From: an uncultured Bacteroidia bacterium
GTDB taxonomy: Bacteria; Bacteroidota; Bacteroidia; Bacteroidales; F082
Assembly (NCBI GenBank): GCA_902770835.1
Contig: CACXUM010000035.1
Location: 1-49,481 of the forward strand
Direction of reading: 5' to 3'
DNA length: 49,481 nucleotides
Shown: in pieces, positions 1 through 49,481 of the stretch
How the letters are laid out: each line of letters starts with the position of its first letter
Position numbering within the stretch: the first letter of the stretch is position 1
Position numbers and translations under genes: made by a program
The notes under the pieces: generated by a model
Seen by the model: only the letters and a program-made list of their open reading frames with translations
Told to the model about the DNA's origin: nothing
The model's database searches: none

Positions 1-1
1 C

Positions 2-217
2 TGCGCCGTGATGCTCTACGACGCCCCGCTGTCGCAGAAGTTTGCCGCCAAGTTGCAGGAAGAAGGCATCTTCGTCACGGGATTCTATTATCCTGTGGTA
101 CCGAAGGGACAGGCCCGTATCCGTGTGCAGGTGAGCGCTGCCCATGAGCGTGAGCACCTTGACAAGTGCATCGCTGCCTTCGTGAAGATTGGTAAGGAAT
201 TAGGAATTTTGAAATAA
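2..217 (+). CDS. kbl: Glycine C-acetyltransferase (2-amino-3-ketobutyrate CoA ligase), C-terminal end
   Basis: This is the last 71 codons of a gene whose start lies off the left edge; the reading frame is open from base 2. The enzyme is a PLP-dependent class II (alpha-oxoamine synthase) protein that splits 2-amino-3-ketobutyrate with CoA into glycine and acetyl-CoA. The visible part is the C-terminal small domain, with the family-typical stretches MLYDAPLSQKFA and GFYYPVVPKGQARIRVQ; the PLP lysine would lie upstream. The next gene encodes a short-chain threonine dehydrogenase that makes this enzyme's substrate, which supports the call. Serine palmitoyltransferase or 8-amino-7-oxononanoate synthase are related alternatives, but the neighbour makes Kbl the best fit. 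Confidence 0.85.
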   Translation, partial: CAVMLYDAPLSQKFAAKLQEEGIFVTGFYYPVVPKGQARIRVQVSAAHEREHLDKCIAAFVKIGKELGILK

Positions 218-307
218 TGCGGAATTAGGAATGCGGAATGCTGAATAGGGGCAAATCCCAGCGTCGCATCGCGATATTCCGCATTCCGCATTCAACATTC
301 CGAATTA
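216..307. repeat. Imperfect inverted repeat between kbl and tdh
   Basis: Two arms, about 216-248 and 274-307, are imperfect reverse complements over about 34 nt. Both are built from the word GCGGAAT/ATTCCGC repeated several times. The RNA would fold as a long stem with a loop of about 25 nt. It resembles the other dispersed intergenic palindromes of this window in style but not in sequence. It may be a mobile palindrome or an mRNA-stabilising structure in the kbl-tdh transcript. Confidence 0.6.
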
Positions 308-322
308 AACAAGGATATAACA

Positions 323-1270
323 ATGAAAAGAATACTTATTGTTGGTTCCGGCGGACAGATCGGAACAGAATTGGTGAAGAAGCTCCGTGCCACTTACGGA
401 AACGAAAATATTGTGGCCTCGGACCTTCGCCCTTTGACCGGTGAAATTGCCGAGACCGGTCCTTTTGAAAGAATCGACTCGACGCAAATCATGCAAATCG
501 TGGATGTGGTGAAACGCTACAACATCGACACGATTTATAACCTCGCCGCCATCCTTTCGGCCACCGCTGAGAAGAACCCTATGCTGGGTTGGAATGTCGG
601 CATCGGCTCTTTGGTGAATTGCCTTGAAACGGCCCGCGTCTTTAACTGCGCCGTTTTCACGCCTTCATCCATTGGTGCTTTTGGTGCCAGCACACCGCAC
701 GACAATACGCCTCAAGACACCATCCAACGCCCGAACACCATTTACGGTGTGACCAAGGTCACGGGCGAACTGCTGAGCGACTATTACTTCACCCGTTTTG
801 GTGTGGATACCCGCAGCGTCCGTTTCCCGGGCTTGATCAGCAACCTGACTTTGCCTGGCGGCGGCACCACCGACTACGCCGTGGAGATTTACTACGCTGC
901 CGTGAAGGGCGAGAAGTTCTATTGCCCCATCAGCAAAGGCACCTACATGGACATGATGTACATGCCCGACGCTTTGGATGCCATGGTCGACATCATGGAG
1001 GCCGACCCGACCAAACTCGTGCATCGCAACTCGTTCAACGTGACGGCCATGAGCTTCGACCCGGAAATCATCTACAATGCCATCAAGAAGTATTATCCGA
1101 ACTTCGAGATGGAGTACAAGTTCGACCCGATTCGTCAGGCCATCGCCGACAGCTGGCCGAACAAGATGGACGACAGCTGCGCCCGTGCCGAGTGGGGCTG
1201 GAATCCGAAGTACGACCTCGACAAGATGACGGTCGACATGATTGAGACTTTGAAGAAGAAGTTGCTGTAA
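323..1270 (+). CDS. tdh: L-threonine 3-dehydrogenase, short-chain (SDR/epimerase-like) type
   Basis: This 315-residue cytosolic NAD-dependent enzyme of the extended SDR family should oxidise L-threonine to 2-amino-3-ketobutyrate. Seen: the N-terminal Rossmann motif GSGGQIG (residues 8-14), Asp34 after the second strand, which fits NAD rather than NADP, and the catalytic pair Y141-x3-K145 in YGVTK. The length and the lack of zinc ligands separate it from the medium-chain zinc threonine dehydrogenases. It follows the kbl fragment by 105 bp containing a palindrome and ends at a clear terminator, so the two genes form the threonine-to-glycine route. A generic UDP-sugar epimerase is the alternative, made unlikely by the neighbour. 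Confidence 0.88.
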   Translation: MKRILIVGSGGQIGTELVKKLRATYGNENIVASDLRPLTGEIAETGPFERIDSTQIMQIVDVVKRYNIDTIYNLAAILSATAEKNPMLGWNVGIGSLVNCLETARVFNCAVFTPSSIGAFGASTPHDNTPQDTIQRPNTIYGVTKVTGELLSDYYFTRFGVDTRSVRFPGLISNLTLPGGGTTDYAVEIYYAAVKGEKFYCPISKGTYMDMMYMPDALDAMVDIMEADPTKLVHRNSFNVTAMSFDPEIIYNAIKKYYPNFEMEYKFDPIRQAIADSWPNKMDDSCARAEWGWNPKYDLDKMTVDMIETLKKKLL

Positions 1271-1296
1271 GCACAAAACGACTTCAAAATGATACG

Positions 1297-1333
1297 AATA
1301 GCGAGGGAGAAAATCCTTCGCTATTTGTTTTTT
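1297..1333 (+). terminator. Rho-independent terminator after tdh
   Basis: An 11-bp stem (AATAGCGAGGG paired with CCTTCGCTATT, one G-U) with an A-rich loop of about 8 nt is followed by TTGTTTTTT. Confidence 0.85.
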
Positions 1334-1358
1334 AATGGCAGGTTTCGGGAAAAGTTTG

Positions 1359-1366
1359 TATTTTTG
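1359..1366 (+). promoter_or_regulatory. Bacteroidetes-type promoter (-7 box) for the 89-aa gene
   Basis: TATTTTTG matches TAnnTTTG and lies 18 bp before the start codon, so the leader is very short. Confidence 0.6.
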
Positions 1367-1383
1367 CAGAAATTCTATTACAA

Positions 1384-1653
1384 ATGGATACCGTAAAAAT
1401 CGATATTGAATTGCCGTCGTGTGGCTATTATTCCAAGGAGGAACTGACCGATATGATTTATTCATACGCCTTATCATTGGTGTTACCCGATAGGGTTTCG
1501 GATATGTCGGTTGAAGATGAACTGAAAGAATTGAAACGTCGCGCTGCTGAAATGGAGAATGACCCTTCGGTTTGCATTCCCCACGAAGAGGTTTATGATA
1601 GAGTAATGGCAAGGCTACATAGAAAAGGGTTTGATATACCACACCTTTATTAA
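1384..1653 (+). CDS. Small antitoxin-like protein, no toxin partner
   Basis: An 89-residue acidic, largely helical protein. The middle (SVEDELKELKRRAAEMENDP) followed by IPHEEVYDRVMARLHRKGF resembles the C-terminal part of addiction-module antitoxins, in which a charged helix is followed by a conserved HEEV segment. That is recognition by pattern only. It has its own promoter 18 bp upstream and lies alone between the tdh terminator and maf. No ORF resembling a RelE/ParE toxin lies next to it. It could be an orphan antitoxin, a decayed toxin-antitoxin module, or an unrelated small protein. Confidence 0.5.
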   Translation: MDTVKIDIELPSCGYYSKEELTDMIYSYALSLVLPDRVSDMSVEDELKELKRRAAEMENDPSVCIPHEEVYDRVMARLHRKGFDIPHLY

Positions 1654-1686
1654 TATATGCTCTCCAAATTAATATATGCTCTCCAA
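1650..1686. repeat. 19-bp tandem duplication spanning the maf start codon
   Basis: The 18-bp word TTAATATATGCTCTCCAA occurs at 1650-1667 and again at 1669-1686. Each copy contains an ATG, at 1657 and 1676. The first ATG is out of frame with maf, so only the second copy starts the protein. Confidence 0.85.
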
Positions 1687-2257
1687 CCTAAAAAAATATC
1701 ATATCATCTTAGCCTCCAAATCCCCGCGCCGGCAGGAATTGCTGCGCGGCATGGGCGTGGATTTCGAGATTCTGACCAAGGAAACGCCTGAAAACTATTC
1801 GGCGGATTTGCCCTTGGACGAAGTGCCTAAATTCTTGAGCCTTCAAAAGTCGATGGCCTTTGCTGAAAATGAGTTGCCTGCTGATTTTCTGCTGATTACA
1901 TCGGATACGGTCGTCATTTGCGAAGGCGAGATTTTGGGCAAGCCGAAGGACAGGGAAGACGCTGCCCGTATGTTGCAAATGCTTTCGGGCAAGACGCATC
2001 ATGTAGTGACGGGCGTCACTGTGCGCTCGGCGGAAAGGACAGAGTCGTTTGCGGTGCGCTCCAATGTGACCTTTGCAGACTTAGAGCAAGACGAAATCGA
2101 CTATTACATCGAGCATTGCAAGCCCTTCGACAAGGCGGGTGCATACGGCATCCAAGAGTGGATTGGCTATGTGGGCATCAGCGGATTGGAAGGCTCGTTC
2201 TACAATGTGATGGGCCTGCCGACGCGAAAATTGTATCAATGCTTGAAATCGTTCTGA
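1676..2257 (+). CDS. maf: Maf family nucleotide pyrophosphatase (dTTP/UTP type)
   Basis: This 193-residue cytosolic protein hydrolyses non-canonical or excess nucleoside triphosphates (dTTP, UTP and modified pyrimidines in the YhdE subgroup) to monophosphates. Seen: the substrate-binding ASKSPRRQELL (residues 13-23), the SDTVV motif with catalytic Asp77, GKPKDREDA (88-96), and DKAGAYGIQ near residue 155, which points to the YhdE subgroup rather than the m7GTP-specific YceF subgroup. The start is the ATG in the second copy of a 19-bp duplication, because the first copy's ATG is out of frame. It begins the maf-surE-membrane protein-lpxB series. Confidence 0.92.
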   Translation: MLSNLKKYHIILASKSPRRQELLRGMGVDFEILTKETPENYSADLPLDEVPKFLSLQKSMAFAENELPADFLLITSDTVVICEGEILGKPKDREDAARMLQMLSGKTHHVVTGVTVRSAERTESFAVRSNVTFADLEQDEIDYYIEHCKPFDKAGAYGIQEWIGYVGISGLEGSFYNVMGLPTRKLYQCLKSF

Positions 2258-2266
2258 GTTTTTTGC

Positions 2267-2274
2267 TAATTTTG
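2267..2274 (+). promoter_or_regulatory. -7 box upstream of surE
   Basis: TAATTTTG matches TAnnTTTG; a TTG at 2243-2245 lies 21 bp upstream. surE can therefore be transcribed independently of maf. Confidence 0.6.
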
Positions 2275-2291
2275 CGGCACATTGTTGCAAA

Positions 2292-3074
2292 ATGAACGAA
2301 AAACGTCCCCAAATATTGATTACCAATGACGACGGCCACGCGGCCAAAGGTTTGCAAAAGTTGGTCGTGCTGATGCGGACGCTCGGCGACGTGGTACTCA
2401 TCTCAACGGACGAGGTGATGTCGGCCAAGAGCCATTCCTGCACCATTCGCGAGCGGCTGTATGTACGCCTCGTGCATGAGGAGGACGGCTTCAAGGAATA
2501 CCGCTGCAACGGCACGCCCGTCGACTGTGTGAAGTTGGGCTACCAGAAACTGATGGAGCATACGGATTTGGTCGTTTCGGGCATCAATCATGGGATGAAC
2601 GCCGCCACGACGGTGGTCTATTCAGGCACGATTGGCGCGGTCATCGAGGCCTGCATGAACGGATTGGACGCCATCGGCTTCAGTCTTTTCAGCCTCAATC
2701 CCGATGCGGATTTCGACCATTTGGACACGGCCATCCTCGAAATCACGAAACGTGTGCTGAAAGATGGGCTGCCCAAGGGCGTTTGCCTCAATGTGAACTT
2801 TCCCAAACGCGCCGAGGAGTCGATGAAGGGCATCAAGGTGTGCCGACAGGCGGCCTGCCGCTGGGTGGAGTATTTCAAGGAGCAGTATGACGAGAACGGC
2901 GAGCAGTTTTACGACCTCGAAGGCACTTTCGAGAGCGACGACATCACGCCCGACACCGACCTTTGGGCCTTGCAAAACAACTATGCCTCGCTCGTGCCTA
3001 CTTGCTTCGACTGGACGGCGCACCGCTGCATCGAACCGATGAAAAATTACGAACTTATAAATGTAAAACCATGA
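2292..3074 (+). CDS. surE: 5'/3'-nucleotidase SurE
   Basis: This 260-residue metal-dependent phosphatase releases phosphate from nucleoside monophosphates. Seen: the metal-binding NDDG at residues 12-15, where Asp13 and Asp14 bind the divalent ion, and the SGINHG motif with Asn99 followed by VVYSGTIGAVIEA, both hallmarks of SurE. The length is normal for the family. Its stop overlaps the next start in an ATGA, so it is translationally coupled to the 84-residue membrane protein. A promoter box lies just upstream. Position next to maf suggests a shared housekeeping role in nucleotide-pool cleaning, which is inference. Confidence 0.95.
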   Translation: MNEKRPQILITNDDGHAAKGLQKLVVLMRTLGDVVLISTDEVMSAKSHSCTIRERLYVRLVHEEDGFKEYRCNGTPVDCVKLGYQKLMEHTDLVVSGINHGMNAATTVVYSGTIGAVIEACMNGLDAIGFSLFSLNPDADFDHLDTAILEITKRVLKDGLPKGVCLNVNFPKRAEESMKGIKVCRQAACRWVEYFKEQYDENGEQFYDLEGTFESDDITPDTDLWALQNNYASLVPTCFDWTAHRCIEPMKNYELINVKP

Positions 3075-3325
3075 AAATCAAGGATAACTTTTGGTTGGGA
3101 TTGTTGGCAGGAGCGGCTTCTTTCGGGTTGTTTTTCCTCCTGCTGAGCCTCGTCAATTGGGAATCGTTGGGCGCGTTTTCTGACCGTGCGCCTTATCTGT
3201 TGGCCTTCATTCCGGGGGTCGTCTTGTTCAGGATGATGCTTGTGAAGTGGAAACTTGACAAGATGGGGCGCGGGGTGCTGGCGGTCACAATTGTGGGGAT
3301 GTTGTTGGTGTTCTTTCTTGTTTAA
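3071..3325 (+). CDS. Small integral membrane protein
   Basis: An 84-residue protein of unknown function. Three hydrophobic segments (about residues 7-28, 42-58 and 67-84) suggest two or three inner-membrane helices with little soluble sequence. The start ATG overlaps the surE stop by 4 bp, and lpxB begins 14 bp after its stop, so it sits inside the surE-lpxB transcript. A longer upstream start is possible in this frame but would overlap surE deeply and add non-hydrophobic sequence, so the overlapping ATGA start is preferred. A role linked to lipid A synthesis at the inner membrane would fit the context but has no sequence support. Confidence 0.75.
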   Translation: MKIKDNFWLGLLAGAASFGLFFLLLSLVNWESLGAFSDRAPYLLAFIPGVVLFRMMLVKWKLDKMGRGVLAVTIVGMLLVFFLV

Positions 3326-3339
3326 TAAATTGTAATCCA

Positions 3340-4464
3340 ATGAAATACTATATCATAGCAGGTGAGGCTTCGGGCGACATGCACGCCTCCAATCTTGTGG
3401 CCGAAATCAAGAAAAAGGACAAGAAGGCCGAGTTTCGTGGCTGTGGCGGCGACTTGATGAAGGCGCAAGGCGTTGACTTGCTGAAGCATTACCGCACGAT
3501 GGCCTACATGGGCTTCGTGGAGGTGGCGGTCAACCTGCGGAAGGTGTTGGACAATATTGCCCAGTGCAAGAAGGATATTGTTGACTATCAGCCTGATGTG
3601 GTGATTTTGGTGGATTACCCTGGTTTCAATCTTCGCATTGCCGACTTCGCCCACGAAAAGGGTTTCAAGGTGTTCTATTACATCTCGCCGCAGGTGTGGG
3701 CATGGAAACGCCGCCGTGTGCGTAAGATTCAGAAGTCGGTGGATAAAATGTTGGTTATCTTGCCTTTCGAGGAAGAATTCTACAAGCGTTACGGCGTGGA
3801 TGTGACCTACGTGGGTCATCCTTTGCTTGACGAGTTGGCCAAATTCGGCAATGGCAACCGCTCCATGTTCCTCCGTCGCAACAGCCTCGGCGAGAAGCGC
3901 GAAATCATCGCCTTGCTGCCGGGAAGCCGCAAGCAGGAGGTGAAGCGCATGTTGCCCGTCATGCTGAAAGTTGCATCGCATTTCCCTGAGTATCAGTTTG
4001 TAGTGGCGGGCGTTTCGTCGCTCGAAAAGTCTTTGTATAAAGGCATCATGGGTAAGGCGGATGTGTTTTTGGTGGAGAACCAAACCTACGAGTTGCTGCA
4101 AAACTCGAGTGCCGCTTTGGTCACTTCGGGCACGGCCACGCTCGAAACGGCCTTGTTCTCCGTGCCGGAGGTGGTGTGCTACAAGGCCACAGGCTTCTCC
4201 TATCACCTCGCCAAGTGGATGATCAAGGTGAAATTCATATCGCTTGTGAACCTCATCATGGACAAGGAAGTGGTCAAGGAGTTGATTCAAGGGGACTTGA
4301 CAGAGGATAATTTGGTGAAGGAGTTGAACCAACTGCTTCACGACGGCAACCGCCAACGCCAATTGCTTGAGGATTATGAGGACTTGCAGGACCGTCTCGG
4401 CAATGCTGGGGCTTCGGAAAAAGCGGCAGAAGTCGTTTTTGAGGCTTTGAAAGCGAGGAAATGA
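3340..4464 (+). CDS. lpxB: Lipid-A-disaccharide synthase
   Basis: A family GT19 glycosyltransferase of 374 residues. It joins UDP-2,3-diacylglucosamine to lipid X to make the beta-1,6 disaccharide core of lipid A at the inner face of the inner membrane. Seen: the N-terminal GEASGDMHASNL (residues 8-19), PQVWAWKRRRV near residue 120, LLPGSRKQEV near 195, and the C-terminal TSGTATLE segment that contacts the UDP donor, all standard for LpxB. The length is normal. It is the last gene of the surE-membrane protein-lpxB group. The next gene has its own promoter. Confidence 0.96.
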   Translation: MKYYIIAGEASGDMHASNLVAEIKKKDKKAEFRGCGGDLMKAQGVDLLKHYRTMAYMGFVEVAVNLRKVLDNIAQCKKDIVDYQPDVVILVDYPGFNLRIADFAHEKGFKVFYYISPQVWAWKRRRVRKIQKSVDKMLVILPFEEEFYKRYGVDVTYVGHPLLDELAKFGNGNRSMFLRRNSLGEKREIIALLPGSRKQEVKRMLPVMLKVASHFPEYQFVVAGVSSLEKSLYKGIMGKADVFLVENQTYELLQNSSAALVTSGTATLETALFSVPEVVCYKATGFSYHLAKWMIKVKFISLVNLIMDKEVVKELIQGDLTEDNLVKELNQLLHDGNRQRQLLEDYEDLQDRLGNAGASEKAAEVVFEALKARK

Positions 4465-4536
4465 TTTGTTTCAATCGATTTTTATCCCTTTCTGTCGAAT
4501 TTTTTTCTCGTTTCGTTTTGAAATCGGATTTTTCAT

Positions 4537-4544
4537 TATATTTG
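4537..4544 (+). promoter_or_regulatory. Promoter of the 789-aa T9SS surface protein
   Basis: TATATTTG (TAnnTTTG) with TTTG at 4517-4520 as the -33 element, a 16-bp gap, and the start codon 25 bp downstream. Confidence 0.65.
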
Positions 4545-4569
4545 CGGTGTCTTTTTAACTTGATTTGAC

Positions 4570-6939
4570 ATGAAGAAGCGACTTGCACTTTCGTTGTTTT
4601 GGTTGGTCATCGGTCTTTCGGCCTTGGCGCAAAACTCCACGCAGGGCAAGGAGTTTTGGATTTCTTTCATGCAAAACGGCTACAAGAACTATGACAGCCA
4701 GTTTCCCGATTGGGTGAAAAACTCTGTGATGGTCAGTGCGAAAAGGGCCTGCACCGGCACCATCAGAAAGGCGAGAAATTCTATGCCTTACGATACGCTG
4801 AATTTTTCTGTGGAGGACAACGGCATCGCCATAGTTGAAATCCCTGAGTCGTGGGCCTACAATGAAGGCAACGAGGAAATTGTAGGCAGCAAGGCCATTG
4901 TGTTGACGGCCACCGACACCGTGTCGGTTTTTATCAGCAATGTGGCCAACTATTCCTTCGACGCTTCATTTGTGTTGCCCGTGGAATGTCTTGGTTCTGA
5001 GTATATTATACAAACCGACCAACAATCAATCAGTGACAATTTCAACAGCCGGCTGAAAGAAACCAGTGCGTTTTTGATTGTCGCGATTGAGGACAACACC
5101 GAAGTGGAAATCATGCCCTCGGTGACCACGCTGAAAGGCCATGGGGCGGGAGTGCCTTACACGGTGACGTTGTCGGCGGGCCAGACCTATTCCGTAAGGT
5201 CGAACAACAACACAGATTGGCGCGATTTTTCGGGCACAACGGTCTGCGCCCTCAACGGGAAAAAGATTGCCGTTTTCAATGGCAACACCATCACCCGCAT
5301 TCCGGGCGAAGCCAGAAACGGCCGTGACCACATTTTTGAGCAAGCCTTGCCTGTTGACTCGTGGGGAAGGCGATTCGTGGTCACTTCTTCGTCAGGTCGG
5401 GTGCGCGACGTTGTGAAAGTCACCTCGTCGGCTGATGACAATGTCATTTTCCGTGACGGCGAGGAAATCGCCATCATCGGCAACGGCGATTCCTTTGAGT
5501 TTGACCTTTTTGCCGAAGACGGCTCATGCTTCATCGAAACTTCGGAGCCCAGTATTGTTTACCTTTACCAAATGAGTTGCCAAGACCCTTACATGCCTTC
5601 GGGAGCGCAGTATGGCGACCCTTCCATGGTATGGATTCCTCCCATTGAGCAGTGCATCAGGGAGGTCACTTTCTGCACTTTCAATGATGATCATACTTTT
5701 GGCTTCATCCCCGACCATTTTGTCAACATTGTGGTCGGTCGGGCGGATATTTCAAAGGTACGGTTCGACGGAGTGCTGATTGATGCCGCTGAATTTCAAC
5801 AGGTTCGTGGGTCGGAAGATTTCTTTTTTGTCAGGAAAAGCATCGACCACGGCACGCATCATCTGTTGTGCGAGTCGGGCATGAATGCGCATGTGTATGG
5901 CTTCGGCGATGCGCGTGGCTATGCCTATTGCGTGGGTTCCTATGTGCAGAGTATCAATAGCAAATTGTATGTCAACGGCAAGTGGAGCGGTTGGTATCGC
6001 GACGGCCTTTATTTTTGCGAGGAAGGGGATGCACATTTGCAGGTGGTGGCCAATTTCGCCATCGACCAAGTGGATTGGGACTTTGATGACGGCCAAACGG
6101 CACAAGGCATTGAAACTTCGCATCATTACGGGCAGGCTGGCGATTATCTGGCTTCGGCCTATGTCAAAGGCTTCAATGCCATGACGATGGAAACGATTGA
6201 AGATACTTTGAGCATCGCCATCCATGTTGGTGAGCCGTTTGTTTCGGAGTTGATCCTCTCCGGATGCGACTCCATCGTTTACGAGGGTGAAGTTTTCCAC
6301 CAATCGATACATCGTGAATTTCATGGAACCAACATCTTCGGTTGCGACAGTTCGTTGTATCTGACGGTCAACATTGCCGGTGCGTCGCCGAGTTTTGAGA
6401 TTTGCGGCAACCATTGGCCCATTGGCGGCAGCGAGGCGCATATCAGCACGAATGAGTATTCCATCCAACTTGACAATCCGCTGGCGGGCGTGGATACGGT
6501 GATCTGGCAGGTGGATTATCCTCTTTGGCTTTTGGAACCGCATGGCAAGGGCGAAACCTGCACTTTGACCATCTACAATTTCCTGCTTGAGCCGGTCATG
6601 CTTCGTGCCACTGCCATCAATCCCTGCGATACCATTATTGAAGAGTTTTTCATCCAAACTTCCTATCATGGAGTGGGAGAGGAGGCTGAAAACCAATGCT
6701 TTGATGTGTTTCCCAATCCTTCCAATGGCAGTGTGACGCTGCGTTTCGGCGATTTGACAGGTTGGGCGCAAATTGAGGTCTACAATGGCTTTGGCCAAAA
6801 GGCAGATGTTGTGGAGGTTGATGTAACTGATTGTAAGAAAATCACTTATAATATATCGCATCTGCAAGATGGTGTTTATTATTTTGTGATGAGAAACCAA
6901 GGAAGAGTGCTGACGCGGAAGGTCGCGCTCGTCCGATAA
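4570..6939 (+). CDS. T9SS-exported surface protein with IgGFc-binding-like N-terminal region and PKD-like domain
   Basis: A 789-residue secreted protein. Residues 1-20 are a signal peptide ending in LSALAQ. Residues from about 24 (QGKEFWISFMQN) to about 480 resemble the IgGFc-binding protein N-terminal domain found in many Bacteroidota surface proteins. A PKD-like domain sits near 500-550, marked by VDWDFDDGQ and the HHYGQAGDY turn. Residues about 712-789 are a T9SS type A sorting domain that starts VFPNPSNGSVTL and ends RKVALVR. It should cross the outer membrane by T9SS and be released or attached at the surface. The ligand is unknown; adhesion is plausible. It heads a run with a lipoprotein, a barrel protein and comEC. 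Confidence 0.85.
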   Translation: MKKRLALSLFWLVIGLSALAQNSTQGKEFWISFMQNGYKNYDSQFPDWVKNSVMVSAKRACTGTIRKARNSMPYDTLNFSVEDNGIAIVEIPESWAYNEGNEEIVGSKAIVLTATDTVSVFISNVANYSFDASFVLPVECLGSEYIIQTDQQSISDNFNSRLKETSAFLIVAIEDNTEVEIMPSVTTLKGHGAGVPYTVTLSAGQTYSVRSNNNTDWRDFSGTTVCALNGKKIAVFNGNTITRIPGEARNGRDHIFEQALPVDSWGRRFVVTSSSGRVRDVVKVTSSADDNVIFRDGEEIAIIGNGDSFEFDLFAEDGSCFIETSEPSIVYLYQMSCQDPYMPSGAQYGDPSMVWIPPIEQCIREVTFCTFNDDHTFGFIPDHFVNIVVGRADISKVRFDGVLIDAAEFQQVRGSEDFFFVRKSIDHGTHHLLCESGMNAHVYGFGDARGYAYCVGSYVQSINSKLYVNGKWSGWYRDGLYFCEEGDAHLQVVANFAIDQVDWDFDDGQTAQGIETSHHYGQAGDYLASAYVKGFNAMTMETIEDTLSIAIHVGEPFVSELILSGCDSIVYEGEVFHQSIHREFHGTNIFGCDSSLYLTVNIAGASPSFEICGNHWPIGGSEAHISTNEYSIQLDNPLAGVDTVIWQVDYPLWLLEPHGKGETCTLTIYNFLLEPVMLRATAINPCDTIIEEFFIQTSYHGVGEEAENQCFDVFPNPSNGSVTLRFGDLTGWAQIEVYNGFGQKADVVEVDVTDCKKITYNISHLQDGVYYFVMRNQGRVLTRKVALVR

Positions 6940-6949
6940 AACAGAACTT

Positions 6950-7609
6950 ATGAAACTACCGCTGGTGAAACGCTTCGTTTGGATGGCTGCCTTGGTGCTG
7001 GCTTTGTCGTCGTGCCTGAAGGAGGGCAACAAGACGATTCTGCTGAACGACCCGCAAGACATCCCATTCATCACGGACTATTTGCCCGAGGACTTGTTGC
7101 GCATGTTCGGCGAGGAAAATGTGCATTTCGGCGACCAGCCGCCCGTGATCGATATGGAGTTCAAGTCGATGCACAGGTTTGTTTCGTTATCGACGAGTTT
7201 GCCCAACCATCCGCAGCCCGGTGACTTGTCGCCCATCACTTATTACCATAAGATTTGCCGTCAGTACCTCCAAAAGGCCGACTATATCAGCATGAGTTCA
7301 GAGGAAAACTCCAGCAAGTTGGTTTCGCCTGTCTATCTGACGGGACGCGGCAACGACTTCACCGTGTATTACTACGAAACGCCCCAAACGGCAGGCTCGC
7401 CCGAACACGCAGTGCTGTTTTCGGGAACGGTTGTCAATGGCGGAGTGAAGGATTTGAGATATGGTTATAAGATATTGAAATACAACGACTCCATCGTTCC
7501 TCCGTCGGTCTATCCGGCCAATTCCATCTTCATTTTCAAGGACGCCGATGGCCTTGCGGAGGCCTGCCTTTGGTATCAGGAAGGAACAAATGTACCTCAA
7601 AACCCTTGA
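6950..7609 (+). CDS. Lipoprotein of unknown function
   Basis: A 219-residue protein with a lipoprotein signal: a charged start, a hydrophobic stretch and LALSSC, with Cys22 as the lipidation site. The mature protein is soluble and acidic at its start. I do not recognise a domain. It begins 10 bp after the T9SS protein's stop and ends just before the next gene, so it looks co-transcribed. Because the residues after Cys22 are Leu-Lys-Glu-Gly, sorting to the outer membrane or surface is possible but not certain. Confidence 0.8.
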   Translation: MKLPLVKRFVWMAALVLALSSCLKEGNKTILLNDPQDIPFITDYLPEDLLRMFGEENVHFGDQPPVIDMEFKSMHRFVSLSTSLPNHPQPGDLSPITYYHKICRQYLQKADYISMSSEENSSKLVSPVYLTGRGNDFTVYYYETPQTAGSPEHAVLFSGTVVNGGVKDLRYGYKILKYNDSIVPPSVYPANSIFIFKDADGLAEACLWYQEGTNVPQNP

Positions 7610-7613
7610 AGCC

Positions 7614-8468
7614 ATGAAAAGACTCGCGATATTTTTGATGTTGGTTCTGTTTTCGGTGGCTTCGGTGCAGGCGCAATTTGCCAAACCATTGAAAACCAAT
7701 CAGAAAAAAAGCAGAAGCATGAACCAACTGTGCCTTGGTGTGACGGGTAGTTTCGCTGCCAACGACATGGTTTATTCGGCGGTGGGCAAGTCTTCTTTTA
7801 AGCCGTTCCTTGCCCCGACTTTCGGCTTGGTGATGGAATGGGGCACGTTCAATCAGGTTTCGGTTGGGCTGGAGGCTTCTTATGCCATGCGCGGTGTGCA
7901 AAAGTCTTTTGCAACGGAGTTTCAAAATAGTTTTTCCTCAACGACTTTTGCTCGTGTCAATTATGCTATGTCGCTTAATGGTGTTGAGGTGCGTGTACCC
8001 ATTGCCTTTTATTTGGGCAAGGGCGAGAATGTGCGGCCTTATCTGTTTGTGGCTCCGCGTTTTGACCTTTGGTTGAACGGCCATGTCAGGTGGGAGCGCA
8101 CCTACGACGACGGCAGTTATCCTCCCTTGGTTTACGAAACCGAGTTGAGCAAGGCCGTAATCAAGCCGTACTGCCTTAGTGCGGTGGTGGGCGTGGGTCT
8201 TTGCAGCCAAATGAGGTTGGGCTGGACGCGGTTTTTCGTGAAGTTCGACCTCGGTTATGGCTTTAGCCCGATGAACAGTTTCTCCCAGAGCGAAATTGGG
8301 GGAGAAAACGGTGGAATCGAGTTCCAAGGTTGGGGCGACATTGCGCATGAGCATCTCGGCAAGCGTTACCTGCACAATGCCGAGGCTCGACTCACTTTTT
8401 TGTGGTCGTTGCGCCGCCTTGTCGACGACCCTTGCCTCTTCAACCAGAAACCTTATAAACCTCGATGA
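7614..8468 (+). CDS. Outer-membrane beta-barrel protein, PorT-like family
   Basis: A 284-residue protein with a classic signal peptide (residues 1-21, ending SVQAQ), followed by alternating glycine and aromatic strands such as LGVTGSF, VGLEASYAMRG and VRPYLFVAPRFDLWL, as in 8-10 strand outer-membrane barrels of Bacteroidota. Two starts are possible. The ATG at 7590 would add eight residues before the signal peptide and overlap the upstream gene by 20 bp. The ATG at 7614 gives a clean signal peptide and a 4-bp gap, so it is preferred. The PorT-like label is by general resemblance only; the protein could be any small barrel. Confidence 0.75.
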   Translation: MKRLAIFLMLVLFSVASVQAQFAKPLKTNQKKSRSMNQLCLGVTGSFAANDMVYSAVGKSSFKPFLAPTFGLVMEWGTFNQVSVGLEASYAMRGVQKSFATEFQNSFSSTTFARVNYAMSLNGVEVRVPIAFYLGKGENVRPYLFVAPRFDLWLNGHVRWERTYDDGSYPPLVYETELSKAVIKPYCLSAVVGVGLCSQMRLGWTRFFVKFDLGYGFSPMNSFSQSEIGGENGGIEFQGWGDIAHEHLGKRYLHNAEARLTFLWSLRRLVDDPCLFNQKPYKPR

Positions 8469-8471
8469 GCG

Positions 8472-10592
8472 ATGTCCATTTGGAGCAAATACCCGTTTGT
8501 CAGGATGCTGTTGCCGCTTGCTTTGGGCATTTGGTGCTTCGTTTTCCTGCCTGCCTTTAGGATGACGTTGTCAGCCTTGGCCGTGGTCGCACTCGTGCTT
8601 TTCGCTTTGGGCGTCGTCACCGTTTTCGTGCTGAAATCCTATCGTTTCAAGTGGGTCGTCGGGACGGTGCTGGTCAGTTATCTTTTTATGATTGGTTATG
8701 TGTTGGCAAGTGTTCAAGAGGCTGAAAACCAAAAAGATTACTATAGGAATCATCAGTTGGATGCCCGCTATTATGTGGCGCGGGTGTACGACTATCCGAC
8801 CGAGCGGACCAATGCCATCCGCACGGTGCTTGAATTGGAATACCAGTTTGGCGACAGCCTGCCTTCGCGCTATGTAGAGGGCAAGGTGATGGCTTATTTC
8901 CCCAAGTCTGAATCGGCGTTTGCCTTGCGCTACGGCGATTTGATTGCCATTCCCGCGCCCATCCGCGAGGTGTCGCCACCCCTGAATCCGGGCGAATTCG
9001 ACTATCGCGATTACCTGTCGCGGAAGGGCATTACGGGGCAAACTTATCTGAAGGACGAGGATTGGATCGACTTGCAGGTACACAATGCCAATCCGCTGTA
9101 TTCGTTTTCATATCGTTTCCGTGACATTTTGCTCAAGTCATTGCAAGACAACGGCCTGACAAATGACGAGTTGGGCGTGGCAGCCGCTGTTTTGTTGGGC
9201 TACAACGAGTATCTCGCCAACGAAATGCGCAACAAGTATGTGGCCGCCGGCTCGATGCACATCCTTTGTGTGTCGGGGATGCATGTAGGCATCATCTATC
9301 TGTTTGCCTCCTTCCTTTTGGGTTTCCTCAACCGCAAAAGGTGGCAGAAAATGCTGAAAAACATGCTGTTGCTCGCCTTGGTTTGGTTTTATGCCTTCAT
9401 CGCGGGACTTTCGCCCTCCATTTTGCGCTCTTCTCTAATGATTTCTTTCGTCATCATTGGCGAAATGATTCAACGTAAAGGATTCGCTATTAATTCGATA
9501 GCGGTTTCGGCGTTCATTCTGCTTTGCATCAATCCGTACAATCTGCTGGAAATGGGCTTTTTGCTTTCTTATTCTGCCGTCATCGGAATTGTGGTGCTGC
9601 AAAGTCCGATTTACCACCTGTTTTTCGTGAAAAACCGGGTATTGGACAAGGCTTGGGACATTACTGCGGTGGCTCTTGCGGCGCAAATCGCGACCATGCC
9701 GTTCACCTTGTTCTATTTCAACCAGTTCACGACCTACTTCTGGCTTTCCAACCTGTTTATGACGCCGATTTCGTTCATCGTCGTTGTCAGTGGCATGGTG
9801 CTGCTTTTGGTTTCGTGGATTCCTTATGTCAATGCGCTGGTTGGTTACTTGGTTTGGGGCGCGATTTATGTGATGAATTGGGTAGTAGCGTGGATTGAAA
9901 GTTTGCCGTTGTCCATCGTTAAAGGGGTGCATATCAGCGAGTTCGAGTTTTCTTTGCTTTTGTTGGCTTTCTTGTTGCTGCTCCTGATGGTCACCTTGCG
10001 GAAGCGACGTATGCTTATCGCCATGCTTTCAGCCTTGTTGCTGCTTATGATTTCGGTGACGGTGAGGGTCTATCAGTCTGACAGTCAAAGTGGAATGACG
10101 GTTTTTAGTTTGCGTAACCATACTGCCATCGATTTCGTGAAGGGCGGTGAACACCTGCTTTTGACCGATTCGACATTGATGGCCGACGAGTCAACCGTCG
10201 ACTATAGTTTGAAAGGTGCTTGGACGAAACGCCACCTTTCGTTGCATCCGCAAACCATTGGTTTTGAGGAGGATTTCAATAATGGCTACCTTTTCAAAAA
10301 GTCGAATCTGGTTTCCTTCGACGGGAAGTTGTTGGCCCTTTGGAACGATGATTGCCGCGCCGACGATAGCCTTTCCTACCGACTGCCCGTGGATTATCTG
10401 CTGGTTTCGGGCAGGCAAACGCCGGATGTGAAATCGGTTGGCAACGCATTTGCCGCGCAATTGCTCATCATCGATGGCTCGGTGCCTCGTTATTTGGCCG
10501 AGAAGTGGGCCAGTCAGGCGTTGGCGATGGGCGTATCTTGCTATGATGTTGGGAATGGAGCCTTTGAGGATTGGCGATTTGAGTCAAAATGA
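8472..10592 (+). CDS. comEC: ComEC/Rec2 family DNA-uptake or competence channel
   Basis: A 706-residue inner-membrane protein. The N-terminal part (about 1-200) has membrane helices around a soluble OB-like region (DUF4131 type). The middle is the competence domain with many helices and the signature GSMHILCVSGMHVGIIY near residue 257. The C-terminal part (about 530-706) is soluble and sits where other ComEC proteins carry a metallo-beta-lactamase domain, but no HxHxDH metal motif is visible, so it is a degenerate domain. ComEC moves single-stranded DNA into the cytosol during transformation. The start lies 3 bp after the barrel gene's stop, suggesting co-transcription. Confidence 0.9.
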   Translation: MSIWSKYPFVRMLLPLALGIWCFVFLPAFRMTLSALAVVALVLFALGVVTVFVLKSYRFKWVVGTVLVSYLFMIGYVLASVQEAENQKDYYRNHQLDARYYVARVYDYPTERTNAIRTVLELEYQFGDSLPSRYVEGKVMAYFPKSESAFALRYGDLIAIPAPIREVSPPLNPGEFDYRDYLSRKGITGQTYLKDEDWIDLQVHNANPLYSFSYRFRDILLKSLQDNGLTNDELGVAAAVLLGYNEYLANEMRNKYVAAGSMHILCVSGMHVGIIYLFASFLLGFLNRKRWQKMLKNMLLLALVWFYAFIAGLSPSILRSSLMISFVIIGEMIQRKGFAINSIAVSAFILLCINPYNLLEMGFLLSYSAVIGIVVLQSPIYHLFFVKNRVLDKAWDITAVALAAQIATMPFTLFYFNQFTTYFWLSNLFMTPISFIVVVSGMVLLLVSWIPYVNALVGYLVWGAIYVMNWVVAWIESLPLSIVKGVHISEFEFSLLLLAFLLLLLMVTLRKRRMLIAMLSALLLLMISVTVRVYQSDSQSGMTVFSLRNHTAIDFVKGGEHLLLTDSTLMADESTVDYSLKGAWTKRHLSLHPQTIGFEEDFNNGYLFKKSNLVSFDGKLLALWNDDCRADDSLSYRLPVDYLLVSGRQTPDVKSVGNAFAAQLLIIDGSVPRYLAEKWASQALAMGVSCYDVGNGAFEDWRFESK

Positions 10593-10634
10593 GCAAAAAT
10601 CGATAATTAATAATATGTTGAAAACCAATATATT

Positions 10635-10659
10635 GAAACTTTTTTGATAAAAAAGTTCA
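10635..10659. terminator. AT-rich hairpin after comEC
   Basis: AACTTTTTT (10637-10645) and AAAAAAGTT (10649-10657) form a 9-bp perfect stem with a 3-nt loop, extended by further pairs with one bulge. It is AT-only at its core, so it is a weak terminator candidate that could work on either strand. Confidence 0.4.
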
Positions 10660-10700
10660 AAAAAATGTCGAAAAAAGATTGCCAGTTTCAGAAAAGGTTG

Positions 10701-10708
10701 TACTTTTG
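10701..10708 (+). promoter_or_regulatory. Promoter of tRNA-Asp
   Basis: TACTTTTG (TAnnTTTG) with TTG at 10679-10681 and a 19-bp spacer. The tRNA begins 38 bp downstream. Confidence 0.75.
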
Positions 10709-10746
10709 CACCCGCAAAGCAAAGCAATAGAGTTCTTTTTCAGGTT

Positions 10747-10821
10747 GGTCCGGTAGTTCAGCTTGGTTAGAATGCCTGCCTGTCACGCAGGAGGTCGCGA
10801 GTTCGAGTCTCGTCCGGACCG
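10747..10821 (+). tRNA. tRNA-Asp (GTC anticodon)
   Basis: A 75-nt cloverleaf. The acceptor stem GGTCCGG (10747-10753) pairs with CCGGACC (10814-10820), discriminator G at 10821. The anticodon stem CCTGC/GCAGG encloses the loop CTGTCAC, giving anticodon GTC, which reads Asp codons. The T-arm has TTCGAGT. CCA is not encoded. prfC starts 68 bp downstream with no terminator between, so the two may share the tRNA promoter. Confidence 0.97.
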
Positions 10822-10888
10822 CTCAAAGCGCAAGTCCAAAAGACCTGCGCTTTTGTTTTATAATCAGATTGTTGAAAACGAGAGCGTT

Positions 10889-12463
10889 ATGTCATTCATT
10901 GATGAGATTAACAGGCGACGCACCTTCGCCATCGTCAGCCACCCCGACGCGGGTAAGACCACTTTGACCGAGAAATTGTTGCTCTACGGCGGCGCCATTC
11001 AGGTGGCCGGTGCCGTGAAGTCGAACAAAATCCGCAAAACCGCCACTTCCGACTGGATGGAAATCGAGCGGCAACGCGGCATCTCGGTGGCCACCTCAGT
11101 GATGGGTTTCGACTATAAGAACATCAAAATCAATATCTTGGACACTCCCGGTCACAAGGACTTCGCCGAAGACACCTTCCGCACCCTGACTGCCGTCGAC
11201 AGCGTCATCGTCGTCATCGACTCGGCCAAGGGCGTGGAGTCGCAAACGGAGAAGCTGGTCGAGGTGTGCCGCATGCGCAACACGCCTATTATTGTCTTCA
11301 TCAACAAGATGGACCGCCCCGGCATGGACCCGTTTGAACTGTTGGACGAAATAGAGCAGAAACTCCACATCCGCCTCACGCCGCTGAGCTGGCCCATCAA
11401 TAGCGGACCCAAATTCAAGGGCGTTTACAGCATCTACGACAAGAGCCTCTATCTCTTCAACTCTGACAAACAACACATTACCGAGGGCATTGCTTTCGAC
11501 GACCTCAACAATCCCGACTTGGACAAGATGATTGGCGAGGATGCCGAAACGCTTCGCAACGAAACGGAACTGGTGCAAGGCGTTTACGACGATTTCAGCC
11601 GCGAGGCTTACTTGAAAGGTGACATTTGCCCTGTTTTCTTCGGCTCGGCCTTGAACAATTTCGGCGTGAAGGAACTGTTGGACTGCTTCATCGAGATTGC
11701 GCCCACGCCGATAGGCCGCGACACCGAGGAACGCCGCATAGAGCCGACGGAGGAGAAGTTTACGGGCTTCGTGTTCAAGATTCACGCCAACATGGACCCC
11801 AACCACCGCGACCGCATCGCCTTCGTGCGCGTGGTTTCGGGCCGCTTCGAGCGCAACAAGAACTACTTCCACGTGCGCCAACGCCGCGAACTGAAGTTCT
11901 CGAACCCCACGGCTTTCATGGCGCAGAAGAAATCCGTCTTGGACGAGGCCTATCCGGGCGACATCGTGGGCCTTTACGATGCCGGCAACTTCAAAATCGG
12001 CGACACCCTGACCGAGGGCGAAATCCTGAACTACAAGGGCATTCCGAGTTTCTCGCCCGAGCAGTTCCGCTATGTGGAAAACGCCGACCCGATGAAGTCG
12101 AAACAGTTAGCCAAGGGCTTGGAGCAACTGACGGATGAGGGTGTGGCCCAATTGTTTACGGGCAAGATGACGGGCCGCAAAATCATCGGAACGGTGGGCG
12201 AGTTGCAGTTTGAGGTGATTCAATACCGCCTGCTGCACGAGTACAACGCCTCTTGCCGCTACGAGCCTATTTCGCTCTACAAGACCGCGTGGATTACCAG
12301 TGACAACGAGGCGCAATTGGCTGATTTCAGGATGCGCAAGGCACTGAACCTCGCCGTGGACAAGGAAGGCCGCGACGTGTTTTTGGCCGAGTCGCCCTAC
12401 GCCCTGCAAATGGCGATGGAGAAATACCCCGACATCGAGTTCCATTTCACCTCGGAGTTCTAA
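10889..12463 (+). CDS. prfC: Peptide chain release factor 3
   Basis: A 524-residue translational GTPase that removes RF1/RF2 from the ribosome after peptide release. Seen: the G1 loop SHPDAGKT (residues 17-24), the G3 motif DTPGHKDF beginning at Asp85, NKMD (139-142) for guanine recognition, and an RF3-specific C-terminal half. An in-frame extension reaches back into the tRNA, but [13 protein letters not shown] is the normal RF3 start, so the ATG at 10889 is chosen. It lies directly downstream of tRNA-Asp and is probably transcribed with it, as no separate promoter box is visible in the 67-bp gap. Confidence 0.96.
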
Positions 12464-12466
12464 TCA

Positions 12467-12550
12467 ACACGAATGGCCATGAATTATCCATAAATTGGTT
12501 CATAAATTCTTGTTTTTGAAAATTTGTGTCTAATTTATTGAAATTCGTGT
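12467..12550. repeat. Imperfect palindrome with CACGAAT ends after prfC
   Basis: ACACGAAT (12467-12474) and ATTCGTGT (12543-12550) are perfect 8-bp inverted ends enclosing AT-rich sequence with the word GAATGGCCATGAAT. A related sequence with the words ATTCGTGG and ATGGCCATTCATG occurs at about 15130-15165. These look like members of a dispersed intergenic family. Confidence 0.55.
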
Positions 12551-12580
12551 AAAAAATGAAATAGGAAAAAGATATTTTTA

Positions 12581-12588
12581 TAATTTTG
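12581..12588 (+). promoter_or_regulatory. Promoter ahead of the G9-tract leader
   Basis: TAATTTTG matches TAnnTTTG. Transcription would begin near 12595 and run through a leader of about 220 nt before the 97-aa gene. Confidence 0.6.
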
Positions 12589-12608
12589 CGCCCTCAAACA
12601 GAAAACCA

Positions 12609-12662
12609 ATGGAATTACTATGTAAAACATTGATTATCAAGCAATTTTTTGGGGGGGGGTAA
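12609..12662 (+). other. Leader mini-ORF ending in a G9 tract
   Basis: An ATG 21 bp after a promoter box opens a 17-residue ORF (MELLCKTLIIKQFFGGG) that stops right after T6 and nine consecutive G residues (12651-12659). Change of the G number by one in either direction removes the stop. With ten Gs the frame stays open to a TGA at 12818-12820 that overlaps the start codon of the 97-aa gene; with eight Gs it stays open to about 12798. Whether the ORF is translated is unknown. Confidence 0.4.
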
Positions 12663-12694
12663 ATCTCCGCTCCAAACTTTTGCATATCCTCTAT

Positions 12695-12732
12695 CCAAGG
12701 CAGGGCCAATGGGCTCGGTCTTGGATTTTTTT
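12695..12732 (+). terminator. Strong terminator-like hairpin inside the leader
   Basis: The arms CCAAGGCAGGGCC (12695-12707) and GGCTCGGTCTTGG (12712-12724) form a 13-bp stem with one mismatch and two G-U pairs, a 4-nt loop, and then ATTTTTTTG. It sits between the leader promoter and the 97-aa gene, an attenuator-like arrangement. Confidence 0.7.
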
Positions 12733-12739
12733 GTATCGG

Positions 12740-12800
12740 AACTACGGATTAAACGGATTAAACGGATATCCGTATCCGTCCGCTGCGAGGCAGCATAATT
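12740..12800. repeat. Half copy of the AACTACGG dispersed element
   Basis: AACTACGGATTAAACGGATT from 12740 matches the left end of the elements at 18317 and 19593. The matching right end (CCGTAGTT) is absent, so this copy is truncated just before the 97-aa gene. Confidence 0.55.
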
Positions 12801-12816
12801 ACTTCTGTATCCACTC

Positions 12817-13110
12817 ATGAAAAAAACCAAATCTTTGAAAGCCATCGTGCTTTCGCTCGGGCTGGCGGCCCTGATGGCGCCGGCCACACTGAACGCCCAA
12901 ATCAACCGTGGGCTTTTGCAGAACCCCTACAAGACCGAGAGCGGCAAGAACCACGGAATGATGAACTCTAGAGGCGACCGTACTGAAGTCTCTAACAGTG
13001 GTAGCTTTTACAATGAGGAATTTGGTGCTCCTCTTGGCAGCGGTGTGCTGCTCTTGTTGGCAGCCGGAATCGGTTATGCAACCTTAAAGAAAAAGGAGGA
13101 CGAGCAATGA
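12817..13110 (+). CDS. Small exported protein with C-terminal membrane anchor
   Basis: A 97-residue protein of unknown function. Residues 1-27 are a signal peptide ending LNA. A polar middle (about 28-66) is followed by GAPLGSG, a hydrophobic helix (LLLLAAGIGYATL) and KKKEDEQ. This three-part tail (short motif, helix, positive charges) resembles protein-sorting tails in layout; similar PLGSG-helix-Lys tails are common in Bacteroidota, but no sorting enzyme is visible here. Its stop overlaps the next start in an ATGA, so it is coupled to the repeat-rich lipoprotein. Expression may depend on the G9 leader and hairpin upstream. Confidence 0.75.
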   Translation: MKKTKSLKAIVLSLGLAALMAPATLNAQINRGLLQNPYKTESGKNHGMMNSRGDRTEVSNSGSFYNEEFGAPLGSGVLLLLAAGIGYATLKKKEDEQ

Positions 13111-14798
13111 AAAAGATGACCTATTTCGTGATGGCCTTGGCTATGGCGCTGGGCTTCACGCAGTGCAAGAAGGAACAGATTGCCTCGACTGAGAACGAAG
13201 GCGAGAAAGTGACCATCACCTTGAAGCTGAACAACGGCTCAAGAGGCCATATAGAACCTGGCGAAAACACGGCATCCGTCGTTTACGACAACGGCGATGT
13301 TATCATGGTGGGCTTCAATGGTGCCTATGTTGGCGACTTGACGACTACTGACGGCTCGACTTTTAGCGGCAATGTCAACATCAGCGGAGAACCAACAGAC
13401 GGAAAAATCCACTTCTATTACCTTGATGGCAAGAGCCAGACTGTAAACAACGGACAATGCACTGTTGACATTAGCGACCAAACGAGCGGCCTTCCCGTCA
13501 TATCCTACGCCTGCGTGGACTACAGTAGCAGCAACACCTATACTAATGTCAAAATGCGCAACCAATGCGCCTTGGTGAAGTTCGACTTGGGCGAGGTGAG
13601 CACCAACACCGCAATTACTCTCACGGGCTTGAAGACCGAAGCCACCATCGGCTTCGGCGGCACGGTGACCAACGGCACGGCGACGGGCAACATCGTGACC
13701 TACGGCACAGGCTCGACACGCTACGCCGTGGTGCTCAGCGACCAAGCCGAAGTGACCGAAGGCACCATCAGCGCGGAAGGCTACGAGGGCACGTTCAGCA
13801 TCCCCACGGCGGCCTACACCAACGCTTTCCTGACCAATGCCACTATGACGCTGACGGAGGCTGCTTCCACCATTATCGACCTCGCGGATGTGAAAAGCAA
13901 CACCACCGTGGGAGACGGTGCCATTTTGACTGGCACACTCGGTGCCAATGTGAAAATCTCCATTGCCGACGGTGCCACGGTGACGCTCAACGGCGTAAGC
14001 ATCAACGGCGAGAATGACAAAGATTGCAGCTGGGCAGGCATCACCTGCGAGGGCAATGCCACCATCATCCTGAAGGACGGCTCGACGAACACCGTGAGGG
14101 GATTCTATGAGGATTATCCCGGCATCTATGCCGCAGTGGGCTATACGCTCACCATCAAAGGCGGAGCCGCAGGCACAGGCAAGCTCACGGCCAGCAGCAA
14201 CGGCTCTGGTGCCGGTATCGGAGGAGGATACGAGATACCCTGTGGAAGCATCGAGATTCAGGGCGGTGTCATCACGGCTACTGGCGGTGTCGGTGCTGCC
14301 GGCATCGGTAGTGGTTACGAGGCTTCTTGCGGCGCCATCACCATCTCTGGCGGCACTGTCACGGCTACTGGCGTTGGGGGTGCTGCCGGCATCGGTAGTG
14401 GTAAATATGCTTCTTGCGGCGTCATCACCATCTCTGGCGGCACTGTCACGGCTACTGGCGGTTCCGATGCTGCCGGCATCGGTAGTGGTTATGGTTACTA
14501 TGCTTCTTGCGACGCCATCACCATCTCTGGCGGCACTGTCACGGCTACTGGAAGTGAGTGGGCTGCCGGCATCGGTAGTGGTGATGAGGCTTCTTGCGGC
14601 GACATCACCATCACCACTGGCGTGACCAGCGTGACCGCCACGAAGGGCGAAGATGCTCCCAACAGCATCGGCGCAGGCGATTATGGCACCTGCGGCACGG
14701 TTACCATCGGCGGCGAGGTGTATTATGAGAACAATGATTATGTGGGTACAGGTTCAACCTATCTCACTCAAGACCAGATTGTATACCCCCAGCCATAA
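13107..14798 (+). CDS. Fimbrillin-like lipoprotein with C-terminal glycine-rich beta-helix repeats
   Basis: A 563-residue surface lipoprotein candidate with a signal ending GFTQC, Cys20 being lipidated. Residues about 30-250 resemble fimbrillin/Mfa-like N-terminal sequence (VVYDNGDVIMVGFNG, then a beta-rich region). From about 265 onward the sequence is a right-handed beta-helix or carbohydrate-binding type, with about six repeats of roughly 29-31 residues built on AAGIGSG, CGAITISGG and TVTATGG. The DNA of these repeats is nearly identical (periods 87, 87 and 93 bp at 14295, 14382, 14469 and 14562), so copy number could change. It is translationally coupled to the 97-aa gene. The ligand is unknown; adhesion or glycan binding is inferred. 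Confidence 0.8.
   Translation: MKKMTYFVMALAMALGFTQCKKEQIASTENEGEKVTITLKLNNGSRGHIEPGENTASVVYDNGDVIMVGFNGAYVGDLTTTDGSTFSGNVNISGEPTDGKIHFYYLDGKSQTVNNGQCTVDISDQTSGLPVISYACVDYSSSNTYTNVKMRNQCALVKFDLGEVSTNTAITLTGLKTEATIGFGGTVTNGTATGNIVTYGTGSTRYAVVLSDQAEVTEGTISAEGYEGTFSIPTAAYTNAFLTNATMTLTEAASTIIDLADVKSNTTVGDGAILTGTLGANVKISIADGATVTLNGVSINGENDKDCSWAGITCEGNATIILKDGSTNTVRGFYEDYPGIYAAVGYTLTIKGGAAGTGKLTASSNGSGAGIGGGYEIPCGSIEIQGGVITATGGVGAAGIGSGYEASCGAITISGGTVTATGVGGAAGIGSGKYASCGVITISGGTVTATGGSDAAGIGSGYGYYASCDAITISGGTVTATGSEWAAGIGSGDEASCGDITITTGVTSVTATKGEDAPNSIGAGDYGTCGTVTIGGEVYYENNDYVGTGSTYLTQDQIVYPQP
14215..14720. repeat. 87-93 bp coding tandem repeats
   Basis: About five or six direct repeats lie in the 3' part of the lipoprotein gene. 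The most conserved word, GCTGCCGGCATCGGTAGTGG, occurs exactly at 14295, 14382, 14469 and 14562. All spacings are multiples of three, so the frame is kept if copies are gained or lost. Confidence 0.85.
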
Positions 14799-14824
14799 AA
14801 ACCCACAGCGGAACGAGAACAGGG

Positions 14825-14850
14825 AGGCGGCCTTCGGGTCGCCTTTTTTT
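14825..14850 (+). terminator. Rho-independent terminator with UUCG tetraloop
   Basis: AGGCGGCC-TTCG-GGTCGCCT is an 8-bp stem (one G-U) closed by the very stable C(UUCG)G tetraloop and followed by seven T. It ends the lipoprotein transcript. Confidence 0.92.
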
Positions 14851-14854
14851 GTTG

Positions 14855-15118
14855 GAGGTTGTAGGGCTGTCTCCGTTGCGAGCAGGGACTGTCGTTGCCT
14901 GCTTGTGTTCGGGTCGTTCCGTTGCGAGCAGGGACTGTCGTCGCCTGCTTGTGTTCGGGTCGTCCTTTCAGGACTTTGGCGGCACTGGGGAACCCCGGAG
15001 GGGTGACAGCAATGTAGGCAGGCGGTGTGAACCCCTGCCGGTGTGAACCCCTGCCAAATGAAAAACGGTTTATGAACCCCTGCCGGTGTGGACCCCTGCC
15101 GGTGTGAACCCCTGCCGA
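14855..15118. repeat. Repeat block A, left of nuclease-ATPase 1
   Basis: A non-coding block made of two tandem 46-bp copies (14872-14963, one mismatch), then a segment from 14999 to 15118 holding several copies of the 16-bp word GGTGTGAACCCCTGCC or its variants. The 14999-15118 part is nearly identical to 17051-17138 on the other side of the nuclease-ATPase gene. The remaining gap to that gene (15119-15290) holds a CACGAAT-type palindrome remnant and no gene. Confidence 0.85.
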
Positions 15119-15290
15119 CACGGAAAATTAATGGAAATTCGTGGTACATTCATGGCCATTCATGTAAAAAAAATCTCCGATTCGGCATAAGCCAATCTGC
15201 AAATTCGTTTTATTCGCCAAATTCGCTGTTGTTTATGCTGCATTGCGGCAGAAAAAAATCGGTTTTCCACATTCACAATCCTTTTCTTAT

Positions 15291-15298
15291 TATCTTTG
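15291..15298 (+). promoter_or_regulatory. Promoter of nuclease-ATPase 1
   Basis: TATCTTTG (TAnnTTTG), 22 bp before the chosen start codon. Confidence 0.65.
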
Positions 15299-15319
15299 CA
15301 CCCAAAGACATTTACGACA

Positions 15320-16918
15320 ATGGAAAATGCACAATTGGTAAGACGCTATCCTGTTGGGATTCAGACGTTTTCGGAAATCAGGGAAAGTGGATATGTCTAT
15401 ATCGACAAGACCGACCTCGTTTGGCAGCTGGTCCATGAGGCAAAATACAACTTCCTCAGCCGTCCGCGCAGATTTGGCAAGAGCCTGCTTTCCAGTACAT
15501 TGGATGCGTATTTCCAAGGTAGGAAAGACCTGTTCGAAGGCTTGAAAATCATGCAGATGGAGCAAGAGTGGGAAACCTATCCGGTCATCCACTTGGATTT
15601 GAGCGTCGCCAAAAGGCAACCGTCGGCTGACGAACTGAGGCAAGCTTTGATGTGGCTGATGAATCCTTTGTGTGAGAAATATGGCCGGAATGAATTGGAA
15701 ACCTCACCGGGGAAAATGCTCAACGGATTGATTCACAGGGCATACGAGCAAACTGGCAAGCAAGTGGCCGTCATCATCGACGAATATGACGCGCCGCTGC
15801 TCGATATGCTTCATGCATCGGAGCAACTCGAGCAATTCCGTAATGTAATGCAGGAGTTTTATGTTCAGCTGAAGGCCAAAGAGGCTATGGTGAAGTTCTG
15901 TTTCATCACAGGCATCACCAAGTTCAGCCAATTGAGCATTTTCTCCACCATCAACAATTTGCTGAACGTTTCGATGCAGCCCGAATATGCGGCCATTTGC
16001 GGCATCACGGAAACGGAGTTTGCCACCGACATGGCTCCCGACATTGCAATGCTGGCCCAAAAGTATGGTTGTACGGCTGAAGAGATGCACGCCAAACTCA
16101 AGCAGCAGTATGACGGTTATCGTTTTTCCGAAGAGTCGCCCGACATCTACAACCCGTTTAGCCTGCTCAAGTGCTTCACACAAAAGAAGATAGACAATTA
16201 CTGGTTCGACAGCGGCACGCCGACCTTCCTCATTCGGCAAATGCAACATTTCCGCACCGACATCACCACCATGGACGATTTGGAAGTGCCGTCGACGGCT
16301 TTCGACCGTCCAACCGAGGCCATGACCACTGCGCTGCCGTTGCTCTATCAAACTGGCTATCTGACCATTAAAGGCTACGACCGCGATTCGATGGCCTATA
16401 CATTAGGCATTCCCAATCAGGAGGTCCGCTTGGGCTTTGTCGACGGGCTTTTGCCGACCTACATCGGCCTCGACGGTGCGGATGTGCAAATGGGCTTCGC
16501 CTTGAAGTTTTGGCGGGCATTGAGGGCGAAAGACCTCGACCTTGCCTTGAGGGAGATGCAGGCCTATTTGGCGGGATTGCCCTACATTGAAGGCTTCATG
16601 AAGAAGTTGGAAAACATTTCCAACGCCGAAGGTTTCTATGAATGGTCGTTCTACTTGATTTTCAATATGTTGAATGTGTATGCAAAAACACAGGTGAAAT
16701 GTGCGGGAGGCCGCATTGATATGGTTGCTTATATGCCCGACACGGTTTATGTTTTCGAACTGAAGGTGAACGGCACCGCTGCGGATGCCTTGAAGCAAAT
16801 CGACACGAAGGGCTATGCCATTGCCTATCAGACTGATGGGCGCAATGTGGTGAAGGCGGGAGTGAGTTTCTCGACCGAGAGCAAGACCATCAAGGATTGG
16901 ATTGTCGCTGAGTGTTGA
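15320..16918 (+). CDS. AAA-ATPase-like protein with C-terminal PD-(D/E)XK nuclease domain (DUF1703 type), copy 1
   Basis: A 532-residue cytosolic protein. The N-terminal half is the AAA-ATPase_like domain, with YVDKTxLV near the start and the P-loop equivalent SRPRRFGKSLL. VIIDEYDAPL near residue 150 is the Walker B region. The C-terminal domain carries the nuclease signature Asp467, Glu480-x-Lys482 (RIDMV...FELK). The family is widespread and multi-copy in Bacteroidota; its role is unsettled, with defence or DNA processing possible. The start at 15320 gives MENAQLVRRYPVGIQTF, matching the family N-terminus, and lies 22 bp after a promoter box. The gene is flanked by direct copies of a non-coding repeat block. 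A paralogue lies at 20455. Confidence 0.88.
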   Translation: MENAQLVRRYPVGIQTFSEIRESGYVYIDKTDLVWQLVHEAKYNFLSRPRRFGKSLLSSTLDAYFQGRKDLFEGLKIMQMEQEWETYPVIHLDLSVAKRQPSADELRQALMWLMNPLCEKYGRNELETSPGKMLNGLIHRAYEQTGKQVAVIIDEYDAPLLDMLHASEQLEQFRNVMQEFYVQLKAKEAMVKFCFITGITKFSQLSIFSTINNLLNVSMQPEYAAICGITETEFATDMAPDIAMLAQKYGCTAEEMHAKLKQQYDGYRFSEESPDIYNPFSLLKCFTQKKIDNYWFDSGTPTFLIRQMQHFRTDITTMDDLEVPSTAFDRPTEAMTTALPLLYQTGYLTIKGYDRDSMAYTLGIPNQEVRLGFVDGLLPTYIGLDGADVQMGFALKFWRALRAKDLDLALREMQAYLAGLPYIEGFMKKLENISNAEGFYEWSFYLIFNMLNVYAKTQVKCAGGRIDMVAYMPDTVYVFELKVNGTAADALKQIDTKGYAIAYQTDGRNVVKAGVSFSTESKTIKDWIVAEC

Positions 16919-16924
16919 GACTTA

Positions 16925-17138
16925 TGTCTTTGCAGGGGCTGACATCGCCTGTGCAGGGGCTGACGTCACCTGTGCAGGGACTGACGTCACCTGCTTACTG
17001 ATATGTCGTCCCTATGGGACTTTGTGTCGGCACGCACGGGGAAACCCCATAGGGGTGACAGCAATGTAGGCAGGCGGTGTGAACCCCTGCCAAATGAAAA
17101 ACGGTTTATGAACCCCTGCCGGTGTGAACCCCTGCCGA
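16925..17138. repeat. Repeat block B, right of nuclease-ATPase 1
   Basis: It begins with three tandem 21-bp units (16931, 16952, 16973) built on GCAGGGRCTGACRTCRCCT. The segment 17051-17138 repeats block A (14999-15118) almost base for base, with fewer 16-bp GGTGTGAACCCCTGCC units. No gene is visible in 16919-17295. Confidence 0.85.
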
Positions 17139-17192
17139 TAAAAAACGGTCGCAAAAATGGAAGAAAAATTTGTGCGTTCAAACAGAAACCCC

Positions 17193-17200
17193 TAATTTTG
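17193..17200 (+). promoter_or_regulatory. Promoter of mscL
   Basis: TAATTTTG (TAnnTTTG) with TTTG at 17169-17172 and a 20-bp spacer. The leader of about 90 nt contains a 15-bp tandem repeat. Confidence 0.7.
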
Positions 17201-17233
17201 CCGCAACAAACAAATCGAAGATTCAACGCAGTT

Positions 17234-17278
17234 AATTCAACAATCAATAATTCAACAATCAATAATTCAACAATCAAC
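17234..17278. repeat. Three 15-bp tandem repeats in the mscL leader
   Basis: AATTCAACAATCAAT occurs at 17234, 17249 and 17264 (the last ends in C). The sequence is A-rich and unstructured, just upstream of the start codon. Confidence 0.9.
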
Positions 17279-17295
17279 AACTAAACATCATCGTT

Positions 17296-17721
17296 ATGGG
17301 TAAATTTATGCAAGAATTCAAGGAGTTTGCCATGAAGGGCAACGTAATGGACATGGCTGTTGGTGTGGTCATCGGCGGCGCGTTCGGGAAAATCGTTTCC
17401 TCGCTGGTGTCCGACATCATCATGCCGCTCATCGGTGCCATCACGGGTGGCCTCAACTTCACCGAATGGAAGTGGGTCATCCGCGAAGCCGTTATGGAAG
17501 GCGAAACCGTCGTGAAGCCCGAACTGTGCATGACTTGGGGTAACTTCCTGCAAGTCATCTTCGACTTCATCATCATTGCCTTCTCCATCTTCTTGGTTAT
17601 CAAGGGTATAAACAGCATGAAGCGCAAAGAGGAAGAAAAACCCGCCGAGCCTGCCGCTCCCGCCGGCCCGACGCAAGAAGAACTCCTCGCCGAAATCCGC
17701 GACCTGCTGAAGAACAAATGA
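17296..17721 (+). CDS. mscL: Large-conductance mechanosensitive channel
   Basis: A 141-residue inner-membrane channel that opens under membrane tension to release solutes during hypo-osmotic shock. Seen: the N-terminal amphipathic segment MGKFMQEFKEFAMKGN, the pore helix MDMAVGVVIGGAFGKIVSSLV with the glycine-rich face typical of MscL TM1, a periplasmic loop, TM2 (about 94-114), and a charged C-terminal helical bundle (LLAEIRDLLKN). The length is normal. It has its own promoter and ends in a terminator, so it is a single-gene unit. Confidence 0.96.
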   Translation: MGKFMQEFKEFAMKGNVMDMAVGVVIGGAFGKIVSSLVSDIIMPLIGAITGGLNFTEWKWVIREAVMEGETVVKPELCMTWGNFLQVIFDFIIIAFSIFLVIKGINSMKRKEEEKPAEPAAPAGPTQEELLAEIRDLLKNK

Positions 17722-17746
17722 TTTCTGGCGGATTTGAACCGAAATG

Positions 17747-17777
17747 GGGTGTGCCTGACGCAAGGCACGCCCTATTT
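17747..17777 (+). terminator. Terminator after mscL
   Basis: GGGTGTGCC (17747-17755) pairs with GGCACGCCC (17764-17772), 9 bp with one G-U and an 8-nt loop, followed by TATTTG. The T tract is short. Confidence 0.7.
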
Positions 17778-17804
17778 GTGTTTCGCGGTTTGCAAACAAT
17801 TTGC

Positions 17805-17812
17805 TAATTTTG
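17805..17812 (+). promoter_or_regulatory. Promoter of the queuosine cluster
   Basis: TAATTTTG (TAnnTTTG), 18 bp before the queF start. Confidence 0.65.
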
Positions 17813-17829
17813 CAGCCAAAATTCAAACT

Positions 17830-18300
17830 ATGTCAAGAAACGAACAAGAACTGCAAGGCGTGACACTGTTGGGCAACCAAAACACCCATTACAGTTACGA
17901 CTATACGCCCGAGGTGTTGGAGGTGTTTGAGAACAAACATCCTGAAAACGACTATCTTGTGACTTTGGATTGCCCCGAGTTCACCTCGCTTTGCCCCAAA
18001 ACTGGCCAGCCCGACTTCGGACACCTTATTATTAATTACATCCCGCGCACGCTGATGGTGGAGAGCAAGAGCCTGAAACTCTACCTCTTCAGTTTTCGCA
18101 ACCACGGCGACTTCCACGAAGACTGCGTGAACATCATTATGAAAGACTTGGTCAAGCTGATGAATCCCAAATATCTGGAAGTTATAGGATTATTCAATCC
18201 CCGTGGGGGCATTTCCATCAAGCCTTTTGCCAACTATGGCGACAGTGAACACCAAGACATGGTAAGGCAACGTCTTTTGGCTAATTTCCATAACCAATAG
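17830..18300 (+). CDS. queF: NADPH-dependent 7-cyano-7-deazaguanine reductase (preQ0 reductase)
   Basis: A 156-residue cytosolic enzyme that reduces preQ0 to preQ1 with NADPH, the last step before the base is inserted into tRNA. Seen: the nucleophile Cys55 in [13 protein letters not shown] with Asp62, and the ESKSLK motif at 78-83, both diagnostic of the short (unimodular, YkvM-like) QueF. A longer upstream frame exists, but [10 protein letters not shown] placed 18 bp after a promoter box is the sensible start. It is the first gene of the queF-queC-queD-queE series, which covers every step from the GTP-derived pterin to preQ1; the GTP cyclohydrolase step is not in the window. Confidence 0.95.
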
Positions 18301-18316
18301 TTATAATATGAATACA

Positions 18317-18397
18317 AACTACGGATTGCACGGATTCAACGGATTTTCGAATTCAATTTCCATTATTATATCAGTAAAATCCGTTAAATCCGTAGTT
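18317..18397. repeat. Dispersed palindromic element between queF and queC (81 bp)
   Basis: Outer ends AACTACGG (18317) and CCGTAGTT (18390-18397) are perfect inverted repeats. Inside each end is the word ACGGATT/AATCCGT repeated. It belongs to the same family as 19080-19213, 19593-19757, 31099-31211 and 39179-39340. Confidence 0.8.
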
Positions 18398-18410
18398 AAA
18401 GATTGAAAAA

Positions 18411-19073
18411 ATGAAAGACGCAGTAATCATCATCTCTGGCGGAATGGACTCGACCACGATGCTCTATGAATACAAGGACGAAATTGCCTTGGCCATCACT
18501 TTCGATTATGGTTCAACGCAAAACGGTCGTGAGCGCATTTGCGCCATCACGCATTGCCAACGGCTGGGTATCAAACATATTGTCGTGCCTTTGGAATTCA
18601 TGCACCGCTATTTCAAGAGTGCCTTGCTGATGACTGCCGATGACATTCCCGAAGGCAACTATGACGACGAGAACATGAAATCGACGGTGGTGCCGTTCCG
18701 CAACGGCATCATGCTCGCCATTGCTGCTGGCATTGCCGAGAGCAACGGTCTGAAGCGCGTGATGATTGCCAACCACGCCGGCGACCATTCCATTTATCCC
18801 GACTGCCGCCCAGACTTTGTCAATGCCATGTCGGAGGCCATGTCGGCAGGAACATACGAGAATATCACGGTTTTTGCGCCCTATACTTACCTGAGTAAGA
18901 AGGAAATTGCAGAGCATGGCAAGGCCTTGGGTATAGATTATACCGAAACATATTCCTGCTACAAAGGCGGCGAGAAGCACTGCGGTAAATGCGGCACTTG
19001 CCGCGAGCGCCGCCAAGCCTTGCAAGACGCTGGAATTGAAGACCATACTGAGTACGAAACAAACATAATATGA
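18411..19073 (+). CDS. queC: 7-cyano-7-deazaguanine synthase
   Basis: A 220-residue ATP-dependent enzyme that converts 7-carboxy-7-deazaguanine and ammonia into preQ0. Seen: the PP-loop SGGMDSTT (residues 9-16) that binds ATP, and the zinc site formed by Cys183, Cys191, Cys194 and Cys197 in the HCGKCGTC region. The length is normal. It lies 13 bp after a dispersed palindromic element that separates it from queF, and another element separates it from queD. No own promoter box is obvious, so transcription from the queF promoter through the palindromes is likely. Confidence 0.96.
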   Translation: MKDAVIIISGGMDSTTMLYEYKDEIALAITFDYGSTQNGRERICAITHCQRLGIKHIVVPLEFMHRYFKSALLMTADDIPEGNYDDENMKSTVVPFRNGIMLAIAAGIAESNGLKRVMIANHAGDHSIYPDCRPDFVNAMSEAMSAGTYENITVFAPYTYLSKKEIAEHGKALGIDYTETYSCYKGGEKHCGKCGTCRERRQALQDAGIEDHTEYETNII

Positions 19074-19079
19074 AAAAGA

Positions 19080-19213
19080 AACTACGAATTGCACGAATTT
19101 TGCGAATATCAATATGTGAATCTTGCGGCCAAAGCTGCAAATTCGTACCAATTGGCAACGAAGTTGCAAAATTCTATCCGAAATAATTCGTTTCATTCGT
19201 GAAATTCGTAGTT
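19080..19213. repeat. Dispersed palindromic element between queC and queD (134 bp)
   Basis: AACTACGAATT (19080-19090) and AATTCGTAGTT (19203-19213) are perfect 11-bp inverted ends. The interior has the sub-motifs AAGCTGCAAATTCGTA and AAGTTGCAAAATTC, also seen in altered form in the copies at 19593 and 39179. Confidence 0.85.
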
Positions 19214-19229
19214 AAAAAAATGGTATCAA

Positions 19230-19583
19230 ATGTATTACGTCAGAAAAACCTTGGAAATATCCTCGTGCCACCAGCTCTACCTCGACTATGAGAGCAAGTG
19301 TGAGAACCTGCACGGCCACAACTGGAAAGTGAATGTGTATTGCCGCGCCGAGCAATTGGACAGCAACGGTATGGTGTGCGACTTTACCGAAATCAAACGC
19401 TTGATTCACGGGAAGATAGACCACACCAACTTGAACGAAGTCCTCGATTTCAACCCGACGGCGGAAAACCTCGCCCGCTGGATTGTCGATACCGTTCCGA
19501 ACTGCTACCGCGCCGATGTGTGGGAGTCGCGCGACAACAAGGCTTCCTACATCAAGGACGACGCGCCGCAGAATTTTGATTAA
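19230..19583 (+). CDS. queD: 6-carboxy-5,6,7,8-tetrahydropterin synthase
   Basis: A 117-residue zinc enzyme of the PTPS/QueD family. It converts 7,8-dihydroneopterin triphosphate into 6-carboxytetrahydropterin, the substrate of QueE. Seen: zinc ligands His14, His28 and His30 (the latter two in LHGHNW), the catalytic Cys24 four residues before that motif, and the later catalytic His65 in IDHTNLN. The length fits bacterial QueD. It sits between queC and queE, in the expected pathway company, with palindromic elements on both sides. Confidence 0.94.
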   Translation: MYYVRKTLEISSCHQLYLDYESKCENLHGHNWKVNVYCRAEQLDSNGMVCDFTEIKRLIHGKIDHTNLNEVLDFNPTAENLARWIVDTVPNCYRADVWESRDNKASYIKDDAPQNFD

Positions 19584-19592
19584 GGAATAGTG

Positions 19593-19757
19593 AACTACGG
19601 ATTATACGGATTGAACGGATATTTGATGAAAGGATTTTGCAGCTAAAGCTGCGGATTGGTACAGATTTCTCCAGATGATAACTATCCGTATCAATTGGAC
19701 GCTTGCGTCACTAAAATTATTCGGAAGCCATCTGTCAAATCTGTGGAATCCGTAGTT
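19593..19757. repeat. Dispersed palindromic element between queD and queE (165 bp)
   Basis: AACTACGG (19593) and CCGTAGTT (19750-19757) are the inverted ends. The interior contains GCAGCTAAAGCTGCGG, a small hairpin also present in related form in the other copies. Confidence 0.8.
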
Positions 19758-19773
19758 AAATAATCGATGTCTA

Positions 19774-20364
19774 ATGTATCGCATAAACGAAATATTTTAC
19801 TCATTGCAAGGCGAAGGTTTCCACACGGGAACGCCCGCCGTTTTCGTGCGTTTCAGCGGCTGCAATTTGCGTTGCACTTTTTGCGACACGCAGCACCAAG
19901 CAGGGGAGATGCTTTCATTGCAAGAGATTGTAAACGAAGTAAATAGATATCCTATTGCCCCCTTGCTCATTTTGACTGGCGGCGAGCCTTCTTTGTTCAT
20001 TGATGAGGCTTTTGTGGCGGAATTGAAACAAAAGACAGACAAGAAGATCGCCATCGAGACCAACGGCACGCGGCCTTTGCCCACCAATCTCGATTGGGTG
20101 ACTTTTTCGCCCAAAACTGCCTTTGAAGGTGGCGATTTAGAACCTTGTGTTTTAACGCATTGCGATGAGTTGAAAGTAGTTTATCTCGGTCAGGATTTGG
20201 CGCAATATGATGATATTGAGGCTAAATACCGTTTTTTGCAGCCTTGTTTTGTTGAGGATTCGGAACAACGTAAAGCCAATATGCAGGCCTGCGTTGAGGC
20301 TGTGAAACGCCACCCGAATTGGCGGCTTTCGTTGCAGATACACAGGGCGTTGAATATTCCGTGA
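19774..20364 (+). CDS. queE: 7-carboxy-7-deazaguanine synthase (radical SAM)
   Basis: A 196-residue radical SAM enzyme that rearranges 6-carboxytetrahydropterin to 7-carboxy-7-deazaguanine. Seen: the iron-sulphur motif Cys30-x3-Cys34-x2-Cys37 in SGCNLRCTFCDT, the N-terminal EIFYSLQGEG that is specific to QueE, and the SAM-contacting GGEPSLF near residue 70. The length is normal. It is the last gene of the queuosine series and ends 56 bp before a promoter box for the next gene. Confidence 0.95.
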   Translation: MYRINEIFYSLQGEGFHTGTPAVFVRFSGCNLRCTFCDTQHQAGEMLSLQEIVNEVNRYPIAPLLILTGGEPSLFIDEAFVAELKQKTDKKIAIETNGTRPLPTNLDWVTFSPKTAFEGGDLEPCVLTHCDELKVVYLGQDLAQYDDIEAKYRFLQPCFVEDSEQRKANMQACVEAVKRHPNWRLSLQIHRALNIP

Positions 20365-20420
20365 TAGAAGCGAAATCTTGAAAAACGGAAGCAATAGCTT
20401 TGCCCAATCCCAAAAAATAC

Positions 20421-20428
20421 TATTTTTG
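20421..20428 (+). promoter_or_regulatory. Promoter of nuclease-ATPase 2
   Basis: TATTTTTG (TAnnTTTG). The predicted transcription start near 20435 makes the ATG at 20437 nearly leaderless, which favours the next in-frame ATG at 20455. Confidence 0.65.
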
Positions 20429-20454
20429 CACTCTGAATGTCAATTGATTGTGCC

Positions 20455-22014
20455 ATGCTGAAACTACCCATCGGAATACAGAGTTTTGCGAGCCTCAGAA
20501 ACGACGGCTTCGCCTACGTCGACAAGACCAAACTCGTTTATGACCTCACCCATAACGGAAAGTATATTTTCCTCTCCCGCCCGCGAAGGTTCGGGAAAAG
20601 TCTTTTGATTTCAACCTTGAAGGCCTATTTTCAAGGAAAGAAAGAATTGTTTGAGGGGTTGGCTATCTCAGAATTGGAACAGACTTGGGAATCTTATCCA
20701 GTTCTGCATTTGGACCTGAATGTGGGAATCTATAATTCGGTTCAAGGTCTTCAGGAAGCTCTGAAATCGAATCTCAACATTATGGAAAAAACGCACGGTG
20801 TCGCAAAAGAAAGCGATGACAACGCCCAGCGTTTCAAGGAGCTCATTTGGAATGTGGCTGCCAAAACAGGCAAACCAGTCGTCATCCTCGTGGACGAATA
20901 CGACAAACCGCTCATCGAGGCCATTGACAATGAGACTTTGCAACAGGAATACCGTTCCATTCTGAAAGCGTTTTATGGCAACATCAAGACCTGCGACGAG
21001 TTTATTCGTTTCGTCATGCTCACGGGCGTTTCAAAGTTCTCCAAAATCAGCCTGTTCAGCGACCTTAACAACCTGACAGACATTTCGTTGGATGAACGCT
21101 ACGCCGACATTTGCGGCCTTACCGCCGAGGAAATTGAGCGTCATTTCAGCGAACATCTTGAAGCGTTTGCCCAAAAGGAAGGCACCGACAAGGCCGCCAT
21201 CATGGAAGAAATGCGAAAGATGTACGATGGTTATCATTTCTCAAAAAGTGCATCGAAAGATATGTACAATCCGTTCAGCGTACTCAATGCGCTGAATAGG
21301 TGCGATTTTGAAAACTATTGGTTTTCGACCGGCACGCCGACCTTCCTCATTAAACTGCTGCAAAACGGCAACTACGACCTGCGGGATTTCTCCTACGGGA
21401 ATATTTTGGCCAACGAACTTTCCGCAAAGGAAAGTTTGACCAAAGAGCCAATAGCAATGTTCTATCAAACTGGTTATCTGACTATTAAAGGATACGACAA
21501 GGAGTTTGGTAGTTACAGTCTCGGCTTCCCAAATCGAGAAGTGGAGCAGAGTTTCCTCAATTTCCTGTTGCCACGCTATACGGGAAACACCGATAACCGT
21601 TCTTCGGCTTTCATTGAGTATTTTGTGCGCGACTTGCGCAAAGGCGACATTGAGAGTTTCCTGAACCGGATGAAGACCTTTTTCGCCGACACGCCTTACG
21701 AATTGGTTCGCGACTTGGAAAACCACTACCAAACCGTGATGTTCACCATTTGCCGCCTGATGGGTTATTACACGATTGCCGAATACCACACTTCAAATGG
21801 GCGTATTGATATGGTGGTGAAAACCCAACAGTTTGCATACGTCTTTGAGTTCAAGTTCAATAAGACGGCTGCGGAGGCTTTGGCGCAAATCAACACGAAG
21901 GATTATCCTTTGCCTTTCCAGTTTGAGGGGCGCAAGGTTTTCAAAGTGGGAGTCAATTTCTCGAAGGAAACCCGGAACATCGACGATTGCATTTGGGAGC
22001 CTTTGGAGGCTTAG
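20455..22014 (+). CDS. AAA-ATPase-like protein with C-terminal PD-(D/E)XK nuclease domain (DUF1703 type), copy 2
   Basis: A 519-residue paralogue of the gene at 15320 with the same order: YVDKTKLVYDL at the start, SRPRRFGKSLL as P-loop region, VVILVDEYDKPL as Walker B, and a nuclease core with Asp452, Glu465-x-Lys467 in RIDMV and FEFK. The family's biological role is unsettled. The ATG at 20455 gives MLKLPIGIQSF, the family-typical start; an in-frame ATG at 20437 would sit within a few bases of the transcription start. It lies between queE and the convergent rsmI-like gene, with which its stop codon overlaps tail to tail by 4 bp. Confidence 0.88.
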   Translation: MLKLPIGIQSFASLRNDGFAYVDKTKLVYDLTHNGKYIFLSRPRRFGKSLLISTLKAYFQGKKELFEGLAISELEQTWESYPVLHLDLNVGIYNSVQGLQEALKSNLNIMEKTHGVAKESDDNAQRFKELIWNVAAKTGKPVVILVDEYDKPLIEAIDNETLQQEYRSILKAFYGNIKTCDEFIRFVMLTGVSKFSKISLFSDLNNLTDISLDERYADICGLTAEEIERHFSEHLEAFAQKEGTDKAAIMEEMRKMYDGYHFSKSASKDMYNPFSVLNALNRCDFENYWFSTGTPTFLIKLLQNGNYDLRDFSYGNILANELSAKESLTKEPIAMFYQTGYLTIKGYDKEFGSYSLGFPNREVEQSFLNFLLPRYTGNTDNRSSAFIEYFVRDLRKGDIESFLNRMKTFFADTPYELVRDLENHYQTVMFTICRLMGYYTIAEYHTSNGRIDMVVKTQQFAYVFEFKFNKTAAEALAQINTKDYPLPFQFEGRKVFKVGVNFSKETRNIDDCIWEPLEA

Positions 22015-22760
22015 TGCTTTCGTCCCCAATACCCTTTTTTCGGCTCACTATAGATTAGGAAAACCGCTGGCTTCTTGTTCAAGTCGCCTTTGAAGGTTTT
22101 CCAAGTGCCAATGTCTTGACTGATAACGAGTTCGTCCTCACAAGTGAGGTTGCAGGCTATGCAAAGCCTTGTGGCAGGATGGAGGTTTTTGCAAAGGTCT
22201 TGCAGCATGGCGTTGTTGCGGAAGGGTGTTTCGATGAACAACTCTGTTTCGTTGTTGGCCAATGAACGGCGTTCCAAGTCCTTGATAGCGTTTTGCCTTT
22301 CGGGACTTTTGATGGGCAGGTAACCGTGGAAGGCGAAGGCTTGTCCGTTGAATCCCGAAGCCATCAGTGCCAAAATCATGGCATTGGGTCCGACCAACGG
22401 AACCACTTGAATGCCAGCGGAATGTGCCAAATCAACGACCAATGCGCCCGGGTCGGCGACGCAAGGTGTACCGGCTTCCGACATCAAGCCCATGTCCTCA
22501 CCTTGGAGGCACGCGCCGAGGTGCTCCATCAAGTCGAGGTTGCGGGCGTTGTGCTTGTCCAATTCGATGAAATTGATGTCATCGATAGGATTATCCATCC
22601 CGATGCGGCTCAAAACACGGCGCGAAGTGCGGGTGTTTTCCACAACGAAGTGTTTCAATCGTTTCACAATCTCAAGTGTCCCGACAGGAATCACTTGCTC
22701 TGGTTTTGTTGAGCCAAGCAGGTTGGGTACGAGGTATAGTTTTCCGAAGTTGTTGGTCAT
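22011..22760 (-). CDS. RsmI-like SAM-dependent methyltransferase (tetrapyrrole methylase fold)
   Basis: A 249-residue cytosolic protein of the RsmI side of the tetrapyrrole methylase family, which in other bacteria 2'-O-methylates C1402 of 16S rRNA. Seen: LYLVPNLLG at the start, GLMSEAGTPCVADPG near residue 90, a segment for SAM binding, and VPLVGPNAMILALMASGF. Bacteroidota often carry two such proteins, and this version (starting with NNFGKLYLVPNLLG) is the divergent one, so the rRNA target is inferred. The start MTNNFGK is chosen because an upstream extension would overlap dnaA. It starts 7 bp after the dnaA stop, forming a two-gene unit. Confidence 0.85.
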   Translation of the reverse strand: MTNNFGKLYLVPNLLGSTKPEQVIPVGTLEIVKRLKHFVVENTRTSRRVLSRIGMDNPIDDINFIELDKHNARNLDLMEHLGACLQGEDMGLMSEAGTPCVADPGALVVDLAHSAGIQVVPLVGPNAMILALMASGFNGQAFAFHGYLPIKSPERQNAIKDLERRSLANNETELFIETPFRNNAMLQDLCKNLHPATRLCIACNLTCEDELVISQDIGTWKTFKGDLNKKPAVFLIYSEPKKGYWGRKH

Positions 22761-22767
22761 AAGGGAG

Positions 22768-24186
22768 TTATTGCAAGGCGATTTTCTTTTCAATGTCGGC
22801 AAACATCACCTTAAACTGTTTGTCGGTCTCCAATTGGTTGGCGATGGTCTTGCAGGCGTGATACACCGTGGCGTGGTCTTTCTTGCCGCATTGTTGCCCG
22901 ATGGATGCGAGGCTGGCGTTGGAGTATTTCTTCGAGAGGAACATGGCGATTTGTCGTGCCTGCACCACTTGCCGCTTGCGCGTGTTGAGCACCATCTGCT
23001 CCGGCGAAATTTTGAAATAGTCGCACACGATGTTGATGATGTATTCCACCGAAACCTCCTTGACCGTGTTGCGCACAAAACGCTCGATGATTTCCTTCGC
23101 CATGTCGAGGTTGATGGCCTTCTTGTTGAGCAGCGACTGCGCCATCAGCGAGTTCATCACGCCTTCAAGTTCGCGGATGTTGTTGCGTACATTGCTGGCA
23201 ATGTATTGCACCACTTCATCAGGGAAGGTGATGCCGTTGTCGTAGAGTTTTTCGCGGATGATGGAAGTGCGTGTCGGCAGGTCGGGCACCTGAAGTTCGG
23301 CGGGAAGACCCCACTTGAAGCGGGAAAGCAAACGTTCTTCCATGCCTTGAAGGTCGGAGGGGAACTTGTCGCTGGTGATGACAATCTGTTTGTTGTTTTG
23401 CTGCAAGTGGTTGAAAATGTGGAAGAAAACATCCTGAGTGCCAGCCTTTCCCGAAAGGAATTGGATGTCGTCAACGATGAGCACGTCAATCATCTGGTAG
23501 AAGTTGATGAAATCGGGGCGGTTGTTGTTCTTGTTGGCCGACACATACTGGGTGGAAAGTTGTTCGGCCTGCACATAAAGCACGGTCTTTTCTGGATGCA
23601 AACGCTTGGTTTCCAATCCGATGGCGTGGCAAAGATGGGTTTTCCCAAGTCCGGTGCCGCTGTAAATGACCAAGGGATTGAACGCATTTTTTCCGGGTTC
23701 GCGGGCGATTTCGAGGCCGGCTGAACGCGCCAAACGGTTACATTCGCCCTCGATGAAATTGTCGAAAGTGTAGTTTTCGTTGAGTTGCGAGTCGATTTGC
23801 AGTTTCTTCAGTCCGGGGATGACAAACGGATTGATGGGACCTTCCGAAAGCCGTTGAGGAGCGGGCTGACCGAGAGGATTCTTCGGGAAATTGCGGTTGG
23901 AACTGGGCAAAGTGATGGAGCCTGAACTGTTTGCGCTGTCGACAGGCATCGTGTAGGCTAATTTTCCCTTCGCACCGACGAAACGTTTGATGGCCGTCCG
24001 AAGGTGGTCGATGTAATGCTCCTCAAGGTATTCGTAGAAAAACTGGGTGGGCACCTGAAGGGTGAGCACGTCGTCGGAAAGAGAAATGGGCACGATGGGT
24101 TCAAACCAAGTCTTGTAGCCCTGTTCCGTGACGTTATCCTTGATCACAGACAGACATTTATTCCATATCTCGACATGGTTGCTCAT
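22768..24186 (-). CDS. dnaA: Chromosomal replication initiator protein DnaA
   Basis: A 472-residue initiator that binds DnaA boxes at oriC and opens the DNA. Seen: domain I (about 1-80), a proline-rich linker (about 85-125), the AAA+ domain III with Walker A GTGLGKTH (177-184) and Walker B IVDDIQFL (237-244), and domain IV with KKDHATVYHACKTI, the DNA-binding signature. The length is normal. The upstream region has a TAnnTTTG promoter, but I see no cluster of TTATNCACA-type boxes there, so oriC is not evident. It is transcribed with the rsmI-like gene. Confidence 0.98.
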   Translation of the reverse strand: MSNHVEIWNKCLSVIKDNVTEQGYKTWFEPIVPISLSDDVLTLQVPTQFFYEYLEEHYIDHLRTAIKRFVGAKGKLAYTMPVDSANSSGSITLPSSNRNFPKNPLGQPAPQRLSEGPINPFVIPGLKKLQIDSQLNENYTFDNFIEGECNRLARSAGLEIAREPGKNAFNPLVIYSGTGLGKTHLCHAIGLETKRLHPEKTVLYVQAEQLSTQYVSANKNNNRPDFINFYQMIDVLIVDDIQFLSGKAGTQDVFFHIFNHLQQNNKQIVITSDKFPSDLQGMEERLLSRFKWGLPAELQVPDLPTRTSIIREKLYDNGITFPDEVVQYIASNVRNNIRELEGVMNSLMAQSLLNKKAINLDMAKEIIERFVRNTVKEVSVEYIINIVCDYFKISPEQMVLNTRKRQVVQARQIAMFLSKKYSNASLASIGQQCGKKDHATVYHACKTIANQLETDKQFKVMFADIEKKIALQ

Positions 24187-24278
24187 CGTCGTTTATGCCT
24201 AATTTGTTGTATTTCAAACTACTTTTTGGGGTAGAAAGGGTGTCTCGTTTTCCCGTTTTCGGGCTTTTTTCGACCTTG

Positions 24279-24286
24279 CAAAGGTA
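24279..24286 (-). promoter_or_regulatory. Promoter of dnaA
   Basis: The minus strand reads TACCTTTG (TAnnTTTG). It lies about 93 bp before the dnaA start. The AT-rich stretch 24290-24380 beyond it holds no gene and no recognisable DnaA box. Confidence 0.65.
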
Positions 24287-24398
24287 AATGATTAATTGTT
24301 TATAAAAAAATCAAAATCCTATTGACTTTCAATTTTCTTTTTCAAAAATTACGAAGATTTCGGTTTTAGAAAACTCAAATACTCTGTAATTTGCTGTT

Positions 24399-25010
24399 TT
24401 ACACGGTTTTGATATGCGCTATTTTTACCCCGAACAAATTGCGAAATTTTTCCGAAATCCTTGAAGCGTCATTTTTCCTTGTTGAAAACTCCAAATAGCA
24501 GTCCAATTCGAAGCGCGGATTCAGTTGTTCCAGATTTTCCTCTTTTAGGATGCGCATCACCTCGTTCATTAGCGGGTACTCGAACTCCAAACTGTAAATT
24601 TCATTTATGGTTTTCTCCACAATTTGCGCGTTGTCAAGGGCTTCGCGGGCAGCGGTTTTGTAGGCGTTGATGAGTCCCGAAGTGCCCAATTTGATGCCTC
24701 CGAAATACCTCGTCACGACCACACAAACATTGGTGACATCCTTCGAGAGGATTTGGTTGAGGATGGGTTTGCCCGCCGTGCCCGAGGGTTCGCCGTCGTC
24801 GCTGGAGCGGAAGGTTTTCTTGTCGGGACCAATCATGTAGGCATAGCAATGGTGCCGCGCATCGAAATATTTCTTCTTGACGGAAGCCACCGCTGCCTTG
24901 GCCTCGTCTTCGTTCATCACGACAAAAGTCTCGGCGATGAACTTGCTGCCTTTTTCCTTGTAAAGGCCCTCGCCGCTTGTGGCCAACATATAATAGGTGT
25001 CGTCGTTCAT
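24399..25010 (-). CDS. YigZ/IMPACT family protein
   Basis: A 203-residue protein of the YigZ (UPF0029, IMPACT) family. Seen: the GSKFIAETF and ARHHCYAYMIG stretches, SDDGEPSGTAGKPIL near residue 70, and VVTRYFGGIKLGTSGL, all signatures of this fold; the C-terminal third is the ferredoxin-like DUF1949-type domain. The molecular function is uncertain; eukaryotic IMPACT modulates the GCN1-GCN2 translational control system. The start overlaps the EamA stop in an ATGA, so the two are coupled and transcribed from the EamA promoter. An upstream extension in the same frame lies inside the EamA gene and is not used. Confidence 0.88.
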   Translation of the reverse strand: MNDDTYYMLATSGEGLYKEKGSKFIAETFVVMNEDEAKAAVASVKKKYFDARHHCYAYMIGPDKKTFRSSDDGEPSGTAGKPILNQILSKDVTNVCVVVTRYFGGIKLGTSGLINAYKTAAREALDNAQIVEKTINEIYSLEFEYPLMNEVMRILKEENLEQLNPRFELDCYLEFSTRKNDASRISEKFRNLFGVKIAHIKTV

Positions 25011-25867
25011 GGCTTCAGGGTGATGAGGATGACGGCAATGATGGCGATGGCCAAGCCCAAATAATTCTTCCAAGTGAGTTTTTCCTTGAAGAGCAGCCAA
25101 CCCGTGAGGGCGGTGAGGCTGACCACACCTATATTATATACGGGGAACAGCACGACATTGTCGAAGCAGCGCATGGCGTGATAGACGCAGAAGGTGGAGA
25201 AAAAGTTGATGACGCCCAAACCGATGCCTCCGACGGTGCTTTTCCATTGCCATTTTGAGCGGCCTCGTAAGAGGTCGTAGGCCACGATGAGGATGCCAAA
25301 CAGCAAGGCGATGAAATAGATGAAGGCAATCATGAAACTCATGTCGGCGGCTTGGTTCTTTTGCTCGGTGAGTTTCATGAGAATGTCGCCGGTGCCTGTG
25401 CCGAAAAAGATGAGGATTGGTAGCAACCAATTGGTTTTGTTGGTTTTAGAAGACTCTTTCTTGCCTCCGACCACCAACACCAAGGCCACCAAAGCCAACA
25501 CAATGCCCATTGAGGCGACAAAATTCAGCCTTTCACTGAACAAGACCACGCCCGTCAAGGTGGGCAACACCACGGAGAGCTTGCTTGAAAGCGAAGTGAT
25601 GGTCACGCCAGAGCGTTGTGTGGAGGCAGTCATCAGTAAGTAGGTGAAAATGAACCAGAAACCCGTGATGAGCGAGAGTCCGAACCACGGCTCGGCAACC
25701 AATTGCGCGGGCGTGTCGAATTGTTTGCACATCAAGAACCCTGTGCCAGCGGCGAAGACATAGTTCCACATCAGCGCTTGGTGGTTGTCGAGTTTGAAAC
25801 GCTCGAAGAGGCGCATGGCTACGAAAACGCCAGTGGAGAATATTATGGCTAAAATGAGGTAAATCAT
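25007..25867 (-). CDS. EamA-family (DMT superfamily) transporter
   Basis: A 286-residue inner-membrane protein with about ten hydrophobic helices arranged as two five-helix halves, as in drug/metabolite transporters. The second half carries the EamA-like end NIGVVSLTALTGWLLFKEKLTWKNY. The substrate cannot be told from sequence. The start is MIYLILAIIF at 25867; the frame extends further upstream, but that part runs into prmC and has no hydrophobic or family-like sequence. It shares a short divergent promoter region with prmC and is followed by the YigZ gene in an overlapping stop-start. Confidence 0.85.
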   Translation of the reverse strand: MIYLILAIIFSTGVFVAMRLFERFKLDNHQALMWNYVFAAGTGFLMCKQFDTPAQLVAEPWFGLSLITGFWFIFTYLLMTASTQRSGVTITSLSSKLSVVLPTLTGVVLFSERLNFVASMGIVLALVALVLVVGGKKESSKTNKTNWLLPILIFFGTGTGDILMKLTEQKNQAADMSFMIAFIYFIALLFGILIVAYDLLRGRSKWQWKSTVGGIGLGVINFFSTFCVYHAMRCFDNVVLFPVYNIGVVSLTALTGWLLFKEKLTWKNYLGLAIAIIAVILITLKP

Positions 25868-25871
25868 TCGG

Positions 25872-25879
25872 CAAAAATA
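25872..25879 (-). promoter_or_regulatory. Promoter of the EamA-YigZ pair
   Basis: The minus strand reads TATTTTTG. It is half of a 10-bp inverted repeat (GCAAAAATAC at 25871-25880) shared with the prmC promoter. Confidence 0.65.
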
Positions 25880-25891
25880 CGGTTTTTTGCG

Positions 25892-25899
25892 TATTTTTG
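25892..25899 (+). promoter_or_regulatory. Promoter of prmC
   Basis: TATTTTTG lies only 4 bp before the prmC ATG, so the mRNA would be leaderless or nearly so. It forms the other half of the inverted repeat GTATTTTTGC. Confidence 0.6.
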
Positions 25900-25903
25900 C
25901 CTC

Positions 25904-26788
25904 ATGTTTGGATTTAATCTGCAAAAAACTAAACGCCACTTCACCGAAGTGCTGACTGTAAAATTCCCACAGCGCGAGGCGGAGCAACTGATGCGCATTC
26001 TGTTGGAAGACCTTTTCGGCATTGACTTGAAACGACAGTTGATGAACCCCGAATTGCGTATCGACGAATTCCAACATTTTCAGTTGGAGCAAGCCGTCAA
26101 GCGGCTGTTGGCAGGAGAGCCGGTGCAATATGTGACGGGCATGGCGCGTTTCGGCGACATATTAATAAAGGTGTCGCCGTCGGTGCTCATTCCGCGCCCC
26201 GAGACGGAGGAAATGGTGCAGAAGATTTGCGCTTCGGTGCCCAAGGAAAAGCCCATGCGCATTTGGGACATTGGAACGGGTTCGGGCTGCATCGCCATTG
26301 CCTTGGCAAAACATTTCGAGAACGCCGAAGTCATAGCCTTTGATGTTTCCGAGGAGGCTTTGCAAATGGCCATGGAAAATGCCGAAAGCAATGGTGCAAA
26401 GGTGACTTTCGTGCAAGACGACATTATGAATCCCACATCCGTTTTTTTCGCCCAGCCCGTGGATTTGGTGGTGAGCAATCCTCCCTACGTTTGCGATAGC
26501 GAGCGAGCCGCAATGGAGGCCAACGTCCTCGATTGGGAGCCTGAAACGGCCCTCTTTGTCCCCGACGACGACCCGCTTCTGTTTTATCGCCAAATCTTGG
26601 CTTTGTCCAAAAAACAGTTGAATCCCAACGGCCAGATTTGGTTCGAAATCAATGAGCGGATGGGGGAGGAGATGCTTTCGCTTTGCCGTGAAATGGGTTT
26701 TGCCATAGCTGAAATTTTGGAGGATTTTGCTGGAAAACCACGAATTTGCTATGCTTGTAGGAATTGCTTTCGCCAAAAAAAGTTGTAA
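25904..26788 (+). CDS. prmC: Release factor glutamine methyltransferase
   Basis: A 294-residue SAM-dependent enzyme that N5-methylates the glutamine of the GGQ motif in RF1 and RF2. Seen: an N-terminal helical domain (about 1-90) with GEPVQYVTG, the SAM-binding loop DIGTGSGCIAIALA near residue 122, and the catalytic NPPY (192-195) that holds the glutamine. The first ATG sits right at the predicted transcription start, so translation may be leaderless or begin slightly downstream. The release-factor theme is shared with prfC elsewhere in the window but the genes are not linked. Confidence 0.94.
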   Translation: MFGFNLQKTKRHFTEVLTVKFPQREAEQLMRILLEDLFGIDLKRQLMNPELRIDEFQHFQLEQAVKRLLAGEPVQYVTGMARFGDILIKVSPSVLIPRPETEEMVQKICASVPKEKPMRIWDIGTGSGCIAIALAKHFENAEVIAFDVSEEALQMAMENAESNGAKVTFVQDDIMNPTSVFFAQPVDLVVSNPPYVCDSERAAMEANVLDWEPETALFVPDDDPLLFYRQILALSKKQLNPNGQIWFEINERMGEEMLSLCREMGFAIAEILEDFAGKPRICYACRNCFRQKKL

Positions 26789-26879
26789 TAAAACTTAATA
26801 ACTAATTGGAAATCAATGTCAATGTTTTGTAAAAGTTTGTAATGGCCCAAAGACTTGCCAAAACGACAAATTTTTTCTA

Positions 26880-26887
26880 TACTTTTG
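26880..26887 (+). promoter_or_regulatory. Promoter of the 177-aa lipoprotein
   Basis: TACTTTTG (TAnnTTTG) with TTG at 26855-26857, 22-bp spacer. Confidence 0.65.
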
Positions 26888-26933
26888 CGGAACAAGTTTC
26901 AAAGCAAATTATAAACCTCAAAATCCAATCATT

Positions 26934-27467
26934 ATGTTTACAAACAGAAACAACAAATTCGGAACGCTGCTGGTGTTGTTGGCGGCGCTTATGGGCTTTG
27001 CTTCTTGCAAGAAAATCGACCTCACCGTGCAAGTCCCGCAACTGAAAGGCTCTTGGCAATGGGAGGAATCCGCAGTGGGCGGCGTTATCGGAATTATTCG
27101 TGCTGACACCTCGCAAAACCTTGTTCTCACTTTTGAGGACGACAACAAAATCAGCGTCGCTTACAATGGTGAATGGCTTTTCCAAAACGAGACCTACACT
27201 GTCACGAAGTCGAATAACAGCCTTTTCGGCGATTATATCATCACCTTGCCGAAAAAGATCCAGACCAAAGTTGCCGAGTGCTTGGGTCATTCGGAAGGGA
27301 GCATCGTGTTGAGCGGGTATGTCAATCTCTTTGACTTTATGTCTGAGGCTGGCCCGAGTACACTGGTCAAGAAGTTGGGCATCATCGACAAAAAAGGAAT
27401 CGAGGGCGTCGCAGGTGGCGATTATCATAAGAGTTCGGTATTTGCACCGATACATGAATTGTATTGA
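26934..27467 (+). CDS. Lipocalin-like lipoprotein of unknown function
   Basis: A 177-residue protein with a lipoprotein signal (hydrophobic stretch ending MGFASC, Cys25 lipidated). The mature part begins LKGSWQWEES and then shows beta-strand-like alternation (LVLTFEDDNKISVAYNGEW), similar to the lipocalin-like domains common among Bacteroidota lipoproteins, where a first strand GxWxW is typical. No ligand can be predicted. It has its own promoter and ends 9 bp before the rnpB promoter box. Confidence 0.78.
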   Translation: MFTNRNNKFGTLLVLLAALMGFASCKKIDLTVQVPQLKGSWQWEESAVGGVIGIIRADTSQNLVLTFEDDNKISVAYNGEWLFQNETYTVTKSNNSLFGDYIITLPKKIQTKVAECLGHSEGSIVLSGYVNLFDFMSEAGPSTLVKKLGIIDKKGIEGVAGGDYHKSSVFAPIHELY

Positions 27468-27476
27468 GAATTTCCC

Positions 27477-27484
27477 TATTTTTG
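27477..27484 (+). promoter_or_regulatory. Promoter of rnpB
   Basis: TATTTTTG (TAnnTTTG), 4 bp before the first base of the P1 stem. Confidence 0.75.
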
Positions 27485-27488
27485 CACC

Positions 27489-27861
27489 GCGATTCAGGCA
27501 GACTGTCGCGGGTCGGGAAAGCCGGCGCGAGGAAAGTCGGGACAGCACAGAGCACCATACTTCTTAACAGGAAGGTACACGCGAGTGTAACAGACAGTGC
27601 CACAGAAAAATATACCGCCCGCAAGGGTAAGGGTGAAAACGTGAGGTAAGAGCTCACGCGGCGGGTGGCGACATTCCGCCGGGGCAAACCTTATGGGCTG
27701 CAAGTCCAAGTATAGAGGCAATGAGGCTTTCGGGCCTTGAACGGGCTGCTCGTCCGTAGTCTCAGGGTAGGGCGCTTGAGCCTGCGGGCGACCGCAGGCC
27801 GAGAGAAATGACAGTCACCCCGCAAGGGAAACAGAATCCCGCTTATTCGCTTGGGTCGCTG
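27489..27861 (+). ncRNA. rnpB: RNase P RNA, bacterial type A
   Basis: The catalytic RNA that trims the 5' leader from pre-tRNAs. The outer P1 helix is GCGATTCAGGC (27489-27499) against GCTTGGGTCGC (27849-27859), using wobble pairs. The conserved P4 5' strand region GAGGAAAGTCGGGACAGCAC begins at about 27529, and its 3' partner region ACAGAATCCCGCTTAT lies at about 27831-27846. The GGGTAAGGGTGAAAACGTG and AGGGTAGGGCG regions also match the class. Length is about 373 nt, normal for type A. It has its own promoter and ends at a perfect hairpin terminator. Confidence 0.95.
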
Positions 27862-27863
27862 TT

Positions 27864-27904
27864 TTACAAGAGGCTCCGCTTCCAAGCGGAGCCTCTTTGT
27901 TTTT
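27864..27904 (+). terminator. rnpB terminator (copy 1 of a duplicated 41-bp sequence)
   Basis: AAGAGGCTCCGCTT and AAGCGGAGCCTCTT form a perfect 14-bp stem with CC in the loop, followed by TGTTTTT. The whole 41-nt sequence recurs at 29221-29261 with two G-to-A changes. Confidence 0.93.
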
Positions 27905-27968
27905 GGATCGCAGTGTCAGGAAAACACCTTTTTTTGAAGAGATAGGATTGTCTATTGTGGAAAAGTTG

Positions 27969-27976
27969 TATTTTTG
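27969..27976 (+). promoter_or_regulatory. Promoter of the DUF4143 ATPase
   Basis: TATTTTTG (TAnnTTTG) with TTG at 27948-27950, 18-bp spacer. Confidence 0.7.
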
Positions 27977-28018
27977 CAACATCATAATGTAGTTATTTCA
28001 AGAAAAAAATGCAACACT

Positions 28019-29158
28019 ATGTACCAAAGATTGCTTAGTTTCGAGGATGAGAATAATGACAGCCTGTTTCTTTGGGGAGCACGCCAGACGGGGAAAACCA
28101 CACTTTTGCAGATGGCGTTTCCCAATTGCCGCTATTATGACCTTCTTCGTGCTGCCGATTTCGAAAGACTGCTGAGGCGGCCAGGCCTGTTGAGCGAGGA
28201 ACTTGACGCTTTTGGCCCTGAAGACACCGTGGTCATTGATGAAATACAAAAAGTGCCACAACTATTGGATGAAGTACATTCTCTGATTCAGCGCAAAGGT
28301 ATTCGTTTCATATTGAGCGGATCGAGTCCAAGGAAACTGAAACGATATGGCGCCAATCTGCTTGGCGGACGTGCCGACAAGGTCCAACTTTTCCCTTTTG
28401 TGAGTGCAGAGATTCCTGACTTTGACATTTTTCGAGCGGTGAACAACGGTATGATTCCTCGTCATTATATGGTCGCTAATCCGTGGGAGCGTTTTAGGGC
28501 GTATATCGGTGTCTATCTGAATGAAGAGATTCGGGAGGAAGCCCTGTCGCGCAATTTGAAGGGCTTTTCCCGGTTTATGGAAGTGGCGGCCCAAAGTGAC
28601 GGAGAGATACTCGTTTATAAGAATATTGCCCAAGATTGCGGCATCGATTACCGGACAGTGAAGGCGTATTTTGAGATATTGGAGGACACTTTGCTGGGAT
28701 ACATGATTCCTGCTTTCACGATGAGCAAGAAGCGGAAAGCCGTTGTTAGTCCGAAATTCTACTATTATGATGTCGGAATAGCCAATTATCTGCTGGGAAG
28801 AAAAGGGATGCAATTAGGCTCGGATGATTTCGGCCATGCTTTTGAGCACTTGATTGTCCAAGAATTGGTTGCATGGCTGGGGTATCATCGCTCTGACGAG
28901 AAGCTGTCGTATTGGAGGACTGCCAATGGCTATGAAGTGGATGTTGTGGTCGGCGAAGCCCGCGTGGCCATTGAGGTGAAATCCTGCCGCGAAGTGATGT
29001 CGCGTCACCTAAAAGGTCTGAAAGCCTTTTCGGAAGAGTTTCCCGATTGCCGACTTGTTGTGGTTTCTTTCGATATGTACCGCAGAACAATGAATGGGGT
29101 GGAAATCATCCCGATACATACATTCCTGAAGGATTTGTGGGACGGAAAAATATTGTAA
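28019..29158 (+). CDS. ATP-binding protein with DUF4143 C-terminal domain
   Basis: A 379-residue protein of the AAA_14/DUF4143 family. Seen: the P-loop GARQTGKTT (residues 20-28), Walker B VVIDEIQKV near 70, the sensor-like FILSGSSPRKL, and the C-terminal DUF4143 domain with the nuclease-fold remnant YEVDVVV...AIEVKS. These proteins are common and multi-copy in Bacteroidota; their function is not known. The start is MYQRLLSF at 28019. It has its own promoter. It is bounded by near-identical copies of the rnpB terminator, 1,357 bp apart, and by a shared 13-bp word (ATGTAGTTATTTC at 27987 and 29173). Confidence 0.88.
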   Translation: MYQRLLSFEDENNDSLFLWGARQTGKTTLLQMAFPNCRYYDLLRAADFERLLRRPGLLSEELDAFGPEDTVVIDEIQKVPQLLDEVHSLIQRKGIRFILSGSSPRKLKRYGANLLGGRADKVQLFPFVSAEIPDFDIFRAVNNGMIPRHYMVANPWERFRAYIGVYLNEEIREEALSRNLKGFSRFMEVAAQSDGEILVYKNIAQDCGIDYRTVKAYFEILEDTLLGYMIPAFTMSKKRKAVVSPKFYYYDVGIANYLLGRKGMQLGSDDFGHAFEHLIVQELVAWLGYHRSDEKLSYWRTANGYEVDVVVGEARVAIEVKSCREVMSRHLKGLKAFSEEFPDCRLVVVSFDMYRRTMNGVEIIPIHTFLKDLWDGKIL

Positions 29159-29172
29159 AATCCTGCCTAATG

Positions 29173-29200
29173 ATGTAGTTATTTCTTGAAAAAACTACAT
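29173..29200. repeat. Palindrome downstream of the DUF4143 gene
   Basis: ATGTAGTT (29173-29180) and AACTACAT (29193-29200) are perfect inverted repeats around a 12-nt loop. The left half with ATTTC also occurs before the gene at 27987-27999. Confidence 0.75.
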
Positions 29201-29220
29201 TGAAATGTTGTCCTACGGTA

Positions 29221-29261
29221 TTACAAAAGGCTCCGCTTCCAAGCAGAGCCTCTTTGTTTTT
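29221..29261. terminator. Second copy of the rnpB terminator sequence
   Basis: It is 39 of 41 bases identical to 27864-27904. One of the two changes breaks a pair in the stem. It now lies between the DUF4143 gene and the convergent transporter gene, whose stop codon overlaps its right end, and could terminate from both sides. Confidence 0.85.
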
Positions 29262-30447
29262 ACACCGCCATCAACACCAAAAGCTGGGCCGTGAAGATCC
29301 TCAAAAACATAGTGAGCGGATACACCGTCGCGTAGCCCATGTTGGGCAGTTTGCAGCCTTCGGGGGCCACGGTGTTGGCGAAAGCAAGGGTAGGAGGGTC
29401 GGTGTGCGAGCCGCCGATGAAGCCCATCAGCGTGTAATAGTTCACTTTTAGCACCAAGCGCCCGAAAAGCCCAACCACGATAGGAGGAATCATGGTGATG
29501 ACGACACCATAAACGACCCAAATATAATGCTCTTGCACGGTTTCAACGAATTGGCCGCCTGCTCCCAAGCCCACTCCGGCAAGGAATAGCGCGATGCCTA
29601 CCTCGCGGAGCATCCACACGCCGTGGCTTTCAGTGAATTCTGTGGTGAACCAGTTTTTCTTAACGCCGAGCCAACTGCCGATGATGGCCACGACCAACGG
29701 ACCGCCTGCCAAGCCGAGCTTGATGGGGGCTTTCATGCCCACAGGAATCGGGATGGAGCCTATGATGATACCCAGGGCAATGATGACGAAGATGGGAATC
29801 AAATTCACCTTGTGCCGCTGCGACGTGGGTGTGGCCTGTTTTTCGGCCTTGGGTTCGAGGTTTTCTTCGGTGGAAGGCTCGTTTTTCAAATCAATCCGGC
29901 AGAGCGGACGGAGCAAGATGCAGGTCATAATCATGCCAACGACGGCCAAAGGATAGGCCACGGCATAGCCCGCAGCCAAACGGTCGGAGGCTCCCGCGAT
30001 GCCCAAGTCATTGACGGCCTGCTGCGCCGCAGAAAGTCCGGGCGTGTTGGTGATGGCACCCGTGTAAACGCCTGCCATGTCGGCAAGGTCTTGGTTTGCG
30101 ACTTTGGCGATGACTACCGTAATCGCCACGCCAAGCGCGACATTGGCCAAAGCCATCAGGTTCATGGCCAAGCCGCCTTTCTTGAACGAGCGGAAGAATC
30201 CAGGCCCGACCTGCAAGCCCACGGCCACCACAAAAAGAATGAGGCCGAACTCCTTGATGATGTGAAGCATGTCGTGGTTGAGCGAAACGCCGCAGGCACT
30301 CAGCGCGATGCCCACAAAAAGCACCCAAGTGATGCCCAACGACACATTGGCAATCTTGATTTTGCCCAAAAGCAGGCCGACAAAGATGGAAACGGCCAAA
30401 TACAAAACGGTAGGCCCGACGCCCGAGCCGGTGAAAAGGTTTAGCAT
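29260..30447 (-). CDS. AspT/YidE-type transporter without RCK_C domains
   Basis: A 395-residue inner-membrane protein with two blocks of hydrophobic helices. Seen: the duplicated glycine-rich motif (GLQVGPGFF in the first half, GVGLGAGGQF in the second) and the paired TNTPGLSAA and SHTDPPTLAF segments, as in the aspartate:alanine exchanger family. Family members usually have about 550 residues with two RCK_C (TrkA-C) domains between the halves. Here only about 35 polar residues (after CRIDLKNEPS) replace them. The substrate is unknown. A promoter box sits just upstream of its start. Confidence 0.82.
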   Translation of the reverse strand: MLNLFTGSGVGPTVLYLAVSIFVGLLLGKIKIANVSLGITWVLFVGIALSACGVSLNHDMLHIIKEFGLILFVVAVGLQVGPGFFRSFKKGGLAMNLMALANVALGVAITVVIAKVANQDLADMAGVYTGAITNTPGLSAAQQAVNDLGIAGASDRLAAGYAVAYPLAVVGMIMTCILLRPLCRIDLKNEPSTEENLEPKAEKQATPTSQRHKVNLIPIFVIIALGIIIGSIPIPVGMKAPIKLGLAGGPLVVAIIGSWLGVKKNWFTTEFTESHGVWMLREVGIALFLAGVGLGAGGQFVETVQEHYIWVVYGVVITMIPPIVVGLFGRLVLKVNYYTLMGFIGGSHTDPPTLAFANTVAPEGCKLPNMGYATVYPLTMFLRIFTAQLLVLMAV

Positions 30448-30468
30448 GGTTGATTCATTTTAATGCCA

Positions 30469-30476
30469 CAAAAATA
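30469..30476 (-). promoter_or_regulatory. Promoter of the AspT-like transporter
   Basis: The minus strand reads TATTTTTG, in the 33-bp gap after marC, 21 bp before the start codon. Confidence 0.6.
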
Positions 30477-30480
30477 GGGT

Positions 30481-31077
30481 TTATCTCGTCACATTCCCGA
30501 TAATCACCGAAATATTATTGACAAACATATTCACGGCGATGGCCAAGAGGATGACACCGAAGAATTTGCGGAGAATGAAAATCAGGTTTTCGCCCAAGAG
30601 TTTCTGGATACGGTCCAATTGGCTGATGACGATGTAGTCCAACAAGATGTTGAGCAACAGCGCGATGAGGATGTTGATGACGGCGTAGTCGGCGCGAAGC
30701 GAGAGCAAGGCCGTCAGTGCGCCTGGACCGGCAATCAAGGGGAAGGCGATGGGCACGATGCTGGCACCGCCCTTGCCACCTTCGTTCTTGATGATTTCGC
30801 GACCGAGAATCATTTCGACGGCCAAGATGAAAAGCACGAAAGAACCCGCCACGGCAAACGAAGCCACATCGATGCCGAAGAGCTTGAGCAGCGCGTCGCC
30901 AGCGAAGAAGAACGCCAAGAACAGCCCCAAGGCCGTCAAGCAGGCCTGTCCCGCCTTGATGGTCTTGTTTTGCGCTTTCATACCCACGAAAATGGGAATG
31001 GAGCCGAAGATGTCGATGATGGCGGCCATCACGATGAACGCGCCGAAGATTTCCACGAAGTTGATGCTACCGAACAT
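30481..31077 (-). CDS. MarC family membrane protein
   Basis: A 198-residue inner-membrane protein with six hydrophobic helices. Seen: the MarC/NAAT-type stretches AAIIDIFGSIPIFVG near the start and PIAFPLIAGPGALTALL in the middle. Some relatives transport neutral amino acids; for most the role is unknown. The ATG at 31077 is chosen. A longer frame would start at 31113, inside a dispersed palindromic element, and adds no family-like sequence. It is downstream of the riboswitch-controlled CoA-transferase gene on the same strand, separated by that element. Confidence 0.85.
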   Translation of the reverse strand: MFGSINFVEIFGAFIVMAAIIDIFGSIPIFVGMKAQNKTIKAGQACLTALGLFLAFFFAGDALLKLFGIDVASFAVAGSFVLFILAVEMILGREIIKNEGGKGGASIVPIAFPLIAGPGALTALLSLRADYAVINILIALLLNILLDYIVISQLDRIQKLLGENLIFILRKFFGVILLAIAVNMFVNNISVIIGNVTR

Positions 31078-31098
31078 TGGATTTAGGATTTGAAAAAG

Positions 31099-31211
31099 AA
31101 CTACGAATTTCACTAATTGAACGAATGTATGTTATGGAATTATGTAGCCACGGCTGCGATTCCATTACGAATATTCGTGCAAAATTAGTAATATTTGTGT
31201 AATTCGTAGTT
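31099..31211. repeat. Dispersed palindromic element between the CoA-transferase gene and marC (113 bp)
   Basis: AACTACGAATT (31099-31109) and AATTCGTAGTT (31201-31211) are perfect inverted ends. The interior carries GTAGCCACGGCTGCGATTCC, a variant of the small hairpin seen in the que copies. Confidence 0.82.
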
Positions 31212-31218
31212 AAATCAA

Positions 31219-32535
31219 TCAAACAATATTGTTCCAAAGGTAATGGAAATGCGGTCCGAAACGCTTGAACGCGGCCTCGTCCAACTGTTCTTGGAACTGC
31301 GGATGCGCCACCGAAATGATGAGTTTGGCCCTTTCCTGAAGCGAGCGTCCGTAAAGGTTCACCGCGCCATATTCCGTGACGAACCAGTGGATATGGTTGC
31401 GCGTGGTGACGGCACCCGAGCCCAAGTCCAAGGCGGGCACAATCTTGTTGATGCCCTTGCGCGTGGTGGAGGGCATTGCGATGATGGCCTTGCCGCCTTT
31501 CGAGCGCGACGAGCCATAGACGTAGTCAATTTGGCCGCCAACACCTGAATAGATGCGCTCGCCCAACGAGTCGGCGCACACTTGTCCCGACAGGTCAATC
31601 TGGATGCCCGAGTTGATGGAAGTCATCTTGGGTTGATGTGCAATGATGAAGGGATCGTTGGTGTATTCCACGTCCATCAGCAGCACCTCGTGGTTGCCGT
31701 CGATGAAGTCGTAGATTTTCTTCGAGCCCATCACGAAGGTGGATACGATTTTTCCTTTGTTGAGTTTCTTGTTGTCGCCAGTGATGACGCCTTTCTTGAC
31801 AAGCGGCAAAATGCCGTCGGAGAACATCTCGGTATGGATGCCGATGTTTTTGTGGTTGTGGAGGCACGAAAGGATGGCGTTGGGTATGGAGCCGATACCC
31901 ATCTGGAGGCAGGCTCCGTCTTCGATGAGTTCGGCACAATAACGCCCGATGGTTTTTTCCACTTCGTTGGGCTCGGGCATATCGACGGTGAGCAATGGCG
32001 AATCATCCTCAACAAAAACGTTAATTCTGCTGATATGTACCAAAGCATCGCCGAAGGTGCGCGGAACGTGCTTGTTGACCACGGCAATGACAAACTCGGC
32101 ACTCTCCATAGCGGCCAAAGTGGCATCGACCGACGAGCCGAGCGACACATAGCCGAACTTGTCGGGAGGGCAAACTTGAATCATCGCCACGTTGCATTTG
32201 ATGTAACGCTCGCGGTAGAGTTTCGAGGTCTCGCCAAGGAAAACGGGGATATAGTCGGCCAAGCCTTTCTGGACGCTCTCGCGCACATTGGCACCCACGA
32301 AGAAGGCATTGTGCTGGAAAATGCCCTCAAACTCTGGATTGACGTAAGGTGCAGCACCCTCGGTGTGCAGGTGATGGATATAGACGTTCTTCAACTCGCC
32401 CGCACGACCTCTGTCGCACATAGCCCTGACCAAACATTGCGGCACATTCGACACCGAACTGATGTGGACGTGGTCGCCCGACTTGATGACTTTGACGGCT
32501 TCTTCAGCCGTAACTGCTTGATATTGTTTCTTCAT
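31219..32535 (-). CDS. Acetyl-CoA hydrolase / 4-hydroxybutyrate CoA-transferase family enzyme under cobalamin riboswitch
   Basis: A 438-residue cytosolic class I CoA-transferase. Seen: the nucleophile Glu236 in IGIHTEMFSDG, the preceding QMGIGSIPNA, and the GVGGQIDY substrate-binding segment near residue 340. The family includes acetate, succinate, propionate and 4-hydroxybutyrate CoA-transferases, and the exact acyl partner cannot be read from sequence. Its start is MKKQYQAVTAEEA at 32535; the frame stays open through the riboswitch, but that part is not protein-like. A minus-strand cobalamin riboswitch lies directly upstream, so expression should fall when B12 is plentiful. A link to the B12-dependent methylmalonyl-CoA route to propionate is inferred. 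Confidence 0.9.
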   Translation of the reverse strand: MKKQYQAVTAEEAVKVIKSGDHVHISSVSNVPQCLVRAMCDRGRAGELKNVYIHHLHTEGAAPYVNPEFEGIFQHNAFFVGANVRESVQKGLADYIPVFLGETSKLYRERYIKCNVAMIQVCPPDKFGYVSLGSSVDATLAAMESAEFVIAVVNKHVPRTFGDALVHISRINVFVEDDSPLLTVDMPEPNEVEKTIGRYCAELIEDGACLQMGIGSIPNAILSCLHNHKNIGIHTEMFSDGILPLVKKGVITGDNKKLNKGKIVSTFVMGSKKIYDFIDGNHEVLLMDVEYTNDPFIIAHQPKMTSINSGIQIDLSGQVCADSLGERIYSGVGGQIDYVYGSSRSKGGKAIIAMPSTTRKGINKIVPALDLGSGAVTTRNHIHWFVTEYGAVNLYGRSLQERAKLIISVAHPQFQEQLDEAAFKRFGPHFHYLWNNIV

Positions 32536-32565
32536 ATTACTTAATAACTTCAATTCCCGGAAGCC

Positions 32566-32736
32566 TTGTTTCGCGACTTGAGGCAGGTCTTCTGACTGAG
32601 GCCTCGCTTCTGCCGCCTTCCCGAAAGACAAGGCTTTCAGTGGCACAGTGGCAGGCGATTGGCCATCACAGCAGCGGGAACTGTACGGGATTCTCACCCG
32701 ATTCCCTATTGAGTCCGCAAGGGACACCACAAATCG
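32566..32736 (-). promoter_or_regulatory. Cobalamin (B12) riboswitch, minus strand
   Basis: Read on the minus strand, it has the conserved order of the class: GGGAATCGGGTGAGAATCCC, then CAGTTCCCGCTGCTGTGA, then TGCCACTG, then TTCGGGAAGGCGG, and finally GTCAGAAGACCTGCC (the B12 box) at 32583-32597. The start codon of the CoA-transferase gene lies about 50 nt further on. AAGCCTTGT in the aptamer can pair with ACAAGGCTT (plus-strand 32561-32569 and 32628-32636) in the expression platform, a plausible switching or kissing helix. Confidence 0.93.
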
Positions 32737-32740
32737 GCGG

Positions 32741-32748
32741 CAAAAATA
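32741..32748 (-). promoter_or_regulatory. Promoter of the CoA-transferase transcript
   Basis: The minus strand reads TATTTTTG just before the riboswitch. It lies 78 bp from the divergent promoter box at 32827. Confidence 0.7.
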
Positions 32749-32826
32749 GGGAATATTTCTGTACGCTTGCCTATCACCCCGAAATAATGTTTTGGCTTTG
32801 GCAATTGCCATTTCGGAAAAATGCCT

Positions 32827-32834
32827 TACCTTTG
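32827..32834 (+). promoter_or_regulatory. Promoter of the DUF4465 surface-protein transcript
   Basis: TACCTTTG (TAnnTTTG) with TTG at 32805-32807 and a 19-bp spacer. Confidence 0.7.
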
Positions 32835-32837
32835 TGC

Positions 32838-32985
32838 CCGATTTGGTTAAGGGAATGCCGTGCAAATCGGCAACAGTGCCCGCTGCTGTGAGCCCGTGTA
32901 AGGCCTGTCACGAAAAAGCCACTGTACGGCCCATCCGTATGGGAAGGCGACAGGCTCGGGCGAGTCAGAAGACCTGCCAAACAAG
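32838..32985 (+). promoter_or_regulatory. Cobalamin (B12) riboswitch, plus strand
   Basis: The conserved elements follow in order: AAGGGAATGCC, then CAGTGCCCGCTGCTGTGAG, AAAGCCACTG, ATGGGAAGGCGACAGG and GAGTCAGAAGACCTGCC at about 32962-32978. An expression platform of about 110 nt with several possible hairpins (for example AAGG...CCTT around 32983-33003) precedes the start codon at 33095. Confidence 0.94.
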
Positions 32986-33094
32986 GTAATTCTTTGCAAG
33001 CCTTCGGGAACAAGGGCGACGCTAAGCGTGGCAATTGGCATAGCTGCTTGCGATGGTCTTGCATTATTATTTAATGTTTAATAACCAATAAGTT

Positions 33095-34945
33095 ATGCGG
33101 AAAAATCTTTTCCTTTTCCTTTCGCTTTTTGTGGCTAACTTCGCCTTCGCGCAAGAACCTGCCACTTTTGAAGATGTGCAACTCGGAAGCAACGGCATTT
33201 GGGCGGCTCCCGAGGGCGAGAATGAGATGCCCAGTGGGGGCTGGCTCTTCACCAATTACACCGGCTACGGCTATTGGGGCGGCTTCACGGCCTCCAACCG
33301 CACCGACCTGAACCAAACGGGTCTGAATGCCCAATATACGGCTGTCACTGGCTGCGGTTACGATGGCTCCACCCAATATGCCGTGGCATATACATACGGC
33401 GTGCAGACCGATGTGTATGCCGCTGATGGCCAGTCGCATACGGTGACTGGATGCTACATCACCAATAACCTATGGGCCTATCAGGATGTCTTGCAAGGCA
33501 GTATGGGTCAGACGCCTTTTGGCGGACTTTCGGGCGACGACCCCGATTGGTTCAAACTGACCGCCACGGGCAAGAACGCAAGCGGCCAAACCGTCGGCAC
33601 ACTGGATTTCTATCTTGCCGACTACCGCTTCGAAGACAATAGTCAAGATTATGTCCTCGACACTTGGGAATGGTTCGACCTCAGTCCTTTAGGCCCAGTG
33701 GCGACCATTTCGTTCAGCCTGTCGTCGACGAAGAGCAACTATGGCGGCATGATTACGCCGGCCTATTTCTGCATGGACAACTTCAACGGGGGCGGCGCGG
33801 CTCCCGACTTGCCGCCGTATGTCGTCAATCCCGTTCAGGATGTGGTCTTTGACGATTATCCGCAGACGCTTCAAGTCAACCTTGAAGGTGTGGCCACCGA
33901 CCCCGACGACCCTGATGAAAACATCACTTACAGCATTGTCAGCAACTCGAATCCAAGTGCCTTGACCGCCACGATGAGCGGAAAGATTCTGGTGATGACG
34001 CGCCAAAACGCCAACCAAACCATTGTCGACCTCACTATGCGTGCCAACAGTGACGGACAAACGGTTGACTTTAATGTGCATGTCATTATTAATCAGGTTG
34101 TTGACAATCCGCCTTACATTGTCAATCCTGTGCAAGATGTGGTGTTCGATGATTTTCCGCAAACCCTCCAAGTCAACCTTGATGGCGTGGCCTCCGACCC
34201 CGACGACCCTGATGAAAACATTTTATATATGATTGTGGGAAACTCGAATCCCGATGCCTTGTCGACCTCAATGAGCGGAAAGATTTTGGTGCTGACACGC
34301 CGAAACGAGGATGCAGCAGTGGCTGATCTCACCATGCGTGCCGCGAGTGATGGCCAATATGTCAATTTCAATGTGCATGTCATTATTAATCAAATTGTTG
34401 ACGAGCCGCCTTTCATCCTCAATCCCGTGCAAGATGTGGTTTTCGATGAGTTTCCACAAACCCTCCAAGTCAACCTTGATGGCGTGGTTTCCGACCCCGA
34501 CGATCCCGACGAGGGCATCACTTACGGCATCGTTTCCAATTCAAATGAAACCGCCCTTTCTGTTGAAATGGATGGCAAAATATTGGTGTTGAGCCGTTTG
34601 GTGGAAGAGCAAGCCGAGGCCGACCTCGTTATGCGTGCCACCAGCGACGGTCAGTTTGTGGATTTCGAGATTCATGTCGTGATGAATCAAGTGGTTGGCG
34701 TTGATGAAAATGGGCCAAGTTTTGTGGCCTATCCCAACCCGACATCAGGAACGCTTACATTGACCGTCGCTGATGCGCAACGGTTTGATTACGATTTGCT
34801 TAACATTTCGGGTCAATCCGTAATGCGTGGCAGTGCCGTTGGTTCTGAAATCCAACTCGATTTGGGCGGATGTCCCAAGGGCGTGTATTTCGTTTCCATC
34901 CGTTGGAATGATAACAGATTGATACATAAAGTGATAGTGAAGTGA
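33095..34945 (+). CDS. T9SS-exported DUF4465 protein with three Ig-like repeats, candidate surface cobalamin-binding protein
   Basis: A 616-residue secreted protein. Residues 1-20 are a signal peptide. About 21-230 is a DUF4465 domain: TVTGCYITNNLWAY, DWFKLTATGK, DFYLADYRFED and TPAYFCMDNF are typical. Three near-identical repeats of about 101 residues follow, each starting PPYxxNPVQDVVFDD and containing DPDDPDE (from about 238, 339 and 440). Residues about 542-616 are a T9SS type A sorting domain (YPNPTSGTLTL...GVYFVSIRW). DUF4465 proteins of the BtuH type, as I recall, bind cobalamin at the surface of gut Bacteroides. The riboswitch directly upstream supports a B12 role. Using T9SS rather than a lipid anchor is unusual. 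Confidence 0.88.
   Translation: MRKNLFLFLSLFVANFAFAQEPATFEDVQLGSNGIWAAPEGENEMPSGGWLFTNYTGYGYWGGFTASNRTDLNQTGLNAQYTAVTGCGYDGSTQYAVAYTYGVQTDVYAADGQSHTVTGCYITNNLWAYQDVLQGSMGQTPFGGLSGDDPDWFKLTATGKNASGQTVGTLDFYLADYRFEDNSQDYVLDTWEWFDLSPLGPVATISFSLSSTKSNYGGMITPAYFCMDNFNGGGAAPDLPPYVVNPVQDVVFDDYPQTLQVNLEGVATDPDDPDENITYSIVSNSNPSALTATMSGKILVMTRQNANQTIVDLTMRANSDGQTVDFNVHVIINQVVDNPPYIVNPVQDVVFDDFPQTLQVNLDGVASDPDDPDENILYMIVGNSNPDALSTSMSGKILVLTRRNEDAAVADLTMRAASDGQYVNFNVHVIINQIVDEPPFILNPVQDVVFDEFPQTLQVNLDGVVSDPDDPDEGITYGIVSNSNETALSVEMDGKILVLSRLVEEQAEADLVMRATSDGQFVDFEIHVVMNQVVGVDENGPSFVAYPNPTSGTLTLTVADAQRFDYDLLNISGQSVMRGSAVGSEIQLDLGGCPKGVYFVSIRWNDNRLIHKVIVK
33811..34695. repeat. Three tandem coding repeats of about 303 bp
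   Basis: Units begin at about 33811, 34111 and 34414 inside the DUF4465 gene. They share long near-identical words such as GATGTGGT, CAAGTCAACCTTGA and TGTGCATGTCATTATTAATC. Spacing is a multiple of three. Confidence 0.85.
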
Positions 34946-35007
34946 TTCCTTAGTTCAGATGTCCATTAAAAGCCCCAATCTCGATGGCATTTGATGTTTG
35001 CTTTATC

Positions 35008-36183
35008 TCAATTATAAGCATGAACCCCTCCCAAAATCAAATTTACGCCAAAATAGGTGATGACCACGCTCAGGATGGCGAGAATGCCGTAAATGTGGAA
35101 AAACAAGGGTTTTTGGAAGGTTTTCCAGAGCTTTTCGTGCAAAGGTGCGGCATAGATGAGCAGGGTGATGAGTGCCCAGACTTCTTTCGGGTCCCACGAC
35201 CAATAGTTGCCCCAAGAAACATTGGCCCATATCGCGCCGATGAAGATGCCGGCAGCCAACAGTGCCACAGCAGGGTAGAGCATTGCCGTGCTGAGGCTTT
35301 TCAACCGCTCCAAACGAGGCTGGTCTTTCGGCTTGACTAAGGCGATAATGCCTACTACCGCAATGCCAATCAGCAAAGCGTAAGCCGTGACGATGGTCGA
35401 GATATGGATGCTGAAGAACGGCGACCGCAGCACAGGCATCAACTGGCGCGTCAGCATCCTGACATGTAATACAATAGCCAGAATGACGAGCATCGAAATC
35501 CACGACCAAGTGACGGCGCGGAAGGTTTTGCGCCGTTCAATGAGAATGGCCGCCAAAGCGATGAAGAGTAGCGCATAGCCCGTGTAGGTCACGGCAATGC
35601 CCCACGGGTCGTGGGCCACGTCGAGGATGGAGTTGCCCTGCTCGTCGAAGTCGCTTTGGTAGAATCGGTAATGCTTGTGTTTCAGTATGTTGTTCATCGA
35701 GATGACGGTTTCTGTAATGTTGTTGCCGTCAGTGACTTTGAGGTGGCTGATATAATCCTTGGGCTTTTTCGAGTCGGGGTAAGTCTCAATCTCGAAACGG
35801 TCCAAGGTGAGGCTGAAAGGCAGGGCGTGTTTCGTTATCTCGCCGCCTTTTTCCTGAATGAAGAAATGGCTGTTGGGGCGGTTGGGTTCGAGTTTCATCC
35901 GTCCGTGCTGTCCCGTGAGCATGGTGAGCAACGCACCGAGTAGGATGAACAGGATGGACAGATGCAAGGCACCGACGGACAACCGTTTCCACATTTTGCA
36001 TTTCATTGCCATATAGACGATGAGCAAGGCCACCAAAGCCCAAAGCCCAACAAACCACCACGCGCTATAGACATGGATTCGGGCGAAGTCGGAGCCGTGC
36101 AGTTTCTCGACGATAGTGCCGGCGGCAAGGACGGCGATGAGCACGATAATGAGAACCGATGTGATGTGACGAATGTATTTCAT
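35008..36183 (-). CDS. ccsA: Fused ResB/CcsA cytochrome c assembly protein (CcsBA), short form
   Basis: A 391-residue inner-membrane protein that carries haem to the periplasm and joins it to CxxCH motifs (system II). The N-terminal part (about 1-190) is a reduced ResB/CcsB-like region with helices around a periplasmic domain. The C-terminal part is CcsA with the haem-handling WGNYWSWDPKEVWAL motif near residue 325 and several conserved His. Fused CcsBA proteins are often much longer, so the ResB half is compact here. It lies downstream of a diheme protein gene on the same strand, its likely client, but a terminator-like hairpin separates them. Confidence 0.88.
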   Translation of the reverse strand: MKYIRHITSVLIIVLIAVLAAGTIVEKLHGSDFARIHVYSAWWFVGLWALVALLIVYMAMKCKMWKRLSVGALHLSILFILLGALLTMLTGQHGRMKLEPNRPNSHFFIQEKGGEITKHALPFSLTLDRFEIETYPDSKKPKDYISHLKVTDGNNITETVISMNNILKHKHYRFYQSDFDEQGNSILDVAHDPWGIAVTYTGYALLFIALAAILIERRKTFRAVTWSWISMLVILAIVLHVRMLTRQLMPVLRSPFFSIHISTIVTAYALLIGIAVVGIIALVKPKDQPRLERLKSLSTAMLYPAVALLAAGIFIGAIWANVSWGNYWSWDPKEVWALITLLIYAAPLHEKLWKTFQKPLFFHIYGILAILSVVITYFGVNLILGGVHAYN

Positions 36184-36290
36184 GGCAATATGATTTCAGA
36201 TTAGGCTGCAAAAGTCCGAAAAAAAACGATTGCCGAATCTCCCCATGTTTGGCGATTTTGGGGTTGGGGATGTCCTTATTTATGAGGATA

Positions 36291-36321
36291 AAAAAATCCC
36301 GCCAGCGAGTTGGCAGGATTT
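36291..36321 (-). terminator. Terminator after the diheme oxidoreductase gene
   Basis: On the minus strand AAATCCTGCCA pairs with TGGCGGGATTT around a 6-nt loop, then TTTT. It separates the diheme gene from the ccsA gene. Confidence 0.85.
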
Positions 36322-36347
36322 CGGTTATCTAAGAAAAAGTCTAACAA

Positions 36348-37943
36348 TCAAATCGCATCAATGAATTTCACAACCGCGTCGCGGTCTTTCTTGGGCAGTT
36401 CGCGGAACTTCTCCACCGTGCGGCGGGCGTCGCTTTGGGCGTTGCCGTGCCACATGATGGCCTCGATGACGGTTTGTGCGCGGCAGTCGTGCAAACGGTC
36501 GCTACGGCCCGTGCAGATGGCACTCAATCCACGTCCCCAAAGCGGCGTGGTGCGGCACCAGCCCGTACGGATGTCGTTCTCCATGTGGAGCTTGTGCTGG
36601 ATGTAGTCGCTGTAAGGCCAAATCTTCTGGTTGGGATAGCGGGGCAGGCGCGGGTCGCCGTCAGCGAAGAAGCCAGCCGGGTCGGTGAACATGTCGTCGC
36701 CGGTCTGCCACGACGGACGATGGCAGTAGGCACAACCCATTTGGTTGAAGAGTTCCTTGCCGCGTTGCACGTCAGGGTCGTCCATGTTGCGGGCGGCGGG
36801 AACGGCCAAGCCACGGTGCCACACCATGAAGTTCACATAGTCCTCGTCCTTCATCTCAGGCAGTTTCATCTCGGCAGGGATTTGGTCGTTCATCATCAGG
36901 TAGTTGTAGATGTCGGTTTCCACATTGCCCGTGAGGTTGTATTGCGGGAAATAGTTGTAGAACTCGGCCTGCACGTCGGGGTCTTTTGAGGCCTTGGTGG
37001 CGTAGGCGGCGGTCATGTAGTGGCCCATTTTGGTGCGGTGCGTCACGTTGGTGATGTTCCAGATGGCGTTGGCGCCGGGAGCGTCCTGCAAGGGGCCGCG
37101 TGTGAGGGCGTAGGTGTATTTCTTGGGGTGGGTGGTGTTGCCGTAATAGCCCGTCGGGGCGAAGTCGGAGCCGGCCCACATCGCTGGGTTGAGTCCGTTG
37201 GGCATGAAGCCGTCGTTGTATTCCTTTTGGTATTGCGCTCTCAGCGAGTCGTCGGGAATGGCATCAATCAAGCCTGTGCCGTAAATGCCGATGGTCGATT
37301 CCAAGCGGCAGACGAAATCGCTGTAGGGGATGGGCTGGCCACCCACTTCAAGCGGTACATAGAAAGCGTCTTCGGGAATGTAAACCTCTGGATAGGTGAG
37401 GCTATAACGTTCACCGTCAGGGAATTGGTTGCCCCATTCATCGGTGTAGCTCAGCCAATTGATTTGGATTTTGGTTTCGTCCACGGGAGCCTTGAAAGGC
37501 GCGACGGCCTTGGTTTGGGGCATTCCAGTGTAACTGCTCAGGTAGGTGTCGTTGCGGTCGGTGAAGACGAGCAGGTAGCCGTTGCCCCAGTCGTCGGCGC
37601 GGTAGCGGTTCATCCTCATTCCGTGGCCGTAGCCGGGATGGCAGGCGATGCAACTGCTGCGGATGTAGAGCGGCCCGAGGCCGTTGAAAGGCTCGTTGTT
37701 TTGCGTGTAGGTGCGCTCAAAGAAGTACTCGCCATATTTGAAGGCGGTGCCCAAACCGGCTTGCTCCACGGCGGGCGTGGGGTCTTCGTAGGCACTTTGC
37801 GAAGTGTTGAACGTGGTGCCTAATTGGCCACCGGCGTAGGTGTCTTCGCTGACTTCAGTCGGGATGGGTTCGGGTTGCTTGCAGGAGGCCAAGGCCATGA
37901 GGCCTGCAAGGGTAATGATGCTTAAATGTTTGTAGTTCATCAT
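36348..37943 (-). CDS. Diheme oxidoreductase-family lipoprotein (DUF1111/thiol oxidoreductase type)
   Basis: A 531-residue lipoprotein: signal ending MALASC, with Cys21 lipidated. Two haem c sites are visible: CIACH (98-102) and CAYCH (about 402-406). PLYIRSSCIACHPGYGHG and the C-terminal DARRTVEKFRELPKKDR are typical of the DUF1111 'di-heme oxidoreductase' family. The name 'thiol oxidoreductase' in databases is historical; the substrate is not established. An adjacent imelysin gene lies upstream on the same strand, and ccsA, needed for haem attachment, follows. Such sets occur in iron-regulated loci of other bacteria, so a periplasmic iron or redox role is inferred. Confidence 0.88.
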   Translation of the reverse strand: MMNYKHLSIITLAGLMALASCKQPEPIPTEVSEDTYAGGQLGTTFNTSQSAYEDPTPAVEQAGLGTAFKYGEYFFERTYTQNNEPFNGLGPLYIRSSCIACHPGYGHGMRMNRYRADDWGNGYLLVFTDRNDTYLSSYTGMPQTKAVAPFKAPVDETKIQINWLSYTDEWGNQFPDGERYSLTYPEVYIPEDAFYVPLEVGGQPIPYSDFVCRLESTIGIYGTGLIDAIPDDSLRAQYQKEYNDGFMPNGLNPAMWAGSDFAPTGYYGNTTHPKKYTYALTRGPLQDAPGANAIWNITNVTHRTKMGHYMTAAYATKASKDPDVQAEFYNYFPQYNLTGNVETDIYNYLMMNDQIPAEMKLPEMKDEDYVNFMVWHRGLAVPAARNMDDPDVQRGKELFNQMGCAYCHRPSWQTGDDMFTDPAGFFADGDPRLPRYPNQKIWPYSDYIQHKLHMENDIRTGWCRTTPLWGRGLSAICTGRSDRLHDCRAQTVIEAIMWHGNAQSDARRTVEKFRELPKKDRDAVVKFIDAI

Positions 37944-37963
37944 GATATTTTGGGATTAATGGA

Positions 37964-39136
37964 TTACTTTCTGTCGATTTTGGCGAACTCGGCCTTCACT
38001 TCGCTCATCACGTCGGAGAGGTCTTGGCAGGCTTCCATGGCCTCGCCGGCGGAGGCATCGCTGTAGTAAAGGACAAATGGGGCCTTCATCGCATTGATTT
38101 TCGTCAAGGCGTTCTCGATGGCGTTCAGGGCCTTGGTGTCGAGGTCGGCGTTGTTGTCCTTGAGGTAGGTGTGCAGCGATAAGGTTTCGTCGCGTTGGCC
38201 TTCCATGCCGCCCATGTAGGCGTTCTTCACGCTGATGATGTTGTCGTAGAAGTCGGTGATGGACTTTTGGCTGTAGGGCGACTCAACGTAGGTCACGTCC
38301 TCGCCCGTGTGGCACTTGCCGATTTTCGAGGTGCCTACCTCATCCGAAATGTCAAGGCAGCCGTCGGCAATGGCTTCGAGGGCGTTGGTGAAGGTGGCAT
38401 AGGTGCTACCCGCCTGACCTGCTTGCAGCATGTTCTCGCCGTAGGTGTTGTTGCCACCGTTCACCGTGATGTTCAACTCCAGTTCTTCCATCAGGTCTTT
38501 GTGGGCTTGCGGGGCGTTGGCGTTCCAGCTCACTTCAAGTTGGAAGCAGCGGTTGCGAAGGTCGCGGCTGACGGCCACGGCGTAGGTCATCATGTCGTCG
38601 GTGATGTCGGCCACGTTGCGGGGCTGGCCTTCACGGAAGAGGATGTACTCGATGCCGTGGAAGCCAAGCAGGGCGTTGCCGAGTTGTTCGCCTGCCACCA
38701 TGCCATTTTCGTCGTTGGCAAGCATGGCAATCATGTTGGGACTGGCCATCAGGTTGTTGAAAGCGTCTTCGTCCAAAGGCCACGAGTCGATGTGCGGGTC
38801 GATGCCGAAGTCGGAGGCGGCGCCAAAGAGGAAGGCCTCGCTCATTTCCCACCATTTGCGGGCTTCGAGGAAGGTAGCGGTGGCGGTGTTCACATTGGCT
38901 TGCGTCATACTGCCTTTCAGGGTTTCGAGGTTCCCGACCAAAGCGGCGGTCTTTTCGGCCAATTGGGCGTAAGTCGGATACACTGTGTGGTTGAGATACT
39001 GTTTCACGATGGCCTCTTTCTGGGCCTTGTTGGTTTCCTCGGTTGTGGGTTGAGGATCTTTGTTGCAGGAACTGAAATTCACTGCCAACAGCAGGGATGC
39101 AGCGACTATGGCTGCGGATTTGAATAATTTTTTCAT
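37964..39136 (-). CDS. Imelysin (peptidase M75-like) lipoprotein
   Basis: A 390-residue lipoprotein with a signal ending NFSSC (Cys24 lipidated). It is an imelysin-family helical protein. Seen: the family's GxHxxE motif as GFHGIE (158-163), and IDSWPLDE near 116. The family includes EfeO-like iron-binding proteins and iron-regulated IrpA-type proteins; peptidase activity is doubtful for most. It lies 20 bp upstream of the diheme gene, so the two are co-transcribed, and downstream of a broken porin gene, with a dispersed palindromic element between. The start codon is close to that element, which may carry or mask the promoter. Confidence 0.9.
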   Translation of the reverse strand: MKKLFKSAAIVAASLLLAVNFSSCNKDPQPTTEETNKAQKEAIVKQYLNHTVYPTYAQLAEKTAALVGNLETLKGSMTQANVNTATATFLEARKWWEMSEAFLFGAASDFGIDPHIDSWPLDEDAFNNLMASPNMIAMLANDENGMVAGEQLGNALLGFHGIEYILFREGQPRNVADITDDMMTYAVAVSRDLRNRCFQLEVSWNANAPQAHKDLMEELELNITVNGGNNTYGENMLQAGQAGSTYATFTNALEAIADGCLDISDEVGTSKIGKCHTGEDVTYVESPYSQKSITDFYDNIISVKNAYMGGMEGQRDETLSLHTYLKDNNADLDTKALNAIENALTKINAMKAPFVLYYSDASAGEAMEACQDLSDVMSEVKAEFAKIDRK

Positions 39137-39178
39137 TTTATTTATATTTTAATGTTGAACTTAATTCTCTATTTCTTT

Positions 39179-39340
39179 AACTACGAATGACACGAATAAA
39201 GCGAATTTTGTACAAATGGAATTTTGCAACTTCGTTGCGAATGGATACGAATTGCCTTTCGGATGACCCATTCGCAAAAATTCGCTGCCTTGGCAGCCAA
39301 ATTCTTGAAACGATTCGTTACATTCGTGTAATTCGTAGTT
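39179..39340. repeat. Dispersed palindromic element between porin and imelysin genes (162 bp)
   Basis: AACTACGAAT (39179-39188) and ATTCGTAGTT (39331-39340) are the inverted ends. The interior has TTGCAACTTCGTTGCGAA, the same kind of small inner hairpin as in the que copies. Confidence 0.83.
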
Positions 39341-39357
39341 CTTTTTCATTGTCACAT

Positions 39358-40636
39358 TCATCTCGTGAAAAACCCGCTATACGCCACGCCCAAAGAGAAC
39401 ATCGGCTCATCATTATACTGCTCCTTCAGGAAACGCTTGGCATATTCCGCCTTCACAACCACTTGTTTGATAGGATAATAATTCACGCCAAGGGTCATCA
39501 CATGGCGGTCAGTCCATTGGTAGTCGGTGAGGGCATTGGAAGTGGGGATGTAGCTGTCGTAGTAGTCGTAACGGCCAAAAAGGTAGAGCTTTTGGTCGCC
39601 GGTGCGTTTCATCGTGTGGAAGATGTCGTAGGCAATCTCGCCCCCGTATGCGATGGCTTTCTCACCGACCAACGAGCGCGGATAGGGCGAAAAACTTTGG
39701 TGGTTCTGGTTCTTGTTCCACGACGAGATGAGGTTGGCATCGCTGAGATAGCCGTAATCGAAGTTGCCGCGCACCACTAAACCATGACCTTTGTAATCGA
39801 ACTCGGCCGTGCCGATAAGGACGGTGCCTTTCACGCCCTTGTATTGGCTTGTTTCCGAAAACTCGTTGGTGACGATGTCATTATTAAAGGTGTTGCCGAT
39901 GTAGCCGCTCACGCCCCAATGGAAGTTCTTGATGCTGTAGTTGTCGATGCGCAAGGCACCAGCAAGACTGTTGGCCACGCGGAACTCATAGCCCGAAGCC
40001 GAGCCGTTCTTCACCCAATTGGCGTTGTTGAACATGTTGGAATTCAAAGCGGGAACGAGAACGGCCTCATAACGCCATTTTCCAAGTTTTCCCCAAAGGC
40101 TGATGCCCGTTTCGTGCCAGGTGCAGGGCAAAATGCTGAATTCGCCCTCGGGACGATAGCAAGTGAAAAATTCGGTGGGCAGGTGGGCATTGTTGGTTTG
40201 CCCGACGGGCACGATGATGTGACCCATACGGATGTTGAAGCCCTTGCCAAACGACTTCTGGATCCAGAACTGCTCCAAGGCCACCTCGCCGCCGCGCTCA
40301 ATTTCGTGCTCGAATTCTCCGGTTTCCTCGGCCTCGATTTCCACGGCCACTTCGCTGCCGCCGTGCTCAAACTCGATTTCGCTGCCCATGCTCCAGCCCT
40401 TGCCGAAGTCGTAGCCCAAATTAATGACCACATGGGGCAAGTCCACCCGACCGTGGCCTTTGGCATCTTTGTAACGCTCGGCGTGCGAATAGCGGAACAT
40501 CGCCGTAGCCGCCCACGGTGAGCCTTGACAAGGAGAACAGTTTGGTCGAATCATTGACCTTGTTTTGCGCTTGCAAAGGCATGGCACTCAACGCCAAACC
40601 TACAAGGGCACATTTTGCAATCGTTTTCAGTTTCAT
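39358..40636 (-). pseudogene. Porin-like outer-membrane protein, interrupted by a frameshift
   Basis: Read from the ATG at 40636, the gene has a signal peptide (MKLKTIAKCALVGLALSA ... LQAQ) and SLSRLTVGGYG, then the frame changes near 40498-40506. The second frame continues from about 40502 with FRYSHAERYKDAKGHGRVDL, DFGKGWSMGSEIEFEHGG and ends MFSLGVAYSGFFTR. Joined, they match a phosphate-selective porin-like barrel family of Bacteroidota. One surplus or two missing bases explain the break, and no homopolymer is at the site. It may be a real pseudogene or an assembly error. The minus-strand box upstream reads GACTTTTG (40666-40673), a weak -7 match. It heads the imelysin-diheme-ccsA group. 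Confidence 0.8.
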
Positions 40637-40873
40637 AACGGATTCTGTTTGTTTAAATACGCTTGCAAAAGTCAAGTTTTTGTCCTCGCAGTCAAATCCC
40701 CAAAAATGGGTAATTTCGGGAAACCTTTTCGTCACAAATGATGAGATGAAAAGCGAATTTCGCCGACAATATTTCCCACGTGTTGGCGTTTTCATTAGGC
40801 TTTCGGCACGAATTTTGAGCATTTTTGCCGAACCAATGTGAGAAAACCGTATTTTCGTCAAAAATTTCAACCT

Positions 40874-43800
40874 ATGGAATCTCGACTCAAACTTGGCTTG
40901 ATGATGGTGATGATGTTCGCTTTAACCATTTCAGTTTCAGCGCAAAAGCATATAGAAGAATACAATCCAGAAGCCCTTTTCAACGAAGGCGTTTTGCTGT
41001 TCAGGAATCAGGAATATGGCGCGGCTTTGTCGACGTTTGCGCAATATCGGGCTTTGGCCAACGACCCAAAGAAGCAGCGTTGCGTGGATGCGCAGTATTA
41101 CGAGGCGGTCAGTGCGCTCTATCTCGACCATGCCGATGGCCCCGCAAAGGTGATACAATTCGTGAACGACAACCCGAGCAGCACTTGGGCGAGGCACGCC
41201 AACTTTCTGTATGCCAGCCATTTGTTCCAAGAAAAGAAGTACAAGGAGGCTTTGGCCATTTATGAAAAGACCGACGCTTCCTCCCTCAGCAACGACGAGG
41301 CGCAACAGATGCAGTTCAACATGGGCTATGCCTATTTCCAGTCGGGCGAGCTCGACACGGCCATGCCGCTTTTCCACGGCCTGATGATGAACGAGGGCAA
41401 ATATAAAGACCAAGCGAGATATTATTACGCTCATATCCAATATGTTAAACAAAGATATAATGAGGCTTTGGACAACTTCCGCCTCTTGCGCACCCATAAG
41501 GATTTTGCCAAGGTGGTGCCTTCCTACATCATGCAAATCGACTATCTCAAAGGCGATTACGAGTCGGTGATTGCTGACGGTCCCGACTACATTCGGCAGG
41601 CCGACAAGAAACGCAAGAGCGAGATGGCGCAGATTGTGGCCGATGCCTATTTCCAGCAGAAAAACTATGACAAAGCCCTTGAATATTATGACATTTACAA
41701 GAAAAACCTGAGCCGTGGCGTGTCGCGCGAGGCCTACTACCAGATGGGCGTGAGCAAGATGATGAAAGGCAACTATACGGGTGCCATCGCCGACTTGCAG
41801 AAAATTGCGGGCAGCAATGACATCTTGGGGCAATATGCCTCGTATTATTTGGCTTCGTGCTATGCCAAGACAGATGAGCCGAAGTATGCCCGAAGCGCGT
41901 TCCACACAGCCTATTCCGCCGGTTTCGACAAGGAACTCAGCGAGGAGGCACTGTTCGATTACGCTCGCCTGAGCCTCATTCCCGGTGCCGACCCCTTCAA
42001 CGAGGCCGTTGGACTGTTGGACAATTTCATCGCCGAACATCCCGATTCGGAGCGTAAGGCAGAGGTGGAGGAGATGGCCATCTATTTGTTGCTCAATGCG
42101 AAAGAAAACGAAGAAGCCCTGAGCCGCCTCGAAGCCATGAAGAAGAAAAGCGCGGAGTTACAGACCGTTTACAACGACCTGTTGTATGCCACGGGCATCG
42201 ACAATTACCAAAAGGGCTATTACGACAAGGCGCAGGTGTATTTCTCCAAAGTCCTGAACAGCCGCCAGAGCGCAACCCACAAGGCGCAGGCCTGTTTTTG
42301 GATGGGCGAGTCGGCCTACCAAATGGGCGACCATGCCACGGCAGGCAAGTATCTGACCCAGTTCAAAGCCATGAATGCCGCTACGGGTCTGCCCGAATAT
42401 TCCCTCGCCGACTACGATTTGGGCTACATTTACTACCAAAAGCCTGACTATGATGCCGCCGAAACCTGTTTCCGCCGCTTCATCCAATCCGCCAACGACA
42501 CGCAAAAGGATTTGAAATCAGATGCTTACATCCGTTTGGGCGATTGCTTCTACATGGAGCGTAACTACACCAACGCCATCAATTATTACGACCTTGCCAC
42601 CCGCATTGGTAAGCGCAATGCCGACTACGCGCTTTACCAGCAAGGGCTTTGCTATGGTGCGAAAGGCGATGTGAATCAGAAGATTAACATGCTCAACGAC
42701 TTGGTGCAGACTTATCCAAGCACGCCATATTACGAGCAGGCTTTGTTCGAGATTGGCAACACTTATCTCGTCCACGGCGACAAACGCTCGGCCATCGCCA
42801 ATTTCAACCGCCTCATCAAAGACCGTCCGCGCTCCACCTTCACGCGCCAAGCCATGATGAAGGTCGGCATGATTTATTACAACAACAACCAATACGACCA
42901 AGCCTTGACCAATTTGAAGAACCTCGTGGCCACTTATCCTAACACCGATGAATCGCGTGAGGCTTTGAGCATCATCCGTAGTATCTTCATGGAACAGAAC
43001 AAGTTGGACGAGTATTTCGGTTATGTCAATGCCAATGGCGGTCAGGTGAAGGTGACGCAACAGGATTCTTTAGCTTTCGCCAATGCGGAGATTTTCTACC
43101 TCGACGGTCGCTATCAGCAAGCCCAAACCGCGCTGCAATATTATTTCGACAACTTTAGCAACGGAGCCTATTCGCTGAAGGCGCATTATTACGCCCTCGA
43201 ATGTGCCGAGAAGGTCGGGACGGAGGAACAAGTCGTCACACACCTTAATTATATATTGTCGCAGCCCGACAACGATTACACCGACAACGCCCTGCTGAAA
43301 ATGGCCCGCATCGAGTACGTAAAGGGCGATTACCAGAAGGCCGGAGAGTATTATGAACGCCTGTCGCGTATCACGGAGGAGCCTTTGAAACGTCTCGAAG
43401 CCCTTGAAGGCAGCATGAAGAGTAACTTCTTTATGGGCAATTATGACAAGGCCATTGAGATGGGCGAAAGTCTGCGCGTTTCCCGCGACCTGACCGACGA
43501 GCAGGTGAATCAAATCAACCACATCATGGGCAAGTCGTACTTCGAGAAGGGCAACTATACCGCTGCCATCGAGCGACTCGACAAGAGTGCTCGCAACGAC
43601 AAGTCGGTGTATGGGGCCGAAAGCGCGTATTATTCCGCCGTGGCCTCCCTCAAGTTGAAGAAGTATGACGAGGCCGAAAACAAGGTCTTTGACATCGCCG
43701 ACAATTTCTCGAAATATGATTACTGGGTCGCCAAGTCGTTCATCGCGCTCGCCGATGTGTATGTGGCCAAGGAGAACTATTTCCAAGCCAAGGAAACCCT

Positions 43801-43930
43801 TCGCAGTGTCATCGACAACTACAAAGGAAACGACCTGAAACAAGAAGCCCGCGCCAAACTCGCCGAAGTGGAGCGCAAGGAACCCAAAGTGAGCAACAGC
43901 AACGGCATAGAACCCATTGAACCCGAATGA
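40874..43930 (+). CDS. Large periplasmic/outer-membrane TPR protein
   Basis: A 1,018-residue protein with a signal peptide (residues 1-24, ending SVSAQ) followed by tetratricopeptide repeats over almost the whole length; the A-x-Y-x-(R/K)-A pattern of TPR helices recurs, for example YKEALAIYEKTD, YDKALEYYDIY and YDQALTNLKNLVATYP. It should be a scaffold on the periplasmic face of the outer membrane or at the surface. The start MESRLKLG is chosen over an upstream in-frame ATG because it begins the signal peptide. The next gene encodes an outer-membrane barrel and is transcribed the same way, so the two may form a complex. Specific function unknown. Confidence 0.88.
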   Translation: MESRLKLGLMMVMMFALTISVSAQKHIEEYNPEALFNEGVLLFRNQEYGAALSTFAQYRALANDPKKQRCVDAQYYEAVSALYLDHADGPAKVIQFVNDNPSSTWARHANFLYASHLFQEKKYKEALAIYEKTDASSLSNDEAQQMQFNMGYAYFQSGELDTAMPLFHGLMMNEGKYKDQARYYYAHIQYVKQRYNEALDNFRLLRTHKDFAKVVPSYIMQIDYLKGDYESVIADGPDYIRQADKKRKSEMAQIVADAYFQQKNYDKALEYYDIYKKNLSRGVSREAYYQMGVSKMMKGNYTGAIADLQKIAGSNDILGQYASYYLASCYAKTDEPKYARSAFHTAYSAGFDKELSEEALFDYARLSLIPGADPFNEAVGLLDNFIAEHPDSERKAEVEEMAIYLLLNAKENEEALSRLEAMKKKSAELQTVYNDLLYATGIDNYQKGYYDKAQVYFSKVLNSRQSATHKAQACFWMGESAYQMGDHATAGKYLTQFKAMNAATGLPEYSLADYDLGYIYYQKPDYDAAETCFRRFIQSANDTQKDLKSDAYIRLGDCFYMERNYTNAINYYDLATRIGKRNADYALYQQGLCYGAKGDVNQKINMLNDLVQTYPSTPYYEQALFEIGNTYLVHGDKRSAIANFNRLIKDRPRSTFTRQAMMKVGMIYYNNNQYDQALTNLKNLVATYPNTDESREALSIIRSIFMEQNKLDEYFGYVNANGGQVKVTQQDSLAFANAEIFYLDGRYQQAQTALQYYFDNFSNGAYSLKAHYYALECAEKVGTEEQVVTHLNYILSQPDNDYTDNALLKMARIEYVKGDYQKAGEYYERLSRITEEPLKRLEALEGSMKSNFFMGNYDKAIEMGESLRVSRDLTDEQVNQINHIMGKSYFEKGNYTAAIERLDKSARNDKSVYGAESAYYSAVASLKLKKYDEAENKVFDIADNFSKYDYWVAKSFIALADVYVAKENYFQAKETLRSVIDNYKGNDLKQEARAKLAEVERKEPKVSNSNGIEPIEPE

Positions 43931-43939
43931 GTCCCGAAG

Positions 43940-44080
43940 GGACGAAGAGAACACAACGGGCGACGCGAGTCCCCGCCAAAATAGCATCAATCCAGCCCCG
44001 TAGGGGCGACATATCAATAAGCAGGCGACGTAAGTCCCTGCGTCACCCGAAAGGGGGAACGCGACGTAAGTCCCTGCTCT
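43940..44080. repeat. Dispersed repeats related to blocks A and B (inverted orientation)
   Basis: GCAGGCGACGTAAGTCCCTG at 44021 and GCGACGTAAGTCCCTGC at 44061 are reverse-complement relatives of the GCAGGGACT-CGTC-CCTGC units of blocks A and B. The word CAGCCCCGTAGGGGCG at about 43993 also occurs, with one change, at about 46871. No gene is seen in this gap. Confidence 0.7.
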
Positions 44081-44092
44081 AACACCAAGACA

Positions 44093-45802
44093 ATGAAGAA
44101 AATAATAGCAATCCTGACCCTCGCTCTAATGAGCCTGACCGCCTTCGCCCAACACGACGAACAAGTCACCGTGGAAGGCAAATACCGTCCCAAGGTAAAC
44201 AAAGTCAACAAGTTGCAGTTGCAGCCCGAAACGCCGCAACCCTCGTATAACTATCCTAATTCCGAAGTGAATCCCATTGAGGCCAAGCAAAAGTTTGCCC
44301 TCGATTTGGAGAAAATTGCCCCGACAGGCTTTGCAGCAAAGAAAGACCAGCTCGTCACCCCGACCAACAACTTCCTCATGGCTGGCCTCGGCACACGCCT
44401 CTCGCCGATTTTCCTTTACAAGCACAACTCCATGTTGACCAAGACTTTAGGCCTTGGCGTGGGCGTGAAGCACAACTCCTCGTGGTTGAACATCAAGGAT
44501 TATGCGCCGTCGAGTTATATGAACAATGCTTTCGATATTAGTCTGTCAACCAGTAAGTTCGAAGGTTTTCAAGTCGATGGTGGCGTGTATTACAAGAATG
44601 ACATGTACCACTACTATGGCGTTAATCTTCCTGAAACGCCTTTGACGGATGCTCAAATCGAGCAGTATTGTCCACGTCAGGCCTACAACACCGTTGGCGG
44701 TCATCTTGGCTTGGCTTCCACCACGACCAATATCGGCGAACTGAGTCACAATGCCCATTTGGATTATTTCTATCTCTTTGACCGTGAGCATAATATCGAC
44801 TTAGGTTACACCCTTGGCTATGCCGATAATTTCTGGGGCGACAAGACCCATCCGCAGAAGTTGGGCCTTGATTTGGGTTTCCATTACGACTATTGCATGG
44901 GTCAAGTCAGCAACCTCTTCGTCGTCGACCGTATCTGGTTCAAAGTCAATCCTTTCTTCGAGATGAGCGACGAGTTTTATAGCCTTCATCTCGGTGTGCG
45001 TTTGGATGGTACGACCAAATATACGGATGAGGACAAGTTTTTGGCCGTCCGCCCCGATTTGAGCGGTAGTCTGTTCGTTTTGGACAAGAAACTGGAGTTC
45101 TATGCTGGATTGAAGGGCGGTCGTGAGATGTTGCGTTTCAGTGAAATTGTCAACGAAAACCCCTTTGTTTCCCCTGACATTAACCCCTCGTTGTGTACGC
45201 AGAATGTCAAACTCGGTTTTGACGGCGGCGTGCGCACCAATATTGCCGAAATCGTCGATTTGCATTTGGGCGTGCGCTATCGCCATACTGAAAACGACCC
45301 GTTCTATGTTCAGAAAAATGAATTTATTGATAATGAAGTAATTAAAAATAAGTTTGATTTGCTTTACGATGAAACTAAATTAGTGACCATTTTGACCGAT
45401 GTCCGTGTCAAGTTGCGCAACAGCCTCACCGCCGATTTGGGCTTTGCCTACAACAACTGCAAACCGACAACCGAGGAATACGCTTGGTATCGCCCCACCA
45501 CGGAAGGCAAACTGAAACTGACATACGATTTCAACGACAAGCTGTCTTTCAATACGAGTTTCCTCTATCAAGGCGGACGCTATGCCTTGGTGCAAGGCGA
45601 TTCCGGCTCAAATTGGATGGGTTGGGGGCCTGAAAAACTAAAGGATGTCGTCGACCTCAGTCTCGGCGCGGATTACAAGGTGAACGACCAAATCACGGCC
45701 TTTGCCTTGATTGACAATGTGGCTTGCCAGAAATACCAGCTTTATTATAATTATCCCGTGACGGGCATACAATTCTTCGCTGGCGTGAAGTTGAGATTCT
45801 GA
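44093..45802 (+). CDS. Outer-membrane beta-barrel protein (TonB-receptor-like barrel without plug)
   Basis: A 569-residue protein with a signal peptide (residues 1-19, cleaved before QHDEQV). An extended linker with Pro-rich sequence (QPETPQPSYNYPNSEVNP) leads to many amphipathic strands with aromatic girdles (DISLSTSKFEGFQVDGGVYYKND, YFYLFDREHNIDLGYTLGYADNFW in shorter pieces) and ends GVKLRF, a typical barrel C-terminal Phe. No TonB box or plug domain is evident. It starts 162 bp after the TPR gene, the gap holding dispersed repeats, and no promoter box is clear. A TPR-barrel pair of this kind is seen in Bacteroidota, but the role is not known. Confidence 0.78.
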   Translation: MKKIIAILTLALMSLTAFAQHDEQVTVEGKYRPKVNKVNKLQLQPETPQPSYNYPNSEVNPIEAKQKFALDLEKIAPTGFAAKKDQLVTPTNNFLMAGLGTRLSPIFLYKHNSMLTKTLGLGVGVKHNSSWLNIKDYAPSSYMNNAFDISLSTSKFEGFQVDGGVYYKNDMYHYYGVNLPETPLTDAQIEQYCPRQAYNTVGGHLGLASTTTNIGELSHNAHLDYFYLFDREHNIDLGYTLGYADNFWGDKTHPQKLGLDLGFHYDYCMGQVSNLFVVDRIWFKVNPFFEMSDEFYSLHLGVRLDGTTKYTDEDKFLAVRPDLSGSLFVLDKKLEFYAGLKGGREMLRFSEIVNENPFVSPDINPSLCTQNVKLGFDGGVRTNIAEIVDLHLGVRYRHTENDPFYVQKNEFIDNEVIKNKFDLLYDETKLVTILTDVRVKLRNSLTADLGFAYNNCKPTTEEYAWYRPTTEGKLKLTYDFNDKLSFNTSFLYQGGRYALVQGDSGSNWMGWGPEKLKDVVDLSLGADYKVNDQITAFALIDNVACQKYQLYYNYPVTGIQFFAGVKLRF

Positions 45803-45824
45803 AAATCTATCAAGGTATTGTCTT

Positions 45825-46782
45825 ATGGCGAAGAAAGAAGAAATAGTAAAAGTTGAACAGACATTTGAGGTCGCAAATCGCGACCTCAATGAGGTATCGA
45901 TTGAACCACTAATCAGGTTGGTTCGCGGACAGCAGGTGATTCTTGATTCAGATTTGGCAATATTGTATGGAGTTGAGACCAAGCGACTTAAGGAGCAAGT
46001 CAATCGAAATGTTTCGAGATTCCCTGATGATTTTATGTTTAAATTGACCGTTGAAGAATTTGGAAGTTTGAGGTCGCAAATTGCGACCTCAAACAAACGT
46101 GGAGGGGTCAGATATATGCCATACGCTTTTACGGAAAGTGGTGTTGCAATGTTGAGCAGCGTTCTACATTCCGATGTGGCCATACAAGTTAATGTTCGGA
46201 TTATGAGAGCGTTTACTGCCGCGAGGCAAATTATGTCAGCGAGTGTGCAAATGCTTCAACGCCTTTCGTCTATCGAGTATCATCAAATTGAATCTGACAA
46301 ACACATTGCGGAAACCAATTTGCGCATTGACGAGGTGTTTCGTCGGTTGGATCAAGGTGCAAAAACCAAGCAAGGCTTGTTTTTCGAAGGGCAGATTTAC
46401 GATGCGTATGTGTTTGTGTCCGATTTGATTAAGTCGGCCCAAACGCGAATTGTTCTCGTGGATAATTACATTGATGAATCGGTATTGACGCTCCTTGATA
46501 AACGCGATGATGGGGTGAAAGCAACTTTATACCAAACGTATTACGCCCCAATTGTCACTTGATTTGTCTAAACATAATGCGCAATACGCTCCCATTGACA
46601 TTCGCGAATACACTCATTCACATGATCGTTTTCTGATCATCGACGAAACCCTGTATCACATCGGGGCATCGCTCAAAGATTTAGGAAATAAGCTGTTCGC
46701 TTTTTCCCAGATGTTGGAACTTGGGGCGGATGAATTGCTCGCTCGTATTGATGGAACGTTTGGGCAAAACAAAACGCCTTAA
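45825..46782 (+). pseudogene. ORF6N domain protein, interrupted by a 2-bp deletion
   Basis: The first part (45825-46562) encodes an ORF6N (KilA-N-like, phage-derived) DNA-binding domain: IRLVRGQQVILDSDLAILYG, then RFPDDFMFKLT and RYMPYAFTESGVAML, followed by a coiled region. Near 46527-46532 the frame shifts, consistent with the loss of TA from a TTATATACC sequence. The second frame (to 46782) continues the expected C-terminal region: LDLSKHNAQYAPIDI, HDRFLIIDETLYHIGASLKDLG. Joined, the protein would have about 319 residues. The HDRFLIID segment resembles a phospholipase D-like HxK motif with Arg for Lys. The gene also contains the same 25-27-bp palindrome twice. Confidence 0.82.
45864..46093. 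repeat. Two copies of a long palindrome inside the ORF6N gene
   Basis: Copy 1 is TTGAGGTCGC (45865-45874), AAATC, GCGACCTCAA (45880-45889). Copy 2 is TTTGAGGTCGCAA (46067-46079), A, TTGCGACCTCAAA (46081-46093), a 27-bp perfect palindrome. They are read in different codon frames, so protein conservation does not explain the match. Confidence 0.9.
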
Positions 46783-46881
46783 AATCCTCAAAAAGTCCCT
46801 CTTTTTGAATGAGGGTTTCTCATTGTTGATGAGGGCGAGATTTCGGTTGTTTCCAAAATTTGCCCATTTTCAGCCCCGTAG

Positions 46882-48960
<2,079 letters not shown>

Positions 48961-48983
48961 TTGTTGAAAATCAGATGAATATC

Positions 48984-49014
48984 AAAAAGGAGAGCCGTTT
49001 GGTTCTCCTTTTTT
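48984..49014 (+). terminator. Terminator after gyrB
   Basis: GGAGAGCC (48989-48996) pairs with GGTTCTCC (49001-49008) around GTTT; flanking A and T runs extend the stem and give a T tail. Confidence 0.9.
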
Positions 49015-49029
49015 GATGCCTAATTCTAA

Positions 49030-49089
49030 AAATCCACCCTCGCACTCCTTCCGTGGATACGGAATCCCAGAGTTCAAGAGGGTGGATTT
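49030..49089. repeat. Inverted repeat facing the FISUMP-type gene
   Basis: AAATCCACCCTC (49030-49041) and GAGGGTGGATTT (49078-49089) are perfect 12-bp inverted repeats, with an inner hairpin TTCCGT-GGAT-ACGGAA. It lies downstream of the minus-strand gene that follows and may be its terminator. Confidence 0.75.
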
Positions 49090-49120
49090 GAGGGTTATAC
49101 GTTATTCCACTTAAATGGGA

Positions 49121-49480
49121 TTATTCTATGGAACGCACAGGACGGACAGAAAGACCTGCGTAGCGAGGTTCGCCGCCAGTGCCAACAGCGCCCGAACCGA
49201 AGCTCAATCGATTCCCACAATCCGGGTGCCAAAAGAGCGAACTCGACCAATAACCGCCTCCCCAATACTGACCATAGAGGAAGGTGTGGGTGGCAGGCAG
49301 GAAAATACTGTTGCCGTTTTCCGAAGTGAAGAGTCTACCATACACATCATTTTGCGTAGTCCACGTGCTGGTGGTGTTGTTCTTTAGTTCTTCCCATTCC
49401 TCAATGGTGGGCATGCGCCAGCCCGTGCCCCAGTTGGCCGTGGCAGCGTCGTCTTCTGGTTGCAAAATGACCAGTTCGTC
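49121..49480 (-). CDS. FISUMP-type surface protein, C-terminal part
   Basis: The gene runs off the right edge; the visible part is 119 codons, open to the last full codon. Seen: EDDAATANWGTGWRMPTIEEWEEL, broken here as DDAATANWG, GWRMPT and EEWEEL, then NGNSIFLPA, GGGYWSSSL and GLSVRPVR. This is the end of the Fibrobacter succinogenes major paralogous domain (related to DUF1566/FGE-like folds), found repeatedly in surface lipoproteins and fimbrillin-like proteins of Bacteroidota and Fibrobacter. The N-terminal part, where a signal or lipobox would lie, is not in the window. The role is unknown; such proteins often form large paralogous surface families. Confidence 0.85.
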   Translation of the reverse strand, partial: DELVILQPEDDAATANWGTGWRMPTIEEWEELKNNTTSTWTTQNDVYGRLFTSENGNSIFLPATHTFLYGQYWGGGYWSSSLFWHPDCGNRLSFGSGAVGTGGEPRYAGLSVRPVRSIE

Positions 49481-49481
49481 A

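Follow-up and report, generated by a model that had tools for sequence, protein, structure and literature searches.

The window analysed here, a stretch of 49,481 nucleotides from an uncultured Bacteroidia bacterium, carries two cobalamin riboswitches head to head, one in the leader of a CoA-transferase gene and the other in the leader of a gene for a DUF4465 surface protein with a T9SS sorting tail. Related genomes keep the two genes linked and under B12 control in several arrangements, and we consider it probable (roughly 60%) that the locus belongs to a response to B12 scarcity, in which a scavenger and a CoA-transferase are made when cobalamin is scarce. The bacterium appears to belong to a Bacteroidales lineage that has not been cultivated, its close relatives being for the most part ruminant MAGs. 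The features on which the analysis rests are as follows:

30481..31077, minus strand: MarC-family membrane protein, likely the second gene of the unit (PF01914, 8.6e-30, obtained with a longer start)
31180..31187, minus strand: possible −7 box of MarC's own (pattern scan)
31219..32535, minus strand: CoA-transferase of the 4-hydroxybutyrate/butyryl type, 438 aa (Pfam and PDB matches)
32546..32565, minus strand: P13/L13 hairpin of the CoA-transferase leader (sequence and fold)
32565..32746, minus strand: cobalamin riboswitch aptamer of the CoA-transferase leader (RF00174)
32582..32597, minus strand: B12 box stretch AGTCAGAAGACCTGCC, CoA-transferase leader
32741..32748, minus strand: −7 promoter box TATTTTTG (pattern scan)
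32827..32834, plus strand: −7 promoter box TACCTTTG (pattern scan)
32827..32995, plus strand: cobalamin riboswitch aptamer of the DUF4465 leader (RF00174)
32963..32978, plus strand: B12 box stretch AGTCAGAAGACCTGCC, DUF4465 leader
32996..33051, plus strand: antisequester helix, GCAAGC (32996–33001) with GCTTGC (33046–33051), overlapping P13 (constrained fold)
33000..33017, plus strand: P13/L13 hairpin GCCTT-CGGGAACA-AGGGC of the DUF4465 leader
33038..33098, plus strand: sequester helix, GCATAGCT (33038–33045) with AGTTATGC (33091–33098), pairing the ATG at 33095 (constrained fold)
33095..34945, plus strand: DUF4465 surface protein, 616 aa (Pfam, NCBIfam and PDB match)
33266..33784, plus strand: DUF4465 domain, of the B12-binding family (PF14717)
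34730..34945, plus strand: T9SS type A sorting domain (TIGR04183)

Two riboswitches and the genes behind them

Scanning the whole window against Rfam with Infernal (cmscan) placed RF00174 at 32565–32746 on the minus strand (106.0 bits, E 1.2e-25) and at 32827–32995 on the plus strand (91.4 bits, E 1.8e-21). Both matches cover model positions 1–189 and exceed the gathering score of 31.5 bits, confirming the two complete B12 riboswitches of the preliminary description; GACCTGCC is present in both. The −7 boxes, called on TAnnTTTG, which we take to be the Bacteroidota −7 consensus (44 occurrences in the window against 23.8 expected in shuffles), lie 78 bp apart in the pattern scan, matching the earlier estimate of about 78 bp. 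From the B12 box to the ATG there are 46 nt for the CoA-transferase gene and 116 nt for the DUF4465 gene. The earlier gene labels also proved right, with an acetyl-CoA hydrolase/transferase (PF13336, PF02550) on one side and a DUF4465 protein with a T9SS tail (PF14717, PF18962) on the other. Less apt was the wording that the riboswitches "drive" their genes: a riboswitch modulates a gene and does not drive it, and the sign is more likely to be repression by B12. Elsewhere, the window holds an RNase P class A RNA (27490–27862, plus strand, 247.7 bits).

In the window's genome (3.26 Mb in 76 contigs, 85.8% complete), RF00174 matches three times, the window pair included. The third match lies on contig C30, ahead of an uptake-type operon that encodes, in order, a DUF4430–T9SS protein, a second T9SS protein, a DUF5074 protein, an EcoRI-type pair and a periplasmic binding protein. 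Its first gene (L004, 8360–9574) thus specifies a DUF4430 protein with a T9SS tail; DUF4430 is, we presume, reminiscent of the transcobalamin fold. The EcoRI-type endonuclease and methylase (PF02963, 1.9e-150; PF13651, 8.3e-133) are inserted in this operon (L004, 2839–9833) between the DUF5074 protein and the periplasmic binding protein.

The plus-strand gene of the window matches PF14717 with 175.2 bits (2.2e-51) against a curated cut-off of 25, and its C-terminal tail matches the T9SS models PF18962 (6.8e-11) and TIGR04183 (1.5e-12); a signal-like N-terminus and three similar repeats were recognized by eye. The T9SS translocon is represented in the same genome by SprA_N on contig C23, and the protein is a predicted T9SS cargo that would be exported. 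Its best PDB match is 9FCT, BtuJ1 of B. thetaiotaomicron with B12 (E 3.1e-27). The accessible part of a 2026 study describes B12 binding by eight divergent DUF4465 members, down to 16% identity, with a conserved HI loop (PMC13398666), and that of another gives BtuJ1 and BtuJ2 four hydrogen-bonding side chains in common (PMC12751083).

In the window protein, the HI loop reads MITPAYF. We mapped Tyr245 and Tyr146 in the BtuJ1 alignment and placed Asn241 and Thr242 by the same offset: Tyr245 aligns with Y224 and Thr242 with T221, and Asn241 falls on I220 and Tyr146 on W127, such that two of the four hydrogen-bonding side chains are altered. Across eight aligned DUF4465 rows (11 rows, minus one off-frame and three partial ones, plus one new), Y224 of the TPAYF stretch is invariant, as are W127, at the position of the DE-loop residue Tyr146, and a Tyr at 129. 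The window's DUF4465 protein would probably bind B12. A predicted structure of the domain, with a mean pLDDT of 48.5, was set aside.

Like BtuJ1 and BtuJ2 of B. thetaiotaomicron (DUF4465, IPR027828), the protein would be an extracellular DUF4465 protein from a B12 riboswitch-regulated locus, as far as the accessible text on the former goes (PMC12751083, PMC13398666). The same text portrays BtuJ1 and BtuJ2 as lipoproteins encoded beside B12 transport genes, whereas the window protein combines a T9SS tail with repeats and sits beside a CoA-transferase, the uptake-type operon of its genome lying on another contig, unlike the btu operons of Bacteroides. In place of the lipoprotein anchoring of BtuJ1 and BtuJ2 we found a T9SS type A tail, and we therefore speak of a DUF4465 protein and not, by its anchoring, of a BtuJ orthologue. 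Adjoining its gene, the window (35008–39136, minus strand) encodes a ResB/cytochrome c assembly protein, a di-haem peroxidase-like protein and an imelysin; the same protein clusters recur near the locus in at least 11 loci.

By its matches, the minus-strand enzyme is a member of the 4-hydroxybutyrate/butyryl CoA-transferase family. Its domains are those of the acetyl-CoA hydrolase/transferase family (PF13336, 1.1e-57; PF02550, 1.4e-24), and the nearest PDB entries, 2OAS (9.4e-129), 3EH7 (5.8e-121) and 3GK7 (1e-112), are all enzymes named 4-hydroxybutyrate CoA-transferase. E236 aligns with E238 of 3GK7, which we take to be the catalytic glutamate; family and position of this residue are thus the same as in the three solved enzymes, and riboswitch control is what sets the window enzyme apart. 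The NCBIfam equivalog for butyryl-CoA:acetate CoA-transferase, TIGR03948, was not reached (309.4 against a cut-off of 674.8), and the substrate assignment stops at the family level. In 62 of 79 loci, the window included, MarC lies directly 3′ of the CoA-transferase in the same orientation, the gap ranging from an overlap to 389 nt. In one such locus (L038, 7302–9328), an NgoBV-type restriction enzyme and a cytosine methylase stand right behind the CoA-transferase–MarC pair.

Riboswitch control and gene linkage across relatives

A scan of GTDB genome contigs yielded 96 relatives, and the best 80 were retained; most of these are MAGs under the title Bacteroidales or Bacteroidia, ruminant names are frequent, and three genomes appear twice. 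Riboswitches were called by a motif pairing the B12 box with an appropriately spaced GGGAA stretch, which found two matches in one mononucleotide shuffle of 1.19 Mb. By this motif, a riboswitch lies immediately 5′ of the CoA-transferase in 45 of the best 80 loci, or in 46 with L045, whose plus riboswitch was missed by the motif and scores 57.4 bits in Rfam. A single riboswitch heads a DUF4465–CoA-transferase operon in another 16 of the 80, ending 43–45 nt before the DUF4465 start as called in 15 of them; in five it sits 4–6 kb upstream of the CoA-transferase, and in one DUF4465 lies upstream and the contig ends there. The motif found no riboswitch in 13 of the best 80 loci, L045 being the one that Rfam then recovers. 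Eight of the remaining 12 are distant orthologues (69–71% identity) without a cobalamin riboswitch by Rfam. In L041, L047, L055 and L049, Rfam likewise confirmed no upstream riboswitch: in the first three, an FN3-family gene that elsewhere lies between riboswitch and CoA-transferase reaches the contig start, and L049 has 525 nt available upstream. A minus-strand B12 box that the motif picked out in L035 is not confirmed by Rfam. Large FN3/MAM surface proteins, mostly of more than 1270 aa, start beside a cobalamin B12-box motif (L040 10252–15024, L035–L037, L042–L044, L051–L054, L059 and L107).

An order-level search covered 295 genomes, with Rfam scans on 20 of the 30 loci given. A riboswitch is present in all three loci at 85–88% identity, which represent two further family codes, and within about 1.5 kb in none of the 17 at 64–72%; six more loci at 62–64% identity lack the motif. 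In G074 (96%), the riboswitch stands ahead of a 1590-aa frame that precedes the CoA-transferase. G101, of a fourth family code, has it directly 5′ of a CoA-transferase that is itself in two pieces (95 and 92%), this unit with its split frame occupying L175 5660–7100. All examined orthologues of at least 85% identity thus have an upstream riboswitch or lie at a contig edge, and none of those examined at 62–72% has one upstream. In a midpoint-rooted FastTree phylogeny of 105 CoA-transferases, the 74 of at least 80% identity group together (support 0.86) on a long stem. Because the riboswitch tracks the orthologues of at least 85% identity and these 74 sequences form one group, B12 control appears to be a derived character of a single CoA-transferase clade.

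Linkage of the two genes was surveyed in 99 congeneric genomes, the window's own included. The CoA-transferase occurs in 61 of them at 73% identity or more (a count that excludes short fragments in G084, G093 and G097, 45% paralogues and weaker matches), and DUF4465, contig-edge fragments included, in 64. Fifty congeners have both genes, 14 have DUF4465 without the CoA-transferase and 11 the converse, giving a co-occurrence table of 50/11/14/24 with a Fisher p of 9e-6, not corrected for ancestry. The two genes share a contig in 46 of the 50, where 45 pairs lie within 10 kb and one at 10.5 kb. Hence, the proposal that an enzyme and a surface protein of a B12-binding family are coupled to one signal is borne out by a conserved coupling, with 45 of 50 pairs within 10 kb.

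Counting one nearest pair per genome, DUF4465 is upstream of the CoA-transferase on the same strand in 17 of the 46 congeners, downstream on the opposite strand in another 17 and downstream on the same strand in seven, and the divergent layout of the window (upstream, opposite strand) occurs in five of the 99. Rfam confirms both divergent riboswitches in L037, L038, L045 and L060, with about 6 kb between the minus riboswitch and its CoA-transferase in L037. Over the five aligned loci (the window and these four), the spacer is 97% identical, arguing that the divergent layout is recent and local. The head-to-head pair of the preliminary description is therefore rare among relatives, whereas linkage with B12 switches is kept in four arrangements: the persistent trait is gene linkage together with B12 control, not divergent geometry.

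Leaders and the sign of regulation

In the CoA-transferase leader, P13 (GGCUUC-CGGGAAUU-GAAGUU) is separated from the ATG by 10 nt, and formation of the kissing loop would therefore block initiation. By sequence, L5 and L13 are complementary in both leaders (UUCCCG/CGGGAA in the minus and CCCG/CGGG in the plus leader). In the DUF4465 leader, P13, the antisequester and the sequester helix are in competition, the 5′ arm of the sequester lying within the antisequester hairpin. Constrained folds, computed with a nearest-neighbour model without the aptamer, gave −29.3 kcal/mol for the antisequester, −28.7 with P13 forced and −30.6 with the sequester forced; as these states lie within 1.9 kcal/mol, the fold model makes no choice among them. 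The sequester helix forms also when P13 is forced, and a bound aptamer that favours P13 would permit it, from which we propose repression of DUF4465.

Among the 45 direct CoA-transferase leaders, 39 have an L13-type CGGGA 3′ of the B12 box (0.94 expected from mononucleotide shuffles), 36 of the 45 with a matching L5 as well, and 21 are of a short design, with the B12 box ending at −43 to −47 and the loop at −22 to −27. DUF4465 has the same short spacing ahead of it, with the box ending at −43 to −45 and a TTCGGGA loop just short of the ATG, in 16 of 25 rows, namely in 15 of the 16 operon loci and in L062; in the other nine rows, the 330 nt next to the called start contain no motif. A strict loop pattern matched three DUF4465 rows, and the remaining short-spaced ones read TTCGGGAT by eye. 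The short leader design is often common to both genes. In 16 loci, DUF4465 and the CoA-transferase share a single riboswitch, which makes B12 repression the more probable sign for the two genes.

Two medium-length leaders, L043 and L093, were folded and show a terminator-like hairpin whose 5′ arm overlaps P13, an arrangement that could give the opposite sign, activation, in these loci. The leaders of L039, L048, L057 and L067 fold into a hairpin of 12–13 bp followed by a T-rich stretch, L048 alone being found by an automatic terminator search with a strict stem rule; here, a longer terminator-like leader seems to replace the short platform before the CoA-transferase. By eye, the stretch before the ATG in these four resembles the end of a lost P13, so they may be swapped leaders, and we set their hairpins aside as evidence on sign.

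In the mechanism we favour, each gene would answer to a separate cobalamin riboswitch. In the presence of cobalamin, which the aptamer would bind, the L5–L13 kissing loop would hold P13, blocking the start region—directly in the CoA-transferase leader, with P13 ending next to the ATG, and in the DUF4465 leader by way of the sequester helix that covers the ATG. Under cobalamin scarcity, both genes would be expressed: the T9SS-exported DUF4465 protein would capture B12 outside the cell and the CoA-transferase would be made, mostly together with MarC. The enzyme would most likely serve to convert acyl-CoA to acid independently of B12 at times when methylmalonyl-CoA mutase and lysine 5,6-aminomutase are without cofactor. 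The B12-independent isozymes encoded by metE and nrd genes stand under cobalamin riboswitches, and the locus would resemble them in that an enzyme for B12 scarcity is repressed by B12; here, the target is a fermentation-type CoA-transferase and no isozyme.

Metabolic setting and competing explanations

Methylmalonyl-CoA mutase and lysine 5,6-aminomutase require B12. The former is encoded as MutAB on contig C3 of the window's genome, and its family occurs in 91 of the 99 congeners; MutB and a KamE-like protein on C66 are the only proteins found in this genome with a PF02310 B12-binding domain. A congener's cluster, L126, comprises lysine 5,6-aminomutase alpha and beta, a CoA-transferase subunit, crotonase, hbd, acyl-CoA dehydrogenase and ETF, part of which is also carried by C66 (L124). 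Together, L126 (6318–16038) and C66 suggest a B12-dependent route from lysine to butyrate.

Several pathways were considered for the window's enzyme and rejected. 4-Hydroxybutyryl-CoA dehydratase (AbfD, PF03241) had no match in the window's genome (G000, 85.8% complete), which led us to dismiss a 4-hydroxybutyrate pathway there, and thiolase had none either, which spoke against butyrate from acetyl-CoA. The butyryl-route genes (crotonase, hbd, acyl-CoA dehydrogenase and ETF) were dismissed as a B12-independent source, standing as they do beside the B12-dependent lysine 5,6-aminomutase in congener L126. With neither AbfD nor thiolase, we therefore found no B12-independent source of butyryl- or crotonyl-CoA for the enzyme in this genome.

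AbfD does occur in five of the 99 congeners (L117–L121; G007, G058, G056, G069 and G051), and in all five an RF00174 riboswitch lies ahead of abfD, a CoA-transferase, an iron alcohol dehydrogenase and an aldehyde dehydrogenase, an operon for the route from succinate to crotonyl-CoA. Families were assigned on L118, whose four genes were found at 88–100% identity in each AbfD congener. All five also carry the window-type CoA-transferase (G069 as a 346-residue match), the window's enzyme being about 45% identical to that of the abfD operon. At the order level, the HpaB family is present in 10 of 295 genomes, nine of them outside the genus. Two of these nine, both of family f88, have an upstream cobalamin riboswitch, and the CoA-transferase of one is closest to 3EH7; G190 and G191 have no riboswitch upstream, the gene starts at a contig end in G178 and G291, and G179, G282 and G370 have no riboswitch and weak HpaB matches that may not be AbfD. 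For Tannerella, the accessible text of PMC7160235 places a cobalamin riboswitch upstream of the 4-hydroxybutyryl-CoA dehydratase gene and labels that gene adenosylcobalamin biosynthesis. A cobalamin riboswitch before an acid-forming pathway is likewise found in the five AbfD congeners and in two Bacteroidales genomes of another family, whereas the window's genome has no AbfD match. Given these riboswitch–abfD operons and the Tannerella precedent, riboswitch control of B12-independent acid formation is a reasonable, testable model, but one for which the window's genome itself has yielded neither the dehydratase nor a thiolase.

The same observations bear on two other views of the enzyme. It is unlikely, in our estimation, that B12 switches the CoA-transferase on as a succinate:propionate (or similar) CoA-transferase of the methylmalonyl-CoA pathway. 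MutAB is encoded in the genome, the window locus is the genome's only place matched by P0002 (E ≤ 1e-3), the hairpin overlapping P13 in L043 and L093 could let a kissing loop antiterminate, and B12 increases methylmalonyl-CoA mutase in Xylanibacter ruminicola according to the accessible part of PMC11575231. Yet a single riboswitch for both genes in 16 of 80 loci implies one sign, and a scavenger would be expected to be B12-repressed; leader geometry is common to both genes, and the mutase family reaches 91 of 99 congeners but the window-type enzyme only 61. B12 repression would also hold if the enzyme served to free CoA from succinyl-, methylmalonyl- and propionyl-CoA accumulating while the mutase lacks B12, with no fermentation branch. 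This we judge rather improbable: the mutase is indeed present and a complete B12-independent butyrate route was not found in the window's genome, but the closest solved relatives are named 4-hydroxybutyrate CoA-transferases, and succinate fermentation without B12 can dispense with succinyl-CoA formation.

Regarding the surface protein, the exchanges of N241 for I220 and of Y146 for W127, along with its being a T9SS substrate and not a lipoprotein, would suit a protein with a different corrinoid ligand or an altered function. B12 binding throughout the family at identities as low as 16%, in the accessible text of PMC13398666, the intact TPAYF of the HI loop and the gene's own cobalamin riboswitch make this quite improbable. 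We find it hardly credible that the riboswitches are adjacent by chance, the one before the CoA-transferase being a remnant functionally unconnected with the scavenger. Such an accident would fit a divergent layout that is confined to five of 99 congeners and, with its 97% identical spacer, recent; however, the riboswitch is kept in every examined clade member with upstream DNA, despite changing platforms and neighbours, and 45 of the 46 same-contig pairs lie within 10 kb, with the ancestry-uncorrected Fisher p given above. A B12-scarcity response that joins scavenger and CoA-transferase remains our preferred reading. Several findings count against it: the missing AbfD and thiolase matches, the score below the TIGR03948 cut-off, the P13-overlapping hairpins of L043 and L093, the changed residues at Tyr146 and Asn241, the congeners with one gene alone (14 with DUF4465, 11 with the CoA-transferase), the closely spaced folding states of the DUF4465 leader and a riboswitch in just two of the nine HpaB-bearing genomes outside the genus.

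The preliminary description knew of no such pairing, and this stands for the combination but not for its parts: our full-text searches of open-licence papers turned up no description of a riboswitch-controlled CoA-transferase paired with DUF4465, whereas DUF4465 genes in B12 riboswitch-regulated loci are known from Bacteroides (PMC12751083 and PMC13398666, accessible parts) and the riboswitch ahead of the dehydratase gene from Tannerella. Cobalamin riboswitch regulons are thus familiar as a kind; apparently new, at least to us, are the target pair and its evolutionary persistence.

Propionate and butyrate from the rumen nourish the host animal, and the supply of cobalt governs B12 in the rumen. 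More tentatively, the locus may belong to a fermentation switch in Bacteroidales, in which B12 would direct flux to propionate through methylmalonyl-CoA mutase and its absence would call up a riboswitch-induced, B12-independent acid route along with surface capture. As part of this same tentative proposal, the route would consist of the CoA-transferase alone in most of the lineage and of the whole succinate–4-hydroxybutyrate–crotonyl-CoA operon in some members, as well as in another Bacteroidales family. If this were true, B12 supply would set which fatty acid the host receives. A CoA-transferase tied to B12 scarcity would connect B12 directly, and in a testable way, with fermentation products at the molecular level, and a fermentation-type enzyme would join the known targets of cobalamin riboswitches. 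The locus suggests, too, that uncultivated bacteria have a variant of the newly defined DUF4465 B12-capture family that is exported by the T9SS.
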